Part shown: positions 1 to 64,000 of the stretch, piece after piece
Numbering within the stretch: position 1 is the first letter of the stretch
Layout: every line of letters starts with the position of its first letter
Source: Roseovarius nanhaiticus
Lineage (GTDB): Bacteria; Pseudomonadota; Alphaproteobacteria; Rhodobacterales; Rhodobacteraceae
Assembly (NCBI RefSeq): GCF_900156535.1
Contig: NZ_FTNV01000001.1
Span: 1,922,001 to 1,986,000, forward strand
Reading direction: 5' to 3'
DNA length: 64,000 nucleotides
Notes under the pieces: generated by a model
Seen by the model: the letters and a program-made list of their open reading frames with translations, nothing else
Databases searched by the model: none
What the model was told of the DNA's origin: nothing
Made by a program: the position numbers and the translations under genes

Positions 1-1790
1 ATCTGACCGGCGATCAGAAGGTCCGAGGTCGAACCCTGCAAACCCGAGGAGAGCGAAAAGCTGTTACTGCCGTCCGTTTCGAGCTGGGCCTTGTCGCGCA
101 CGACCTGGCCCAGTGTCAGCGTGCTGCGCAATCCGCCGGGGGCAAAGCGCGTCCAGTTCAGCCCATAGGCCGCACTCAACCCACGCTCGCGCCGATCGGC
201 GGCGGAAAAGCGTGACAGAGATAGCAGGTTGCCTTCGTCGAACTCGTTGCGCGTGGCCTGGTCGACCGCGATATTGGGTGTGCTGCCACCGACCCAGCCC
301 AGCTGAACGACCGGCTCGATCAGGTGCACCGTACCGCCGGCCGTGGTTTTCGCCATGGGATAGCGCAGCGTCAGCGCCGCGCGGGGTGTCGCGTCGGTAT
401 AGTCGCTGCGCGTGTTGACGGCGGCGCCCTGAACCCCGATGTGATCGACGTCCACTCCGGTCTGGAACGTTGTCCGCAGACCGTTCATCACGGTCCAGCT
501 GCGCAGCCAGTCTGCGCTGGCGGTCAGTCGCACCACATCGCGCCCATCGGCAAAGCGATCGAAATCGGGCCCATCCGTGCGCAGGTCGGACGTGCGGTAA
601 TGACCATGCGCTTGCGCGGCAAAGCGCAGCTCGCCGCCCATGCGGGCCGGAAAGAAGCGTTTTTCGTAGTCCAGATTTGCCACTGACGTAGGCAAGGTGG
701 AACTGTCTTCGCCAGATCGCAGAGTGTGAAAATAGGTCAGTGCGGCGCGGCGCCACTCATCCCGGCGCACCCGCTCGACAGAGATCTCGCTATCCAGGCG
801 ATCTTTGCTGTCATAGCCGTATTCCAGCAAATAGGCGTCGTCTGACACCGCTTCGATGTCGAATTGTAGGACGTAATCCTGCGGGAGCGCAAAGACACCC
901 CTGCCGTTGAGATACGCGCGACGTTCGCCGCGCCGGACATCATCGTCACTGAATGCGCCCTCGAATTCAATTCCGCCGGTGCGAAATTCTTGCCGATAGC
1001 GAAATTCTAGCGTGCGCGTTTCATCGGTCAAAAACGGCGTCAAAGTTAGGTCTTTGTCGTCCCCGATCCGAATGAAGTAGGGTATCTTGACGCCCGTTCC
1101 GAGCAATGTCGAGTTGTAGAGCGTCGGAGTCAGAAAGCCGGTCAACCGCTCGACCGTGGGATCGGGCAGGCGCAGGCGCGGAAAATAGGCGATGGGCACG
1201 TTGCCGACGTGGAATTGCGCCCCATCCAGGAAAAGCTGCCGTGTTTCGGCGTCGTGAATCACGCGCCGCGCGCGGATCTGCCACAGCGGCGCGTCACCTT
1301 CCTTGCAGACCCGGCAGGAGGTCACCGCGGCCTTGTAGAGCTGGGAATACCGTCCCTCACTGCGACTGATCTGATTGGCGGCCAGTTGCAACTGATCGTC
1401 CATCACGACACGCGCGCCGGTCAGGATCCCGTCGCGCAAATCGCGGCTCAGCTCGCCGCTATCGGCCAGGACGGTGGTATATTGCCCATCGTCCAGCATC
1501 AGTGGTCCGGTGATGGTCAGCGTGTCGGCGTCCCGGTCATAGGTGATGCTTTGCGCCTTGAGGCGCTGCCCTTCGTACATCGCCTCGACATTGCCGGTCG
1601 CAGTCAGAACACTGCCATCCGTGATCGTCACATCATCGGCGACCAGCAGGGCGGGGGCCTGCGCCGTCCGGGATGCCGTAGCGACGCCGCGTTCCTGCGC
1701 GGCCAGCGGCGTAGCGAGAGGGGCGCCAAAGGCCAGCGCGCTGCCAAGGGCAACAGCCACGAATGGCAGGGGATGGCGGGCGCGGATCAT
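1..1790 (-). CDS. lptD: LPS-assembly outer-membrane protein LptD (3' end outside window)
   Basis: LptD is the outer-membrane beta-barrel that, with LptE, inserts lipopolysaccharide into the outer leaflet. The reading frame is open from ATG 1788-1790 to the window edge (about 596 codons). It starts with a signal peptide (IRARHPLPFV, then an Ala-rich stretch) and an OstA/LptA-like domain (LLVADDVTITDGSVLTATG). The LptD barrel domain follows (YFPRLRLPDPTVERLTGFLTP, FRYRQEF, ALTLRYPMAK). The cysteine pair CRVC is of the type LptD uses for disulfides. The start overlaps the lptG stop as ATGA, so lptF-lptG-lptD is one translationally coupled operon. The C-terminal barrel strands are missing only because the window ends. 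Confidence 0.93.
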   Translation of the reverse strand, partial: MIRARHPLPFVAVALGSALAFGAPLATPLAAQERGVATASRTAQAPALLVADDVTITDGSVLTATGNVEAMYEGQRLKAQSITYDRDADTLTITGPLMLDDGQYTTVLADSGELSRDLRDGILTGARVVMDDQLQLAANQISRSEGRYSQLYKAAVTSCRVCKEGDAPLWQIRARRVIHDAETRQLFLDGAQFHVGNVPIAYFPRLRLPDPTVERLTGFLTPTLYNSTLLGTGVKIPYFIRIGDDKDLTLTPFLTDETRTLEFRYRQEFRTGGIEFEGAFSDDDVRRGERRAYLNGRGVFALPQDYVLQFDIEAVSDDAYLLEYGYDSKDRLDSEISVERVRRDEWRRAALTYFHTLRSGEDSSTLPTSVANLDYEKRFFPARMGGELRFAAQAHGHYRTSDLRTDGPDFDRFADGRDVVRLTASADWLRSWTVMNGLRTTFQTGVDVDHIGVQGAAVNTRSDYTDATPRAALTLRYPMAKTTAGGTVHLIEPVVQLGWVGGSTPNIAVDQATRNEFDEGNLLSLSRFSAADRRERGLSAAYGLNWTRFAPGGLRSTLTLGQVVRDKAQLETDGSNSFSLSSGLQGSTSDLLIAGQ

Positions 1791-2878
1791 CCGTCCTCCA
1801 TATGCAGAACAATTCCGAGGGCCAGCATCAATGAGGCCACGGGCGGCGCCCATGCGGCAAGGATTACGGGGATTTGCCCGTTCTCGCCAAGCACTTGCGC
1901 GAAGTTCCTGATGTAATGAAGCGAAAAGCCCAGCATAATTGCGATCAACACGGAAATGCCGGTATTCGTGGTGCGGACATGGCGCATCGTGAAGGCAGCG
2001 GCCATCAGCACAAGTGCCATCAGAAAGATCGGGCGCGCCAGCTCCATCTGGTACCAGACCGCATAGCGCCGCGCGGAAAACCCGGCATCCTCCAGCTGCG
2101 AGATAAAGCCGGGCAGGTCCCAGATCGGGATGTATTCAGGCTTGCCGAAACTGTCCACGATGCCCTCGCGCGTGAGGGCCGAAGGCACTGACAGACTGTC
2201 CATCGTCTGCGCCTCTGCCTCCGGGTTCAGCCCGTTCGAGAGGGTCCATAGCTTCACACCCGTCAGCTGCCATTCGCCCACGCCCAGCGCGGCACGCTCT
2301 GCGGTTATGCGGCGCAGCGGCTCGCCCTCGGGCGAGAAGGAGATGAACGTGGCATTGCTCAGAACCGACACATCTGCGCTGGCCGACGCGGCATGGATCA
2401 CGGTCTGGCCATCGGCACTGCCTTGGCGCAGCCAAAGCCCCTCGGACGAAAGGGCAAGGATGTTTGAGCCGAAGCCGCTATAGGCGGCGACAAGGTCGTG
2501 ATAGCGTTTGGACGACGCGGCGACGAGCGGGTTGAACACCGTGATCGACACGATGCCGATCAGAGCCGCCATCATCACGGGCGCGCCCATGCCGCGGAAC
2601 CCCGACAGGCCCGAGGCCCGCACCACCACCATCTCGGACGAGCGCGCGAGGCGCACAAACACCGCGACAGCGGCCAGGATGATGACGAGCGGCAGGATTT
2701 CGTAATTGGCATGGGGCAGGTTCAGCAACACCACCTCGGCCACGTCCCACACAGGCAGCTCGGGGAAATCCTGCAGCTCATCGACCATGTCGATCAAACC
2801 GAGGATCACGACGAAGACCGCCGTGATGCCCAGATAGGTCCAGAGGAACTTGCGTGCAAAATACCAATGCAGGGTCAC
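1787..2878 (-). CDS. lptG: LPS export ABC transporter permease LptG
   Basis: LptG is one of the two inner-membrane permeases of the LptB2FG transporter that extracts LPS and feeds it to the LptC/A bridge. The product is 363 aa of the YjgP/YjgQ family. Membrane segments lie at the N-terminus (FLWTYLGITAVFVVILGLIDMV, split here as a description of the first helix) and in the C-terminal third (PIFLMALVLMAAAFTM and the helices after it), with a periplasmic beta-jellyroll between. The start is GTG 2876-2878, which overlaps the lptF TGA as GTGA. A longer frame to 3007 exists but would run into lptF and lacks family similarity. Confidence 0.92.
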   Translation of the reverse strand: MTLHWYFARKFLWTYLGITAVFVVILGLIDMVDELQDFPELPVWDVAEVVLLNLPHANYEILPLVIILAAVAVFVRLARSSEMVVVRASGLSGFRGMGAPVMMAALIGIVSITVFNPLVAASSKRYHDLVAAYSGFGSNILALSSEGLWLRQGSADGQTVIHAASASADVSVLSNATFISFSPEGEPLRRITAERAALGVGEWQLTGVKLWTLSNGLNPEAEAQTMDSLSVPSALTREGIVDSFGKPEYIPIWDLPGFISQLEDAGFSARRYAVWYQMELARPIFLMALVLMAAAFTMRHVRTTNTGISVLIAIMLGFSLHYIRNFAQVLGENGQIPVILAAWAPPVASLMLALGIVLHMEDG

Positions 2879-4020
2879 GTTGCGGCCTCCGGGCGCGCGC
2901 GCCGCACACCGCGCAAGCGCCGCAAAAGCCCCGGATGCGCCGCCGAATAGAGCAGCAACCAGCCGATGCCAAAGCCGATCAGGGCGGGCAGGTAGAGCAG
3001 CGGCCACATCATCGGCGCGGTCAGAACCGGCCCCGCCACCGCGCTTTCGACAAGTTTGACCCCGATCAGTAAAAGGAAAGCCGTCAAGATCTGGCGCCAG
3101 ACGCCAAAGCGGCTGAAGCCGCCCTGCAAGAGCGTGGCAAAGCCGATCAGCGCCGCGACGATACAGAGGATCGCCTGCGCGAACCGCGAATGAAGGGCCG
3201 TGACGGCCACCCCGAGCGTCACGCCCGTCCGCTCGGCCACCGCGCCGGGATCGCGGATGAGGTCGGGCGTGCCTGCAAAGGCGATACGGTCGAGGTTGAG
3301 CGCGCTTTGTGACACAAGCCGGCTGATATCATACGAGAAATCGTCGAAATGCGTGGTAAAGAGTCGTTGGCCCTCCGGCTCGATATTCTGCGCCAGACCG
3401 TCCAGCATCACCAGCTTGGTGCCGCCACCCTCCTGAACCAGGTAGGCGCGGGCCGAGGTGTAGGTCGTCGGCGCATCGGGCTGGCGGCGATCAGACAGGA
3501 ACACGTTGCGCAACTCGCCCTCGGGCGTGATCTCGCGGATGTAAAAGGTGACGCCCGCCGCAGGGTGCAAAAACTCACCCTCGGTCAGCAGCTTGGCGGT
3601 GATGTTGCCCGACACCTCGGCGCGGCGCTGCTCCAGTTGTTTCAGGCTGAGCGGGATCAGCACATGCGACAGGAGCGACATCATCAGCGCGACAATTATT
3701 CCGAAATAGAGGACGGGCCGCGCCATGCGCCAAGGCGAATAGCCGGTCGCCTGCATCACGGTCAACTCGCTCTCGGTACTCAGGCGGTTGGTCACGTAAA
3801 CCGCGCCCGCGAAGGCCGCGATCGGCAAGACAATGCCGATGACGCCGGGGAGCGTAAGTGCGGTGAACTCGACGAAGACCCAAGACGACTGCCCGTCACT
3901 GACGAGCCGGTCGAACATCCGCACCGCCTTGTTGATCCAGAAGATCGACACCAGAACCAATGCGAAAAAGCCGAACAGCACCATGAATTGCGACAGCATG
4001 TATCTGTCGAATCTGGCCAC
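2875..4020 (-). CDS. lptF: LPS export ABC transporter permease LptF
   Basis: LptF is the partner permease of LptG in the LPS exporter. The product is 381 aa of the YjgP/YjgQ family. It begins ARFDRYMLSQFMVLFGFFAL, a cytoplasmic amphipathic segment plus the first membrane helix. Further helices occur near residues 50-120 and in the last 100 residues, with a soluble jellyroll of about 170 residues between them. The start codon is GTG at 4018-4020, preceded by a strong GAGGGGG ribosome site. It is the first gene of the lptF-lptG-lptD operon and is divergent from pepA across 195 bp. Confidence 0.92.
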   Translation of the reverse strand: MARFDRYMLSQFMVLFGFFALVLVSIFWINKAVRMFDRLVSDGQSSWVFVEFTALTLPGVIGIVLPIAAFAGAVYVTNRLSTESELTVMQATGYSPWRMARPVLYFGIIVALMMSLLSHVLIPLSLKQLEQRRAEVSGNITAKLLTEGEFLHPAAGVTFYIREITPEGELRNVFLSDRRQPDAPTTYTSARAYLVQEGGGTKLVMLDGLAQNIEPEGQRLFTTHFDDFSYDISRLVSQSALNLDRIAFAGTPDLIRDPGAVAERTGVTLGVAVTALHSRFAQAILCIVAALIGFATLLQGGFSRFGVWRQILTAFLLLIGVKLVESAVAGPVLTAPMMWPLLYLPALIGFGIGWLLLYSAAHPGLLRRLRGVRRARPEAAT

Positions 4021-4215
4021 GTATCACCCCCTCAGCACCATATCTGGTGGCAAGCTATCCGAAACCGGCGCGCGGTAAAACTGCTAAAGCGCGGGCGTGC
4101 ATCCGGTCCATGCGGCGGCGCGCGCCATTGCACTTGGTTCAAAAATGCGCAGAGTCCGCGCAACCCGTTCGGGGCGGCCTGCGCCGCCCGCGAAGACCCA
4201 ATCAGGAGACGATAC

Positions 4216-5691
4216 ATGACCGCACCCGCATCTACCCGCATCATTGCCACCGATCTGGACGCGCTGGCCAGCGCCACGGGGCGCATCGCGGTCTTGATCG
4301 GCTCCGATGGCAAGCTGGGCGATGGCGCGCGGCGCATCAACAAGCTGACGAAGGGCGCGCTTGCGCGGATGATCGAGGGCGGCGCGCTGGAGGGCATGAA
4401 ATCCGGCGAGGTCAAGACGCTGGCCTGGCCTACGGGCCTCAAGGCCGAGGCGGTCGATATTCTCTGCCTCGAGCGGAACGCGAAGGAGATCGAGGCGCGC
4501 AAGGCGGGCGCGGCCCTGGGCAAGCTGCTGGATAAAGGCGGCATGACCGTTCTGGCCGCGCAGCAGCGCCGCCCCGTCGATCTGATGCTGGGGCTGATCC
4601 TGCGCGCCTACAGCTTTACCGCGCGCAAGACGGGCGAGCAGAAAACCTTCGGCGAGGTAACGCTGATGGTGTCGAAGCCCGACGAGGTCGAAGCCGAGGT
4701 CGAGGCCGCGCGGGCCGTGGCCGAGGGCGTCTTCTTCACTCGCGATCTGGTGAGCGAGCCCGCCAACCACCTGACAACCACCGAATTCGCCAAGCGCATC
4801 AAGGATATGGAGAGCCTCGGCCTCAAGATCACGGTGCTGGAGGAGGACAAGCTGGAGAGCCTCGGTATGGGCCTTCTGCTCAGCGTCGGTTTCGGCAGCG
4901 CCAGCCCGTCAAAGGTGGCAATCATGGAGTGGAACGGCGGCGCCAAAGGCGACGCGCCGCTTGCCTTGGTCGGCAAGGGCGTTGTCTTCGACACTGGCGG
5001 GATCAGCCTGAAACCGGCTGCCGGAATGGAAGACATGACGATGGACATGGGCGGCGCGGGCGTTGTCGCGGGCGTGATGCGCACTCTGGCGCTGCGCAAG
5101 GCCAAGGCGAATGTCGTCGGCCTCGTGGGCCTTGTCGAGAATATGCCATCGGACCGCGCCACGCGGCCCGGCGATGTCGTGACCTCGATGAAGGGCGACA
5201 CGGTCGAGATCATCAATACCGACGCCGAAGGCCGCCTCGTTTTGGCGGATGTCATGTGGTACGCGCAGGAGACCTTCAAACCGCGTGCGATGGTCGATCT
5301 GGCCACCCTGACGGGCGCGATCATTATCGGCCTCGGCCATGACAATGCAGGTGTCTTCAGCAATGACGACGCGCTGGCGGGCGCCTTCCTGAAGGCGGCG
5401 GGCGCCGAGGGTGAAGGCGCATGGCGCATGCCCATGGGCCAGTCCTATGACGACCAGCTGAAAAGCCAGATCGCCGATATGAAGAATGTCGGCGGTCGCC
5501 CCGCAGGCTCGATCACGGCGGCGCAGTTCCTGCAGCGGTTCGTGCAAGAGGGCACGCCCTGGATGCATCTGGATATCGCGGGCGTCGCCTCGGTCAAGTC
5601 CGACACGGATTACGCCCCCAAGGGCGCGACCGGCTGGGGCGTCATGGCGCTGAACCGCCTCGTCGAGGATATGTCCGGCGAGGCCAAGTAA
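4216..5691 (+). CDS. pepA: leucyl aminopeptidase (M17 family, PepA)
   Basis: This cytosolic dimanganese/zinc aminopeptidase removes N-terminal residues from peptides. The 491-aa product has the usual M17 layout: a variable N-terminal domain and a C-terminal catalytic domain. Visible motifs are VGKGVVFDTGGISLKP (metal-binding Lys and Asp) and the family signature NTDAEGRLVLADV near residues 335-347. I chose ATG 4216 because AGGAGA sits 7 nt upstream and the protein matches the family length. The same frame is open back to 3349, but that part is antisense to lptF and is not coding. It forms an operon with holC (5-nt gap). Confidence 0.95.
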   Translation: MTAPASTRIIATDLDALASATGRIAVLIGSDGKLGDGARRINKLTKGALARMIEGGALEGMKSGEVKTLAWPTGLKAEAVDILCLERNAKEIEARKAGAALGKLLDKGGMTVLAAQQRRPVDLMLGLILRAYSFTARKTGEQKTFGEVTLMVSKPDEVEAEVEAARAVAEGVFFTRDLVSEPANHLTTTEFAKRIKDMESLGLKITVLEEDKLESLGMGLLLSVGFGSASPSKVAIMEWNGGAKGDAPLALVGKGVVFDTGGISLKPAAGMEDMTMDMGGAGVVAGVMRTLALRKAKANVVGLVGLVENMPSDRATRPGDVVTSMKGDTVEIINTDAEGRLVLADVMWYAQETFKPRAMVDLATLTGAIIIGLGHDNAGVFSNDDALAGAFLKAAGAEGEGAWRMPMGQSYDDQLKSQIADMKNVGGRPAGSITAAQFLQRFVQEGTPWMHLDIAGVASVKSDTDYAPKGATGWGVMALNRLVEDMSGEAK

Positions 5692-5696
5692 CGCCC

Positions 5697-6173
5697 ATGG
5701 GCGCCGCCTATTTCTATCACCTGACGCGCGCGCCGCTGGAGGCGACCTTGCCCATGCTCCTGGACAAGGCACGCGGCGCGGGCTGGCGCGTGGCCGTGCG
5801 CGGGACCGATCCCGCGCAGATGGATGCGCTGGACGACGCGCTGTGGTCCGCGGGGGGCGACGATGCCTTTTTGCCCCATGGCCGCGCGGGCCAGCCGCAT
5901 GAGGCGGATCAACCGATTCTGCTGACGACGCTGGCCGAGATGCCCAATGGCGCCACCTGCCTGATGGCCGTGAGCGGCGCTGAGGTGGCCCCCGACGAGG
6001 TGCAGCGGCTCGACCGGGTCTGCATCCTCTTCGATGGCAATGACGAGGCCGCCGTCGCCCATGCGCGCATTCAGTGGAAGGCGCTGACCGATGCGGGATG
6101 CGCCGCGCAATACTGGTCCGAGGCGTCCGGCCGCTGGGAAAAAAAGGCCGAAAAAGAGCCCGCCGCGTCCTGA
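5697..6173 (+). CDS. holC: DNA polymerase III chi subunit
   Basis: Chi belongs to the clamp-loader of DNA polymerase III and contacts single-strand binding protein. The 158-aa product shows the HolC fold: YFYHLTRAPLEATLPMLLDKA, LDDALWSA, DDAFLPHG, ADQPILLTT, VCILFDG and a C-terminal helix ending in YWSEASGRWEKKAEKE. It follows pepA by 5 nt, an arrangement common in alphaproteobacteria. A GC-rich hairpin overlaps its stop codon. Confidence 0.9.
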   Translation: MGAAYFYHLTRAPLEATLPMLLDKARGAGWRVAVRGTDPAQMDALDDALWSAGGDDAFLPHGRAGQPHEADQPILLTTLAEMPNGATCLMAVSGAEVAPDEVQRLDRVCILFDGNDEAAVAHARIQWKALTDAGCAAQYWSEASGRWEKKAEKEPAAS

Positions 6174-6184
6174 GACGGGCGGGC
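6158..6184. terminator. GC-rich hairpin at the holC stop
   Basis: The arms GCCCGCCGCGTC and GACGGGCGGGC pair with a single bulge. The holC TGA lies in the loop. No U-tract follows on either strand, so it may be a weak or Rho-assisted end for the converging holC and rhodanese transcripts. Confidence 0.4.
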
Positions 6185-6210
6185 CGAGTTACCGGGATAG
6201 ATTGCAGTGT

Positions 6211-6798
6211 TTACTCCGCGCGGAGCGGGATCTTGTCCTTGTTCATCGCGTAGCCCCACGGCAGCTCGCTGTTTTTCCAGCCGTTCTTCAGCCGCCATGG
6301 CCCGCGCGGATCATCCTTGACCGTGCCACCCTCAAAACCGTCGACGACGACATAGACGGCGCTCAGCCCCAGATCCTTCAGCGCATTCGCCGAAGGCGCG
6401 CCGCGCGTGCCGCCCGAGCGGCACATCAGCATCACGGGCGTATCCTTGTCCATGCCGCGCGCCTCCATTTCGGCGGCGATCTTCGCGGCGAACTCGGGGT
6501 TCCTGCGCATCTGCAAGACCGGTTTCTCGGGGTTCCAGGCGGTGGGATCGACCATCAGAAAAGGCACGTTCACATCCACCACATCGGTAAAGCCGGTGAA
6601 CATGATCTCGATCGGCTCGCGCACGTCGACAAAAAGAACGTCGTCGCCCTTGGACATTTTCATCTCATAGGCTTCGCGGGCGGTCAGGTAGAGCCCCCAG
6701 TCCGTCTGCTGGGCCGGGTCTTCGGGCACATCGGCGGCCAAAGCGCCGGTGCCGAGCGTGGCCGCCACCAGGGCGGCGGTGATCCATGGCTTGAACAT
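6211..6798 (-). CDS. exported rhodanese-domain protein
   Basis: Rhodanese domains transfer sulfane sulfur through a catalytic cysteine. The 195-aa product begins with a cleavable signal peptide (FKPWITAALVAATLGTGALAA), so it should act in the periplasm. The rhodanese core includes VLFVDVREP near residues 54-62 and the active-site loop CRSGGTRG with Cys126. A roughly 30-residue insertion (VDPTAWNPEKPVLQMRRNPE) precedes the active-site half. It lies 20 nt downstream of the DsrE-like gene and is presumably co-transcribed with it from the FNR-box promoter. The physiological sulfur donor and acceptor cannot be told from sequence. Confidence 0.85.
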   Translation of the reverse strand: MFKPWITAALVAATLGTGALAADVPEDPAQQTDWGLYLTAREAYEMKMSKGDDVLFVDVREPIEIMFTGFTDVVDVNVPFLMVDPTAWNPEKPVLQMRRNPEFAAKIAAEMEARGMDKDTPVMLMCRSGGTRGAPSANALKDLGLSAVYVVVDGFEGGTVKDDPRGPWRLKNGWKNSELPWGYAMNKDKIPLRAE

Positions 6799-6818
6799 GG
6801 GTGGATCCTCCTTCTCGC

Positions 6819-7259
6819 TTAAAAAGACAGAACGCGTGCGTCAGGGTCCATCAGGGCAGCAGCCATCGCCGGCGGCTTGGCCACGGTGATGCCATCCAGC
6901 AGCACATCCGCTTCGGCGCCCTTGCCGGGCAGGTAGATCGCGCAAACCTCGACGGTGGCGCCAGCCTCGCGGATCTTCTGCATCAGGCCTTGCGGGCTCA
7001 TGCCCATGGGCGGCTGCGCGGCGGTCGCGCTTTCGGGTGCGTCCTTCAGCGCGATATCGCCACCCGGACCGCAAAGCAGCATGTGACCGCTGGCGCCGGT
7101 TTTCATGGATTGCATTGTCAGGACCATCCCCATCAGCTGCGTTTGCGCATCGGCGCTGGTGATGATCGTCACGACCTTGCCGGGCGCATCGTCCGCTACG
7201 GCGGGCAGGGCGGCGGTAAGGGCGGTCGCGCAAAGGGCGAGTGTCGGGATCAGGCGCAT
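6819..7259 (-). CDS. exported DsrE-like protein
   Basis: The 146-aa product has a signal peptide (RLIPTLALCATALTAALPAVA) followed by a DsrE/DsrF-like alpha/beta domain: VVTIITSADAQTQLMGMVLTMQ, then GHMLLCGPGGD, then TVEVCAIYLPG. Two cysteines (in LLCGPGG and VEVCAIY) sit where this fold places strand ends and could carry persulfide, but that is inference. GAAGGAGA lies just upstream of the ATG. It is the first gene of a two-gene operon with the exported rhodanese, behind an exact FNR-type box. The assignment rests on fold-like motif order, so it is less certain than its partner's. Confidence 0.7.
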   Translation of the reverse strand: MRLIPTLALCATALTAALPAVADDAPGKVVTIITSADAQTQLMGMVLTMQSMKTGASGHMLLCGPGGDIALKDAPESATAAQPPMGMSPQGLMQKIREAGATVEVCAIYLPGKGAEADVLLDGITVAKPPAMAAALMDPDARVLSF

Positions 7260-7321
7260 GGGATGTCTCCTTCAAAGAACGTATGCATTTCCCTGAATAT
7301 GACATCTGGCGCGGTGCCGTA

Positions 7322-7335
7322 TTGATCTTGATCAA
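7322..7335 (-). promoter_or_regulatory. FNR/FnrL-type operator (TTGAT-N4-ATCAA)
   Basis: This is an exact match to the FNR/Anr/FnrL consensus, centred about 69 bp upstream of the DsrE-like start. On the minus strand a CATATT hexamer lies 20 nt beyond the box. That is close to the spacing of a class II FNR promoter, where the box is centred near -41.5. The predicted 5' leader would be about 28 nt and contains the GAAGGAGA ribosome site. It suggests oxygen- or nitric-oxide-responsive control of the DsrE-rhodanese operon. Confidence 0.75.
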
Positions 7336-7339
7336 CCAC

Positions 7340-7362
7340 CCCTGCGGCGCGCCGCCGCAGGG
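7340..7362 (-). terminator. hairpin after the aspartic protease gene
   Basis: A perfect 9-bp stem, CCCTGCGGC against GCCGCAGGG with a 5-nt loop, starts 4 nt after the protease stop. No U-tract is present. It separates that unit from the FNR-controlled operon downstream. Confidence 0.5.
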
Positions 7363-7365
7363 CGC

Positions 7366-7950
7366 CTAGCGCTCGAGGATCAGCGTGCCGCCGGTGATCT
7401 GCACGCTGCGGAACCGTTCGAGATAACCCATGCCCAGCAGCGACTCGCGCAGCTCGCCCGAGTTGACCACAGCACGCACGCCCCGGTCGCTCAGCCCCTC
7501 GACGGAGATAGTATCCAGCCGCACCGGCGCGGTGCGCACGATGCCGTTGGCGGTGCTGGCCTGCCCGGTGAAGTTCAGGTTTTCGGGGCGCAGGCCCGCC
7601 GCAGCCGCATCCTCGCGGCTCAGCACGATGTCGCTGGCGCCGGTATCGACGACAAAGCGGATGGGCGCGCCGTTGACTTCGGCATCGAGGTAATAGTGAC
7701 CGTCGGGCGCGCGGGGCAGCTCGATCCGGCCCGCCTCGGCGCTGACCGACTGGCGCGGCGCCACCGTGCCACGCACATCGTCCCAAAGGCCGATCGCCGC
7801 AATAACGCCGATGAAGATCGCGCCCCAGACCGCCGCCTGCTGCAACGTCTTGCCCAGACTGTCACGATTGGCGGCGAAAAACCACATCATCACCGCGCAG
7901 CCAAGCACGATGAGATAGACAAGATGGGCGGTGTCGAAATCGGTGTTCAT
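7366..7950 (-). CDS. membrane-anchored retropepsin-like aspartic protease (TIGR02281-type)
   Basis: The 194-aa product has two N-terminal membrane segments (LVYLIVLGCAVMMWFFA and AVWGAIFIGVIAAIGLW) and a C-terminal retropepsin-like domain. The catalytic motif is FVVDTGASDIVLS, with the flap region FTGQASTANG and the C-terminal LLGMGYLERF, as in the clan AA single-domain proteases of alphaproteobacteria. ATG 7948-7950 is chosen because it gives the family N-terminus. The frame extends upstream to 8097 but that part overlaps marC antisense. The substrate is unknown. Confidence 0.85.
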   Translation of the reverse strand: MNTDFDTAHLVYLIVLGCAVMMWFFAANRDSLGKTLQQAAVWGAIFIGVIAAIGLWDDVRGTVAPRQSVSAEAGRIELPRAPDGHYYLDAEVNGAPIRFVVDTGASDIVLSREDAAAAGLRPENLNFTGQASTANGIVRTAPVRLDTISVEGLSDRGVRAVVNSGELRESLLGMGYLERFRSVQITGGTLILER

Positions 7951-7987
7951 ACGCTCAAGATAGGGTGCCGGCGCCGCCGATGCCAGA

Positions 7988-8605
7988 TCAACCGGCCAAG
8001 CCGAAACCGCGCAGACCGTCCAGCACGAATTGCACCGCCAGCGCGGCCAGAAGCATGCCCAGAACGCGGGTGACGACGGCGATGCCCGTCTTGCCAAGCG
8101 CCCGCTCCAACATGCCCGCGCCGAGGAACGAGATGAAGACCAGCGTCATCACGAACAGCATCGTGCCCAGCACCCACATGAGGCCTGAAACCCCCTGATG
8201 TTCGCCCGTCAGAAGAATGATCGTGGCGATGGCGCCGGGCCCGGCGATCAGCGGAATCGCCAGCGGAAAGATCGACGGATCGTCATGGTCGTCCTGCTCG
8301 GCCGTATCCTCGCGCCGCGCGGTGCGGCGCTGGAACAGCATGTCGAGCGCGGTCAGGAACAAAAGGATGCCGCCCGCGATGCGGAAGGCGGGCATCGAGA
8401 TGCCGATGAAGCCAAGCACCGCCTCGCCGAAGGCGCCAAAGACGCACAGAAGCGCGGCGCCCATCAGGCAGGCCCGAATGGCGATGGACCGGCGCATCTG
8501 CTTGTCCATCCCGCGCGTCAGCGCAAGGAACAAGGGCGCCAGCGCGAACGGATCGAGCACGATGAAGAGCGTGACGAATGTGGTGATGAGCGCGGCGCTT
8601 TCCAT
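7988..8605 (-). CDS. MarC family integral membrane protein
   Basis: This 205-aa membrane protein of the MarC/YhgN family has six predicted helices. Typical segments are LITTFVTLFIVLDPFALAPL, FRIAGGILLFLTALDML, FPLAIPLIAGPGAIATIILL and GIAVVTRVLGMLLAALAVQF. ATG 8603-8605 has GAGGGA 9 nt upstream; a TTG at 8614 is possible but less likely. Despite the historical name, MarC proteins have no proven role in multiple antibiotic resistance, and the transported substrate is not established. Confidence 0.88.
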   Translation of the reverse strand: MESAALITTFVTLFIVLDPFALAPLFLALTRGMDKQMRRSIAIRACLMGAALLCVFGAFGEAVLGFIGISMPAFRIAGGILLFLTALDMLFQRRTARREDTAEQDDHDDPSIFPLAIPLIAGPGAIATIILLTGEHQGVSGLMWVLGTMLFVMTLVFISFLGAGMLERALGKTGIAVVTRVLGMLLAALAVQFVLDGLRGFGLAG

Positions 8606-8630
8606 AATCTCCAATTCCCTCGGGGCAGCC

Positions 8631-10481
8631 TCAGGCCTGCGCCCGCTCCAGTTTTTCCAAGGCGCGCATCCAGAGGGATTCGGCGCGCTCCTGCGCTTCC
8701 ATCACCTCGGAATACTTCTTTTGCCAGACGGTCGCTTCGTCCTTGTTGTCCTCGTCATACATCGCCGGATCGGCCAGCTTCTTGGCCAGCTTGTCGGCCA
8801 TTGTGCTCAGCTTTTCAACGCGTTCTTCGCATTTCCTCACGTCCTGCTTGAGCGCGGTGATCGCGTCCTTGGAAGGGCGCTTGGGCTTTTGCTCCTTGGC
8901 CTTTTCCTTGGGCGCGGGCTTGTCACCGGCCAGCAGCATGGCGCGATAGCTTTCCAGATCGCCATCATAGCTCGCAACGCGCCCGTCCTTGACCAACCAT
9001 AACCGGTCGGCGACGAGGCTGAGAAGGTGCATGTCGTGGCTGACGAGGATCACGGCGCCCGTATAGGCGGTCAGCGCCTCGACCAGCGCCTCGCGCGATT
9101 CGATGTCGAGATGGTTCGTCGGCTCGTCGAGGATCAGCATGTGAGGCGCGTCGATGGTCGCCAGCATGAGGCTGAGCCGCGCCTTTTGCCCACCCGAGAG
9201 TTTGCCCACCAGCGTTTCGGCCTGCTCGGCGCCGATGCCGAAGCCGCCAAGGCGCGCGCGCAGGCGCGACGGCGTCTCGCCGGGGCGCAGGCGCCGGATA
9301 TGATCGATGGGCGTCTCGTCGACATGCAGCTCCTCGACCTGGTGTTGGGCGAAGAAACCGACGCGCAGCTTGGACGAGGTGGTCATCTTGCCGCCCATCG
9401 CTTCAAGTTTGCCAGCCAAGAGCTTGGAGAGCGTTGATTTTCCCTCGCCGTTCTTGCCCAGAAGGGCGATGCGGTCATCCTGGTCGATCCTGAGGTCGAG
9501 CCGCTGCAGGATCGCCTTGCCGTCATAGCCGACCGATCCGCCCTCCATATGGATGATGGGCGGCGACAACTCTTCGGGCGAGGGGAAGGTGAAGCGTTTC
9601 AGCGCGGCCTCTTGCGGGGTCGTGATCGGCTTCATCTTGGCGATCATCTTGAGGCGCGATTGCGCCTGCACCGCTTTGGACGCCTTGGCGCGGAACCGGT
9701 CGACAAAGCTTTGTAGATGCGCGCGGCGCGCCTCTTGTTTCTTGGCTTCGGATTCGGCGGCAGCGAGACGGGCGGCGCGCGTTTCGGCAAACGTGTCGTA
9801 GGCGCCGTTATAGAGCGTCAGCTTTTTATCCTCGAGATGCAGGATCGAGCCGACGGCGCGGTTCAGAAGGCCGCGGTCGTGGCTGACGATCAGCACGGTG
9901 TGCGGATAGCGCGCGAGGTAGGTTTCCAGCCAGAGGGCGCCCTCGAGGTCGAGATAGTTCGTCGGCTCGTCCAGTAGCAAGAGATCGGGCTGGGAAAAAA
10001 GGACGGCGGCCAGCGCCACACGCATCCGCCATCCGCCAGAGAAGGCCGAGCAGGGCTGGCGCTGCGCATCGTCGTCAAAGCCGAGGCCCTTGAGGATCGA
10101 GGCGGCGCGCGCCTCGGCGCCCCAGGCGTCAATATCGCTAAGGCGCGTCTGTACTTCGGCGATACGCGCGGGATCGGTTGCCGTTTCGGCTTCTGCCAGC
10201 AAGTTCGCGCGCTCGGTATCGGCAGCCAGAACCGTGTCGATCAGCGACACCTCGTTGCCCGGCACCTCTTGGCTGACACCGCCGATGCGTGCGCGCTGGG
10301 GCAGGGTGATGGACCCGCCCTCCAGCGCCAGCTCGCCCCGGATGATGCGAAAGAGCGTGGTCTTGCCCGTGCCGTTGCGGCCCACGATGCCCACCTTGTG
10401 GCCATCCGGGATACTCGCCGAAGCGTTTTCGATCAGCGGGCGGCCCGCGACGGAATAGGATATGTCATCAATGCGCAGCAT
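8631..10481 (-). CDS. ABC-F family ATPase (YheS/Uup-like)
   Basis: ABC-F proteins are soluble twin-ATPase factors that act on the ribosome rather than transporters. The 616-aa product has two nucleotide-binding domains with Walker [10 protein letters not shown] and GKNGEGKST, signatures SGGWRMR and SGGQKARL, and Walker [13 protein letters not shown] and [12 protein letters not shown] long charged interdomain linker precedes residue 300. A C-terminal coiled coil ([15 protein letters not shown] onwards) resembles YheS and Uup. ATG 10479-10481 is chosen because homologues begin [11 protein letters not shown] second ABC-F gene lies at 55054. Confidence 0.92.
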
Positions 10482-10615
10482 GTGGCACGCCATGCCTTGT
10501 CCGCGCGCCCGCGTCAATCGCGCCTTTTCATGCGCCAGCCCCCATGCTATCGGGGCGCCAATCCAAACGGGGCGGGGCATTGGGCCTTGCCCGCATGACA
10601 TATGAAGAGGCTGAC

Positions 10616-11038
10616 ATGGCTAAAGAACGCACGCTGAGCATCATCAAACCCGACGCGACCGAGCGTAATCTGACCGGCAAGATCAACGCCAAGTTCGAGG
10701 ATGCGGGCCTGCGCATCGTCGCGCAGAAGCGCATTCACCTGACCCCGGCGCAGGCGGGCGAGTTCTACAAGGTCCATGCCGAGCGTCCCTTCTATGGCGA
10801 GCTGTGCGAGTTCATGGCTTCGGCGCCGGTCGTCGTCCAGGTGCTGGAAGGTGAGGGCGCCATTGCCAAGAACCGCGAAGTGATGGGCGCGACCAACCCC
10901 GCCGATGCCGCGGCCGGCACCATCCGCGCCGAATTCGCCGAGAGCGTCGGCGAAAACTCTGTCCACGGCTCGGATGCGCCCGAGACTGCGAAAGAGGAAA
11001 TCGCGTATTTCTTCTCGGGTCTCGAGCTGGTCGGCTAA
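10616..11038 (+). CDS. ndk: nucleoside diphosphate kinase
   Basis: Ndk equalises nucleoside triphosphate pools by transferring the gamma phosphate through a phospho-histidine. The 140-aa product is full length. It carries the N-terminal [12 protein letters not shown], the nucleotide-binding [17 protein letters not shown] and the catalytic-site motif NSVHGSD with its His. GAAGAGG precedes ATG 10616. Its last 4 nt overlap the end of the convergent TfoX_C-type gene, and its terminator lies inside that gene. Confidence 0.97.
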
Positions 11039-11397
11039 ACGCCGGACCGCTTCGGGATCACACCGATCTCATCCAAGGCCGCATCCATCGGGGTGCGGCC
11101 TTTTTCTTTGGTATCAAGGGATTGGGCGGCATTCTTGATGTGGTCAAAGCGTTTGCGCAGGGCGACCTTCTCGTCGCCGTGGCAATCATTCCAAGGACGG
11201 CCCTGAAGACCCATGACCATGGCATAGTATCCGATGAAATGCGGCTGCGTGCCCGAAGCGATGAGCATCGCGTAGGCGGCATCAGGGCCCAGATCGCGCA
11301 GCGCATCCGCTGAATGGATGCCAGCGCGGGCGCAAGCGGCCTCGACGGCGGGGCCGAGATTGCGGATGGAGGAGACGGGATCAGGCGCGGCGCTCAT
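11035..11397 (-). CDS. TfoX/Sxy C-terminal-domain protein
   Basis: The 120-aa product consists only of the TfoX C-terminal helix-hairpin-like domain: [35 protein letters not shown] and [20 protein letters not shown]. The N-terminal domain of full-length TfoX/Sxy competence regulators is absent, so a competence role should not be assumed. Stand-alone forms of this domain are frequent in Rhodobacterales. It converges on ndk with a 4-nt overlap, and the ndk terminator hairpin is encoded within its last third. Confidence 0.8.
11075..11105 (+). terminator. rho-independent terminator of ndk
   Basis: A 12-bp stem (AAGGCCGCATCC with GGGTGCGGCCTT, one G-U pair) has the loop ATCG. TTTTT follows immediately. 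It lies 37 nt past the ndk stop and inside the opposite-strand TfoX_C-type coding sequence. Confidence 0.85.
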
Positions 11398-11436
11398 CTG
11401 CGCAGAGTATCGCCTGATCCGATGACCTGCCAGCGC

Positions 11437-11586
11437 CTAGATGCTGGCGAAATCGCTGAAGACCTGCCGCGAAATGATCTGCGGTTTGGACGCCACCTTG
11501 CGCGGCGCGGCGCGCTTTATCTGCGGCTTGGCAGGCGCGCCCGGCTTGGACGTCGGTGCCTTGGGGGCGGGGGTGGAATTTGGCAT
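11437..11586 (-). CDS. small Pro/Ala/Lys-rich basic protein, function unknown
   Basis: This is a 49-residue frame with a well placed AGGAG 7 nt before the ATG. The first 40 residues are low-complexity and basic (APKAPTSKPGAPAKPQIKR), and the tail is IISRQVFSDFASI. I do not recognise the family. The good ribosome site and isolated position between tfoX_C-like and mtkB support a real gene, but the composition could also arise by chance in GC-rich DNA. It has no signal peptide or membrane segment. Confidence 0.45.
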   Translation of the reverse strand: MPNSTPAPKAPTSKPGAPAKPQIKRAAPRKVASKPQIISRQVFSDFASI

Positions 11587-11733
11587 CGGAGTGCTCCTGT
11601 GAATAGGGTCACGCGCCGGAAATGCATCCAGCTGGCAGCTGGTGATGCAAAGCATGCTCGCCTCGAACCGGGGCGTGAATGCGGTGCAATTGAGGCAAAA
11701 TTTTGGCAAAGGCAATATGCTTTGAAAGACATC

Positions 11734-11758
11734 GGCGGGGCGCCACCCATGCCCCGCC
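11734..11758 (-). terminator. hairpin after mtkB
   Basis: The stem GGCGGGGC/GCCCCGCC (8 bp, 9-nt loop) begins 13 nt after the mtkB stop on the minus strand. It has no clear U-tract but is followed by GATGTCTTTC. It is the probable end of the mcl-mtkA-mtkB transcript. Confidence 0.5.
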
Positions 11759-11770
11759 AACTCTTTGCAA

Positions 11771-12649
11771 TCACATCATCTTTTCCACCGCTGGCCCGAA
11801 GGCCGAGGGGGTGGGCACAATTGTCACACCCGCATCCGACAAGATTTCGACCTTTTCCTGCGCCGACTCGCCGAAGGCCGACACGATTGCGCCCGCATGC
11901 CCCATGCGCCGCCCTTTGGGCGCCGAAAGGCCTGCGACATAGGCCGCGACAGGCTTGGTCATGTGGTCGCGGATATATTCGGCGGCGGCTGCCTCTTGCG
12001 GGCCGCCGATTTCCCCCACCATAACGACCGCATCGGTGCCTTCGTCCTGCTCGAAAAGCTCCAGGATATCGCGAAAGCTGGACCCGTTGATGGGATCGCC
12101 GCCGATGCCGACGGAGGTGCTGACCCCGATCCCGCGTGCCTTCATCTGGCTGGCCGCCTCGTAGCCCAGCGTGCCCGAGCGGCCCACGATGCCGACGCGC
12201 CCTGGCAGATAGATCGAGGGCGGCATGAGGCCCGCAAAGGCCTGGCCGGGCGAGATGATGCCCGCGCAGTTCGGCCCGATCAAACGCATGCGGCGCGCCT
12301 CCTTGTAGCGGCGCATGTAGCGTTTGACGCGGATCATGTCCTGCGTCGGGATGCCATCGGCGATGCACACGCAGGTCTCGATCCCGGCATCGGCGCATTC
12401 CATGATCGAATCCGCCGCGAAAGGGGGCGGCACGAAACTGACCGCGAAGGTCGCGCCCGTCTCGGCCACGGCGCCCTTGACGGTGTTGAAAACGGGCAGG
12501 CCGTTATGCAGCGCGCCACCCTTGCCGGGCGTGACGCCGCCGACGACATTGGTGCCGTAGGCGCGCATATCCTCGGCATGAAAGCTGCCTATGCGGCCCG
12601 TCAGGCCAAGGACCAGAACCTTGGTTGTCTTGTCGATCAGGATGCTCAT
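11771..12649 (-). CDS. mtkB: malate--CoA ligase (malate thiokinase) alpha subunit
   Basis: MtkAB makes malyl-CoA from malate, CoA and ATP, feeding malyl-CoA lyase in the serine cycle. The 292-aa product is of the SucD/MtkB type. It has a CoA-binding Rossmann domain ([18 protein letters not shown]) and a ligase domain with [12 protein letters not shown]. The catalytic phosphohistidine lies in [11 protein letters not shown]. Overall it resembles succinyl-CoA synthetase alpha; the malate assignment comes from linkage to mcl and sga. ATG overlaps the mtkA stop (ATGA), so the two subunits are coupled. TCA-cycle sucCD would be expected next to sucAB or mdh instead. Confidence 0.88.
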
Positions 12650-13845
12650 TGTGCTGCCTCCGCCGTGGTGGATGGGTTTCCGGTGGCCTTCCAGGCTGCG
12701 ACCACTTGTTCTGCGGCCTCGGCCAGCGTCTCGGTCGTGGTGATGTCGAGGCCGCTTTCGGCCAGAACCTTGCGGCCCTCGTCCACATTCGTGCCCGACA
12801 GGCGCACGACCAGCGGCATGGTCAGGTTCAATTCCTTGACGGCGCGCACGACACCCTCGGCGATCCAGTCGCAGCGGTTGATACCGGCAAATATGTTGAC
12901 GAGGATCGCCTCGACCTTGGGATCGTTGAGCACGGCCTTGAACGACATCAGCACCCGCTCGGGGCTGGCGCCGCCGCCGACATCGAGGAAATTGGCAGGC
13001 TCGCCGCCCGACATCTTGATCATGTCCAGCGTGGCCATGGCGAGGCCCGCGCCGTTGACGATGCAGCCGATATGCCCCTCGAGGCCGATGTAATTCAGCC
13101 CGCGATCCTCGGCATAGGTCTCGCGCGGGTCCTCCTGGCTCTTGTCGCGCAGCTCGGAAATTTCGGGATGGCGGAAAAGAGCATTGGCGTCGAAGCTGAG
13201 CTTGGCGTCCAGCGCAACGATCTCGCCCGATTTGGTCACGACCAGCGGATTGATCTCCAGCATGGCGGCGTCCATCTCGTCCATCGCGCGGTAGGCGCCG
13301 GTGATCTGCTTGACTGCCTGCGGGATCAGCCCGGGCTCCAGCCCCAGCTGAAAGGCGATCTCGCGCGCCTGAAAGGCCTGCATGCCGACGGCGGGGTCGA
13401 CGACAGAGCGGATGATGCTGCCCGGCTCATTGGCCGAGATATCCTCGATTTCCATTCCGCCCTGGGCGGAGGCAACGACGACGACGCGCTCCTCGGTGCG
13501 GTCCATGACGAAGCCAAGATAAAGCTCCTGCGCAATGTCCGTGGCTTCCTCGATATAGAGCCGGCCCACCAGCTTGCCCTGCGGTCCGGTCTGATGCGTG
13601 ACCAGCTTGCGGCCCAGCATCCATGTGGCGGCTTCCGCGATCTCGTCATCGGTGCTGCAGATCTTGACGCCGCCCACCTTGCCGCGCGCGCCGGAATGGA
13701 TCTGCGCCTTGACCACGACGCGCTCGCCCGACAGCTCTTGGGCGCGGTAGACGGCCTGCTCGGGGGAGTAGGCGATGCCGCCTCTGGGCACGTTGACGCC
13801 GAATTTCTTCAGCAAATCCTTGGCCTGATATTCGTGAATATCCAT
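12646..13845 (-). CDS. mtkA: malate--CoA ligase (malate thiokinase) beta subunit
   Basis: This is the ATP-grasp subunit of malate thiokinase, partner of mtkB. The 399-aa product begins [16 protein letters not shown]. It shows the nucleotide-binding [14 protein letters not shown], the metal site [10 protein letters not shown] and [13 protein letters not shown]. The C-terminal CoA-ligase domain contains [18 protein letters not shown]. It is close to SucC in layout, and its context (9 nt downstream of mcl, overlapping mtkB) supports malate rather than succinate as substrate. Confidence 0.88.
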
Positions 13846-13854
13846 GGGGTTACC

Positions 13855-14796
13855 TCATCCCTTGGCCGCGATGGCATCGGCCACCTGCAGCACATTATTC
13901 GCCATCCGCTCACTTGCCGCGTCGATCATCTTGCCGTCGAGGCTGGCCGCGCCCTTGCCCTCGGCCTCGGCCTTGCGCAGCTCTTCGATGATGCGGCGGG
14001 CGCGGGTGACTTCGGCCTCGGGGGGCGAGAACGTCTCGTTCGCCAGCGCGATCTGGCTGGGGTGAATGGCCCACTTACCTTCGATCCCGAGGGCGGCGGC
14101 GCGCTTGGCCGAGAGGGTGTAGCCGTCGGGATCGCTGAAATCGCCAAAAGGGCCGTCGATGGCGCGTAAGCCATAGGCGCGGCAGGCGACTGTCATGCGG
14201 CTGAGCGCGAAATGCCACTGATCGCCCGGATAATCGGGGTTCAGCCCGCCGATGACCACGGTGCGCGCGCGGTTCGAGGCCGCGTAATCCGCCACGCCGA
14301 AATGCAGCGCCTCCAGCCGTCCGGGTGCGGCGGCGATCGCCTCGACATTGGCCATGCCGAGCGCGGTCTCGATCAGCGCCTCGAGGCCGATCTGGTGCTT
14401 TAGCCCCATCGCCACTTCGATCTGGCTGACCATGGTTTCGACGGTGTAAAGATCGCCCGGCACGCCGACCTTGGGCACGAGGATCGTGTCCACATGGCTC
14501 CCCGCCTGCTCGAGGATATCGACCACATCGCGATACATGTAATGCGTGTCGAGACCGTTGATGCGGATCGACATCGTCTTGCCCTTGGCGCGCCAGTCGA
14601 TGTCGTTCAGCGCCTCGATGATGTTCTTGCGCGCCTGCACCTTGTCAGGGGGCGCCACGGCATCCTCGAGATCGAGAAAGATGTAATCGACATCGCTGTC
14701 GGCGGCCTTCTCGATCATTGACGGGTTCGAGCCGGGCACGGCCAGCTCGGATCGCTGCAGGCGCTGTTTCTTGAGCGGGTGCAAGGTGTAGCTCAT
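13855..14796 (-). CDS. mcl: L-malyl-CoA/beta-methylmalyl-CoA lyase
   Basis: This lyase cleaves malyl-CoA to acetyl-CoA and glyoxylate, closing the serine cycle; related enzymes also act on beta-methylmalyl-CoA. The 313-aa product is of the HpcH/HpaI-CitE superfamily: SELAVPGSNPSMIEKA, the metal-binding IFLDLEDAVAP, ILVPKVGVPGD, and the C-terminal KWAIHPSQI with a lid region. ATG 14796 has GAAGGA upstream. It is first in an mcl-mtkA-mtkB operon. An inverted repeat, CGGGTAG-N7-CTACCCG, lies about 115 bp upstream, almost identical to one before sga. Confidence 0.92.
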   Translation of the reverse strand: MSYTLHPLKKQRLQRSELAVPGSNPSMIEKAADSDVDYIFLDLEDAVAPPDKVQARKNIIEALNDIDWRAKGKTMSIRINGLDTHYMYRDVVDILEQAGSHVDTILVPKVGVPGDLYTVETMVSQIEVAMGLKHQIGLEALIETALGMANVEAIAAAPGRLEALHFGVADYAASNRARTVVIGGLNPDYPGDQWHFALSRMTVACRAYGLRAIDGPFGDFSDPDGYTLSAKRAAALGIEGKWAIHPSQIALANETFSPPEAEVTRARRIIEELRKAEAEGKGAASLDGKMIDAASERMANNVLQVADAIAAKG

Positions 14797-14910
14797 CTCG
14801 GTATCCTTCCTCGGGACGATGTCATGAGGATCAGGATGCCGGGATGCGCGCGCGCCGCATACTTTCGCACGGGTAGCATCGACAGGGTGCAGATGCGGCA
14901 TGGCGCCGAA

Positions 14911-14932
14911 CGGGTAGGGCGGGGCTACCCGG
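14911..14932. promoter_or_regulatory. inverted-repeat operator upstream of mcl
   Basis: Perfect 7-nt arms CGGGTAG and CTACCCG are separated by 7 nt. The whole element differs at one spacer base from the copy at 16563-16584 upstream of sga. A second small dyad, ACCG-tatg-CGGT, follows at 14943-14954. The sharing of this element by two serine-cycle genes suggests one regulator for both. Confidence 0.7.
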
Positions 14933-14960
14933 ACACAGCGCTACCGTATGCGGTGGGGTG

Positions 14961-14980
14961 CGGAATGCGCGCGCATTCCG
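14961..14980. repeat. perfect 20-bp palindrome
   Basis: The half-site CGGAATGCGC is followed directly by its exact reverse complement. It lies between the mcl operator and the end of the 75-aa gene. It could be an operator or the folded end of the upstream transcript. Confidence 0.6.
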
Positions 14981-14983
14981 ACT

Positions 14984-15005
14984 GCGGAAAATACGATTTT
15001 TCCGC
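14984..15005 (-). terminator. stem-loop at the stop of the 75-aa gene
   Basis: An 8-bp stem, GCGGAAAA against TTTTCCGC with loop TACGAT, touches the TAG stop of the 75-aa gene. It is A/U-rich near the loop and has no trailing U-run, so its terminator role is tentative. Confidence 0.4.
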
Positions 15006-15232
15006 TAGAGCACGATGCGCATCGGCTCGTTATTGCAAAAGATGATCATCTGGCCGGCATTGGTGACGGCGTGATATCCGCGGCGTTTCAGCTCGGCGAC
15101 AAACCGGTCGCGCCCGACATAGCGATCGATGTGATCCAGCTTGCGGCGCAAAACACTCCCGCCTTGCGCCGATTGCGCGCCGAAGAGGCTTTGCATCCAT
15201 TGCTCGGGCGTCATGGTGATGGGGGTATTCAT
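15005..15232 (-). CDS. conserved small protein, function unknown
   Basis: The 75-aa product begins MNTPITMTPEQWMQSLFG. It continues with a conserved-looking core (VLRRKLDHIDRYVGRDRF, AELKRRGYHAVTNAGQ) and ends IIFCNNEPMRIVL. From memory, similar short Rhodobacterales proteins occur and some are mislabelled as phosphoribosylanthranilate isomerase; nothing here resembles that enzyme. Two ATGs are possible (15238 and 15232). The upstream one is inside a strong hairpin, so I prefer 15232. It is sandwiched between sga and mcl on the same strand, suggesting a link to the serine-cycle unit. Confidence 0.7.
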   Translation of the reverse strand: MNTPITMTPEQWMQSLFGAQSAQGGSVLRRKLDHIDRYVGRDRFVAELKRRGYHAVTNAGQMIIFCNNEPMRIVL

Positions 15233-15235
15233 GCT

Positions 15236-15261
15236 CATGCCCCGACTTTCGCCGGGGCATG
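15236..15261 (-). promoter_or_regulatory. 26-nt hairpin between sga and the 75-aa gene
   Basis: The arms CATGCCCCG and CGGGGCATG pair perfectly over 9 bp. A G-U and a C-G pair then close a GAAA tetraloop. It lies 22 nt after the sga stop and buries an upstream ATG of the next gene. There is no U-tract, so it looks like an mRNA processing, stability or translation-control element rather than a terminator. Confidence 0.6.
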
Positions 15262-15283
15262 GTTAAAACGCGGTTAAGTGCAG

Positions 15284-16459
15284 TCAGGCGTGCTTGCGGT
15301 AATGCTCTTGCGCGGCGGCGACGCCTGCGCCGGGTGTGATCTTGGCGCCCGCGTCGCGCAGGGCCATCTCGGTCGCGGACAGCGCACCGCACAGCATCAC
15401 CGGGTTGAGCGAGCCCAGATGGCCGATGCGGAACGCCTTGCCCGCCAGCTTGTTCAGGCCGCTGCCCAGAGAGGTGCGGTACTTGGAGTAGGCGATCGAG
15501 ATCACCTCCTTGGCGTCCACGCCCTCGGGCGTGTAGATGGCCGAGACGGTATTGGACTGCCATTCGGGCGCGGCGGCGACCAGCTTGCATCCTTCCCACT
15601 GGGCCACGGCCTGGCGCACGCCTTCGGCAAGGTAGGCGTGGCGCGCCCACACGGCCTCCATGCCCTCGGCCAACATCATGTCCAGCGACACACGCAGGCC
15701 GCGCAAAAGCTGCGTGGGCGGCGTGTAGGGGAAATACCCAGTGTCGTTCAGCTTGATCATCTCATCGAAGGCAAAATAGCTGCGCGGCATCTTGGGGCTG
15801 TTCGATGCGTTGATCGCCAGCGCCTTGTCCGACACACCCAGAAATCCAAGACCCGCAGGCAGCATGAAGCCCTTTTGCGAGCCTGCCACGGCCAGATCGA
15901 CGCCCCAGTCCTCCTGCTCGAACGGGATCGAGCCGATGGCGCTGACGCCGTCCACAAAGAGCAGCGCGGGGTGGCTCGCCGCGTCCAGCGCATCGCGCAC
16001 GGCCTTCACGTCGGAGGTGACGCCCGTGGCCGTCTCGTTATGGGTGACAAAAACGGCCTTGATCGCGTGGTCGGTGTCAGCCTTCAGCTTGGCCGCATAC
16101 TCTTCGACCGGCACGCCCTTGCCCCATTCGACCTCGATCAGGTCGACGTCGAGGTTCAGACGCTCGGCCATATCGGCCCAGAGCAGCGAAAACTGCCCAA
16201 AGCGCGCCATCAGCACCTTGTCGCCCGGCGCCAAGGTGTTCGAGATGGCGGATTCCCATGCGCCGGTGCCCGAGGACGGGTAGATGAAGACGCGGCCATT
16301 GCGCAGGCGGAACGCCTTCTTGATGTCCTCCAGAACGGGGCGGACGAAGTCGCAGAAATCGGGCGCGCGCATGTCTTCCATGGGAATGTTCATCGCCTGG
16401 CGCACCTCTTCGGGAACGTTCGTGGGGCCGGGAATATAGAGGTGGGAAAAGCCGTGCAT
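15284..16459 (-). CDS. sga: serine--glyoxylate aminotransferase
   Basis: This PLP enzyme converts glyoxylate and serine to glycine and hydroxypyruvate, a key serine-cycle step. The 391-aa class V aminotransferase begins [19 protein letters not shown]. It shows [16 protein letters not shown], the PLP-phosphate and ring contacts [11 protein letters not shown] and the Schiff-base lysine in [15 protein letters not shown], followed by [16 protein letters not shown] 16459 has AAGGAG upstream. BhcA of the beta-hydroxyaspartate cycle belongs to the same family, but bhcBCD are absent here while mtkAB-mcl are present. The inverted-repeat operator lies about 104 bp upstream. Confidence 0.92.
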
Positions 16460-16562
16460 GTTGGAACTCCTTTTGCTGCGCCCATGTATCCTGCGCCCTG
16501 CACCGGGGCGCAATGCCCGAGTGCATGGCACCGGGCGCGATCTGCGCGCCATGTGCGCCAAA

Positions 16563-16584
16563 CGGGTAGGGCGGGCCTACCCGG
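16563..16584. promoter_or_regulatory. inverted-repeat operator upstream of sga
   Basis: CGGGTAG-N7-CTACCCG lies in the 249-bp gap between sga and the divergent LuxR-type gene. It is near-identical to the element before mcl. A second dyad, GATGG-cata-CCATC, follows at 16601-16614, paralleling the second small dyad at the mcl site. Confidence 0.7.
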
Positions 16585-16708
16585 CACGCCCGACGTACCC
16601 GATGGCATACCATCGCACACAGAAATATTGGGCAAAATCAGATGGTTCAGGGCGCAAACCGCGCAGAATTATCGTGACTTATTCCTGGTGATATGCAGCA
16701 ATCCATTC

Positions 16709-17335
16709 ATGGATGAGGCAAATCTGACAGATGCGCGCGTGATGGTCGCGGACCGGCAACTGATCGTTTGCCAGGGCATCGGCTCGCTTGTCGGGCAGAT
16801 CGACGGGATCGAGCTGGGCGTGTTCGTAACTGATCTGGCCGCCCTGCGCGCCGGCCTCGCGGCCGAGCGGGGGCGGCTGATCGTCATACTGGGCGTGCGC
16901 CTTGCCGATTGCGATCTGGCGACCGCGATGGAGACGATCCGGCGCGACAATCCTGCCGCGCTGGTCGTCGTCGTGGCGGACGAGAGCGAGTTCGCCTTTA
17001 TCCGCGCCGCGATCAAGGCGGGCGCGAACTCCGTCTGCACCATGCCCCAGATTCTGGTCAGCCTGCCGCGCATCCTGGGCAAGCTGGTCGAAGGGCATTC
17101 GATCCTGCCGACCGAGATCCTGCGCCGCCTTGCCAACGAGACGACCGACACGCTGTCACGGCGCGAGCATGAGATCCTGGGCCTTCTGGCGAACGGTCTG
17201 ACGAATTTCCAGATCTCGGCACGGCTCGGCCTGTCTGAAAACACGGTGAAGTATTACCTCAAGGCCATCTACCAAAAGCTGGATGTCAACTCGCGCGGGG
17301 CGGCCATCGCGAAATACGTGGCCGGGAACTACTGA
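16709..17335 (+). CDS. LuxR-family regulator with degenerate receiver domain
   Basis: The 208-aa product has an N-terminal receiver-like domain (about residues 8-130) and a C-terminal LuxR/NarL helix-turn-helix ([29 protein letters not shown] at the end). The residues needed for phosphorylation are missing. The strand-3 segment reads [11 protein letters not shown] with Gly where the acceptor Asp belongs, the N-terminal acidic pair is reduced to AD, and the conserved Lys before Pro is Met. It is probably a phosphorylation-independent regulator. It is divergent from sga and is the natural candidate to bind the CGGGTAG repeats. Start is uncertain: ATG 16709 or GTG 16688, neither with a clear ribosome site. 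Confidence 0.85.
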
Positions 17336-17350
17336 CGGCGCGCCGCCCGC

Positions 17351-19393
17351 TTAGCCCCGCCGTCTGCGCCTGCGCCCCTCGTCGCCGCCACCCGATCCAG
17401 CGTTGAAATTCGGGCTGGGCAAGGTCGTGATCTTGGCAAGCTCGGGGAATGTCTCGGTCTTGTGCGGGATCGCGTTGGCGGCCACGAAATGCTCCTGAAA
17501 CTTGGGCTCGATGGCCGTCTCGACCTTGTGGATGCGGCGCACCATCTGTTCGATCTCGGCCCGCGCCTTGAGGCTGCAAAGCGCAATGCGCGCGCCCGTG
17601 CCCGCCGCATTGCCCGCCGATGTCACCTTGCTCAGATGCGCATCGGGGATCATGCCCAGCACCATCGCGTGCAGGTTCGAAATATGCGCGCCGAAGGCCC
17701 CGGCCAGCACGACGCGGTCCACCTTGTCGACGCCGCGTTCATCCATAAGCAGGCGCGCGCCGGCATAGAGCGCGGATTTGGCCAGCTGGATCGCGCGAAT
17801 GTCGCCTTGGGTCACGGTGATGCGCGGGCCGCCTTCATCCGTGCTGTCATGCACAAGATAGCTATGGGTGCGCCCCTCGGGCACCATGCGCGGCGTGCCG
17901 GTGGCCTCCGCGCTGCCCATCAGGCCGTTTTCGTCCATCAGCCCTGCCATGCGCAGTTCGGCCACGGCCTCGATGATGCCGGACCCGCAGATGCCGGTGA
18001 TGCCCGAGGCGCCGATGGCCTCATCGAAGCCTTCCTCATCGGACCAGAGGTCGCTGCCGATCACGCGAAAGCGCGGCTCTTTCGTCACGGGGTCGATGCG
18101 GATCGCCTCGATCGCGCCGGGTGCTGCGCGCTGGCCCGAACTGATCTGCGCACCCTCGAAGGCGGGGCCTGTGGGCGAGGAGCAGGCCAAAACGCCGCCC
18201 TTGTCGCCCAGAAGGATTTCGGCATTGGTGCCGACGTCGATGATCAACACCAGATCGTCCGACGCGCCCGGCTGCTCGGCCAGGGCAACGGCGGCGGCAT
18301 CGGCGCCGACATGGCCCGCAATGCAGGGCAGGATGTAGATGCGCGCGCGGTCGTTGATTGCGGTGATGTCCATCTCGCGCGCGTTCAGCGTGATGCTCTC
18401 GGACGTGGCCAGGGCGAAGGGGGCCTGGCCCAGCTCGACCGGGTCAATCCCCAGCAGCAGATGGTGCATGACCGGGTTGCAGACGATCACCGTTTCAACG
18501 ATCAGATCGGCCGAGATGTCCGCCTCCTTGGCGATTTCCTCGGCCAGAGTGTTGATCGCCTCGCGCACGGCGCGGGTCATTTCCTTGTCGCCGCCGGGGT
18601 TCATCATCGCATATGACACGCGGCTCATCAGATCCTCGCCAAAGCGGATCTGCGGGTTCATGATGCCCGAAGAGGCGATGACGGCGCCCGTGTCGAGATC
18701 GGTCAGGTGCGCGGCCACGGTGGTCGAGCCAAGGTCGATGGCCAGACCGTACAGCCCTGCCTCATGCAGGCCCGGCCAGATCTCGATCACGCGGGGTGTG
18801 TCGCCCGCGTGGCCCTTGTTCAGGGCCACGGTCACTTGCCATTTGCCCTTGCGCAGCACCGGCTGCAACTTGGACATCAGGGATAGATCGGCGGTGATGG
18901 CGGGAATGTCCCATTCGCGGCGCAGCGCGCGGGCCAGACGCTCGAAATCGCCGGTCGGCTCGTGCATGTCCGGCTCGTCCACCTCGACGAAATAGAGGCG
19001 CGTGGCGGGATCCATCTCGACCGCGCGGGTCGATGCGGCCTTGCGCACGACCTGGCGGTGGACCTGGCTCTCGGCGGGCACATCAATCACCACGTCGCGC
19101 TGCACGGTCGCCTGACAGCCGAGTCGCCGGCCTGCTTTCAGCCCGCGCTTGTCGTCATAGCGCTGCTCGACCGAATTCCACTCGGACAGCGCGTCCTCGG
19201 CCACGGTCACGCCATGCTTGGAAAACTCGCCGTAGCTGGGCGTGATTTGGCATTTCGAGCAGATGCCGCGCCCGCCACAGACCGAATCGAGATCGACGCC
19301 CAACTGCCGCGCGGCGGTCAGGACAGGCGTTCCGACAGGAAAGCGTCCACGCTTGCCCGAGGGAGTGAAAACGACGAGAGGATCGGTGCTCAT
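17351..19393 (-). CDS. RamA/RACo-like corrinoid-activating ferredoxin (ASKHA domain protein)
   Basis: Proteins of this type reductively reactivate Co(II) corrinoid proteins in cobalamin-dependent methyltransferase systems. The 680-aa product has an N-terminal [2Fe-2S] domain with Cys39, Cys45, Cys48 and Cys93 (CGGRGICSKC then GCQ). A linker follows, then a large ASKHA-type ATPase domain (YGLAIDLGSTTVAAHLTDLD, VLIIDVGTNAEILLG, VVLAGAFGAHI). The tail is basic (GRRRRRRG). No corrinoid protein or methyltransferase lies within the window. Its position beside serine-cycle genes suggests methyl groups from methylated amines may be fed to C1 assimilation, but this is inference. Confidence 0.85.
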   Translation of the reverse strand: MSTDPLVVFTPSGKRGRFPVGTPVLTAARQLGVDLDSVCGGRGICSKCQITPSYGEFSKHGVTVAEDALSEWNSVEQRYDDKRGLKAGRRLGCQATVQRDVVIDVPAESQVHRQVVRKAASTRAVEMDPATRLYFVEVDEPDMHEPTGDFERLARALRREWDIPAITADLSLMSKLQPVLRKGKWQVTVALNKGHAGDTPRVIEIWPGLHEAGLYGLAIDLGSTTVAAHLTDLDTGAVIASSGIMNPQIRFGEDLMSRVSYAMMNPGGDKEMTRAVREAINTLAEEIAKEADISADLIVETVIVCNPVMHHLLLGIDPVELGQAPFALATSESITLNAREMDITAINDRARIYILPCIAGHVGADAAAVALAEQPGASDDLVLIIDVGTNAEILLGDKGGVLACSSPTGPAFEGAQISSGQRAAPGAIEAIRIDPVTKEPRFRVIGSDLWSDEEGFDEAIGASGITGICGSGIIEAVAELRMAGLMDENGLMGSAEATGTPRMVPEGRTHSYLVHDSTDEGGPRITVTQGDIRAIQLAKSALYAGARLLMDERGVDKVDRVVLAGAFGAHISNLHAMVLGMIPDAHLSKVTSAGNAAGTGARIALCSLKARAEIEQMVRRIHKVETAIEPKFQEHFVAANAIPHKTETFPELAKITTLPSPNFNAGSGGGDEGRRRRRRG

Positions 19394-19556
19394 GACGGAC
19401 TTCCATCTGTTGCGCTGCAGCTTGGCCGGACATTAGGGGTTTATGCGCAAAGGGAAAGGCCAAGAGCGTCTTAAACTGGCCTCGGCGCGGCATGTTCTTC
19501 GCAAGCGCGCCCTTGGGAGGGACCGCACCGGACGGAAGCTGCCGCAAAGCGGTGCC

Positions 19557-20381
19557 TCAGCCTCGGCGCAAGGGCTCGCCATCGGGCAGGGTGATGCCCG
19601 CCACCTGCTCGGATATCGGATCGTTCGAGAGGGGGTGCACCTGCGATGTATAGGCCTCGGGATCGCGCATCGCCTCCCATTGGCCGCCGACATGGACCTC
19701 AAGCCCCGAGAAGCTGGCCTTGTAGCCCATCTTGGGCGATCCGGGCACCCAATAGCCCAGGTAGACATGGGGCAACTCGGCCTCGCGAGCGATCTCGATA
19801 TGATCGAGAATGATGTAGGTTCCCAGTGAATGACGGGTCCAGTCCGGGTCGAAGAAAGAATAGACCATGCTCACCCCATCCTCGAGCACGTCGGTCAGGC
19901 AGACGGCGATCAGATCGCCGGTGGCTTCTTCGACATATTCGACGACGCGGGTGCGGATCGGCGTTTCTTCGACCATGGAGGCGAACTCGAACGCATCCAT
20001 ATCCGCCATACCGCCCGCGGCATGGCGCGATTCCAGATAGCGCCGGAAAAGGGCGTATTGGTCTTCCGTCGCCCAAGGCGAGGTCGCCCGCCGCGCAAGC
20101 CCCGCGTTGCGGCGGATCACACGCTTCTGGCTTCTTGATGGCTGGAAATCCGCGACACTGATGCGCGCCGACATGCAGGCGGCGCAATCGGCGCAAGAGG
20201 GGCGGTACAAGACGTTCTGCGATCGGCGAAAGCCCTGCTTGCTCAGCCCGTCATTCAAACGCTGCGCGCCGTCGCCCTGCAGCGCAGTAAAGAGCTTGCG
20301 CTCCATCCGGCCCTCCAGGTACGGGCAAGGCTGCGGGGCCGTCACATAAAATTGCGGCGCTATCGTGGATGTATGTCGCAT
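19557..20381 (-). CDS. bpt: aspartate/glutamate leucyltransferase (Bpt type)
   Basis: Bpt transfers leucine from Leu-tRNA to N-terminal Asp/Glu, creating N-degrons for ClpAP. The 274-aa product has the ATE family N-terminus [20 protein letters not shown], the cysteine cluster [13 protein letters not shown], and the C-terminal transferase fold with [18 protein letters not shown] and [19 protein letters not shown] 20379-20381 is preferred to a TTG one codon earlier. It lies downstream of the RDD gene on the same strand, an arrangement common in Rhodobacterales. Confidence 0.92.
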
Positions 20382-20464
20382 CAAATCCCGGTTTCGTCAG
20401 CGTTTCGCGGAGCCTAGCAACGATGCCGCCCGCCGCCAAGACGCTATTGCCGGAGGGGGGCGCG

Positions 20465-20923
20465 TCAGCCTGCCGCGCGCCGATTGAGCATCGCCGTGCC
20501 CAGGATCATGTCGCTCAGGCCGCGCCCCGCGCCATCGGTCAGCATCAACAGGACAGAGATAACCTGCGGCAAAACGAAGGCCATGGAGGCGCTGTAGCCC
20601 AATGTATGCAAGGCCGCTGTAAGAGGGTCGAGGCGGGCGCCGTCATGGCGTCTCAACTCGATGGCCATCATCACCATGCCCCATGTGGCCGACCCGCGCG
20701 ACAGCGTCGCGATGCGGTAGACCAGTCCGACAGCCAGCATGAGCGCGGGTAGAAAAAAGAATCCGATCCCGAGGGTCAGGATGAGGGCAATGACGCAAAA
20801 GACCAGGATCAGCACCGAATCGATCAGCCATGCCAAGAGGCGCTTGGTCGGCACGCCGGCGTAGAATTCAGGCTGCGCGATAGGGTCGGGCAGCGCGGCA
20901 TGAGGCGAGGCAGGGCTGTGCAT
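20465..20923 (-). CDS. RDD family membrane protein
   Basis: The 152-aa product has the RDD domain: an N-terminal VPTKRLLAWLIDSVLILVFC helix, a second helix (LGIGFFFLPALMLAVGLVYR) and a C-terminal one near MAFVLPQVISVLLML. The start at 20923 has GGAG 6 nt upstream; the longer frame from 20959 lacks a ribosome site. RDD proteins are small inner-membrane proteins, some implicated in ion exchange, with no assigned role in this family. It lies 80 nt upstream of bpt. Confidence 0.82.
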   Translation of the reverse strand: MHSPASPHAALPDPIAQPEFYAGVPTKRLLAWLIDSVLILVFCVIALILTLGIGFFFLPALMLAVGLVYRIATLSRGSATWGMVMMAIELRRHDGARLDPLTAALHTLGYSASMAFVLPQVISVLLMLTDGAGRGLSDMILGTAMLNRRAAG

Positions 20924-21065
20924 GATCGGCTCCGTCGATGGGGGGTCTTGGGGCGGCATTGTTCAAGATAAAGGCATGGCGCGCGCCGCGATCAAGGTAT
21001 GACGTGGCCATGATCCGGCCGGGCGGCGCAATTGCACCGCCCGGTCATGGGTCCACGGGGGCGGA

Positions 21066-21506
21066 TCAGCGCTCGCCGGTCTCGCCCGTTTCCTCTGCGT
21101 CCTTGCGCCGGTTTTCGCTGCGCTCACTCATGAATTGGTCGAACTCGGCCTTGTCCTTGGCGGCGCGCAGGCGCTCCAAGAACTGCTCGAAGCTGGCCTG
21201 TTCGTCCTGCAGGCGGCGCAACGTCTCGTCGCGGTAGGCGTCGAAGGCGGTGTTCCCGCTGCTGCGCGAGGCCGTCATGCGGCTGGCGAAGGGGGCAGTG
21301 CGGCAGGTGCTGTGGTCTCTCATCGGGCGTTTGCTCCATATCAGATAGCCAAGAAGGGCGAGGCCGATAGGCCAGATCGTGGCAAAACTGACCACGAGGA
21401 GGGCAACCCAAGCCAGGGTGCCGCGCCGGTCCAGCCAGGCGGTAATGCCGTCCAGCCAGCGCATCGCACTGCCGGCGGCGGTCGGGTGTTGGGCGGTGGT
21501 GGTCAT
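21066..21506 (-). CDS. DUF2852 family membrane protein
   Basis: The 146-aa product has one hydrophobic segment pair (LAWVALLVVSFATIWPIGLALLGYLIW). It is followed by a cytoplasmic region rich in charged residues with a probable coiled coil (DAYRDETLRRLQDEQASFEQ through RAAKDKAEFDQFM). This matches DUF2852 proteins of Rhodobacterales; the function is unknown. AGAGGA lies 6 nt before ATG 21506. Two similar ATGTAAA-type inverted repeats lie just upstream, one abutting the ribosome site, which suggests autoregulated or tightly repressed expression. Confidence 0.75.
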   Translation of the reverse strand: MTTTAQHPTAAGSAMRWLDGITAWLDRRGTLAWVALLVVSFATIWPIGLALLGYLIWSKRPMRDHSTCRTAPFASRMTASRSSGNTAFDAYRDETLRRLQDEQASFEQFLERLRAAKDKAEFDQFMSERSENRRKDAEETGETGER

Positions 21507-21528
21507 CGCAAATCCTCTTTGCTGCGGT

Positions 21529-21547
21529 ATGTAAATGATCTTCACAT
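21529..21547. promoter_or_regulatory. operator-like repeat, copy 1 (ATGTAAA-N5-TTCACAT)
   Basis: This dyad has 7-nt arms, one mismatch and a 5-nt spacer. It lies 22 bp before the DUF2852 start. It matches the architecture of the perfect copy 58 bp away (centre to centre). Confidence 0.55.
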
Positions 21548-21586
21548 CTTCTAGATTGGGCCGCGGAGGCTCCTGCGCAAGATCCC

Positions 21587-21605
21587 ATGTAAATTAATTT
21601 TACAT
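21587..21605. promoter_or_regulatory. operator-like repeat, copy 2 (ATGTAAA-N5-TTTACAT)
   Basis: This perfect dyad lies in the DUF2852-glnE divergent region, about 78 bp before glnE. It is AT-rich against a GC-rich background. The regulator is unknown. Confidence 0.6.
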
Positions 21606-21682
21606 TTTTCGGATCGGGGCACCGGCAGGCGCGCCGTTTGACCGCCATTGACCGCCCCCCGGCCATGCGTATCACTGAACGC

Positions 21683-24526
21683 ATGAATTTCTCTGACCGC
21701 ATCACCCGCGTCCCGCATCCCTTCGCCCAGGACCACGCCGACGAGGCGCTGGCGCGCTACCCGGACGTGACGGGCGATGTCGCCGGCCTCATAGCCGGTG
21801 CGGCAGGGTGCAGCCCCTACCTGCGCCAGTTGATGCAAAGCGAGGCTGACTGGCTTCCATCCGCGCTTGAGGCGCCTGAGGAGGAAATGGCCAACCTCAT
21901 GAACGGCCTGCGCGCGCATGAGGGGGATCCCGGCGCGGCGCTGCGCCGGGCCAAGCGGCGCGCGGCGCTTCTGATCGGGCTCGCCGATCTGGGCGGGGTC
22001 TGGCCGCTGGCTCAGGTCACGCAGGCGCTGAGCGATCTGGCGGACCTGGCCTGCGACATCGCCCTGCGCCATGCCATCGCGCAGGAGCTGCGCCGCGGCA
22101 AGCTGCCGGGCATGACCGAAGCCGATCTGGACACCTGCGGCGGCATGACCGTGCTTGCCATGGGCAAGATGGGCGCGGGCGAGCTCAATTACAGCTCGGA
22201 TATCGACCTGATCTGTCTTTATGACGAGACGCGCTTTGACGGCGATGACCAACACGAGGCGCGCGCCGCCTTCGTGCGCGCCACCCGCCGCATGGCCCAG
22301 ATGTTGAGCGAGAATACCGCCGAGGGCTATGTTTTTCGCACCGATCTGCGGCTGCGACCCGATCCGGGCGTCACACCCGTCTGCATGTCGATGGCGGCTG
22401 CCGAGGCCTATTACGAAAGCCTTGGCCGCACATGGGAGCGCGCCGCCTATATCAAGGCGCGCCCCTCTGCAGGCGATCTGGAGGCGGGCGCGCAGTTCCT
22501 CAAGACGCTGACGCCATTTGTCTGGCGCCGCCATCTGGATTTCGCGGCGATCGAGGACGCGCACAACATGCGGCTGCGCATCCGGGCGCATAAGGGTCTC
22601 GGCGCCGATCTGGGCGGGCCGCTCGACCTGATGGGGCACAACATGAAGCTGGGCCGCGGCGGCATCCGCGAGATCGAGTTCTTCACCCAGACCCGTCAGC
22701 TGATCGCGGGCGGGCGCGATCCGTCCTTGCGCATGCGCGGCACGCTTGAAGGGCTGAAGGGGCTGGCGGAAAAAGAGTGGGTGCCGGCCAAGGTCGCCGA
22801 GGATCTGGCGGATCACTACCGCTTTCACCGCGAGGTCGAGCACCGCCTGCAAATGCTGCGCGATCAGCAGACCCATGATCTGCCCACCACGGACGAGGAG
22901 TTCGGCCGGCTGGCCGCCTTCATGGGCCGCGACGCCGAGGGGCTGAAGGACGAGCTTCTGTCCCGGCTCTGCGACGTGGACGGCGTCATCGAGCGGTTCT
23001 TTAAGCCCGAGGGCGGCGCGGGCGAGGATGCCGCGCGCGAGGCGGAGCAGGGCACGTGGCTCGACCCCAAGGTGATTGCCCGATGGCCGGGCTATCCGGC
23101 GCTGCGCTCGGACCGGGCAGTGCAGATCTTTCGCCGGCTGCGACCCGACATTCTGACGCGCCTGTCGCGCACATCGCATCCCGAGGAGGCGCTTTTGGCC
23201 TTTGACGGGTTTCTGGCGGGGCTGCCCGCCGGGGTGCAGGTGTTTTCCCTCTTCGAGAGCAATCCCCAGCTGATCGAGCTTCTGGTCGATATCGTCGGGA
23301 CTGCGCCCGCGCTGGCGGCATACCTTTCGCGCAACGCCGCCGTTTTTGATGCGGTGATCGCGGGCGATTTCTTTGCGCCCTGGCCGGGGCTTGCGGCGCT
23401 GCGCGCCGATATCGCCGCCCGCCTCGCGCGCGAGGCTGATTACGAGGCGCGCTTGATCGCGCTGCGCAGCTGGCGGCGCGAATGGCATTTCCGCATCGGC
23501 GTGCATCACCTGCGCGGCCTTGTGGACGCGGCCACATCCGCCCGACATTACGCCGATCTGGCCGAGGCCGTGCTGGGCGCGCTCTGGCCCGAGGTGGTGG
23601 CGCAGTTCGCGGCCAAGCACGGCCCGCCGCCGGGGCGCGGCGCGGCGGTGATGGGCATGGGATCATTGGGCACCCGCGCGCTCAATGCCGCGTCGGATCT
23701 GGACCTGATCGTGATCTACGACGCGGATGGCGCGGAAGGCTCGGACGGCCGCCGCCCGCTGGCGGTACAGCCCTATTACGCGCGCCTCACGCAGGCGATG
23801 ATCTCGGGGCTGACCGCACAGATGACGGGCGGGCGCCTATACGAGGTAGATATGCGCCTGCGCCCCTCCGGCAATCAGGGCCCCGTGGCCGTATCGCTGG
23901 CCGCCTTTCGCAGCTATCAGCAGAACGAGGCCTGGGGGTGGGAACATCTGGCGCTGACCCGCGCTCGCGCCGTGGCGGGCGAGGCGGATCTGGGGGCCGA
24001 AATCCAAGCCTTCCGCGCCGATCTGATCGCCGAGGTCGCGGCGCGCCCGAACGCCGAAAGCCGCCTCGCGCAGGAAGTGATCGACATGCGCGCGCGCATC
24101 GCCGCCGCCAAGCCGCCCGAGGGACCGCTCGACCCCAAGCTGGGGCCGGGACGGCTGCAGGATGTGCAGCTGATCGCGCAGGCCGCTGTCCTTGTCTCGG
24201 GGCGCGCTGTCACGGGCGCGCGGGCGGGTGTCAGCGCGGGCATCGCCGCCGGCCGCGCTCTGGGCTGGTGGGACGAGGCTGGCGCGTCGGCCCTGTCGCG
24301 CGCCGCCGCGATCTGCCGTGATGTGCAAATGACCGCGCGCCTTCTGGGCGATGGGCCGCTGGACCCCGAAACGCTTGGCGCGGGTGCGCGCGCCTTCGTC
24401 TTGCGCGAGGCGGGCTGCACCGATATCGCTGATCTGGTCGCCACGCTGTCAAGCCGGGCCGAGGCGGCGGCACAAGTCATAGACGCCGCCCTTGGCCGGG
24501 CGGGAACGGGCGAGGCAAAGCCATGA
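21683..24526 (+). CDS. glnE: bifunctional glutamine synthetase adenylyltransferase/deadenylase
   Basis: GlnE adenylylates and deadenylylates glutamine synthetase in response to PII status, tuning ammonia assimilation. The 947-aa product contains two nucleotidyltransferase domains: MGKMGAGELNYSSDIDLICL (about residues 170-190) and MGMGSLGTRALNAASDLDLIV (about 655-675). They are joined by helical regulatory regions (RGGIREIEFFTQ, FHREVEHRLQMLRDQQTH). ATG 21683 gives MNFSDRITRVPHPF, typical of roseobacter GlnE. The gene is followed by a small gene overlapping at ATGA. Confidence 0.95.
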   Translation: MNFSDRITRVPHPFAQDHADEALARYPDVTGDVAGLIAGAAGCSPYLRQLMQSEADWLPSALEAPEEEMANLMNGLRAHEGDPGAALRRAKRRAALLIGLADLGGVWPLAQVTQALSDLADLACDIALRHAIAQELRRGKLPGMTEADLDTCGGMTVLAMGKMGAGELNYSSDIDLICLYDETRFDGDDQHEARAAFVRATRRMAQMLSENTAEGYVFRTDLRLRPDPGVTPVCMSMAAAEAYYESLGRTWERAAYIKARPSAGDLEAGAQFLKTLTPFVWRRHLDFAAIEDAHNMRLRIRAHKGLGADLGGPLDLMGHNMKLGRGGIREIEFFTQTRQLIAGGRDPSLRMRGTLEGLKGLAEKEWVPAKVAEDLADHYRFHREVEHRLQMLRDQQTHDLPTTDEEFGRLAAFMGRDAEGLKDELLSRLCDVDGVIERFFKPEGGAGEDAAREAEQGTWLDPKVIARWPGYPALRSDRAVQIFRRLRPDILTRLSRTSHPEEALLAFDGFLAGLPAGVQVFSLFESNPQLIELLVDIVGTAPALAAYLSRNAAVFDAVIAGDFFAPWPGLAALRADIAARLAREADYEARLIALRSWRREWHFRIGVHHLRGLVDAATSARHYADLAEAVLGALWPEVVAQFAAKHGPPPGRGAAVMGMGSLGTRALNAASDLDLIVIYDADGAEGSDGRRPLAVQPYYARLTQAMISGLTAQMTGGRLYEVDMRLRPSGNQGPVAVSLAAFRSYQQNEAWGWEHLALTRARAVAGEADLGAEIQAFRADLIAEVAARPNAESRLAQEVIDMRARIAAAKPPEGPLDPKLGPGRLQDVQLIAQAAVLVSGRAVTGARAGVSAGIAAGRALGWWDEAGASALSRAAAICRDVQMTARLLGDGPLDPETLGAGARAFVLREAGCTDIADLVATLSSRAEAAAQVIDAALGRAGTGEAKP

Positions 24527-24795
24527 AGTCGAGTGATCCTCTGGACAAGAAAGGCCTCATTTACGAGGCGTTCCGCATCGAGGGCATCGCGCCCGAGGAA
24601 TGCCGCTCGATCTTTCTCGATTGGGCGCTGTCGCTGCCCGAGGGTCAGGACACGCAAGCCGCCATCGCGCATTTCCTTGACCGTTATCAGCCAGGCAACC
24701 CGGACCATCCGATGACGCAAGTTCTGCAGGAAGGCCAGCAGGCCGCAGCACGTCCGCGCCGCCGTGGCGGCTGGAAATCGCGCCCGAGAGACTGA
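24523..24795 (+). CDS. conserved small protein downstream of glnE, function unknown
   Basis: The 90-aa product overlaps the glnE stop by 4 nt (ATGA) and so is translationally coupled to it. It is soluble and mostly helical: DKKGLIYEAFRIEGIAPEEC, IFLDWALSLPEGQD, AIAHFLDRY. It ends in a basic tail (RPRRRGGWKSRPRD). I do not recognise an assigned function. The coupling suggests a role tied to nitrogen control, but nothing in the sequence proves it. Confidence 0.8.
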   Translation: MKSSDPLDKKGLIYEAFRIEGIAPEECRSIFLDWALSLPEGQDTQAAIAHFLDRYQPGNPDHPMTQVLQEGQQAAARPRRRGGWKSRPRD

Positions 24796-24982
24796 CCATT
24801 CGGCGCGTCGGGGCGCCTTCGGGGATTTGAGCGCCCCATGAGCGCCAGAGAGATACCACGCAATTGAGCCCAATTCGTCGCGAATTGGCCGCAATCGACC
24901 TGCATCTTCCAATCCAATTCAGGGGCCTTTCTCATCGCGGGGATCCCCAACCGGATAAGGCGACAAGCCGCAGGAGGACAGT

Positions 24983-25630
24983 ATGTCTAGATTCACTACA
25001 CCCATTCGGATCGCATCCGCGCTGGCGCTTGCCGTTGGTGTCTCGGCTTGCGCAAGCGCGCCCAGCCAGACAGTGACCCGTGCCGCCATCGTCGACACGG
25101 CGCAGCCCGCGCCCACAATGGCGCTCGATATCCAGTCCGTGCGCGTCAGCGTTCCCGAGACCCTGCAGGTCTCGGAAGCCAACAGCTATTACCCAGGCGG
25201 CGACATCGTCTGGCGCGGCGAGCCGATGGGCGACCGCCACGCGCAGGTCAAGGCCATCTTCGACGAGGCCATGGCGCGCGGCACGGCCGAGATGTCCTCG
25301 GGCATCCCCGCTGTTCTCGACATTCAGGTCACGCGCTTTCATGCGTTGACGCAAAAGGCGCGCTATTCGGTTGGCGGCGTGCATGACATGACATTCATCG
25401 CCACGCTGCGCGATCCGGCCACCGGCGCGCCCCTGACGCCGCCGCGCCGCATCAAGGCCGATCTCAAGGGATATGGCGGCAATGCGGCCATCGCCGCCGA
25501 GCAGCGCGGCGAGACCCAGAAGGTGCGCATCACCGACCACTTGGCCAAGGTGATCCGCCAGGAACTGATCCAGCCGGGCAGCTATCACGCCAAGGACCTC
25601 GGCCTGATGGCGATGTTCACCACGAAATAG
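24983..25630 (+). CDS. lipoprotein (DUF6778-like)
   Basis: The 215-aa product begins with a lipoprotein signal (RIASALALAVGVSAC) with the lipobox VSAC around Cys23, so it should be membrane-anchored in the periplasm or outer membrane. The mature part has an alpha/beta composition: MALDIQSVRVSVPETLQVSE, IVWRGEPMGDRHAQVKAIFD, VLDIQVTRFHALTQKARYSV. AGGAGGA precedes the ATG. The family resembles roseobacter proteins labelled DUF6778, recalled from memory. Function is unknown. Confidence 0.8.
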   Translation: MSRFTTPIRIASALALAVGVSACASAPSQTVTRAAIVDTAQPAPTMALDIQSVRVSVPETLQVSEANSYYPGGDIVWRGEPMGDRHAQVKAIFDEAMARGTAEMSSGIPAVLDIQVTRFHALTQKARYSVGGVHDMTFIATLRDPATGAPLTPPRRIKADLKGYGGNAAIAAEQRGETQKVRITDHLAKVIRQELIQPGSYHAKDLGLMAMFTTK

Positions 25631-25656
25631 GCTTTGCGCGCAGATCGAAACCCTCT

Positions 25657-25685
25657 AAGGGGACGGCATGACACCGTCCCCTTTT
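25657..25685 (+). terminator. terminator hairpin containing the start of the next gene
   Basis: A 10-bp stem (AAGGGGACGG with CCGTCCCCTT) has a 7-nt loop and continues into TTTT. It lies 26 nt after the lipoprotein stop. The loop contains the ATG of the following methyltransferase gene, and the 5' arm contains its ribosome site. Confidence 0.75.
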
Positions 25686-26876
25686 CCCGTGATCCGCCTC
25701 AAACCCAAAACCTCACCAAAGGCCGTGCGCTTCGGCGCGCCTTGGGTTTATGACAATGAGCTGGTCACAGACCGGCGCACCAAGGCAATCGCCCCCGGCA
25801 CCATCGCCCTGCTGGAGGATGCCGAGCGTGCGCCGCTGGCCCTTGTCGCCGTCAATCCGGCCTCGCGCATCATGGCGCGTGTGCTGGACCTCGACACCTC
25901 AGCAACCATTGATCGTGCCTGGCTGACCGCACGCCTGACCCGCGCGCTTGCGCTGCGGACGCGGCTATATGATGCGCCCTATTACCGTCTGATCCATGCT
26001 GAGGCTGACGGCCTGCCGGGCGTGGTGATCGACCGTTTTGGCGATACCTGCGTGATCCAGCCCAATGCAGCCTGGGCCGAGGTCATGCTGGACGATCTGG
26101 CCGCCGCCACTGCCGAGGTGACGGGCGCGCGCAACATTCTGAAGAACGCCAGCGGCCGCGCGCGCGGCCTCGAAGGGCTGGACGATGCGTCATCCGTGCT
26201 GATCGGCGCCGCGCCCGATGCGCCGGTGCAGGTGCCGATGAACGGGGCCACCTATCTGGCGGACCTCACGGGCGGGCAGAAAACCGGCCTCTTCTTTGAC
26301 CAGCGGCCCAATCACGCCTTTGCCGCGCGCCTGTCCCAGGGCGCGCGCGTGCTCGATGTTTTCAGCCATGTCGGGGGCTTTTCCCTTGCTGCGATGGCGG
26401 CGGGCGCGGCCTCGGCGCTGGCGGTCGACGGCTCTGAGCCGGCGCTGGCCCTTGCGCAGGGCGGCGCGGATGCGATGGGGCTGGGCGAGGCCTTTCAGAC
26501 ACGGCGCGGCGATGCGTTTGACGTGCTGACGGCCTTGGGGCAGGAGGGCGCGCAATTCGATGTGGTCATTTGCGACCCGCCCGCTTTCGCGCCCTCGAAA
26601 AAGGCGCTGGAGGCCGGACTGCGCGCCTATGAGCGCACCGCGCGCCTTGCCGCGCCGCTGGTGGCACAGGGCGGTTACTTGGGCCTTTGCTCCTGCAGTC
26701 ATGCGGCCGATATAGACGCGTTCCGCCGCGCCAGCCTGCGCGGCATCGGGCGCGGACTGCACGAGACGGGCCGCAGCCCGCAGCTCATCCACACCGGCGG
26801 CGCGGGGCCGGATCATCCAATGCATCCGCAACTGGCCGAGAGCGGCTATCTCAAGGCGCTCTTTTTCCGGCTGTGA
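25668..26876 (+). CDS. class I rRNA large-subunit methyltransferase (RlmI-like)
   Basis: This is a SAM-dependent m5C-type RNA methyltransferase related to RlmI. The 402-aa product has an N-terminal PUA domain (VIRLKPKTSPKAVRFGAPWV), a central RNA-binding domain, and a Rossmann methyltransferase domain. The latter has SAM motif I VLDVFSHVGGFSLAA, motif IV VVICDPPAFAPSKK, and motif VI GLCSCSHAAD with the catalytic Cys. ATG 25668 has AAGGGG upstream but sits in the loop of a terminator-like hairpin; GTG 25689 is an alternative. It overlaps the PIN gene by GTGA. Confidence 0.88.
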   Translation: MTPSPFPVIRLKPKTSPKAVRFGAPWVYDNELVTDRRTKAIAPGTIALLEDAERAPLALVAVNPASRIMARVLDLDTSATIDRAWLTARLTRALALRTRLYDAPYYRLIHAEADGLPGVVIDRFGDTCVIQPNAAWAEVMLDDLAAATAEVTGARNILKNASGRARGLEGLDDASSVLIGAAPDAPVQVPMNGATYLADLTGGQKTGLFFDQRPNHAFAARLSQGARVLDVFSHVGGFSLAAMAAGAASALAVDGSEPALALAQGGADAMGLGEAFQTRRGDAFDVLTALGQEGAQFDVVICDPPAFAPSKKALEAGLRAYERTARLAAPLVAQGGYLGLCSCSHAADIDAFRRASLRGIGRGLHETGRSPQLIHTGGAGPDHPMHPQLAESGYLKALFFRL

Positions 26877-27418
26877 AGGCGCTGCTGGATACATGCGTGA
26901 TCTACCCCACGGTCATGCGCCAGATGCTGCTGGGCGCCGCGAGGGCAGGGGCATTCACCCCGCTTTGGTCCGCGCGCATCATCGAGGAATGGCAGCGCGC
27001 GTCGATCAAGCTGGGGCCGGATGGCATGGCGCAGGCGGCCTCCGAGGCGGCGCTGCTGAAAATGGACTGGCCGGGGGCAGAGGTGCGCTGGCCCCAGTCG
27101 CTCGAGGATCGGCTCTGGCTGCCGGACCCGGCGGACACCCATGTGCTGGCCGCCGCCATTGCCGGCTCGGCGGACATGATCATAACGCTCAACGCCAAGG
27201 ATTTCCCGCGCCAGATCCTGGCCGAAGAGGGGCTGTCGCGCAGCGATCCAGACGCAGTCCTGCATGGGATCTGGCAGGCACAGCCCGAGATGATGGCGGA
27301 CGTGGCGAGCGCGGTGCTGACCGAGGCGCGCCGGCTCGGCGGCCAGGACTGGACGCTGCGCCCCTTGCTGAAAAAGGCCCGCCTGCCGCGCCTTGCAAAG
27401 GCGCTGACGCAGGATTGA
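26873..27418 (+). CDS. PIN-domain protein (RSP_2648 type)
   Basis: The 181-aa product has a PIN ribonuclease-like fold: LLDTCVIYPTVMRQMLLGA with the first acidic residue, LPDPADTHVLAAAIAGSADM with the central acidic cluster, and ITLNAKDFP. It resembles the RSP_2648-type PIN proteins of Rhodobacterales. No antitoxin gene is adjacent, and the GTG start overlaps the methyltransferase stop (GTGA). It therefore appears to be an RNA-processing partner of that methyltransferase rather than a toxin-antitoxin toxin. This is inference from context. Confidence 0.82.
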   Translation: MKALLDTCVIYPTVMRQMLLGAARAGAFTPLWSARIIEEWQRASIKLGPDGMAQAASEAALLKMDWPGAEVRWPQSLEDRLWLPDPADTHVLAAAIAGSADMIITLNAKDFPRQILAEEGLSRSDPDAVLHGIWQAQPEMMADVASAVLTEARRLGGQDWTLRPLLKKARLPRLAKALTQD

Positions 27419-27423
27419 GCGGC

Positions 27424-28110
27424 TCAGCCCTGGCTCCAGCGGCCCTCCAGCTTTTCGATGGCGGCAATGCGCTCGGCTGTTTTGGGATGGCTCATCAGCC
27501 AGGCGGGCGCGGCGCCAGAATTCGACTTGGTCAGCGCCTCCAGCTTGCGAAAGAGTGACTTCTGCGGCTCGGTTCCGATCCCCGCCTTCACCAGCAGAGC
27601 GGCGGCATATTCATCCGCCTCGTACTCGTCCCTGCGCGACAACCGGGCGGAGAGGAGAGAGGTCAGCGCCCCCGCGATCATCACGCCAATCCCGGGCAGG
27701 AACCGTGACAAGACCATCGCCAGCGCCGTGCGCAGCGCGTTCTGGCCCGAAAAGTCGATCATGCGCCGCCGCGAATGGCCCAGGGCCACATGGCCGAGCT
27801 CATGCGCGATGACGGACGTCATTTCCTCGCCCGAGACCTCGCCCGACTGGAACTTGGCGTAAAACCCGCGCGTGACAAAGATGCGCCCATCGGGCGCGGC
27901 CAGCCCGTTGACCGGCTCGATCTCGTAGATATGCACGCGGATCCGCTCCAGATCGAGCGCCCGCGCCAGCTTGTCAGTCAGCGCCTTCAGCTTGGGATCG
28001 GCCAGCTCGGTCGAATTCGCGGTCAGATCGCGCGAGGTGCGCCAGACCGAGAAGCGGTACATCACGAAGGCATAGATCAGCGCCAGAAGGATCGGGGTGA
28101 ATTTCAACAT
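27424..28110 (-). CDS. M48 family membrane metalloprotease
   Basis: The 228-aa product has an N-terminal membrane segment (FTPILLALIYAFVMYRF) and a zinc protease domain. The motif HELGH lies at residues 103-107, and the third ligand is probably the Glu in DEYEADEYAA. A hydrophobic hairpin (FLPGIGVMIAGALTSLLSARL) lies between them as in HtpX/Oma1-like enzymes. The start MLKFTPILLAL is chosen; the frame upstream to 28194 runs through a repeat-like intergenic element. It probably helps in inner-membrane protein quality control. Confidence 0.85.
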   Translation of the reverse strand: MLKFTPILLALIYAFVMYRFSVWRTSRDLTANSTELADPKLKALTDKLARALDLERIRVHIYEIEPVNGLAAPDGRIFVTRGFYAKFQSGEVSGEEMTSVIAHELGHVALGHSRRRMIDFSGQNALRTALAMVLSRFLPGIGVMIAGALTSLLSARLSRRDEYEADEYAAALLVKAGIGTEPQKSLFRKLEALTKSNSGAAPAWLMSHPKTAERIAAIEKLEGRWSQG

Positions 28111-28164
28111 GATGTATATATGGGCCGCGCAGGGATCACCGGCAAGCTTTCGTGCCTGGCCGCG

Positions 28165-28255
28165 CCGCCTCCGGCGGGAGTATTTTCGGAACAATGAAAG
28201 CGCTGCGCGTATTCATCTTGGTAAAAATACTCCGGGGTGCGGGGCAGAGCCCCGC
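28165..28255. repeat. palindromic intergenic repeat element
   Basis: GGAGTATTTT (28177-28186) and AAAATACTCC (28224-28233) form the core inverted repeat. Inner segments near AATGAA and TTCAT also pair. GC-rich hairpins flank it: CCGCC-tcc-GGCGG on the left and GCGGGG-cagag-CCCCGC (28239-28255) on the right. Similar GGAGTATTT-bearing palindromes are, from memory, dispersed in Rhodobacterales genomes. It lies between the M48 and radical SAM genes. Confidence 0.6.
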
Positions 28256-28265
28256 TGCGCGCGCG

Positions 28266-29228
28266 TCAAGCCGAGCAGCTGGCCCCGCCGAGGACGCAGA
28301 ACTTGGCGCAATGCGGATGGTTGAGGGACACCTGGCGCTCGGCCTCGGCCAGGGTCTCGCCCAGCTCGAATTCGGGCGCGTAGGGCAAAAGGGTGCAGGC
28401 CAGAACGGCCGGGCGCGCGGCGCCCTTGCGCTTGACCACCATGCGCGACGAGGCGCACATGACCGCATCGGGTGACGTGCCCAGGATATCCCAGCAGCCG
28501 GTCGTGATCTCGGGGACTTCGGCTTCTTCGTCCATTTCCGGGAAGAGGACCGTCGCGCCGGGATCTGCCGCGTCGATGGCATAGCCGCGCTCGGCGTAGA
28601 GGCGCGCGTAACCGGCGCGGCCCTCGGCCTCGCTTTCGCCCCAGACGGTGCGGCCGGCCACCGCCATCGGCACGCCCGTATCACGCAGCCAGTCCATCCC
28701 CTCGAGCGTGCGGGCCAAGGCGCCCTTGCCGCGCTCCTTGTCATGCAGATCTTCGGACCAGTGATCGACCGAGATGCGGAACGTCATCTTGCCGGGATAG
28801 GCGTCGTTCAGCTCGATAATCCCGGCGCGCATGGACTTGCGCATCATGGGCCGCATCGCATTGGTGAGGATCAGCACATCGTAGCCGCGCGCGAGGGCCG
28901 CGCGCGCCATGCCGATCATCTGGGGATTCATGAAAGGCTCGCCGCCGGTGAAGGCGATCTCGCGCACGGGCCATTTGCGCGCCTCTATCTGATCGAGATA
29001 CTCGGTCACCTCGGCCTCGGTGATATAGACCAATGCATCGTTGGTTGGCGAGCTCAGAATGTAGCAATTCTCGCATTCAATGTTGCACAGCGTTCCCGTG
29101 TTGAACCACAGCGTCTCGGCCCGCGTCAGGGCGACATGCGCGCGCGGCTCGCCCTTGGCCGTCACGTCGGGGTCGCTGAACTTGCCCGCATTGGCGGTGC
29201 GCGGCGCAATGTCGGCGGCGTCTTTCAT
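28266..29228 (-). CDS. radical SAM protein, substrate unknown
   Basis: The 320-aa product has a radical SAM core with the [4Fe-4S] motif CNIECENC (Cys48, Cys52, Cys55), the SAM-binding EIAFTGGEPFMNPQM and LILTNAMRPM. A C-terminal region has further cysteines (GCWDILG, VMCASSRM, LACTLLP, CAKFCVLGGASCSA) that could hold auxiliary clusters, although no clear SPASM motif is visible. It resembles a conserved roseobacter protein without assigned chemistry. No precursor peptide is evident next to it. Translation starts at ATG 29228. Confidence 0.82.
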   Translation of the reverse strand: MKDAADIAPRTANAGKFSDPDVTAKGEPRAHVALTRAETLWFNTGTLCNIECENCYILSSPTNDALVYITEAEVTEYLDQIEARKWPVREIAFTGGEPFMNPQMIGMARAALARGYDVLILTNAMRPMMRKSMRAGIIELNDAYPGKMTFRISVDHWSEDLHDKERGKGALARTLEGMDWLRDTGVPMAVAGRTVWGESEAEGRAGYARLYAERGYAIDAADPGATVLFPEMDEEAEVPEITTGCWDILGTSPDAVMCASSRMVVKRKGAARPAVLACTLLPYAPEFELGETLAEAERQVSLNHPHCAKFCVLGGASCSA

Positions 29229-29363
29229 GGTTTTCCTTTCGGATATTTCATGGCTTCCACGCGTATCGTGATGTCGTCCGGCGTGAAAGCCACGCGGCGC
29301 TGTCTGACAGAGTTGTGAACAGGCGCCAAGGTGCTAAGGTGCGCGTCCAAGAGGAGGCCAAAG

Positions 29364-30833
29364 ATGGTATCGCGCGTCATTCCCGTACAGCCATTCGATC
29401 TGATCATCTTCGGCGGCACCGGCGATCTGGCCCGCCGCAAGATCCTGCCAGCGCTGTTTCGGCGCTATTGCGCCGGGCAGATGGAGGGTGAGGCACGGGT
29501 GATCGGCGCGGCCCGCGCCGAGATGAGCGATGCCGAGTATCGCAGCTTCGCCCGCGAGGCGATTACCGAATTCGGCGCGTATGCCGCCTGCGATGCCGAA
29601 CATCTGGACGCATTCTTGACCCTTCTGAGCTACATCACGCTCGATGCGCGCGGGGATGCGGGCTGGGCCACGTTGGCCGCCGCGCTGGAGGGCAGCGCGC
29701 GCATCCGTGCCTTTTACTTCTCGGTCGGGCCGGGCCTTTTTGGGGATCTGGCCGCCCGGATCGAGGCACATGGGCTGGCCGCACCCGGCACGCGCGTCGT
29801 TGTCGAGAAGCCCTTCGGGCGCGATCTGGCGTCGGCGCGCAGCCTGAATGCCGCGTTGGCGCGGCATTTCGACGAGACGCAGATATACCGGATCGACCAT
29901 TATTTGGGCAAGGAGACGGTCCAAAATCTCATGGCCATCCGCTTTGGCAATACGCTCTTCGAGCCGCTTTGGAACAGTCAGTACGTGGATCACATTCAGA
30001 TTACCGTCGCCGAGGCGGGCGGGGTCGGCAGCCGGGGTGAGTATTACGACAAATCCGGCGCGATGCGGGACATGATGCAAAACCACCTCATGCAGCTACT
30101 CTGTCTGACCGCGATGGAGCCGCCCGCGAAATACGACCCCGACGCCGTGCGCGACGAAAAGCTGAAGGTGATCCGCGCTCTGGACCCCGGACAGCCCGGC
30201 GATATCGTGCGCGGCCAATACGAGGCCGCCGGCAAGGGTGCCGGAAGTCAGCCCGGTTATCTCGAGGAGGTCGGCAACCCCGAGAGCACAACGGAGAGCT
30301 TCGTCGCGCTCAAGGCGCGGATCGGAAATTGGCGATGGGCCGGTACGCCTTTCTACTTGCGCACCGGCAAGCGGCTGCGCGCGCGGGCAAGCGAAATCGC
30401 CATCGTATTCAAGGATGCGCCCCATTCCATCTTTGGTGCCGATGCAGGCCAACACCGCAATATCCTGACGATCCGCCTGCAGCCCAACGAGGGTATCGAA
30501 CTGGGCGTGACCATCAAGGAGCCGGGCCCGGGAGGTATGCGTCTTGTCGATGTGCCGCTGGACATGACCTTCTCTGAGGCGCTGGGGCCGGAAGCGGAGG
30601 ATGTACCTGACGCCTACGAGCGGCTGATCATGGACGTGATCCGCGGCGATCAAACCCTCTTCATGCGCGGGGACGAGGTGGAGGCGGCCTGGGAATGGAC
30701 CGACCCCATTATCGAGGCATGGGAGAGCGCCGGAACCGCGCCTTGCGCCTATGCCACCGGCAGTTCGGGGCCGGATGACGCGCTGGCCCTCATTCACCGC
30801 GACGGGCGCCGCTGGCGGGAGATACGCACATGA
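29364..30833 (+). CDS. zwf: glucose-6-phosphate 1-dehydrogenase
   Basis: Zwf oxidises glucose-6-phosphate to 6-phosphogluconolactone with NADP+, the entry to the Entner-Doudoroff and oxidative pentose phosphate routes used by roseobacters. The 489-aa product shows the cofactor loop IFGGTGDLARRK, VEKPFGRDL, the catalytic signature RIDHYLGKETVQN, and C-terminal GMRLVDVPLDMTF. GAGGAGG precedes ATG 29364. It overlaps pgl at ATGA; edd and eda are not adjacent. Confidence 0.96.
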   Translation: MVSRVIPVQPFDLIIFGGTGDLARRKILPALFRRYCAGQMEGEARVIGAARAEMSDAEYRSFAREAITEFGAYAACDAEHLDAFLTLLSYITLDARGDAGWATLAAALEGSARIRAFYFSVGPGLFGDLAARIEAHGLAAPGTRVVVEKPFGRDLASARSLNAALARHFDETQIYRIDHYLGKETVQNLMAIRFGNTLFEPLWNSQYVDHIQITVAEAGGVGSRGEYYDKSGAMRDMMQNHLMQLLCLTAMEPPAKYDPDAVRDEKLKVIRALDPGQPGDIVRGQYEAAGKGAGSQPGYLEEVGNPESTTESFVALKARIGNWRWAGTPFYLRTGKRLRARASEIAIVFKDAPHSIFGADAGQHRNILTIRLQPNEGIELGVTIKEPGPGGMRLVDVPLDMTFSEALGPEAEDVPDAYERLIMDVIRGDQTLFMRGDEVEAAWEWTDPIIEAWESAGTAPCAYATGSSGPDDALALIHRDGRRWREIRT

Positions 30834-31501
30834 ACTTGATCGACTATCCCGATACCGAATTCATGGCGATGGGCCTTGCCGACGTCATCGCGGCACAGCT
30901 GAGCGCAGCCCTGCGTCAGCGCGATCGCGCCCTTTTGGTGGTGCCCGGCGGCACGACGCCGGGCCCGATCTTTGACACGCTCTGCGGCGCGCGCGTCGAA
31001 TGGGACCGTATAGACGTCATGCCCTCGGACGAGCGGTGGCGCCCGCAGGCGCATCTGCGCTCGAACGCGGGGCAGATCGCCAAGCGCCTTCTGTGCGAGC
31101 GCGCGGCGACGGCGGCCTTGATGCCCCTCTATGTCGAGGGCATTTCGCCCGAAGCGGCGGCGCCGGGTCTTGCCGCCGATCTGGCACCACATCTGCCCAT
31201 TGATGTGGCGCTGGTGGGGATGGGGGGTGATATGCACACGGCCTCGATCTTCCCGCGCATGCCGGGGATAGAGGCGGCGCTTGCGCACGACGCGCCCGCG
31301 CTTTTGCCCGTGCGGATCGAGGGCGAGCCCGAGCCGCGCATCACGCTGGCGGCGCATGTGCTGCGCAGCGCGATGCATCTGCATGTGGTCATCATTGGCT
31401 CCGAAAAGCGCGAGGCGCTGGAGCGGGCGCGTAACTTGGATGCCGCGGAGGCACCCATCGCCGCCCTGCTGGACGACGCCACCGTCCATTGGGCACCTTG
31501 A
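30830..31501 (+). CDS. pgl: 6-phosphogluconolactonase
   Basis: Pgl hydrolyses 6-phosphogluconolactone to 6-phosphogluconate, the step after Zwf. The 223-aa product has the family motifs LLVVPGGTTPGPIFDTL and VMPSDERWRP, and the isomerase-like VALVGMGGDMHTASIFP. The start overlaps the zwf stop by 4 nt, so the two enzymes are coupled. Length and motif order are normal for the bacterial DevB-type enzyme. Confidence 0.95.
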   Translation: MNLIDYPDTEFMAMGLADVIAAQLSAALRQRDRALLVVPGGTTPGPIFDTLCGARVEWDRIDVMPSDERWRPQAHLRSNAGQIAKRLLCERAATAALMPLYVEGISPEAAAPGLAADLAPHLPIDVALVGMGGDMHTASIFPRMPGIEAALAHDAPALLPVRIEGEPEPRITLAAHVLRSAMHLHVVIIGSEKREALERARNLDAAEAPIAALLDDATVHWAP

Positions 31502-31901
31502 GCGTTTGTGCGCGCGCCCTTGCGGGTGAGGACGGATCAGCCCGGAAACCAATCTGTTAACTTTATCACTCATCACATGGGTGATCCGCCCTCTGGCACG
31601 CCAGCCCCTCGGGGGTGAGTGACCGGCACGCACAGTCGCCGCGATCAGGCGCGACGTGACCCGACCGCGCTCATGCCCCGAATACTGGGGAGAAAAGGGG
31701 ACAAGGCCGCCGGATCACCAACAGTCACGCAGCTTTTCGCCAGAAGTTTCACAGTCTCGGCGTTTTTTTGCTGTCTTGAGGTTTTTCAACGGGAGGGCTG
31801 GAACTTCGCTGCCGCGCATGAGGTTATCTCCCCGACGCTTTCACGTGCGGTTTTTCCGCGCATGTCAGCGCGTTGAATTTTGACACCAAAGGGAGTTTGT
31901 C
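31502..31901. other. 400-bp intergenic region, no gene recognised
   Basis: Nothing is clearly coding: short frames here lack ribosome sites and known motifs. The second half is more AT-rich than its surroundings, with TTTTTTT near 31763-31769, and probably holds the promoter of the small lipoprotein. No confident operator, sRNA or riboswitch fold is visible by eye. Confidence 0.5.
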
Positions 31902-32177
31902 ATGAAAACGTGGATCTACGGCCTTGCCGGTATTGCATTGCTGGGCCTTGGCGCCTGCAACAACCTGACGGAAAACCAGCGCACCGTCGCCGGTGTGGCG
32001 GGCGGCGCGGCTGCCGGTCTGTTGACCGCCGAAGCGCTGGGGGCTGACGATGATTGGCGCCTGATCTCGGCACTTGGCGGCGCGGCAGCGGGTACCGTTG
32101 TGGCGCAGAACCAGAACCAGCGTGTTTGCGCTTACTCGCGCGGCGATGGCACCTACTACGAGGCGCCTTGCCCGTAA
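31902..32177 (+). CDS. small glycine-zipper lipoprotein
   Basis: The 91-aa product has a lipoprotein signal (TWIYGLAGIALLGLGACNN), with the lipobox LGAC at Cys19. A short mature part carries Gly/Ala-rich membrane-like segments (VAGVAGGAAAGLLTAEALG and ISALGGAAAGTVVAQNQNQ) of glycine-zipper type. It ends VCAYSRGDGTYYEAPCP, with two cysteines that could form a disulfide. GGGAG lies before the ATG. It is likely an envelope protein of unknown role. A strong shared terminator follows. Confidence 0.8.
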   Translation: MKTWIYGLAGIALLGLGACNNLTENQRTVAGVAGGAAAGLLTAEALGADDDWRLISALGGAAAGTVVAQNQNQRVCAYSRGDGTYYEAPCP

Positions 32178-32197
32178 GAGGCATAACGAACGAACAC

Positions 32198-32230
32198 AAA
32201 AGGCGCGGCAGGTCTGCCGCGCCTTTTTTT
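32198..32230. terminator. bidirectional rho-independent terminator
   Basis: The GC stem GGCGCGGCA/TGCCGCGCC with loop GGTC is flanked by AAAA on the left and TTTTTTT on the right. It serves the small lipoprotein gene on the plus strand and eno on the minus strand. Confidence 0.92.
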
Positions 32231-32248
32231 ATGCCTGAGCCTTTGCGT

Positions 32249-34503
<2,255 letters not shown>

Positions 34504-34526
34504 TCAATGTCCTTTCGGGGACGGGG

Positions 34527-35306
34527 TCAGGCGCGCAGGCGCACCCAGACAGGCACGTGGTCCGACGGCTTTTCGCGGGCGCGGATCTCGCGGTCGATCT
34601 GGCAGTCCTCCAGCAGATCGGCGCAGGCGGGGCTAAGCAGGAAATGGTCGATGCGAATCCCGTCATCGCGGTTCCACGCGCCCGCCTGATAATCCCAGAA
34701 ACTGTAGTGACCGGGGCCTTGGGTGCGCGCGCGGAATGCCTCGGTAAAGCCGAGGTTCATCAGGCGGCGAAAGGCGGCCCGCGTCTCGGGGCGGGCCAGC
34801 GCATCGTCTTGCCACGCTTCGGGACGCTTCGCATCCTGGTCCTGCGGGATGACGTTGTAATCGCCCGCCATGAGAAACGGCTCTTCGAGGGCCAGCAGCT
34901 CGGTTGCGCGCGCCTGCATCCGCTCCATCCAGGCCAGCTTGTAGTCGTATTTCGGCCCCGGCGCCGGGTTGCCATTGGGCAGGTAAAGGCCGCAGACGCG
35001 AATGGCCGTATCGCCCATGACTGTCGCCTCGATCCAGCGCGCCTGCTCGTCGCTGTCATCGCCGGGCAGGCCGCGGGTGACATCCTCCAGCGGCAATTTG
35101 GAGAGGATCGCGACCCCGTTAAAGCCCTTTTGCCCGTGTGTTTCGACGGTATAGCCGCGATCCTCGAAGATCTCGCGCGGGAAGGCCTCGTCGACCGATT
35201 TGATCTCTTGCAAGAGAACCACGTCGCACTCCGCCTCATCCAGCCAGTCGGGCAGGGCGTTGATACGGGCCTTGATGCCGTTGATGTTGAATGTGGCGAC
35301 TTTCAT
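34527..35306 (-). CDS. xth: exodeoxyribonuclease III
   Basis: This is an AP endonuclease and 3'-5' exonuclease in base-excision repair. The 259-aa product matches the ExoIII family: KVATFNINGIKARINALPDWL, VVLLQEIKSVDEAFP with the metal-binding Glu, GVAILSKLPL, LMAGDYNVIPQDQDA with the catalytic Asp-Asn pair, GIRIDHFLLSP and the terminal SDHVPVWVRL with the catalytic His. The start MKVATFN is chosen at 35306; the frame upstream is not conserved. Confidence 0.95.
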   Translation of the reverse strand: MKVATFNINGIKARINALPDWLDEAECDVVLLQEIKSVDEAFPREIFEDRGYTVETHGQKGFNGVAILSKLPLEDVTRGLPGDDSDEQARWIEATVMGDTAIRVCGLYLPNGNPAPGPKYDYKLAWMERMQARATELLALEEPFLMAGDYNVIPQDQDAKRPEAWQDDALARPETRAAFRRLMNLGFTEAFRARTQGPGHYSFWDYQAGAWNRDDGIRIDHFLLSPACADLLEDCQIDREIRAREKPSDHVPVWVRLRA

Positions 35307-35695
35307 GGGCCGGTCCTCGCGGGGCTTGGGGATGCGTGCCCCACCTATCGCGCAGCAGCGCGCCGGGGGCAAGGGAGGCGCGGCAGGACACGGGCGAATC
35401 GCCGGTGCCCGAGCGGCGCGTAGGGTGCTGACAAAAAGCCGAAAACACGTTCAGGTTGCATATTGACTCCTGCAAAAAGCTGCGAAACAGGCCTGCCAAA
35501 GCCGCAAAAATCGCCCGAAAAATCCCCTGTGGATAAGTTTTTTGCGTATTCGGATTCTCCCAAGAGTCTTTGTGCGTTAGCCGAGATTGTTTAGGGCGTC
35601 GCTAAGTCGTAACTCGCCTTTAGGTTGAAATTTTCCTTGGCAGGTCGGGGCCAAGCTGCAAGCCTTTGGGGGTCTGCAACTTCAATCTGGGGATT
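35307..35695. other. 389-bp upstream region of the FTSSM repeat gene
   Basis: This region separates xth (-) from the repeat-protein gene (+) and is distinctly A-rich from about 35435 to 35610. It contains an exact DnaA-box sequence (35528-35536) and a short dyad CTTGGC-N8-GCCAAG near 35635-35656 in the presumed 5' leader. No convincing small gene is seen. It should hold the promoter of the three-gene FTSSM unit. Confidence 0.5.
35528..35536 (-). promoter_or_regulatory. consensus DnaA box (TTATCCACA on the minus strand)
   Basis: This is an exact 9-mer in an AT-richer stretch. No further boxes or origin-associated genes lie nearby, so I do not read it as oriC. It could be a DnaA-titration or regulatory site, or chance. 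Confidence 0.35.
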
Positions 35696-36289
35696 ATGAA
35701 AATGACAGCACAACGCAAAGTTGAAACCACCTTCGCCGCTCTGAACACCCGCACGCCCAGCATGCTCGACGGCGCCGCCACCGAGATGTTCACCTCGTCC
35801 ATGGCGCCTGCCGCCACTGCCGACGCCGGTCTTGGCGAAGGCCTCGAGATGTTCACGTCCTCCATGGCACCCGCCTTGACCGCCGACGCCGCTGCCGGTG
35901 ACGCGGTTCAGATGTTCACGTCTTCGATGGCGCCCAGCCTGCGCAGCGACGCCGCGACCGGCGACAATGTCGAGATGTTCACATCCTCGATGGCACCGAG
36001 CGTGACGGCGGATGCAGCCGCAGGCGACAACGTCCAGATGTTCACCTCGTCCATGGCGCCCAGCGCCCGCGCCGACGCCACGTCTGGCGACGCCACCGAG
36101 ATGTTCACCTCGTCCATGAGCCCGTCGGTCACGGCAGAGGCCGCAGCCGGTGACAACGTCCAGATGTTCACATCGTCGATGGCGCCCGTCGCCGCAGGCG
36201 AAGCAACCGGTGCCTTCACCTCGTCCATGGCGCCCGCACGCGTCGCACGCGAGGGTGACGCGGTCGAGATGTTCACCTCGAGCATGTAA
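35696..36289 (+). CDS. FTSSM tandem-repeat protein, possible multi-core peptide precursor
   Basis: The 197-aa product (195 aa from ATG 35702) has a leader-like N-terminus of about 29 residues (KMTAQRKVETTFAALNTRTP, then SMLDGAAT). Nine copies of FTSSM follow. Copies 1-7 lie exactly 21 residues apart (Met31, 52, 73, 94, 115, 136, 157), each as [E/Q]MFTSSM[A/S]P followed by a spacer like ADAAAGDNV. Copies 8 and 9 are spaced by 16 and 19 residues, and the protein ends exactly on MFTSSM. There is no signal peptide, cysteine or membrane segment. Synonymous codons vary between copies while the motif stays fixed, which shows selection on the protein. A 361-aa companion and a DMT transporter follow. 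Function unknown. Confidence 0.88.
   Translation: MKMTAQRKVETTFAALNTRTPSMLDGAATEMFTSSMAPAATADAGLGEGLEMFTSSMAPALTADAAAGDAVQMFTSSMAPSLRSDAATGDNVEMFTSSMAPSVTADAAAGDNVQMFTSSMAPSARADATSGDATEMFTSSMSPSVTAEAAAGDNVQMFTSSMAPVAAGEATGAFTSSMAPARVAREGDAVEMFTSSM
35783..36289 (+). repeat. 63-bp tandem coding repeats (FTSSM units)
   Basis: There are seven units of exactly 63 bp and two shorter terminal ones. The Thr codon is ACC, ACG or ACA, and the Ser-Ser pair uses TCG, TCC, TCT and, in the last copy, AGC. The repeats are therefore diverged in DNA yet fixed in protein sequence. Confidence 0.9.
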
Positions 36290-36347
36290 GCCAGCACCCG
36301 AAACGGGGCGCCGCGCCCGGACCACACGACAAAATGGAGATCACAAC

Positions 36348-37433
36348 ATGACCACCATCGTCCGCCTCGACGTCCCGTTCCGGCAGCACAGCAAGGCCGC
36401 GCGCCAAGCGGCCTTGCTCAAGACCTTCGCGCTGACGCGCCGCACGCAAGAGGATGTTTTCTGGCTCAAAGAAAATGCCGAGATTCTCAACATCCTCGAA
36501 TGCACAGGTGCCGAGATCGCGCCCGGTGCGCTGGCGCCGTTCGAAAGCTTCTACGACGATATCGAAGACCGGATGGAGTTCTTTCCGCAGTATTATCGCT
36601 TTCTTCTCTCGCTCTGCCTCGATCTGGAGGATCTGGGCATGGTGGGCGGCAAGGGCGCCGCGCTGGCCGAATGGGTCGCCCAGGAGGGGCTGGCGGATGC
36701 CGAGCTGTCGGACCTGCAACGCGCCGAAGCGCGGCGGCTTTGCGCACGTCGCGAGATCGAGGCGCTGCCGCAGGATGCGGGTCTCGATGCGCGCCTGCGC
36801 AGTTTCGCGGGCCGTGCGCAGACCTTCGCGATGCCCAACAAGAAAGCGGCATACGAGTTGACCCATATCGTTTTCTACCTGTCGGAATATGGCCGTAAGG
36901 ATCCGCAACTGGATGCCGCAGCCGCGCAGAGCCTGATGTTCGCCGGCACGCTCGCCTTTCTTGATTTCAACGCCGACCTTCTGGCCGAGATCTGCCTCGC
37001 CATGCGCTTTGCCGGCCTTGGCGTGCCGGAGGTCTGGGAGATCTGGCTGACTCAGCAGATCCGCAGCTTCACGCTCGACGACGGCGGCGCATTGCAGGAC
37101 GATTACCACGAATACCTGATGCTGAACTGGTTCATGAGCCGGTCGGGGCAGGGCGGTTTCGGCGATCACGTGCCCGAGGGACGTGTGACATTCGCCCGCA
37201 CGCGGCCCGCCTCGGCGCCGCTGCGCGAGCTGTCGCATTGCATCTATGCCATGGGGCGCGGCCGCTCGGGCGATTGGGAGGAGATGCGCGGCGATGTGAC
37301 GTCCCAGGTCTCGGACGAGACGGCGGCAGCACTGGTGGCCGCTGAGGCGGCGACGGACCAGTTCGGCGCCTTCTTCGAGGGCTTTGCGCGGGTCGGCCTG
37401 CGGGGCCGCGCCGCGATGAGGGCTGCGCAATGA
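36348..37433 (+). CDS. companion protein of the FTSSM repeat gene, family unknown
   Basis: The 361-aa soluble product starts 58 nt after the repeat gene, with GGAG 8 nt before the ATG. It is rich in helices. Recognisable conserved-looking blocks are LKTFALTRRTQEDVFWLKEN, FFPQYYRFLLSLCLDLEDLG, YELTHIVFYLSEYG (residues 169-182), LLAEICLAMRFAGLGVPEVW and DDYHEYLMLNWFMS (251-264). The His and Tyr residues in the last three blocks could form a metal or substrate site, but this is speculation. There is no signal peptide and no ATPase, radical SAM or YcaO motif. Its stop overlaps the transporter start (ATGA). The best guess is a dedicated partner or modifying enzyme of the repeat protein. Confidence 0.85.
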   Translation: MTTIVRLDVPFRQHSKAARQAALLKTFALTRRTQEDVFWLKENAEILNILECTGAEIAPGALAPFESFYDDIEDRMEFFPQYYRFLLSLCLDLEDLGMVGGKGAALAEWVAQEGLADAELSDLQRAEARRLCARREIEALPQDAGLDARLRSFAGRAQTFAMPNKKAAYELTHIVFYLSEYGRKDPQLDAAAAQSLMFAGTLAFLDFNADLLAEICLAMRFAGLGVPEVWEIWLTQQIRSFTLDDGGALQDDYHEYLMLNWFMSRSGQGGFGDHVPEGRVTFARTRPASAPLRELSHCIYAMGRGRSGDWEEMRGDVTSQVSDETAAALVAAEAATDQFGAFFEGFARVGLRGRAAMRAAQ

Positions 37434-38338
37434 TCGCTGCGCGCGCCGCGGGCGCCACCATCGCGGTCGGCGTGGGTCTGACCGTCATATATACCGCGCT
37501 CATCTCTAGCGCCGATGCCATCACCAAGATGTTCGCCGCCAGCTATGCGGCGCCGCAGCTTTTCGCGCTGTCGGGCGGGATCGTCGCGCTCCTGGCCGTG
37601 CTGGTCAATCGCGCGGGGCCCAATCCACGCGGCGTCGCCACCCGCTGCCCGCGCGCCATGGCGATCCGCAGCACCGCGACGGTTTTGGGGGCGGGGGCGT
37701 TTTTCTACGCGTTCCGCCTTCTGCCTTTTGCCGAGGTGTTCCTCTTCATCGCGATGATCCCACTCATCACGGCGCTGTTGTCGGGGCCGGTCTTGGGCGA
37801 GGCGGTCCGCCCGCAGGCCTGGGGGGCCGTCTGCCTTGGGATGATCGGGCTATTGTGCCTGGCGCCGCGCGGCCTCGGCACGTTTCAGCTTGGCCATGCG
37901 GTGGCCTTGGCCGCGGTTCTGCTGGGGACGGTGTCCATGATGGCGTCGCGCTATATCGGCCTGCGCGACGGCAACCTTCTGGCGCAGGTGTTTTGGCCCA
38001 ATCTTGCGCTGGCGGGCGTCAGTGCGTTGGCGCTGCCCTTCGTCTGGGCGCCGATGGGGCTGGGTGATCTGGGCTGGGCCGTGCTGTATGCCGGGCTGCT
38101 TTTCGCCGCACGTTGGGTGCTGGTCGGCGCGCTCAAGGCGCTGCCCGCCTATGTGATCACACCGCTGATGAACCTGCAATTCCTGTGGATGGTGGCGATT
38201 GGCGCGGCGGTCTTTGGCGAGGTGCCGGGCACGGCGCTCTACCTTGGGGCCGCGCTTGTGATCACAGCGGGCGCGTGGCTGATCTATGATCAGGCATTCC
38301 CGAATGGCGCGGCGCGCAAGGTGGTGCCGGCCGAGTAA
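37430..38338 (+). CDS. DMT superfamily (EamA) transporter linked to the FTSSM locus
   Basis: The 302-aa membrane protein has ten predicted helices in two EamA halves. Examples are TIAVGVGLTVIYTALISSAD (helix 1), LFALSGGIVALLAVLVNRAG, GAFFYAFRLLPFAEVFLFIA, AWGAVCLGMIGLLCLAPRG, and YVITPLMNLQFLWMVAIGAA in the second half. The start overlaps the companion gene's stop (ATGA), so it is translationally coupled to it. It is a candidate exporter or importer for the system's small-molecule product or cofactor; DMT proteins do not usually move large peptides. Confidence 0.85.
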   Translation: MIAARAAGATIAVGVGLTVIYTALISSADAITKMFAASYAAPQLFALSGGIVALLAVLVNRAGPNPRGVATRCPRAMAIRSTATVLGAGAFFYAFRLLPFAEVFLFIAMIPLITALLSGPVLGEAVRPQAWGAVCLGMIGLLCLAPRGLGTFQLGHAVALAAVLLGTVSMMASRYIGLRDGNLLAQVFWPNLALAGVSALALPFVWAPMGLGDLGWAVLYAGLLFAARWVLVGALKALPAYVITPLMNLQFLWMVAIGAAVFGEVPGTALYLGAALVITAGAWLIYDQAFPNGAARKVVPAE

Positions 38339-38373
38339 TGTGATGCGCGAGCCTCGCCGCGCACCGCATTGAC

Positions 38374-38697
38374 TTACATTGAAAAAGACGTGCCGCAGCC
38401 GCAGCTGCTGCTGGCGTTGGGATTGTCGATGACGAAGCGCGCGCCGATCAATTCCTCGGAGAAGTCGATGACCGCGCCCGTCAGAAACGGCAGCGAAACG
38501 GAATCGACCACGACCTTCTGACCGAGGCCTTCCAACACCAGATCATCCTCGGCGGGCGCGTCCAGCTTGATCTCGTACTGAAAGCCCGAGCATCCGCCGC
38601 CCTCGACCGCGACGCGCAGGGCCTGGCCCTGATCGCCAGCGCCGATCTCGCTCAGGCGCTCGAAGGCGCGGGGGGTGACTTTGGGGGGCAGGTTCAT
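38374..38697 (-). CDS. erpA: A-type iron-sulfur carrier protein (ErpA/IscA family)
   Basis: This protein accepts Fe-S clusters from the SUF scaffold and delivers them to target enzymes. The 107-aa product has the three ligand cysteines: Cys36 in EGGGCSGFQY, and Cys99 and Cys101 in SSSCGCGTSF. The core IDFSEELIGARFVIDNPNA is typical. It is divergent from dgt, with a short dyad in the intergenic space, and converges on the DMT transporter gene. Confidence 0.9.
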   Translation of the reverse strand: MNLPPKVTPRAFERLSEIGAGDQGQALRVAVEGGGCSGFQYEIKLDAPAEDDLVLEGLGQKVVVDSVSLPFLTGAVIDFSEELIGARFVIDNPNASSSCGCGTSFSM

Positions 38698-38733
38698 GGA
38701 CGGCCTCCAACCTCTTGGGGTGCAGCGAATTTT

Positions 38734-38750
38734 GGGCAGTTTTACTGCCC
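38734..38750. promoter_or_regulatory. dyad in the erpA-dgt divergent region
   Basis: GGGCAG-TTTTA-CTGCCC is a perfect 6-bp inverted repeat with a 5-nt spacer. It lies 36 bp before the erpA start and 53 bp before dgt. A regulator binding here could affect both genes; its identity is unknown. Confidence 0.4.
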
Positions 38751-38803
38751 GGCTGATTGCAATATATGGGGCGCAGGATCACCCGGCAAGGAGGCCGCTT
38801 ACA

Positions 38804-40024
38804 TTGACGTCCCGCATTGCCGCAGATCCCGCCGCCTCGCGCGGGCGTCTCGCCCTTGAGGAGGAAAGCGCGTTCCGCTCGTGTTTTCAGCGCGACCGGG
38901 ACAGGATCATCCATTCCAGCGCCTTCCGGCGGCTCAAGCACAAGACGCAGGTCTTTGTCGCGCATGAGGGTGATTATTTCCGCACGCGCCTGTCGCACAG
39001 CATCGAGGTGGCGCAGGTGGCGCGCACGATCGCGGGCGCCCTTGGCCTTAATGCCGAGCTGACCGAGGCTGTCGCACTGGCGCATGATCTGGGCCACACG
39101 CCCTTCGGCCACACGGGCGAGGACGCGCTTCATGCGCAGATGGCGCCCTATGGCGGCTTTGACCATAACGCGCAGGCGATCCGCATCGTGACCCAGATGG
39201 AGCGGCACTATGCCGAGTTCGACGGCCTCAACCTGACATGGGAGACGCTGGAAGGGCTGGCGAAGCATAATGGCCCGGTGACCGGCGATCTGCCCTATGC
39301 GTTGGCCGAATACGATGCGCGCCACGATCTGGAGCTGCACACTCATGCCAGCGCCGAGGCGCAGGTGGCCGCGCTGGCCGATGATATCGCCTATAATAAC
39401 CACGACCTGCACGATGGTCTGCGCGCCGGCCTCTTTACCGAGGACGAGGTCGCGCAGCTTCCCATCGTGGATGCATGTTATGCCGAGGTGGACCGGCTCT
39501 ACCCCGGCCTCGATCCCTACCGGCGGCGGCACGAGGCGCTGCGCCGCGTCTTTGGCGTCATGGTCGGCGATGTGATCGACACATCGCGCGCGGTGATTGC
39601 CGAGGCGGCCCCTGCCAGCAGCGATGCGGTGCGCCATCTGGGCCGCCCGGTCATCCGCTTTTCGGATGCGCTGTGGCGAGATCTGCAAGGTGTGCGCAAG
39701 TTTCTCTTTCAGCGAATGTACCGTGCGCCGATGGTGATGGTGCAAAGAGCGCAGGCAACCAATGTGGTCGACGGGTTGTTCCCATTCTATATGAAGCATC
39801 CCGAACACTTGCCGCGTCGCTGGCAAGAGGATGTGGCGGAAGCTGAGAACAAGACCGCGCTGGCCCGGCTGGTCAGCGATTATATTGCCGGGATGACCGA
39901 CCGATATGCATTGGCGCAGCACGCCTTGCATCTGGGCGGGCCGGGTGGCGCCGGATCGTGGCCGAACGAGGTCGCCGGTGCACATACCGGCGCGGAACAA
40001 GGAGAGACGACGCATGGCAGTTGA
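38804..40024 (+). CDS. dgt: dGTP triphosphohydrolase (HD domain)
   Basis: This enzyme hydrolyses dNTPs to nucleosides and triphosphate, limiting dNTP pools. The 406-aa product is of the type 2 Dgt family: SSAFRRLKHKTQVFVAHEGD, TRLSHSIEVAQVARTIAGAL, the HD motif AHDLGHTPFGHTGE, LTWETLEGLAKHNGP and ALADDIAYNNHDL. The start is TTG 38804, with a perfect AAGGAGG 9 nt upstream. No ATG or GTG in frame gives a family-like N-terminus. It overlaps the antiporter gene by 11 nt. Confidence 0.92.
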   Translation: MTSRIAADPAASRGRLALEEESAFRSCFQRDRDRIIHSSAFRRLKHKTQVFVAHEGDYFRTRLSHSIEVAQVARTIAGALGLNAELTEAVALAHDLGHTPFGHTGEDALHAQMAPYGGFDHNAQAIRIVTQMERHYAEFDGLNLTWETLEGLAKHNGPVTGDLPYALAEYDARHDLELHTHASAEAQVAALADDIAYNNHDLHDGLRAGLFTEDEVAQLPIVDACYAEVDRLYPGLDPYRRRHEALRRVFGVMVGDVIDTSRAVIAEAAPASSDAVRHLGRPVIRFSDALWRDLQGVRKFLFQRMYRAPMVMVQRAQATNVVDGLFPFYMKHPEHLPRRWQEDVAEAENKTALARLVSDYIAGMTDRYALAQHALHLGGPGGAGSWPNEVAGAHTGAEQGETTHGS

Positions 40025-41927
40025 AAGCGCGGGGGCGATGAGCCCGGTCATGGCCTTCGCCCTTGTCGGTGCCATCGGCGTCGGCTCGCAATGGCTGGCG
40101 TGGAAGCTGCGCCTGCCTGCCATCGTCCTCATGCTGCTTGCGGGTCTTGCCATCGGGCCGGGCCTTGGCGTCTTCGACCCCGAGCGCGACATCGGCAATC
40201 TGATGCAGCCGATGATTTCCATCGCTGTTGCCATCATCCTCTTTGAGGGCGGCATGACGCTGAACCTGCATTCCTTGCGCGAATCCGCAGTCGGGGTAAG
40301 GCGATTGGTTTTGATCGGTGCGCCGGTCGGCTGGGCCGGATCGGCGGCGGCCCTGCATTACGTCGCTGGTCTCAGCTGGCCCAGTGCCGCGGTCTTTGGT
40401 GGCATCATGATCGTCACCGGCCCGACGGTGATCGCGCCGCTTTTGCGCACCGCGCGCCTCAGCAAGCGGCCCGCGCAGCTTTTGCAATGGGAGGCGATCG
40501 TCAACGACCCCATCGGCGCGCTGGCCGCGGTTTTGGCGTTCGAAGTCGTGCTGGTCATGTATGCCAGCGAGACATTCGGTGCGGCTGTCTGGGATATGGG
40601 TGTGGGTATCGTATCGGCGACAGTCATGGGCATCGCGGCGGGCTGGGCGCTCTCCGAAGGGTTTCGCCGGGGGCGTGTGCCGGAATTCATGAAGGTGCCG
40701 GTGCTCTTTGCGTCGCTATTGCTGGTCTTTGCTTTATCGGACAGCCTCTTGCATGAAAGCGGCCTTTTGGCTGTGACCATCATGGGCTTCTACATCGCCA
40801 ATTCCGGCCTTCCGAGCTATACCGAGCTGCGCCGGTTCAAGGAACATGCCACGGTCCTTCTGGTCTCGGGCGTCTTTATCCTGCTCGCCGCCTCGATGAA
40901 TATCGAGCGTCTCAGCCTTTTGAGTTGGCCCTCTGTCATCTTTGTCATTGTCGTGATCCTCGTGGTGCGTCCGGTTACGGTGATGGCCTCGCTTGCCTTC
41001 AGCAATGTGCCCCTGCGGGAGCGCGTTCTGGTGGCCCTCACCGGACCGCGCGGCGTGGTCCTTGTGGCCGTCGCCGGTCTTTTCTCCGAGCGTCTCGTCA
41101 GCGCGGGGATCCAGGATGCCGAGATCCTCACCCCCCTAGCTTTTGCGCTGGTCGCGGCGACGGTGGTGCTGCATGGCTTTACCTTGCAGCCTTTGGGCCG
41201 CGCGCTGGGTCTTGCGGGGGCGCAGGTGCCCGGCGTCATTTTTGTCGGTGGCTCGCAATTCTCGGCCGCGTTCGCGCAGGCGCTCAGGGAAGAGGATATT
41301 CCCGTGCTGATCGCGGATGCCAACCGTGCCCGCCTGCGCACGGCGCGCGAGCAGGGCTTGCCGGTCTATCTGGGCGATATCCTGTCGGACGGGGCCGAGC
41401 ACGGCGTAGAGTTCATCAGCTTTGGCCGCATCATCGCCACGTCGGACAATGATGCCTACAACACGCTGGTGGCGACTGACCTCGCGCCCGAATTTGGGCG
41501 CGAGCATGTCTATCAGCTTAAACGCGCCAAGCAGGAGCAGACGCGCCATGCGTTGCCGGCCACCTTGGGCGGACGCAGCATTGCCGGGGGACTGCGATAT
41601 CTCGAGTTGGCCCGATACATGCAGAAGGGCTGGGAAATCCGCGCGACCAACCTGACCGAGGAATACGGCCTCGAGGCATGGCGCGAGGACAATCCCGAAT
41701 CGATCCCGCTGGCCGAGGTGACGCCGGGCCGCGCCCTGCGCATCCTCGCCGCAGACGCCGAGATCAAGGCCGGGCCGGGCATGCGCATTCTGGCACTGTC
41801 GCCCGCCCGCGACCGCACGGTCGAGGCCGCCGAGCGCAATGGCGAAGGGGATGCGGAGGCGGCCGCAGCCGAAGTGTCGGACCACCAGGACAGCCAAGAC
41901 ACCAAGGACGCAAAGCGCGACGATTGA
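40014..41927 (+). CDS. NhaP-type cation:proton antiporter with RCK-like C-terminal domain
   Basis: The 637-aa product has about twelve N-terminal membrane helices of the CPA1 family ([60 protein letters not shown] with the ion-binding Asn-Asp). A TrkA-N/RCK-like domain follows from about residue 405 ([20 protein letters not shown], then [11 protein letters not shown]). The Rossmann glycine motif is degenerate ([10 protein letters not shown]), so nucleotide binding is uncertain. The C-terminal tail is acidic and disordered. It probably exchanges Na+ or K+ for protons. Confidence 0.88.
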
Positions 41928-41976
41928 CGCCCCTGCCATCGGTGCTAAGACGGGGCTGAATTCAAGGAATGAAGCG

Positions 41977-43722
41977 ATGAACCTCTTTACCGATATCCGC
42001 GCCGCCGTACTGGACGCGCTGAGCGCGCTTGAAACTGCGGGCACTCTGCCCGCGGGCGTCGACACGTCAAATGTCACGGTCGAGCCACCGCGCGACCCGC
42101 TCCACGGTGACATGTCGACCAATGCCGCGATGGTGCTTGCCAAACCCGCGGGCCTCAAGCCGCGCGACATCGCCGAGGCGCTGGTGGCCGAGCTTGGCAA
42201 AGATGCCCGCATCGATAGCGCCGAGGTGGCTGGTCCGGGTTTCATCAACCTGCGTCTCGCGCCGGATTGCTGGCGCGGCATTCTGCGCGGCGTTCTGGAG
42301 GCGGGCACCGATTTTGGCCGCTCGACGATGGGGCAGGGGCAACGCGTGAACGTCGAATATGTCAGCGCCAACCCGACCGGCCCCTTGCATGTGGGCCACA
42401 CGCGGGGCGCGGTCTTTGGCGATGCGTTGGCGAGCCTCTTGGACTTCTGCGGTTATGACGTCACGCGCGAATACTACATCAACGATGGCGGCGGGCAGGT
42501 CGACACGTTGGCGCGGTCCGTCTACCTGCGCTACCTCGAAGCGCATGGCCGCGCGGTTGATTTCCCCGATGGTACCTATCCCGGCGATTACCTGATCGAG
42601 ACCGGTGAGGCGCTGAAGGCCAAGGTCGGCGACGCGTGGGTCGATCAGCCCGAAGAGGTCTGGCTGGCAGAGCTGCGCGAATTTGCGACCGAAGCGATGA
42701 TGGACCTCATCCGCGCCGATTTGAAATCGCTGGGCGTCGAAATGGACAAATTCTCATCGGAGAAGTCGTTCTACGGCACCGGCCTCATCGAAAAGGCCAT
42801 TGCCTCGCTCGACGAGAAGGGGCTGATCTACGAGGGCGTGCTGGAGCCACCCAAAGGCAAGATGCCCGAGGATTGGGAGCCGCGCGAGCAGACGCTTTTC
42901 CGCTCGACCGCGCATGGCGATGACGTGGACCGCCCCGTCAAGAAATCCGATGGCGGCTGGACCTATTTCGCGCCCGATATTGCCTACCACTATGACAAGG
43001 TTACGCGCGGCTTCGACATGCTGATCGACGTCTTTGGCGCCGACCATGGCGGCTATGTCAAGCGCATGAAGGCCGCCGTTTCGGCGCTCAGCGACGGCAA
43101 GGTGCCGCTCGACATCAAGCTGACGCAGCTGGTCAAGCTCTACAAGAACGGCGAGCCCTTCAAGATGTCCAAGCGGGCAGGGACGTTTGTCACCCTGCGC
43201 GACGTGGTCGATCTGGTTGGCGCGGACGTGACCCGCTTCGTCATGCTGACGCGCAAGAATGATGCGCCGCTCGATTTCGATTTCGACAAGGTGCTGGAGC
43301 AGGCCAAGGAAAACCCGGTTTTCTACGTGCAATACGCCCATGCGCGCGTCCGCTCGGCACTGCGCAAGGCCGAAGGCGCGGGCATCGACACGTCCGATGC
43401 CGCCCTCAAGGGCGCAGATCTGAGCCTGATCGCCCACGAGGCCGAGCTGGATCTGGCGCGCAAGATCGCCGAGTGGCCGCGTTTGGTAGAGATTGCCGGC
43501 CGCACCGGCGAGCCGCACCGCGTGGCCTTCTACCTTTACGATCTCGCCTCGGATTTGCACACGCTTTACAACCGTGGGCACGAACTGCCCGAGCTGCGCT
43601 TTGTCCAGGAGGGTGATCCTGCAACGTCTCAGTCGAAAATCGCACTGGTGCGGGCCGCAAGCGTTGTCATTTCCGCAGGTTTGGGTATCTTGGGCGTCAC
43701 TCCGGCGGAAGAGATGCGGTAA
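41977..43722 (+). CDS. argS: arginyl-tRNA synthetase
   Basis: ArgS charges tRNA-Arg. The 581-aa class I synthetase has the N-terminal additional domain, the HIGH-type motif in [20 protein letters not shown], and the KMSKS-equivalent [11 protein letters not shown]. Its C-terminal DALR anticodon-binding domain contains [14 protein letters not shown] and [16 protein letters not shown] 41977 gives [11 protein letters not shown]. It begins the argS-SPOR-nagZ-scpA-scpB gene order of alphaproteobacteria. Confidence 0.96.
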
Positions 43723-43805
43723 AAACCGCACATGGCCGGGGGCGATGAGGCAGAATTCATACCCTCGGCTGGCCACGCTGCCCGCTGACGGACAAGAGGC
43801 GGACC

Positions 43806-44849
43806 ATGGCAGATTTTCATGCACCCGAGGCCCCGCGCGCCCATTCTGGCCACGAAGGCGCGGGCGCGTATCACAACGCGCAAACCGCCCCCCGATGGGA
43901 CGAAACATCCGCCCAGGGAAGTCTGGGCCGGGCGACCTATGCGCTTGGGTCGCTGGTCTCGGTTGGGCTGGTGATCGGGCTTGGTGTCTGGGGGTATCAG
44001 CTGCTCGCGCGGGATGTCAGCGGCGTGCCGGTGATCCGCGCCGCCACCGGCCCGATGCGCGTGCAGCCCGAGGATCCGGGCGGGCGCCAGGCGCAGAACC
44101 AAGGCCTTTCGGTGAACGCGGTCGCCGCGGTCGGCACGGCGGGCCGGGCGCCCGATCAGCTGATCCTCGCGCCTGCGCCGCTTGATCTGTCAGAGGATGA
44201 TGCGCCGGCCCCCGCGCGGCGCACCGAGGCGGCACCCACGCCCGCATCAGAGGCTGCCCCGGAGGTTGTCGCAGAGACCGCTACCGAAGCTGCCCCCGAA
44301 GGCGCAGAGGCGGCAGCGCCCTCCGATAATGACGGCACGGGCGCCATGCTGGCGCTCGCCGAAGCGCTCAGCGATGGCGTAACGCCGATGACCCCCCTTG
44401 CGGATGCGCCGACGCAGATGAACGAGGCCATTGACGCGGCCGTGGCCGATGTGGTCGAGGCGGCAGACGAACCCACAAATGGCATCGCCGCCTCCCTGCG
44501 CCCCAAGGCCCGCCCGGCGGACCTGAGCAACATTCGCCAGGTCGCGGCAGCAGCCCCGGCGAGCGGTGGGCGCGACGTCGACCCGGACAGCATCGCCGTC
44601 GGCACACGGCTCGCGCAGCTTGGCGCCTTCTCCAGCGAGGATATCGCCCGCGAGGAATGGTCCAAGCTGACCTCGCGTTTCGAGGAATACCTCTCCGGCA
44701 AGGACCGCGTCATTCAGCGCGCCACCAGCGGCGGCCGTACTTTTTATCGCCTGCGCGCGCTGGGGTTCGAGGATCTGGCCGACGCGCGCCGGTTCTGCTC
44801 TGCTCTCGTGGCGGAAAAGGCCGAATGCATTCCAGTGGTTACGCGCTGA
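43806..44849 (+). CDS. SPOR-domain membrane protein
   Basis: SPOR domains bind glycan strands lacking stem peptides at division sites. The 347-aa product has a short cytoplasmic N-terminus, one membrane helix (YALGSLVSVGLVIGLGVWGY, about residues 45-64), a long Ala/Pro/Glu-rich periplasmic linker, and a C-terminal SPOR domain (IAVGTRLAQLGAFSSEDIAR through DLADARRFCSALVAEKAECI). It lies between argS and nagZ, both linked to growth and peptidoglycan recycling. Confidence 0.88.
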   Translation: MADFHAPEAPRAHSGHEGAGAYHNAQTAPRWDETSAQGSLGRATYALGSLVSVGLVIGLGVWGYQLLARDVSGVPVIRAATGPMRVQPEDPGGRQAQNQGLSVNAVAAVGTAGRAPDQLILAPAPLDLSEDDAPAPARRTEAAPTPASEAAPEVVAETATEAAPEGAEAAAPSDNDGTGAMLALAEALSDGVTPMTPLADAPTQMNEAIDAAVADVVEAADEPTNGIAASLRPKARPADLSNIRQVAAAAPASGGRDVDPDSIAVGTRLAQLGAFSSEDIAREEWSKLTSRFEEYLSGKDRVIQRATSGGRTFYRLRALGFEDLADARRFCSALVAEKAECIPVVTR

Positions 44850-44873
44850 TCTTCACCTGAACGGAGCTTCGGC

Positions 44874-45884
44874 ATGACCCATTTCGGCGCCACCATTCTG
44901 GATGCCACCGGCACGCGGCTGAGCGCCGAAGAAAAGCGTTTCTTTGCCGATGCGGACCCGTTCGGCTTCATCCTTTTCGGCCGCAATATCGAAAGCGCCG
45001 ATCAGGTCCGCGCCCTTTGCGCCGAGATGCGCGAGGCGGTCGGACGCGAGGCGCCCATCACCATCGACCAGGAGGGCGGGCGCGTGCAGCGTTTGCGCGC
45101 GCCGACATGGCGCAGCTGGCCCGCGCCGCTTGCGCAGGTCAAGGCGGCGAGCGAGCACGCGCGCGAGGTCATGTACCTGCGCTACCGCCTCATCGCACAC
45201 GAGTTGCGCGCGCTCGGCATCGACAGCAACTGCGCGCCGCTGGTCGATGTGGCGGGCGCCCAGACCCACGATTTCCTGCGGGATCGCTGCTATGGCACCG
45301 ACCCAGCCCGCGTGGCAGAGCTGGGCCGTGCCGTGGCGGACAGCCTTTTGGACGGCGGCGTTCTGCCCGTGCTCAAGCATATCCCCGGCCATGGCCGCGC
45401 GCAGGCCGACAGTCACCTTGATCTGCCGGTGGTCGAGGCCGATCTGGCCGCGCTGACCGCCTGTGATTTTGCCCCTTTCAAGGCGCTCAGCGATCTGCCG
45501 ATGGGCATGACCGCGCATCTGGTCTACGCCGCCATCGACGCGCTGCCCGCCACGATCTCGCCCCGCATGATGCGCCTCATCCGCGAAGAGATCGGCTTTG
45601 GCGGTCTGATCATGACGGATGACATTTCGATGAAGGCGCTCAGCGGCAGTTTGACGGATATCACGCGCGCCTCGCTCGATGCGGGCTGCGATATCGCGCT
45701 GCTGTGCAACGCCTCGCTCGAAGATCGCCGCGCCGTGGCCGACGCGGCCGGGCGGCTGGATGCGGCGGGTCAGGCCCGCGCCGAGGCAGCGCTGGCCGCG
45801 CGCCGTATGCCCACGGAGGTTGACATTTCTGCGCTGGAGGCAAAGCTGTCCGCCATGAGCGGCGGCGATGCATATGGCGGATGA
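44874..45884 (+). CDS. nagZ: beta-N-acetylhexosaminidase (NagZ)
   Basis: NagZ removes GlcNAc from anhydromuropeptides in cytoplasmic peptidoglycan recycling. The 336-aa GH3 product shows GFILFGRNI, the substrate loop ITIDQEGGRVQRL, the diagnostic KHIPGHG at residues 168-174 that supplies the catalytic His, and the nucleophile Asp in GGLIMTDDISMKAL. The 3' end overlaps scpA by 17 nt, so translation is probably coupled. Confidence 0.94.
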   Translation: MTHFGATILDATGTRLSAEEKRFFADADPFGFILFGRNIESADQVRALCAEMREAVGREAPITIDQEGGRVQRLRAPTWRSWPAPLAQVKAASEHAREVMYLRYRLIAHELRALGIDSNCAPLVDVAGAQTHDFLRDRCYGTDPARVAELGRAVADSLLDGGVLPVLKHIPGHGRAQADSHLDLPVVEADLAALTACDFAPFKALSDLPMGMTAHLVYAAIDALPATISPRMMRLIREEIGFGGLIMTDDISMKALSGSLTDITRASLDAGCDIALLCNASLEDRRAVADAAGRLDAAGQARAEAALAARRMPTEVDISALEAKLSAMSGGDAYGG

Positions 45885-46668
45885 GAGTTGGGACGAACCG
45901 CGCGAAAGCGTGGCCGAGCGGCAGGCCGCAGAGGCGCTGATCGTCGATGTAGACGGCTTTGAAGGGCCGCTTGACCTGCTTTTGACGCTCAGCCGCACAC
46001 AGAAGGTGGACCTGCGCAAGATTTCGGTTCTGCAACTGGCCCGCCAATACCTCGAATTCGTCGAGAAGGCCCGCCAGCTTCGGCTGGAGCTGGCCGCGGA
46101 TTACCTCGTCATGGCCGCTTGGCTCGCCTTTCTGAAATCACGCCTGCTGCTGCCGCCCGACCCCGAGGAGGAAGGCCCCTCGGGCGAGGATCTGGCCGCG
46201 CATCTGGCGTTTCAGCTGGAGCGGCTACAGGCGATGCGTGATGTGGCCGCCCGGCTGATGGCACGCGGACAGCTGGGGCGCGATTTCTTTGCCCGGGGCC
46301 GCCCCGAAGAGGTCACGCGCACGCGGCGCGTCACCTATACCGCGACGCTCCTGGACCTCATGCAGGGCTATGCGCGCACCCGTACGCGGGACGAGTTTCG
46401 CCCATATGCCATGGACCGCGACGCGATCTTCTCGCTTGATCAGGCGCTCGAGCGGATGCGCGGGCTGATCGGCTTTGGCGGGGATTGGACCGATATTTCG
46501 ACCTACCTGCCCGACGGTTTCGGCACCGATCCGGCGCGGCGCCGCTCGGCCATGGCCTCGACCTTCGCCGCCTCGCTGGAATTGGCCAAGGAGGGCCGGA
46601 TCGAACTGCGGCAAGGCGATGTCTTTGGGCCTATCGAACTTCGCAAACGGGATGGACAGCGTGGCTGA
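45868..46668 (+). CDS. scpA: segregation and condensation protein A
   Basis: ScpA is the kleisin of the SMC-ScpAB condensin that organises and segregates chromosomes. The 266-aa product has the family N-terminus VDGFEGPLDLLLTLSRTQKV and DLRKISVLQLARQYLEFVE, then AADYLVMAAWLAFLKSRLLL, and a C-terminal winged helix (RSAMASTFAASLELAKEGRI, ELRQGDVFGPIELR). The start ATG 45868 (or 45874) lies inside the end of nagZ. It overlaps scpB. Confidence 0.93.
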   Translation: MHMADESWDEPRESVAERQAAEALIVDVDGFEGPLDLLLTLSRTQKVDLRKISVLQLARQYLEFVEKARQLRLELAADYLVMAAWLAFLKSRLLLPPDPEEEGPSGEDLAAHLAFQLERLQAMRDVAARLMARGQLGRDFFARGRPEEVTRTRRVTYTATLLDLMQGYARTRTRDEFRPYAMDRDAIFSLDQALERMRGLIGFGGDWTDISTYLPDGFGTDPARRRSAMASTFAASLELAKEGRIELRQGDVFGPIELRKRDGQRG

Positions 46669-47326
46669 GGATACCGATATCAAAGAAGAAAGCCTGTTCG
46701 CGGCGCCCCCCATGGCCGAGCAGGAGCGGATGATCGAGGCGATCCTCTTCGCCGCGCCCGACCCAGTGACTGTGCGCGAGCTTGAGGCCCGGATGCCCCA
46801 TGGCTGCGACGCCGCCGAGGCGCTGGTCCATCTGCGCCGCCGCTACGAGGGGCGCGGCGTGCAGCTTTGCCGCGTGGGCGACGGCTATGTCATGCGCACG
46901 GCGCCGGATCTCGGCTTTTTGATGGAGCGCGAGACGACCGAGACCCGCAAGCTGAGCCGCGCCGCGATCGAGACGCTGGCGATCATCGCTTACCACCAAC
47001 CCGTCACCCGCGCCGAGATCGAAGAGATCCGCGGCGTCGCGGTCAGCCGCGGCACCGTCGATCAGCTGCTGGAGTTGGAGTGGATCCGCTTTGGCCGCCG
47101 CCGCATGACGCCGGGGCGGCCAGTCACTTTTGTTGTGACAGACACGTTTCTAGCGCATTTCGGGCTGGAAACGCCTCGTGACCTGCCCGGTCTCAAGGAA
47201 TTGCGCGCCGCTGGTCTTCTCGACAGCCGTCTGCCGCCGATGTCGATGCCGGGTGCGAAATCAGAAGACGACGAGGACGAATTGCCCTTGGAAGAGGGCG
47301 ATCAGAGTGAACTTTTCGAAGAATGA
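46652..47326 (+). CDS. scpB: segregation and condensation protein B
   Basis: ScpB dimers bind ScpA in the SMC complex. The 224-aa product has two winged-helix domains: QERMIEAILFAAPDPVTVRE to YVMRTAPDLGFLM, and LSRAAIETLAIIAYHQPVTR with IRGVAVSRGTVDQLLELEWI. An acidic C-terminal tail ends the protein (EDDEDELPLEEGDQSELFEE). The start ATG 46652 overlaps scpA by 17 nt; GTG 46661 is an alternative. Confidence 0.93.
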   Translation: MDSVAEDTDIKEESLFAAPPMAEQERMIEAILFAAPDPVTVRELEARMPHGCDAAEALVHLRRRYEGRGVQLCRVGDGYVMRTAPDLGFLMERETTETRKLSRAAIETLAIIAYHQPVTRAEIEEIRGVAVSRGTVDQLLELEWIRFGRRRMTPGRPVTFVVTDTFLAHFGLETPRDLPGLKELRAAGLLDSRLPPMSMPGAKSEDDEDELPLEEGDQSELFEE

Positions 47327-47396
47327 CAGAAAGGCCCTGAAAATTCCTTGTTTAGATGCTAGATATTGAACAGAGGATATAAAGCAGGAGGGCGCA

Positions 47397-47597
47397 ATGA
47401 ACGCCAATCAGATGATTAACATGGCGATGCGCATGATCATGCGCCGTCTCATGCGGTCCGGCGTGGATGCTGGCATCGGCGCCGTGGGCAAGCGTATGTC
47501 CAAGGGCAAAGAGCCGGGTGCGGCACCTTCTTCGGGCGAGACTCAAAAACGCGCGCGCAGCACGATGAAAATCGCGCGCCGCATGGGGCGCATGTAA
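47397..47597 (+). CDS. small basic Met-rich protein, function unknown
   Basis: The 66-aa product has a strong AGGAGGG ribosome site. The N-terminal half is an amphipathic Met/Arg-rich helix (NANQMINMAMRMIMRRLMRS). A flexible Lys/Ser/Pro region and a second basic segment (MKIARRMGRM) follow. It resembles small conserved proteins of Rhodobacterales whose function is not known. It takes the place after scpB where many relatives carry tatA; it lacks the TatA transmembrane motif. Confidence 0.75.
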   Translation: MNANQMINMAMRMIMRRLMRSGVDAGIGAVGKRMSKGKEPGAAPSSGETQKRARSTMKIARRMGRM

Positions 47598-47630
47598 GAG
47601 GCCGATCTCATCCAATACATCAAGGTCGGC

Positions 47631-48707
47631 TTACACCGATTTGAAATGTTTCGATAGTTTCAGCCCCTGACCCTGATAATTCGAGCTGAGCCCGGCGCCA
47701 TAGAGCGTAGCGGGCTCTTCGCTCATACGCTCGTATATCAGGCGTCCGACGATCTGCCCGTGCTCCAGCACGAAGGGGGCCTCGTGGCAGCGGACCTCCA
47801 GCACGCCGCGAGAGCCGGTGCCTCCCGCCGCACCATGGCCGAAACCCGGATCGAAGAAGCCCGCGTAATGCACGCGGAACTCGCCCACCATGGCCAGATA
47901 CGGGGCCATCTCTGCGGCGTATCCGGGCGGGATATGAACGGCTTCGCGGCTGACAAGGATGTAGAAGGCGCCGGGATCGAGAATGATCTGCCCGCGCTCC
48001 GTATGGACCTCTTCCCAGAACTCGGCAGGATCGTAATGGCCGATATTGTCCAGATCGATCACGCCTGTATGAGGTTTGGCCCGGTAACCGACAAGGGTGC
48101 CACTGCTGGGGCAAAGATCGACCGAGAAGCCAAGACCGTCATCGATCACGGGCGCATTGTCGACCAGCGTGTCAGAGGCATGAAGCGCTGCCAATTCGGC
48201 ATCGGTGAGCGCGGCGGCGCCGCCGCTGAACCGGATCTGGTTCAGGCGCATGCCGGGGCGCACGAGGACTGAAAACGAGCGGGGACAGATTTCGGCATAA
48301 AGCGGTCCCGTATAGCCCGGCGGCACGCGGTCAAACTCAGCGCCGCCATCGGTGATGGCGCGCGTCAGCAGATCCAGCCGCCCGGTCGAAGATTTGGCGT
48401 TTGCGGTGGCCTGGATACCCTCCGGCAGGTCCAGTGCCTCCATCAGGGGCACCACGTACACACAGCCCTTTTCCAGCACAGCGCCTGCGCTGAGGTCAAT
48501 GCGGTGCATCTCGAACTCGGCCAGCCGGTCCGACACGCGGCGCCCGGCGCCCGCAAGAAAGGACGCACGTACCCGGTAGGCGACGGTACCAAGGCGCAAG
48601 TCGATGCTGGCGGGTTGGATCTGCTCGGGGCGCACAGGCGGGTCGGCTGTGATGGCGCCTTGGGCGATCAGCCGTTCGAGTTGCTGGCTGGAGAGAACCC
48701 CGGTCAT
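47631..48707 (-). CDS. dcd: dCTP deaminase, double-length form
   Basis: Dcd converts dCTP to dUTP, the source of dTMP. The 358-aa product is about twice the size of the E. coli enzyme and contains two dUTPase-like beta-barrel halves. The first half has QPASIDLRLGTVAYRV and ATANAKSSTGRLDLLTRA, which holds the Arg-containing active-site motif. The second half has GFSVDLCPSSGTLVGYRAKP, HYAGFFDPGFGHGAAGGTGS and VLEVRCHEAPFVLEHGQ. Such fused forms are usual in alphaproteobacteria. The two halves are not identical, so one may be purely structural. Confidence 0.9.
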   Translation of the reverse strand: MTGVLSSQQLERLIAQGAITADPPVRPEQIQPASIDLRLGTVAYRVRASFLAGAGRRVSDRLAEFEMHRIDLSAGAVLEKGCVYVVPLMEALDLPEGIQATANAKSSTGRLDLLTRAITDGGAEFDRVPPGYTGPLYAEICPRSFSVLVRPGMRLNQIRFSGGAAALTDAELAALHASDTLVDNAPVIDDGLGFSVDLCPSSGTLVGYRAKPHTGVIDLDNIGHYDPAEFWEEVHTERGQIILDPGAFYILVSREAVHIPPGYAAEMAPYLAMVGEFRVHYAGFFDPGFGHGAAGGTGSRGVLEVRCHEAPFVLEHGQIVGRLIYERMSEEPATLYGAGLSSNYQGQGLKLSKHFKSV

Positions 48708-48815
48708 CGCTGCGCCCCTATCAAACTTTCAACGGTTTACCCGCGTTGGAGGGGCTTTGCAATTGATTGAAAGGCGGTTCCGGCAGAGCGTATGACAGGT
48801 GTCGCGGGGTGGAAA

Positions 48816-48892
48816 TGGTCGGGCTAGCAGGACTCGAACCTGCGACCTTCCGTCCCCCAGACGGACGCGCTACCAGGCTGCGCTATAGCCCG
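48816..48892 (-). tRNA. tRNA-Pro(GGG)
   Basis: It is 77 nt with encoded CCA. The acceptor stem CGGGCTA/TAGCCCG, the D-stem GCGC/GCGC, the anticodon stem TCCGT/ACGGA with loop CTGGGGG (anticodon GGG) and the T-arm GCAGG-TTCGAGT-CCTGC all pair. C1 with A73 is normal for proline tRNA. Confidence 0.97.
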
Positions 48893-48960
48893 ACACTGGC
48901 GCTTTCATACTTGTTTTCGCGGCGACGACAAGGGGTAAATCCCGATTTTCGCCGCAGCGA

Positions 48961-49986
48961 TCAGGATGATTTCCGGCCATCGCCCATTCGCGCCCGCAGA
49001 TCTGCGAGGCGCGCCGCGATATCGGCGTATTGTGCTGCGCTCTGGGTGTCGGCCTTGTCCATACCGGTCAGTGCCGAGAGGGGCGAGGGCGGCGCCGCGA
49101 TATCGTCTGCGGGGTCTTCCGGCGTCTCTACGCTGGCAATCGCGGGCTTTTCCGGCGCTGCCTTGGGCATTTCGGACGCTGGGCTGTCGTTCTCTTGCGG
49201 CGCAGGCGTTTCGGTGGTGGCGCCAGCCTCTGATTTTTTGACGGCGGCTACTGCGGGCGATTCGGCAGGCTCCGGCGTTGACGCCGGGGCGGCGTCGGTA
49301 TCGGAAGTCGCAGCCTCTTGGGGTGCCTGGGGCGTCGCGACCTCTTCGGCGCTTGTTGGCGCGGGGCTGGGCGCTGCATCATGCGGCGCGCGCATGATAC
49401 GCGGCTTTTCCTTCTCTGCGCTTTTCGATGGCGCATCCGGCTGTGTCACAGGTGTCTTTGCTGTAGGCGCGGCCTCTTGCGGCGTAACCGCGTCTTCTGC
49501 GCCCGCAGCCTCATCCTCTGTGGCTGGCTCTTGTGCAACTTCTTCGGTTGCTGTCTCGGCCGTGCCGGCCGAAGGCACCGCCGCAGCGCTCCGGTCAAAA
49601 CTGACGACTTCGCCGCGGGGCGGCTCGTCCTTGCTATCGACGTCCAGTGCGATGCCCGCCAGCGCCTCATCCTCACCTGTCTGCGCCTCAAGATCCGCCG
49701 CCAGGTCGGCATCGAGGGGCGGGGACATGGCGGCGACATGGCGCACGCCTTGCTCGCGCATAACCTTTTGCACGCCTTTGATGGTCATGCCTTCGTCGTG
49801 CAGGAGTTTACGGATTCCGCCCAGCAGCTGCATGTCGGCGGGCCGGTAATAGCGCCGCCCGCCAGCACGCTTGACCGGCTTCACCTGGGTGAACTTGCTC
49901 TCCCAAAAGCGCAGAACGTGGGCGGGAATGCCCAGCCAGTCTGCGACTTCACTGATGGTGCGAAAGGCATCCGCGGATTTGGCCAT
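48961..49986 (-). CDS. MerR-family transcriptional regulator with long disordered tail
   Basis: The 341-aa product has an N-terminal MerR winged helix-turn-helix ([41 protein letters not shown]) and the second-helix [13 protein letters not shown]. About 250 residues rich in Ala, Pro, Glu and Ser follow. The last 30 residues form a short conserved helix ([18 protein letters not shown]). No metal-binding cysteines are present, so it is not a metal sensor of classic type. It sits in the standard position after ihfA in alphaproteobacteria; its regulon is unknown. Confidence 0.88.
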
Positions 49987-49988
49987 GA

Positions 49989-50291
49989 TCAGCGCTTGTT
50001 GCCTGCGGCGACGCGTTCCTTCATCAGGTGCGATGGCCGAAAGCTGAGAACGCGGCGCGGATTGATGGGCACTTCTTCGCCAGTCTTGGGATTGCGTCCG
50101 ACACGCGCCGATTTCTCGCGCACGGAAAAGGTGCCAAAGGATGAGATCTTGACCTGCTCGCCGCGCACCAGCGCGTCCGACATATGGTCCAGCACGGCCT
50201 CGACCAATTGGGACGAATCGTTTCGCGACAAACCGACCTCGCGAAAAATTGCCTCGCTCAGATCCATCCGCGTCAGTGTCTTGTCACCCAT
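49989..50291 (-). CDS. ihfA: integration host factor alpha subunit
   Basis: IHF-alpha forms a heterodimer with IHF-beta that bends DNA in replication, recombination and transcription. The 100-aa product has [20 protein letters not shown], the dimer core [20 protein letters not shown], and the DNA-intercalating arm [23 protein letters not shown] 50291 gives the normal family length. It lies 2 nt upstream of the MerR gene and downstream of fabH. Confidence 0.95.
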
Positions 50292-50401
50292 GGCCATCCC
50301 CCGATTGCTTTTGCACGACAATAGGGTGTTAGAAATTTGCGAGTCAATTACAATGGCTTGGAGCGGGCTGTTTAAGCGGGATTTGCGCCGAATGCCGCGC
50401 G

Positions 50402-51376
50402 CTACCAGCGCAGTGCGACGGCGCCCCACGCAAGACCCCCGCCGATCGCCTCGCTGAGAATCAGATCACCGCGCTTGATGCGCCCATCCGCGACACCCAC
50501 CGACATGGCCAGCGGGATCGACGCGGCGGAGGTATTGCCGTGGTCCTGTACGGTCTGGATCACGCGGTCCATCGGCACGCCCATCTTCTTGGCGGTGCCT
50601 TGGATGATGCGGATATTGGCCTGATGCGGCACGATCCAATCAACGGCGTCCGCGCTCACGCCCGTCTTTTCCAGCGCGGCCTCGGCGGTCGAGGTCAGCT
50701 TGTCCACGGCCTTGCGGAAGAGAGGGTTGCCCTGCATGCGCAGTTTGCCCGCAGTGCCCGTGGTCGACACACCGCCATCAACATAGAGCATCTCGCGGTA
50801 GCGCCCGTCCGAGTTGAGGTCGGTCGCCAGAATGCCGCGATCTTCCGATGTGCCGGCGCCTTCCTCGGCACCCAGGATCAATGCACCGGCGCCGTCGCCG
50901 AAAAGAACGCAGGTGCTGCGATCGGTCCAGTCCATGATTCGGCTGAACGTCTCGGCCCCGATCACCAGAAGGCGGTCAGCCTGACCCGATACGATCATCG
51001 CGTTGGCATTGCACAGCGCATAGATAAAGCCCGCACAGACGGCCTGCACATCAAAAGCGAAGCCGCGCGTCATGCCCAGTTCGGCCTGCACCATCGTGCC
51101 GACCGAAGGGAAGGTCAGATCCGGCGTGGATGTGGCGACGATGATGCCGTCGATTTCGGATACGTCGATGCCCGCATTATCCAGCGCGGAGCGCGCGGCG
51201 CGCACGGCGAGATCCGACGTGGTCTGGCCTTCGGCGGCGAAATGGCGCCGCTCGATCCCCGAACGGGTGCGAATCCATTCATCGGACGTGTCGACCAGTT
51301 TCTCGAAATGGCTGTTCGGCATGATGCGGTCGGGCAGATAATGCCCAATTCCGAGGGGAACGGCGCGGCGGATCAT
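50402..51376 (-). CDS. fabH: 3-oxoacyl-ACP synthase III
   Basis: FabH condenses acetyl-CoA with malonyl-ACP to start fatty-acid synthesis. The 324-aa product has the active-site Cys in [16 protein letters not shown], the His in [12 protein letters not shown] and the Asn in [20 protein letters not shown]. It begins [20 protein letters not shown]. Its start overlaps the plsX stop (ATGA), giving a coupled plsX-fabH unit upstream of ihfA. Confidence 0.96.
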
Positions 51377-52689
51377 CGGGACATCTCCGTGCTGCTTTGG
51401 CTTGTCACGCCCTCGTCGTCATCCGATAGGGCACTGTCCTGAGCCGGCAGTGTGGCCGAAGCTACGCGGGTGGCCAGTTTCTCGGAAAAGCCGCTTTGCG
51501 CCAGCTCGTAGGCCAGCTTGACGGCGGAGGAGACCCCGGTCGCGTCCGCGGCACCGTGGGATTTGACGACTGTACCGTTGAGGCCCAGAAAGACGCCGCC
51601 ATTGACGCGGCGCGGGTCGATCCGCTTTTTCAGGCGGCGGAGCGACGGGTAGGCCAGCAGCGCGGCGATGCGCGACAGCCAAGAATATCGAAACGCCTCG
51701 CGCAGCTCATCGGCGATCAGTGTGGCGGTGCCTTCACCGGTTTTCAGCGCGACATTGCCGGTAAACCCATCGGTCACGATGACGTCCACGGTATCGCCCG
51801 GCAGGTCGCGCCCCTCGACGAAGCCGACGAAATCGAAATCCGCGCCGCGCGCATGGGCGGTGATCAGGTCATGTGCCTCGCGCAGCTCGGCGCGGCCCTT
51901 GTGCTCTTCTGTGCCGACATTCAGCAGGCCGATGCGCGGGCGCTTCACGCCCTGGCCGTTGCGGGCATAGGACGCGCCCATCAGCGCGTATTGCATCAGA
52001 TCCTTGGCATCGGCGCTGATATCCGCGCCGCCATCCATCAGGAGGTTAAAGCCTTGCGGATTGCGCGAGGGCCACATGACGGCGATGGCGGGGCGATAGA
52101 TGCCGGGCAGGCGGCGCAGGCGCAGTACGGACATCAGCATCAGCGCGCCGGTATTGCCGCAGCTGACGCAGACTGTCGCCTCACCGGCGCGCACCGATTC
52201 CAGCGCGGACCACATCGAGGTGTCCTTGCCGTGGCGCGCCACATGCCCCGGCTTGTCGTTCATCGTGACCACGCCGGACGCATCGCGCAGGACGCAGCAG
52301 TCGCTCAGATTGCGGTGCTTGGCGATAAGGGGGCGCAGCTCGGCTTCGGGGCCGTGCAGGATGAAGGCAATGTCGCTGTTGCGCGCGGCGCTTTCGGCGA
52401 TGCCGGCAACGACTGTAGCGGGACCCATATCACCGCCCATCGCATCAACCGAGATGACGGTCTTGTCCTTGAACTTCGCAGCGATGTCGGGATCGGGTCG
52501 GTCGGCCGAGGCGCCGGATTGGTCATCGGCCGCGTTATCAGTCTTTGCGTCCTTGCCAGCCGATTTGGCGACGTCCCCCGCGCCTGGATCAGGCGCCGGG
52601 GACGTCGAAATATCGGCGGTGCCGGACAGGCTTTTGCCCGATTGGCTCGTGCCGGACTGGGCCGGATCTTTGTCTGGACGCGCGGTCAT
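51373..52689 (-). CDS. plsX: phosphate acyltransferase PlsX with N-terminal extension
   Basis: PlsX makes acyl-phosphate from acyl-ACP for phospholipid synthesis. The PlsX domain starts near residue 75 (KTVISVDAMGGDMGPATVVA) and includes TVCVSCGNTGALMLMSVLRL and VIVTDGFTGNVALKTGEG. About 74 residues precede it and are rich in Ser, Asp, Ala and Gly (SGTSQSGKSLSG, DPGAGDVAKSAGKDAK), with no family similarity. No in-frame ATG, GTG or TTG lies between 52689 and the domain, so the extension seems to be translated. It contains a remarkable hairpin at 52570-52606. Confidence 0.9.
   Translation of the reverse strand: MTARPDKDPAQSGTSQSGKSLSGTADISTSPAPDPGAGDVAKSAGKDAKTDNAADDQSGASADRPDPDIAAKFKDKTVISVDAMGGDMGPATVVAGIAESAARNSDIAFILHGPEAELRPLIAKHRNLSDCCVLRDASGVVTMNDKPGHVARHGKDTSMWSALESVRAGEATVCVSCGNTGALMLMSVLRLRRLPGIYRPAIAVMWPSRNPQGFNLLMDGGADISADAKDLMQYALMGASYARNGQGVKRPRIGLLNVGTEEHKGRAELREAHDLITAHARGADFDFVGFVEGRDLPGDTVDVIVTDGFTGNVALKTGEGTATLIADELREAFRYSWLSRIAALLAYPSLRRLKKRIDPRRVNGGVFLGLNGTVVKSHGAADATGVSSAVKLAYELAQSGFSEKLATRVASATLPAQDSALSDDDEGVTSQSSTEMSR
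52570..52606. repeat. 37-nt near-perfect hairpin inside the plsX 5' coding region
   Basis: GACGTCCCC pairs with GGGGACGTC. After one C-C mismatch, GCGCCTG pairs with CAGGCGC around the loop GAT. It lies within the extension codons of plsX, 83-119 nt after the ATG. On mRNA it would be a very stable stem-loop. Confidence 0.75.
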
Positions 52690-52762
52690 GCGGGCGGTCC
52701 GTCCTCAATTATGATCGGGCACGGGCGATCCCGGCGCCGAATGGGCCGGGATGGGGCGGAGG

Positions 52763-52969
52763 TCAGGCCGCGTCTTCGTCCAGATCGATGTCGTCAGCCA
52801 TGGCGACGATTTCACGATCTGCATAGTGACCACATGCCGAGCACACGTGATGCGGGCGCTTCAGCTCGCCGCAATTGGGGCATTCGTTGGGGTTGGCACC
52901 CGAGAGGGCGTCATGCGCGCGGCGATTGTTGCGGCGCGATTTCGATACTTTGTTCTGCTGGACGGCCAT
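52763..52969 (-). CDS. rpmF: 50S ribosomal protein L32
   Basis: L32 is a structural protein of the large ribosomal subunit. The 68-aa product begins [20 protein letters not shown] and carries a four-cysteine zinc ribbon ([20 protein letters not shown]), so it is the zinc-containing form. It is upstream of plsX in the usual yceD-rpmF-plsX-fabH order. The acidic tail ends [10 protein letters not shown]. Confidence 0.97.
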
Positions 52970-53122
52970 GTCGCGATCCCGATTCCTGTGGGCCGCTTCG
53001 GCCCTGTTTCCATGAGGTTGTGCGGCACATAGTCCGCCTTGGGGCGCCGGTTCAACCCCCAATTCCTGTGAGAGCGCGAAAATACAGCGATTTGCCGCGC
53101 CCGCAAGCGAATTATCGCGTGG

Positions 53123-53701
53123 CTACTCGGGATCTTCGTCCTTGGCCGACATTTGGGCGCGCAGCGCGGCCAGCCCGGCAAAGGGCTTGACCGCGTCGTC
53201 GTCAAGCGGCGCCTCGCCGGGCGGGGCGGCGATGACGCGGGCCGGCCCGGCATCTTCCTTGCGCGGATAATCCGGCAGCGATAGCGCCAGCGTCTCGATC
53301 AGCACGCGCGCAAGGTCGATCACCTCGCCCAGGGGCTCTTCGGTGTCGTCCTGCGGCATCTCGATACCGTCATCGGGTGTCGGCTCCAACTCGGCAGGCC
53401 GCGGCATGTCCGACAAAAAACGCCGCTCGACCTGGGTGTCGATGCGCGATGTCACCGGCTGGAGCGTGACGACGCATTCTTGCGTCGCTGTCGCGCCCAG
53501 CTGCGCCACAAGGCGCCAGTCGCGCCGGCCCATCGGGGCCAGAGTGCCGCGAAAGGCCACTTTGCGCAGGCCAAGCACGCCCAGTTCCTGCGCCATCGCG
53601 CGGCGCGCATCCTCGTCCGGCACGATATCAAAGCTGAGTGTCGTGCCCTTGGGCAGTTCGGCCACGCGCAGCGCGGCGGCATCTGTCAGTGGCTTTGCCA
53701 T
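53123..53701 (-). CDS. yceD: YceD family (DUF177) protein
   Basis: YceD proteins lie upstream of rpmF in most bacteria and have been linked to 23S rRNA accumulation in plants and E. coli. The 192-aa product shows a DUF177 core: LRVAELPKGTTLSFDIVPDE, LRKVAFRGTLAPMGRRDWRL, GATATQECVVTLQPVTSRID and the acidic IDLARVLIETLALSLPDYPR. ATG 53701 is chosen; the frame is open further upstream only as antisense of bamE. Confidence 0.88.
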   Translation of the reverse strand: MAKPLTDAAALRVAELPKGTTLSFDIVPDEDARRAMAQELGVLGLRKVAFRGTLAPMGRRDWRLVAQLGATATQECVVTLQPVTSRIDTQVERRFLSDMPRPAELEPTPDDGIEMPQDDTEEPLGEVIDLARVLIETLALSLPDYPRKEDAGPARVIAAPPGEAPLDDDAVKPFAGLAALRAQMSAKDEDPE

Positions 53702-53791
53702 GGCGAGAACCGCTTCCTTTCTTGAACCTTGGGTATGGAGTGTTGTAAGCGGGATAAAAGGCCCAGCGGGCCGGGATGCAAGAGGGCAGTC

Positions 53792-54265
53792 ATGTTCGGG
53801 ACCCATTTTTCGCTCAAGGCGCGTGCCGCGGGTATCGCCAAAGTCGCGGGGCTTGCCGGGATACTGGCGCTGGCGGGCTGCTCGGCCACCTACCAGAACC
53901 ACGGCTACGTCCCTCCCGAAGAGGATCTGATGCAGCTGGCGCCCGGTGTCGACACCCGCGCCACCGTGGATGATGTGATCGGCGCACCCTCCGCGTCGGG
54001 CATGCTGTCCGAGGGCGATTACTACTATGTCCGCAGCCGCGTGCGCCACTACGGGATGTTCGAACCCGAGGTGATCGAACGGCAGGTGCTGGCGATCAGC
54101 TTTGACGGTCAAGGCGTTATCTCGAACATCGAGCGGTTTGATCTGCGCGACGGCAATGTCGTGCCTCTGTCGCGCCGTGTCACCGACTCGACCGTTCAGG
54201 GCAAGGGCTTCTTGCGCCAGATGCTGGGCAATATCGGCAACGTCAATCCCGCCGACTTCTTCTAG
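53792..54265 (+). CDS. bamE: outer-membrane assembly lipoprotein BamE (SmpA/OmlA)
   Basis: BamE is an accessory lipoprotein of the BAM complex that folds outer-membrane proteins. The 157-aa product has a lipoprotein signal ending in the lipobox LAGC (GIAKVAGLAGILALAGCSAT). Its BamE fold includes LMQLAPGVDTRATVDDVIGA, YYYVRSRVRHYGMFEPEVIE and VLAISFDGQGVISNIERFDL. AGAGGG precedes the ATG. It is divergent from yceD and followed by an olsB-like gene 24 nt later. Confidence 0.92.
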   Translation: MFGTHFSLKARAAGIAKVAGLAGILALAGCSATYQNHGYVPPEEDLMQLAPGVDTRATVDDVIGAPSASGMLSEGDYYYVRSRVRHYGMFEPEVIERQVLAISFDGQGVISNIERFDLRDGNVVPLSRRVTDSTVQGKGFLRQMLGNIGNVNPADFF

Positions 54266-54289
54266 GGGGCGGTTGCGGGGGCTGGGCAC

Positions 54290-55045
54290 ATGACCTCCGT
54301 GGATGCAGGGCGGCGCTACATCGCGCGCATCGGGGCAGGGGCCGCAGATCTTGCGGCGGCGCAGGCGCTGCGCGGTCTGGCCTTTGGGCTGTCACAGGCG
54401 GATGGCGATGGCTTTGACGAAGGCGCGGTCCATGTTCTGATCGAGGATCGCCGCGAGGGGATATTGGCCGCGTGTTTTCGCTTGGGCCTTTTTGTATCGG
54501 GCATAGACGCAGCCGAGAGCAGTTATTCCGCGCAATTCTACGATTTGGCACGGCTCACCGCGTTTCCTGAACCAATGACCGAGTTGGGGCGATTTTGCGT
54601 GCGCCCGGGCGCGCGCGATCCCGACATCCTGCGCGTCGCTTGGGGCGCGATCACGGCGCATGTGGATGCGGGCGGCATCACATTTTTGTTTGGCTGTACG
54701 TCTTTTGCGGGCACCGACCCGAAACCGTATTCGCAGAGCTTTGCGGCGCTGGCCGCGCAGCATCTGGCGCCGCGCCGCTTTGCGCCCGCGCGCCGCGCGG
54801 CGCAGGTGGTTCCGCTGGCGCGCTCCCCGTCAGAACAACCGGGCGATGGGATAGAGGCGCGCATGATGATGCCGCCGCTCCTGCGCAGTTACCTGGGGAT
54901 GGGCGGCTGGGTCAGCGACCACGCGGTGATCGACCCCGCAATGAATACGATCCACGTCTTTACCGGGCTCGAGATTGCCCGCATTCCCGAAGCACGCAAG
55001 CGCCGCCTGCGCAGCACGCTTGACGGCGCCGCCCCGGCACGGTAG
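54290..55045 (+). CDS. olsB: OlsB-like N-acyltransferase (ornithine lipid synthesis)
   Basis: OlsB transfers a 3-hydroxyacyl chain from ACP to ornithine, the first step of ornithine-lipid formation. The 251-aa product has the GNAT-like acyltransferase pattern YIARIGAGAADLAAAQALRG LAFG-type start, SSYSAQFYDLARL, ELGRFCVRPGARDPDILRVA and FLFGCTSFAGTDPKPYSQSF, with the C-terminal PPLLRSYLGMGGWVSDHAVI. No olsA gene is adjacent. Homologues are widespread in roseobacters, where ornithine lipids replace phospholipids under phosphate stress. The substrate is inferred from family likeness. Confidence 0.82.
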   Translation: MTSVDAGRRYIARIGAGAADLAAAQALRGLAFGLSQADGDGFDEGAVHVLIEDRREGILAACFRLGLFVSGIDAAESSYSAQFYDLARLTAFPEPMTELGRFCVRPGARDPDILRVAWGAITAHVDAGGITFLFGCTSFAGTDPKPYSQSFAALAAQHLAPRRFAPARRAAQVVPLARSPSEQPGDGIEARMMMPPLLRSYLGMGGWVSDHAVIDPAMNTIHVFTGLEIARIPEARKRRLRSTLDGAAPAR

Positions 55046-55053
55046 CGGGCGCC

Positions 55054-56871
55054 ATGGCAGCACGTCCCCCCCTTTTGCAACTCTCGGATATCTCCCTCAC
55101 TTTCGGGGGTGATCCGGTATTCGCGGACCTCTCGCTGGTCGTCCAGCCGGGCGATCGGGTCGCGCTCGTCGGACGCAATGGATCGGGCAAGTCGACCTTG
55201 ATGAAGGTGATGGCCGGTCTGGTCGAGCCCGATGCAGGCACGCGCGTGATCGCGCCCGCTTCCTCGGTCGGCTATATGGAGCAGGATCCGGACATGGCGG
55301 GCTTTGCCACGCTGGGCGACTTCGCCGCCAGTCAGCTGGACCCGGCCGAGCATTACCGCGTCGAGATGGCGGGCGAGGGCCTGAAGTTCGATCCCGCCCG
55401 CGCGGTCGAGACCGCCTCGGGCGGCGAGCGGCGGCGCGCCGCGCTGGCCAAGCTGATGGCCGAGGCGCCTGAGCTGATGCTGCTGGACGAGCCGACGAAC
55501 CATCTGGATATCGAGGCGATCGCCTGGCTGGAAAACACGCTGAAAGACACCCGGACGGGATATGTCCTGATCAGCCACGACCGCGCGTTTCTACGTGAGC
55601 TTACCCGCGCAACCCTCTGGATTGACAGGGGAATGGTCCGGCGCCAGGAAAAGGGATTTACTCATTTCGAGGAGTGGCGCGACAAGGTTTGGGAGGACGA
55701 GGACCAACAGCGCCACAAGCTGAACCGCAAGATCAAATCCGAGGCCCGCTGGGCCGTCGAGGGCATCAGTGCGCGGCGCAAGCGCAATCAGGGCCGCGTG
55801 CGCGCCCTGCAGGACCTGCGCGCCGAGCGGTCAAGCCAGATCAAGCGTCAGGGCGCCGCCGCGATGGCGCTGGAGGCCGGGCCGAAATCGGGCAAGAAGG
55901 TCATCGAGGCTGAAGGCATTTCAAAGGCTTACGGCGACAAGGTGATCTTGCAGGACTTCTCGCTGCGTGTGCTTCGCGGCGACCGGATCGCGCTGGTTGG
56001 GCCCAATGGCGTCGGCAAGACGACGCTTCTGAATATGCTGCTGGGGCAGGAGGCGCCCGATACGGGCACCGTCAGCCTCGGCACCAATCTCATGCCTGCC
56101 GTCTTTGACCAGGCGCGCGCGCAGCTCGACCCCGAGATGAGCCTTTGGGATTCGCTGACGGGCGATCCCGACATGCGCGTTTCGGGCAAGGCCGATCAGA
56201 TCCTCGTGCGCGGATCGCCGCGCCATGTGATCGGCTACCTCAAGGAGTTTCTCTTTGACGAGGCGCAGGCGCGCGCGCCTGTCCGCTCGCTCTCGGGCGG
56301 AGAAAAGGCGCGGCTGCTTCTGGCCAAGCTGATGGCGCGCGAATCGAACCTTCTGGTGCTGGACGAGCCGACGAACGATCTGGATATCGAGACATTGGAT
56401 CTCTTGCAGGAGCTTCTCGACGATTACGACGGCACGATCATCCTCGTCAGCCATGACCGCGATTTTCTGGACCGGATCGCCACGACCACAATTGCGATGG
56501 AGGGCAATGGCCGCGCGACGGCCTATGCGGGCGGCTGGACCGATTATCAGGCGCAGCGTCAGCCCGAATGGGCTGCCTCGGCTAGCCCGGCGCCCAAGAC
56601 AACATCAAAAAGTCAGAGTAACGCTCAGGTTTCAAAAGATAATCCTGAGAAGTTGAGCTTCACCGAGAAGCACCGTCTGGCCGAGTTGCCGGGCGTCATA
56701 TCACGGCTTGAGGCCGAGATTGCCAAGCTGGAGGGGCTGATGGCCGACCCCGAGCTGTTCACGCGCGAGCCGGTGAAATTCCGCAAGGCGACCGAGGCGC
56801 TGACATCGCGCCAAGAGGCGCTGGCCAGCGCCGAGGAAGAGTGGCTGATGCTGGAAGAGAAGGCCGGCTGA
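55054..56871 (+). CDS. uup: ABC-F family ATPase (Uup-like)
   Basis: The 605-aa soluble twin-ATPase has Walker A motifs GRNGSGKSTLMKVM and GPNGVGKTTLLNML, signatures SGGERRRAALAKL and SGGEKARLLLAKL, and Walker [13 protein letters not shown] and LLVLDEPTNDLD. A C-terminal coiled coil (FTEKHRLAELPGVISRLEAE to EEEWLMLEEK) marks it as Uup-type. Uup proteins bind branched DNA or ribosomes and limit transposon precise excision in E. coli. It lies 8 nt after the acyltransferase gene and abuts the AbrB-family gene tail to tail. Confidence 0.92.
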   Translation: MAARPPLLQLSDISLTFGGDPVFADLSLVVQPGDRVALVGRNGSGKSTLMKVMAGLVEPDAGTRVIAPASSVGYMEQDPDMAGFATLGDFAASQLDPAEHYRVEMAGEGLKFDPARAVETASGGERRRAALAKLMAEAPELMLLDEPTNHLDIEAIAWLENTLKDTRTGYVLISHDRAFLRELTRATLWIDRGMVRRQEKGFTHFEEWRDKVWEDEDQQRHKLNRKIKSEARWAVEGISARRKRNQGRVRALQDLRAERSSQIKRQGAAAMALEAGPKSGKKVIEAEGISKAYGDKVILQDFSLRVLRGDRIALVGPNGVGKTTLLNMLLGQEAPDTGTVSLGTNLMPAVFDQARAQLDPEMSLWDSLTGDPDMRVSGKADQILVRGSPRHVIGYLKEFLFDEAQARAPVRSLSGGEKARLLLAKLMARESNLLVLDEPTNDLDIETLDLLQELLDDYDGTIILVSHDRDFLDRIATTTIAMEGNGRATAYAGGWTDYQAQRQPEWAASASPAPKTTSKSQSNAQVSKDNPEKLSFTEKHRLAELPGVISRLEAEIAKLEGLMADPELFTREPVKFRKATEALTSRQEALASAEEEWLMLEEKAG

Positions 56872-57927
56872 TCAGCGCAGCCGCGGTCCAAGCGCGCCGA
56901 TGGCGACGACGGTGATGAGGATGCGCAGGATGTGGTGCATCGCCACAAAGGCCGGATCCGCCGCGAGGCTAAGCGCGATCAGCCCCATCTCGGTCACGCC
57001 GCCCGGTGCGAAACTGATCAAAAGCGTGTCGAAGTTTACGCCCATCAGCGGGCGTAACAGCAGCGCGATCGCCGCCGCCAGCGCCAGCATTCCCGCCACG
57101 GAGGCCAGCGCCAGCGCGGCACCGCGCAGCAGCATCCTGTGCCCGATTCCCGCAAAACGCAGGCCAAGCGCGGTGCCAATGACAACCTGCGCCAAATTGA
57201 CGAGCCAAGGCGGCACATCCAGATGCACCAGCCCCGCGAGGTTGAGCGCTGCCGCGACCATTAGCGGCCCTGTCAGCTGCGGCGCAGGTAGGCGCAGCGC
57301 CCGGCCCAGGACCCAGCCGACAAAGCCCGCCAGCGCCAGCCAGGGCAGGGCGTTCCACGGGACGGGTGCGCTGGCCATGCTGACCCCTGCCGAGCTTCCG
57401 ACTGGCGCCCCGAGGTAGAGGGACATGCCAATGGGCAGCACGCTGACCACGACGACGATCCGCAGAAACTGCTGTGTCATGAGGCGGGGCAGGTCGGCGC
57501 CCGCCGCCTCGCCAAGTGCGATGCTCTCGTATAGGCCGCCGGGCGCACCCGCAAAGAATGCCGTGGCCCGATCATAGCCTCCGACCCGCCTGAAGAGTGT
57601 GTAATTGCCGGCAAGCGCGATGAGCGTGAAGGCGGTAAGGGCTCCAAAGCTGATGAGAAGGTTTGGGAGATCCGCGAAGAGCTCCGGCACAACCTGCGCG
57701 CCGATCATCAGGCCGATCATGGCGATGAACGCCTCGCGAAGCGGCTGGGGAAAGCGGTAGCCTTGTGGCACGATGCGCGCCGCGCGGGTTGATATCAGCG
57801 CGCCAACGACGATTAGCGGACCCAGCATGAAAGGCAGCGGCACAGACAGCGCGCGTGCCACAAAGGCCGCGATGCTGCCCAAGGCCAGGAGCAAGATTGT
57901 CGAGAGGATTCGCACGCCCGGTGTCAT
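56872..57927 (-). CDS. AbrB family membrane transporter
   Basis: The 351-aa product has about ten membrane helices of the AbrB/AmoA-like family (often labelled ammonia monooxygenase in databases, without basis). Examples are ILSTILLLALGSIAAFVARA, LPFMLGPLIVVGALISTRAA, AFIAMIGLMIGAQVVPEL and LLISFAPGGVTEMGLIALSL, with the conserved APGGLYES and APGGVTEM re-entrant motifs. It should not be confused with the DNA-binding AbrB of Bacillus. The substrate is unknown. Confidence 0.88.
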   Translation of the reverse strand: MTPGVRILSTILLLALGSIAAFVARALSVPLPFMLGPLIVVGALISTRAARIVPQGYRFPQPLREAFIAMIGLMIGAQVVPELFADLPNLLISFGALTAFTLIALAGNYTLFRRVGGYDRATAFFAGAPGGLYESIALGEAAGADLPRLMTQQFLRIVVVVSVLPIGMSLYLGAPVGSSAGVSMASAPVPWNALPWLALAGFVGWVLGRALRLPAPQLTGPLMVAAALNLAGLVHLDVPPWLVNLAQVVIGTALGLRFAGIGHRMLLRGAALALASVAGMLALAAAIALLLRPLMGVNFDTLLISFAPGGVTEMGLIALSLAADPAFVAMHHILRILITVVAIGALGPRLR

Positions 57928-57970
57928 GGCAAGTGCCGCATGTCGTGCGTTCCGGCGTCAATAATCAGTC

Positions 57971-58044
57971 TGGAGCGGGTAACGGGAATCGAACCCGTAA
58001 CTAAAGCTTGGGAAGCTGCCGTGATACCTTTTCACCATACCCGC
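57971..58044 (-). tRNA. tRNA-Gly(CCC)
   Basis: It is 74 nt with encoded CCA. The acceptor GCGGGTA/TACCCGC, the D-stem GTGA/TCAC and the T-arm ACGGG-TTCGATT-CCCGT pair fully. The anticodon loop TTCCCAA gives CCC. The anticodon stem GCAGC/GCTTT has one mismatch (C28-T42) and one G-U. Confidence 0.93.
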
Positions 58045-58110
58045 CGCGCCTTGCTGGTAGCACCTTGGCACGGCGGCATTCAAGCTGAAAAGAAGGGGAG
58101 CGAGCGGCTC

Positions 58111-58680
58111 TTAGCCGCCCCAGCTCCGGACCACGCCGCAATCCATATGCACGAAATTGGAGCGCGAATATTTGCCGACGCCGCCCGCACGGCACGCCAT
58201 CGCGGCCCGGCCCATTTGGGTCACAGATCGCGAGCCGAGGCGCAGATCCGCCGCCTGACCCTTGAGGTGGAGCGAATTCTTGGCCACCCCGGAGGATCGG
58301 CTGCGCAGCATGTTATTGGTTTTAGGGCTGCGATAACCGGATAGCAGGGTATAGGGCTCGGTCGTGTCCAGAAGGTTGTGGGATGCGGCCATGATATCGA
58401 CGGTGCGGATATCGATGCCTTTGACATCGTTGGTCCGCCAGTCGCGCATGAAGGCCGAAATCTCGTCCACCGCCTCGCGAATATATTCGCCCTCGATCCA
58501 GTAGATCGTGTCGATCTGCTCGCCCGTTCGTGGCGATGTCATCCGCAGGCGGCGTATATCGCCGGCGCCCCGCAGGAAGCCGAACGCGTTGCCATAGCTT
58601 GGGGCCGCAATCATTGCGGTTGCCGCGAATGCGCCCAAAAGCGCACGCCGCGACAGGCTGGTCGTCTTGGTGTCAGTCAT
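58111..58680 (-). CDS. YcbK/MepK-like murein endopeptidase (DUF882)
   Basis: MepK of E. coli cleaves 3-3 (and 4-3) cross-links in peptidoglycan. The 189-aa product has a Tat-type signal (SLSRRALLGAFAATAMIAAP) and a peptidase M15-like DUF882 domain. The metal-site pattern includes TLLSGYRSPKTNNML, NSLHLKGQAADLRLG (His and Asp) and SNFVHMDCGVVRSWGG (His). It is divergent from an L,D-transpeptidase gene, the enzyme type that makes 3-3 cross-links. Confidence 0.9.
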   Translation of the reverse strand: MTDTKTTSLSRRALLGAFAATAMIAAPSYGNAFGFLRGAGDIRRLRMTSPRTGEQIDTIYWIEGEYIREAVDEISAFMRDWRTNDVKGIDIRTVDIMAASHNLLDTTEPYTLLSGYRSPKTNNMLRSRSSGVAKNSLHLKGQAADLRLGSRSVTQMGRAAMACRAGGVGKYSRSNFVHMDCGVVRSWGG

Positions 58681-58990
58681 TAGATTTGCCTGTCTGTCGC
58701 TTCAAGTTCTGCCCCCGCTTGGCGCGGGCTGTTCATCTTCCCCCAGATGCGACCTTAGCTATTGCACATTAAGATTCGCTAACCAAGGTCCGGGTTCCCG
58801 AATTTTTTGGACGCAACGTATTTCGGCGCAAATCCGCGCATTCGCAGCGTGGCGTGGCGTGAATGCCATGGCTTGGGGCCTTGGCGCAGCAGAGGGCGCT
58901 GCAAAGGTCTGATCGCGCGAATTTTAATGGACAATCGCGTTTATAACCGGCTGACTCGCAGCACCGATTTACGATGACTTGGGGAATTTG
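58681..58990. other. divergent intergenic region, mepK-like / L,D-transpeptidase
   Basis: The 310-bp region must hold both promoters. An AT-rich core TTGCACATTAAGATTC lies at about 58756-58771. TTAA-N7-TAAC near 58764 only loosely resembles a CtrA site, and I do not call it. No gene or stable hairpin is evident. Confidence 0.5.
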
Positions 58991-60619
58991 ATGACCTTCG
59001 CAGCCTTGATGACCACCACCTTCCGCGCGCGCCGCGCCGTTCTGCCGGCCGTCGCCGCGCTGATGATCCTGGCGGCGCCGCCATCTGCGACTGCTGGTGT
59101 GACCGCTTTCAAACAGGCGGTGGCCGAGGGTGCGGCGCGCGCCGATGGGCTGGCCGCGCATTATCGTGCGACGGGTTTCGAGCCGATTTGGACCGCGCAG
59201 GACGATCTGGGCCGCGCGCGCCGCCAGGCGCTGATGCAGGCGATCGAGGACGCCCCGTCACATGGCCTGCCGGCCAGCCGATATGACGCACCCGGCCTTA
59301 TGGCGATGATGCGCGCCGCGCGCACGCCGCGCGATCTGGGTGCGGTTGAAATTGAAATGTCGCGCATTTTCATTCGCTTGGCGCATGATCTTCACACCGG
59401 GATGCTGACGCCCTCAAAGGTTGTCGCAGACATCGTGCGCGAAATTCCGGTGCGCAGTGACGAGGATCTGCTGTCCAGCTTTGCGAGCGATCAGGGACCG
59501 CCAGCCGGCTTCTTTCGCGCGCTGACGCCCAAATCGGGCGAGTATGCGCGCCTTCTGCGGGCCAAGACGCAGCTGGAAGGCTTGTTGGCCACCGGGGGCT
59601 GGGGCCCCGCCGTGCCTGCGGCGTCGTTGGCACCGGGCCAATCGGGCCCCGCTGTCGTGGCTTTGCGCAACCGCCTGATGCGCATGGGGTATCTCGATCG
59701 CACTGCGACCGGTACCTACGACATCTCGATCCAGCAGGCGGTACAGCAGTTTCAATCGGCGCACGGTCTGGTCGCCGATGGGACCGCCGGCAGCGACACC
59801 ATGGCCGAGATCAACAAGCCGATCTCCGAGCGTCTGCCAATGATCCATGTCGCGATGGAGCGCGAGCGTTGGCTGAACAAGCCGCGCGGCGATCGCCATA
59901 TTCTGGTGAACCTCGCCGATTTCACCGCACGCATCATGGATCACGACCGCCTCACCTTTGAGACCCGCGCCGTGATCGGCAAGGATGCTTCGGGCCAGCG
60001 CAGCCCGGAATTTTCGGACGAGATGGAGTATATGGAGATCAACCCCGTCTGGAATGTGCCGCGCTCGATCACCGTCAAGGAATACCTGCCTCAGATGCAG
60101 CGCAATCGTGGGGCGGTCAGCCACCTCAAGCTGTACAATTCGCGCGGGCAGCAGGTCAGCCGGGCCAATGTCAATTTCAACGCCTATACTGCGCGGACCT
60201 TTCCGTTCGATCTGAAACAGCCGCCGTCCAATCGCAATGCGCTGGGATTGGTCAAGTTCATGTTCCCGAACAAGTACAACATCTATCTCCACGACACGCC
60301 GTCCAAAAACCTTTTCAACCGCAATGTGCGCGCTTTCAGCCATGGATGCATCCGCCTGCAGCGGCCCTTCGATTTCGCCTACGAGCTGCTGTCGCGGCAG
60401 GAGGCCGAGCCGAAGCCGTATTTCGACCGCATCCTGAATTCGGGTCGCCAGACGCGGGTCAACATGCAGGAACACGTGCCGGTCCATATCATCTATCGCA
60501 CCGCCACGGCGCCTGCCAAAGGTCCGGTTCAGTACCGTCCTGACATTTACGGGCGCGACGGTCTGATCTGGGACGCACTGCAAAAGGTTGGGGTTTCGCT
60601 GCCTGCGGTTCAGGGGTAG
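58991..60619 (+). CDS. L,D-transpeptidase (YcbB/LdtD-like)
   Basis: This enzyme forms 3-3 cross-links in peptidoglycan with a cysteine nucleophile. The 542-aa product has an N-terminal signal (RRAVLPAVAALMILAAPPSA), a helical scaffold domain, a peptidoglycan-binding domain (VVALRNRLMRMGYLDRTATG to FQSAHGLVADGTAGSDTMAE) and a YkuD catalytic domain. The latter contains the large capping insert and the active-site NVRAFSHGCIRLQRPF. ATG 58991 is preferred to the TTG at 58979. It pairs in context with the divergent MepK-like endopeptidase. Confidence 0.9.
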   Translation: MTFAALMTTTFRARRAVLPAVAALMILAAPPSATAGVTAFKQAVAEGAARADGLAAHYRATGFEPIWTAQDDLGRARRQALMQAIEDAPSHGLPASRYDAPGLMAMMRAARTPRDLGAVEIEMSRIFIRLAHDLHTGMLTPSKVVADIVREIPVRSDEDLLSSFASDQGPPAGFFRALTPKSGEYARLLRAKTQLEGLLATGGWGPAVPAASLAPGQSGPAVVALRNRLMRMGYLDRTATGTYDISIQQAVQQFQSAHGLVADGTAGSDTMAEINKPISERLPMIHVAMERERWLNKPRGDRHILVNLADFTARIMDHDRLTFETRAVIGKDASGQRSPEFSDEMEYMEINPVWNVPRSITVKEYLPQMQRNRGAVSHLKLYNSRGQQVSRANVNFNAYTARTFPFDLKQPPSNRNALGLVKFMFPNKYNIYLHDTPSKNLFNRNVRAFSHGCIRLQRPFDFAYELLSRQEAEPKPYFDRILNSGRQTRVNMQEHVPVHIIYRTATAPAKGPVQYRPDIYGRDGLIWDALQKVGVSLPAVQG

Positions 60620-60649
60620 ATATCGCACCGCCAGACGAGGGGTGCTTTC

Positions 60650-61741
60650 ATGTCCTACACCATTTCCGAAATTGCCAAATCGCTGGGGGCCACGGCCCTT
60701 GGCGATGACACCATTCGCGTCGGGGCCCTGGCCGAGCCGGGGGATGCCGGGCCGAATGATCTGGCCCTCGCCACCAAGCCTGAATATGCCGAGGGATTGT
60801 CCAACGGTCGTGCCCGCGCCGCGCTGATCTGGGACGGCGCAGACTGGCAAGGGCTGGGGCTGAAGGCGGCAATCGTCGCGCCGCGCCCGCGCTACGCGAT
60901 GTCCGGCCTGACCGCGATGATGGATCTGGGCGAGGGCTGGGGCGACGGTATTCACCCGTCGGCCATTATTCACGAGACAGCGCAGCTGGGCGAGGGCGTG
61001 CATATCGGACCGCTGACGGTGATTGGCGCGCGCGCTGTCATCGGTGCGGGCACGCGTGTCGGCCCGCAGGTCAGCGTCGGGGCGGATGCCGTGATTGGTG
61101 AGGGCGGCCTTATCCGCGAAGGCGTACGCATCGCGGCCCGCGTGCGGATCGGCGCACGCGTCATCCTCAATCCGGGCGCGGTTCTGGGCGGCGACGGCTT
61201 CAGCTTTGTCACGCCAGAAAAATCCGGCGCCGAAGCCGTGCGCGAGACGCTGGGCGATCAGGGCGACGCGGCGGCGCAATCATACGTGCGTATCCATAGC
61301 GTCGGCTCGGTCCGCCTTGGGGACGATGTGGAGGTCGGCGCCAACGCCGCCATCGACCGCGGCACCGTGCGCGACACGGTGATCGGCGACCGGACCAAGG
61401 TGGATACGCTGGTGATGGTCGCGCATAATGTGGTCGTCGGCACCGACACTCTGCTGTGTGGCTTGGTCGGAATCGCCGGTTCGTCGCGCATCGGCAATAA
61501 CGTGGTGCTGGCCGGGCAGGTGGGCGTCGGCGACAACCTTTTCGTCGGCGACAATGTCATCGCCGGCGGCGGCACCAAGATCCTCAGCAACGTGCCCGCG
61601 GGCCGTGTCATCCTGGGCTATCCGGCGATGAAGATGGACGCGCATATCGATATGTACAAACATCTGCGCCGATTGGGCCGGCTTGTGGCCGATGTCGCAC
61701 AGCTCAAGAAAGCGGTTTCAAACGGCGAGCGGAGTGACTAA
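60650..61741 (+). CDS. lpxD: UDP-3-O-(3-hydroxyacyl)glucosamine N-acyltransferase
   Basis: LpxD adds the second 3-hydroxyacyl chain in lipid A synthesis. The 363-aa product has the N-terminal uridine-binding domain (EIAKSLGATALGDDTIRVGA) and a left-handed beta-helix of hexapeptide repeats (GVHIGPLTVIGARAVIGAGT and beyond), with the catalytic His in MVAHNVVVGTDTLL. A C-terminal helix follows (MYKHLRRLGRLVADVAQLKK). It is not followed by fabZ-lpxA as in many Gram-negatives but by an acyl carrier protein and a ketosynthase. Confidence 0.93.
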   Translation: MSYTISEIAKSLGATALGDDTIRVGALAEPGDAGPNDLALATKPEYAEGLSNGRARAALIWDGADWQGLGLKAAIVAPRPRYAMSGLTAMMDLGEGWGDGIHPSAIIHETAQLGEGVHIGPLTVIGARAVIGAGTRVGPQVSVGADAVIGEGGLIREGVRIAARVRIGARVILNPGAVLGGDGFSFVTPEKSGAEAVRETLGDQGDAAAQSYVRIHSVGSVRLGDDVEVGANAAIDRGTVRDTVIGDRTKVDTLVMVAHNVVVGTDTLLCGLVGIAGSSRIGNNVVLAGQVGVGDNLFVGDNVIAGGGTKILSNVPAGRVILGYPAMKMDAHIDMYKHLRRLGRLVADVAQLKKAVSNGERSD

Positions 61742-61789
61742 ATCCTAGGCAACCGCTGACGGGGGTTTGGGCGTCCAAGGAGACATTGC

Positions 61790-62050
61790 ATGAGCATTCC
61801 GGATCGTGTGATCGCCATCATCGCCGAGCAGGCCATGCTGGATCCGGCGGATGTGACGCTGGACAGCTCGCTCGAAGAGCTTGGCGTCGACAGCCTTGGC
61901 CTTGTCGAGAGCATCTTTGCCATTGAGGAAGAGTTCGACATCAACGTGCCGTTCAACGCCAACGAGCCATCATCGGGCGATTTCGATATCTCGACTGTCG
62001 GGGCCATCGCCAACGGGGTCCAGCGCTTGGTAGCCGAGCAAAAGACGTGA
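61790..62050 (+). CDS. dedicated acyl carrier protein
   Basis: The 86-aa product has the phosphopantetheine attachment motif LGVDSLGLVES with Ser35 and the four-helix ACP pattern (VIAIIAEQAMLDPADVTLDS, IFAIEEEFDINVPF). Its loop and last helix (NEPSSGDFDISTVGAIANGV) differ from those of housekeeping AcpP. The stop overlaps the next gene's GTG (GTGA), so it is coupled to the ketosynthase. It is probably a special-purpose ACP for a lipid or lipid A acyl chain. Confidence 0.9.
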   Translation: MSIPDRVIAIIAEQAMLDPADVTLDSSLEELGVDSLGLVESIFAIEEEFDINVPFNANEPSSGDFDISTVGAIANGVQRLVAEQKT

Positions 62051-63258
62051 AACGCGTCGTCATCACCGGCGCCGGCACGATCAATGCGCTGGGGCGCGAT
62101 GTGCCCCAAACGCTGGAGGCGATGCGCGAAGGACGCAGCGGCATCAGCGAGCTGGAGTTTCGCGACGTTGAGCGTCTGGCGATCCGCATCGGCGGGCAGG
62201 TCAAGGGCTATGACCCCGATGGCGATTTCACCCGCCAGCAACTGGCGCTTTATGATCGTTTCACGCAATTCACCTTGATCGCCGCACGGCAGGCCATCGC
62301 GCAATCGGGTATCGAGTTCAACGAAGAATTGTCTCTGCGCGCGGGCGTCGTGCTGGGCAATTCGGGCGGCGGCATGACGACGCTCGATGAAAATTACCGA
62401 AGCGTTTACGAAGACGGCAAGAACCGGGTCCATCCCTTCGTCGTGCCAAAGCTCATGAACAACGCGGCGGCCAGCCATGTGTCTATGGCTTGGGGCCTGC
62501 GCGGCCCGGCCTTTACCGTCTCGACCGCTTGCGCGTCGTCCAATCACGCGATGGCCCAGGCGTTTCAGATGGTCCATGGCGGCCTTGCCCCCGTGATGCT
62601 GACGGGCGGGTCGGAATCCATGCTCTGCTTTGGCGGCGTCAAGGCGTGGGAGGGTCTGCGCGTCATGTCCAAGGATGGTTGCAGGCCGTTTTCGGCCAAT
62701 CGCAACGGCATGGTGCAGGGCGAGGGGGCAGGCATCTTCGTCTTCGAGGAATATGAACATGCCCGCGCCCGCGGCGCCGAGATATTGGCCGAGGTCGCAG
62801 GCTACGCGATGACCTCCGACGCGTCCGACATCGTGATGCCCTCCAAGGAAGGCGCCGCGCGCGCCATCTCGGGCGCGCTGCGCGATGCGCGGATCGCCCC
62901 CGAGGAGGTGGGCTATATTAACGCTCACGGCACCGGTACCGCCGCGAATGACAAGACCGAATGTGCGGCGGTTGCCGATGTTTTCGGCCGTCACGCGGAC
63001 AAGCTGATGATGTCCTCGACCAAATCCATGCATGGTCATCTGATCGGCGGCACGGGCGCGGTCGAGCTTTTGGCCTGCATCATGGCGCTGCGCGACGGGG
63101 TCATCGCACCCACCATCAATTACGACGAGCCGGACCCCGAATGTGCGCTGGACGTGGTGCCGAACGAGGCGCGCGAGGCGCATGTGGATGTAGCGCTCAG
63201 CAACGCTTTCGCCTTTGGCGGACTGAACGCGGTGTTGGCATTGCGGCGCGCGGGGTAG
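62047..63258 (+). CDS. beta-ketoacyl-ACP synthase (FabF-like)
   Basis: The 403-aa condensing enzyme has Cys162 in FTVSTACASSNHAM, His294 in NAHGTGTAANDKTE and His331 in KSMHGHLIGGTGAVE, the Cys-His-His triad of KAS II. The start is GTG 62047, overlapping the ACP stop. It is separate from any fabG/fabD operon, so it is unlikely to be the primary FabF. With its own ACP and lpxD upstream, it may elongate a special acyl chain, in the manner of AcpXL-type systems, but acpXL's other partners are not seen. Confidence 0.9.
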   Translation: MKRVVITGAGTINALGRDVPQTLEAMREGRSGISELEFRDVERLAIRIGGQVKGYDPDGDFTRQQLALYDRFTQFTLIAARQAIAQSGIEFNEELSLRAGVVLGNSGGGMTTLDENYRSVYEDGKNRVHPFVVPKLMNNAAASHVSMAWGLRGPAFTVSTACASSNHAMAQAFQMVHGGLAPVMLTGGSESMLCFGGVKAWEGLRVMSKDGCRPFSANRNGMVQGEGAGIFVFEEYEHARARGAEILAEVAGYAMTSDASDIVMPSKEGAARAISGALRDARIAPEEVGYINAHGTGTAANDKTECAAVADVFGRHADKLMMSSTKSMHGHLIGGTGAVELLACIMALRDGVIAPTINYDEPDPECALDVVPNEAREAHVDVALSNAFAFGGLNAVLALRRAG

Positions 63259-63283
63259 GGCGCGCGCCGCCCGGCCTCACCGG

Positions 63284-63976
63284 TCAGAGCGCATCCGTGA
63301 CATTCGGAATATCGACCGTCCCAAAGACGCGGCCCGAGGGCGATCCGCTGGGCGATCCACCGGGTGGCTCTTCCGAGACGCCCAAAGTCAGCGTGCCGCG
63401 CACGGCCGCAATCTCGGGCGGCAGGGCCAGGCGCACGGTCTCGCCCGCGTGCCACAGGCCGACGGATTGTGCGGGCTTGTCCGGTCCATGTGCCCAGACT
63501 TGTAGAATACGGCCCTCGGGCGCGGCGCCTTGGGTGCGTGTCAGGATAACCTCGTCGCGGATCTTGTCGACCACGGCGACCACGCGAAAATCGCCCTCTT
63601 CCGATGCGATCTGCGCGCTATAGAGCGGACCGCTACCCTCGGGTGGTACCGGCTGCCAGAGTGTAACCGCAACGGCGATCAGCGCGGCGAGCGCGCCGCC
63701 GCTCAGCGCCTGCCACAGTCCCAGACGCTGCCAGAAAGGCGTTCGTACCGGCGCAGGGAAAAGGCGGGCCAAAAGCGCCGTGCGAACCGCGGCGCGCGGT
63801 GCCACCGGATCCAGGTCAGCCATCTGGGCGAGCCGCCCCTCCCACTCGGTGACCTGCCGCGCAAAGGCGGGCTCGGTAGCGGCGCGCTGCCGCGCCTCGC
63901 TTTGCTCTGTGCCGGTGAGCAGGCCAATGGCATATTCCGCGGCCAGCATCTCATCTTTGTCCTGATCATCTGTCAT
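63284..63976 (-). CDS. anti-sigma factor (RskA-like)
   Basis: The 230-aa product has an N-terminal cytoplasmic helical domain (DDQDKDEMLAAEYAIGLLTG, RQRAATEPAFARQVTEWEGR), one membrane helix (ALSGGALAALIAVAVTLWQP, about residues 86-105), and a periplasmic RskA-type C-terminal domain (GRILQVWAHGPDKPAQSVGL to VRGTLTLGVSEEPPGGSP). No zinc-binding His-Cys motif is seen. The start ATG 63976 is chosen over GTG 63988. The partner ECF sigma factor should lie just beyond the window's right edge on the same strand. Confidence 0.88.
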   Translation of the reverse strand: MTDDQDKDEMLAAEYAIGLLTGTEQSEARQRAATEPAFARQVTEWEGRLAQMADLDPVAPRAAVRTALLARLFPAPVRTPFWQRLGLWQALSGGALAALIAVAVTLWQPVPPEGSGPLYSAQIASEEGDFRVVAVVDKIRDEVILTRTQGAAPEGRILQVWAHGPDKPAQSVGLWHAGETVRLALPPEIAAVRGTLTLGVSEEPPGGSPSGSPSGRVFGTVDIPNVTDAL

Positions 63977-64000
63977 TGGCTCATGCACTCCCTCAGGGCG

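Follow-up and report, generated by a model that had tools for sequence, protein, structure and literature searches.

Three described systems come closest to the locus reported here. The title of a paper by Shi et al. (ACS Catal. 2026), cited in PMC13352647, describes a DUF6895 protein as an epimerase that takes part in lasso-peptide modification. MslH, the C-terminal epimerase of MS-271, is reported to perform metal-dependent acid/base chemistry at the C-terminal residue of the core (PMC10406935). Multi-core microviridin precursors, as described in PMC5934393, carry several cores on one polypeptide that are handled by a single processing enzyme. DUF6902 (PF21843), the family at the center of this analysis, is listed by Pfam as being of unknown function and is named in no paper of the literature searched. 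Among the matches listed, no title in the RiPP and lasso-peptide literature on Roseovarius, Rhodobacteraceae or Roseobacter, and none in the epimerase literature, describes the cassette analyzed below; literature matches to the motif strings were unrelated, as judged by their titles and the beginnings of their abstracts.

The locus lies within a 64,000-nucleotide stretch of the Roseovarius nanhaiticus genome (the window), in which a sequence-only reading had singled out a repetitive protein as a possible multi-core peptide precursor. The open reading frame at 35696-36289 (forward strand) encodes 197 residues, in which the motif FTSSM begins at residues 32, 53, 74, 95, 116, 137, 158, 174 and 193. 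The first seven motifs are separated by six consecutive intervals of 21 residues, followed by intervals of 16 and 19, and the ninth motif, at residues 193-197, closes the protein. These positions bear out the nine motifs, the exact 21-residue period of seven of them and the termination precisely on the motif claimed by that reading, which was also right that the 197-residue sequence contains no cysteine and no membrane segment, the hydropathy maximum over 19 residues being 0.70. Most units follow the pattern G-[D/E]-xxx-[M/L/A]-FTSSM and continue with [A/S]P. In 20,000 composition shuffles of the protein, no 5-mer occurred more than four times, compared with nine copies of FTSSM. The underlying DNA repeats with a 63-bp period and has diverged (68% matches), showing that the motif is conserved better as amino acids than as DNA.

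Translation probably begins at the second ATG (35702), since the aligned N-termini of relatives begin M[TS]...K; the upstream start at 35696 would add Met-Lys. The proposed leader-like segment is matched by a conserved beginning in 14 aligned sequences, and together with the repeated cores it gives the gene the make-up of a RiPP precursor; the companion gene proved to encode a DUF6902 protein. The precursor has no significant family match in Pfam (best E 0.11), NCBIfam (best E 0.16) or PADLOC, a tblastn search of plasmids with either the precursor or the DUF6902 protein returned no matches, and no Rfam family scored above threshold at the locus. One weak promoter-like match was seen within the region. 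The features are listed below.

Features of the proposed cassette and of its borders in the window
Feature	Position	Strand	Remarks
xthA-like gene (presumed), left border, outside cassette	34527..35309	-	Pfam Exo_endo_phos
Proposed multi-core precursor gene	35702..36289	+	195 aa + stop; begins MTAQRK, similar to relatives
Leader-like segment, about 23 aa, ahead of first G-x5-F unit	35702..35770	+	M1, K6, G24 invariant (14 sequences aligned)
Core 1 FTSSM	35789..35803	+	
Core 2 FTSSM	35852..35866	+	
Core 3 FTSSM	35915..35929	+	
Core 4 FTSSM	35978..35992	+	
Core 5 FTSSM	36041..36055	+	
Core 6 FTSSM	36104..36118	+	
Core 7 FTSSM	36167..36181	+	
Core 8 FTSSM	36215..36229	+	
Core 9 FTSSM	36272..36286	+	last five residues of precursor
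DUF6902 protein, 361 aa, putative maturase	36348..37433	+	homologous to DUF6895; candidate active-site residues H173, D210, E214, Y253, H254
EamA-family transporter, 302 aa, putative product exporter	37430..38338	+	Pfam EamA E 3.4e-9
ErpA-like iron-sulfur protein (presumed), right border, outside cassette	38374..38697	-	

The three genes follow one another in the order precursor, DUF6902, EamA (EamA2), with the EamA start overlapping the DUF6902 stop by 4 nt (ATGA); the cassette holds no peptidase. The EamA2 protein had no PADLOC match and one NCBIfam match well short of the cut-off (24.2 bits against 230.2). The gene on the left border we take to be xthA-like, and the one on the right, recognized from its sequence, is presumably an ErpA-like iron-sulfur protein gene. 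Across 194 related genomes, DUF6902 was matched in 56, the precursor in 55 and both in 53. Two of the three genomes with DUF6902 alone have contigs cut at the locus (G017, G043) and the third carries a distant match below the family cut-off (G121), while the precursor-only matches in two genomes (G130, G171) are weak (E 0.003-0.007). Of 83 genomes of the genus, 47 contain EamA2 (E <= 1e-30), and comparison of the lists showed the DUF6902 carriers to be exactly these 47. Ten of the 36 genus genomes lacking the cassette were checked; in nine the border genes lie 54-148 nt apart, a closed-up site, and in the tenth (L212) they are separated by about 1.1 kb containing no match to DUF6902 or EamA2.

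A collection of 92 loci with a DUF6902-type match was reduced to 78 by excluding 13 that match genomes already counted (L124-L136) and a distant DUF6895 locus (L123). In 76 of the 78 a repeat precursor lies 41-142 nt upstream of DUF6902, and the remaining two are contig-cut. Most of the loci have an xthA-like gene upstream of the cassette and erpA- and dgt-like genes downstream; one has no xthA match (L138), two have no erpA/dgt match within 6 kb (L139, L156), and in five (L072, L092, L105, L120, L122) the upstream sequence ends too early for the xthA border. Four loci (L137, L140, L176, L177) have no EamA2 match, indicating that EamA is not strictly required everywhere. Outside the alphaproteobacteria, a gammaproteobacterial locus (L196) has the same gene order and a three-copy precursor whose units end FGCYT, LGCYT and YGCYT, with no xthA- or erpA-like match; another locus (L197) has DUF6902 and EamA on a contig that ends just before them.

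The sequence-only reading had proposed tabulating copy number against neighboring genes. The 76 precursors contain 3-12 cores each, 535 in total after filtering, so that copy number is not invariant between genomes; some homologues have just 3 units in 72-89 residues. The commonest core of each precursor is FTSSL in 28, FSSGS in 19, FTSSM in 13 and one of twelve other types in the remaining 16. Between genomes the core may also be FTCGA, FVSWS or FTNWC, and other relatives carry FSSGL or FTTGL/FTTSC. Two loci (L179, L180) have STSSF as their repeated core, in which the aromatic residue occupies position 5 rather than position 1. Within a precursor all counted cores are identical in 63 of 76 cases, and the spacing is 20 or 21 residues in 414 of 459 intervals (full range 13-29). 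In three loci (L074, L105, L175) this spacing is broken by a pair of nearly adjacent cores (e.g. FTSSMVEMFTSSM). A script test placed the last counted core at the very C-terminus of 70 of the 76 precursors, and five others have short tails; the precursor of L098 ends on an FSSGS core and was missed since its commonest core is FSTSC. This precursor is a rare non-uniform case, mixing FSSGS (2), FSTSC (3) and YSTSC (1), and the precursor of L097 has one odd core, FTFSM.

The pattern used to find cores, G-x5-[FYM], also caught frame-shifted 5-mers such as MAPAR, and these were dropped by requiring at least two of the three middle residues to match the commonest core of the protein; the filter also removed two genuine FSSGS cores from L098, and cores lacking a G six residues before them (e.g. 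in L074) were missed. Identity at offsets -6, 0 and 1-3 is partly built in by the use of these positions in the filter, which does not apply to offset 4, core residue 5; there, identity is 0.99 among the units of a single protein and 0.30 across proteins. At the spacer positions +7 to +13, identity is 0.26-0.36 within proteins and 0.13-0.21 between them. Of the 1695 within-protein pairs of identical cores, only 125 also agree in their DNA, so that recent copying does not account for how uniform the cores are.

The cores are thus nearly uniform within precursors and switchable between them. A tree of 75 DUF6902 proteins requires at least three changes of the FTSSM label on well-supported branches, whether gains or losses. 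DUF6902 looks broken in two of the loci, by an in-frame stop in L097 (genome G039) and by split matches in L121 (genome G068); the former was left out of the tree and the latter kept, read to its first stop. When the FTSSM clade of the window is compared with its FTSSL sister, several units can be matched by eye through the spacers AREGDAVEM, GEGLEM, GDNVEM and GDAVQM, and each matched unit differs in the codon of core residue 5, ATG versus CTN. From these sequences, the switch between Met and Leu appears to reflect selection acting on all cores in a coordinated way. Coordinated switching without DNA homogenization is an unusual evolutionary pattern and suggests strong selection imposed by an enzyme or a receptor.

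These observations lead us to propose, with reasonable confidence, that the locus is a multi-core RiPP cassette in which the DUF6902 protein most likely epimerizes each core, a peptidase from outside frees the peptide and EamA exports it. In this model the first gene would provide a precursor composed of a short leader and nine units. The FTSSM core of every unit would be the target of the DUF6902 protein, which would most likely convert one residue from L to D (epimerization) through a candidate active site built from H173, D210, E214, Y253 and H254. A G-[D/E] pair is usually found six residues ahead of the core and could mark the site of recognition or cleavage. A peptidase encoded outside the cassette would then release a short peptide, to be carried out of the cell by the EamA protein. 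The multi-core precursor suggested by the sequence-only reading is hereby supported on genomic grounds: the variable copy number, the adjacency of DUF6902, the co-inheritance of EamA within the genus and the homology of DUF6902 to a family with a member that a title names as a RiPP epimerase.

This homology was established with Pfam, in which the 361-residue protein is a full-length member of DUF6902 (E 5.7e-158, 525.8 bits, cut-off 27) and also matches DUF6895 (E 1.8e-19, 70.7 bits, cut-off 23.8), these being the only two families matched. No match was found in PADLOC or NCBIfam. In an alignment of 37 DUF6902 proteins with 12 chosen distant members, six residues (H173, G182, D210, E214, Y253 and H254) are invariant in 49 of 49, a set defined by this alignment and by no publication, with the weak hits L181 and L198-L203 lying outside it. 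Of the 12 distant proteins, L172, L173 and L191 were the ones scanned with Pfam, and L190 and L192-L195 came from a tblastn search with the L172 protein (six hits, E 2e-25 to 9e-3).

The predicted structure of the DUF6902 protein is nearly all helical (pLDDT 90.5). Alignment by VIA to alpha/alpha toroids gave Z 11.9 for class II diterpene cyclase and 11.0-11.2 for farnesyltransferase beta, with about 9.3-10.9 for complement C4/C3 domains, all below the level that is safe for helical models with this tool, so that the toroid likeness is a hint. A Foldseek search with the model gave no match at E <= 0.001, and a sequence search of the PDB with the DUF6902 alignment found no relative (best E 0.28). 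Judged from the model, DUF6902 is probably an alpha/alpha-toroid protein of the DUF6895 superfamily. H173, D210/E214 and H254 fall within, or at the beginning of, alternate helices of the model (165-178, 209-221, 253-265), the placement expected of residues that would line the core of a toroid.

The reaction itself is the less secure part of the proposal, given that the epimerase assignment derives from a paper title and from homology; as far as sequence goes it is probable, and both the reaction and the residue could differ in DUF6902. We therefore considered a multi-core precursor whose cores are modified by DUF6902 in another way, for instance by cross-linking, dehydration or other alpha-carbon chemistry. 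The separation of DUF6902 and DUF6895 as Pfam families, the single title behind epimerization and the many chemistries served by the alpha/alpha toroid fold suggested by the VIA alignments speak for such a reaction. Against it, the six residues common to all DUF6902 and DUF6895 members aligned argue for a common chemistry, and we regard a different modification as rather unlikely.

Genes of the wider DUF6895 family are found in comparable settings. Small leader-core-like genes precede DUF6895-type genes in four further genomes of Proteobacteria (L171-L174) and, on plasmids, in Streptomyces (L191, L193), Kitasatospora, Pseudalkalibacillus and Gemmatirosa. Several of the linked small genes have aromatic cores: GPWYAYH; GPWYIYK/GPWFVLK, in two units; and DWTFVSPNYVYKG, also in two units. 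Those of L171-L173, L190, L191, L193 and L195, from several phyla, share a leader resembling '..SGLIN..TTLDQL..' and mostly have an aromatic core, with two leader-core units each in L172 and L173. None of these seven had a Pfam match above cut-off, and none had an NCBIfam match; by their sequences, they look like an unnamed precursor family. Linkage to a precursor is not universal in DUF6895, since seven weak DUF6895-like hits (L181, L198-L203; about 35-52 bits) have no visible precursor, and a Streptomyces plasmid (L192) has two tandem DUF6895-like open frames and no clear small gene.

A second alternative, which takes up the binding scaffold raised by the sequence-only reading, is that the repeat protein folds into a structure resembling a beta-solenoid, is used intact and binds DUF6902 or a ligand through its FTSSM faces. 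The AlphaFold model of the precursor does show repeating beta strands (pTM 0.62), with block mean pLDDT of 73-81 for residues 51-120 in the middle of the protein, and VIA aligned it to beta-rich chains, among them one from the SufB-SufC-SufD complex of E. coli (Z 14.8), and to a Methanosarcina protein (Z 13.8). These predicted strands, unneeded by an unfolded precursor, count against the multi-core proposal. However, pLDDT over the whole model is only 61.5, Foldseek found no match to it at E <= 0.001, and exact repeats can lure AlphaFold into solenoids. A scaffold also sits poorly with intervals that range from 13 to 29 despite their usual length, with homologues of three units, with wholesale replacement of the core by FTCGA, FVSWS, FTNWC or STSSF and with homologous enzymes that adjoin unrelated single-core small genes. 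Spacing, short homologues and core replacement thus weaken this idea, leaving in its favor the low-confidence beta-repeat model, and we consider it unlikely. The further suggestion of a Met-rich metal-binding or storage protein, prompted by 20 Met in 197 residues, fails and is highly improbable, because core residue 5, the would-be conserved Met ligand, is variable among relatives (Leu, Ile, Ser, Ala, Cys or Phe) and only 13 of 76 precursors have FTSSM as their predominant core.

Returning to the multi-core RiPP cassette, we rate it as a RiPP-type system built on an uncharacterized branch of a maturase family that is just entering the literature. It supplies DUF6902 with a likely substrate, a testable candidate active site and a transport partner, and its small size of three genes, together with many natural core variants, makes it a practical model in which to study core recognition by a peptide epimerase. 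A bolder and decidedly tentative idea is that these three-gene cassettes of marine Rhodobacteraceae and some Gammaproteobacteria constitute a new RiPP class, whose short D-residue peptides would serve as a strain-specific code with cores switched together by selection on enzyme or receptor specificity and not by DNA homogenization.

How does the cassette compare with the described systems? A multi-core graspetide or microviridin was rejected as a candidate: microviridins are made with ATP-grasp cyclases, and the cassette has no ATP-grasp partner, the DUF6902 protein matching only DUF6902 and DUF6895 in Pfam. The likeness to microviridins is in the arrangement of several cores on a single precursor served by one enzyme. 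MslH has a calcineurin-like fold, and the DUF6902 model is all-helical; the two are set apart by this description and by Pfam only. Like MslH, the DUF6902 protein would be a RiPP epimerase, and most precursors here also end on a core; MslH is reported to act at the C-terminal residue of its core. A lasso-peptide core must suffice for a ring of 7-9 residues, and the conserved core here has 5, a figure that gives the length of the conserved part and not of the mature peptide. Genes for the lasso B (peptidase/RRE) and C (cyclase) proteins are absent beside the cassette, where the neighbors are xthA-, EamA-, erpA- and dgt-like. The substrate would also differ, a multi-copy 5-residue core in place of the single core of a lasso precursor. 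The nearest likeness is to the DUF6895 lasso-peptide epimerase cited in PMC13352647 and known here by its title: DUF6902 is a homologous maturase, and the six invariant residues are shared with the sampled members of DUF6895, as distinct from the published protein itself.
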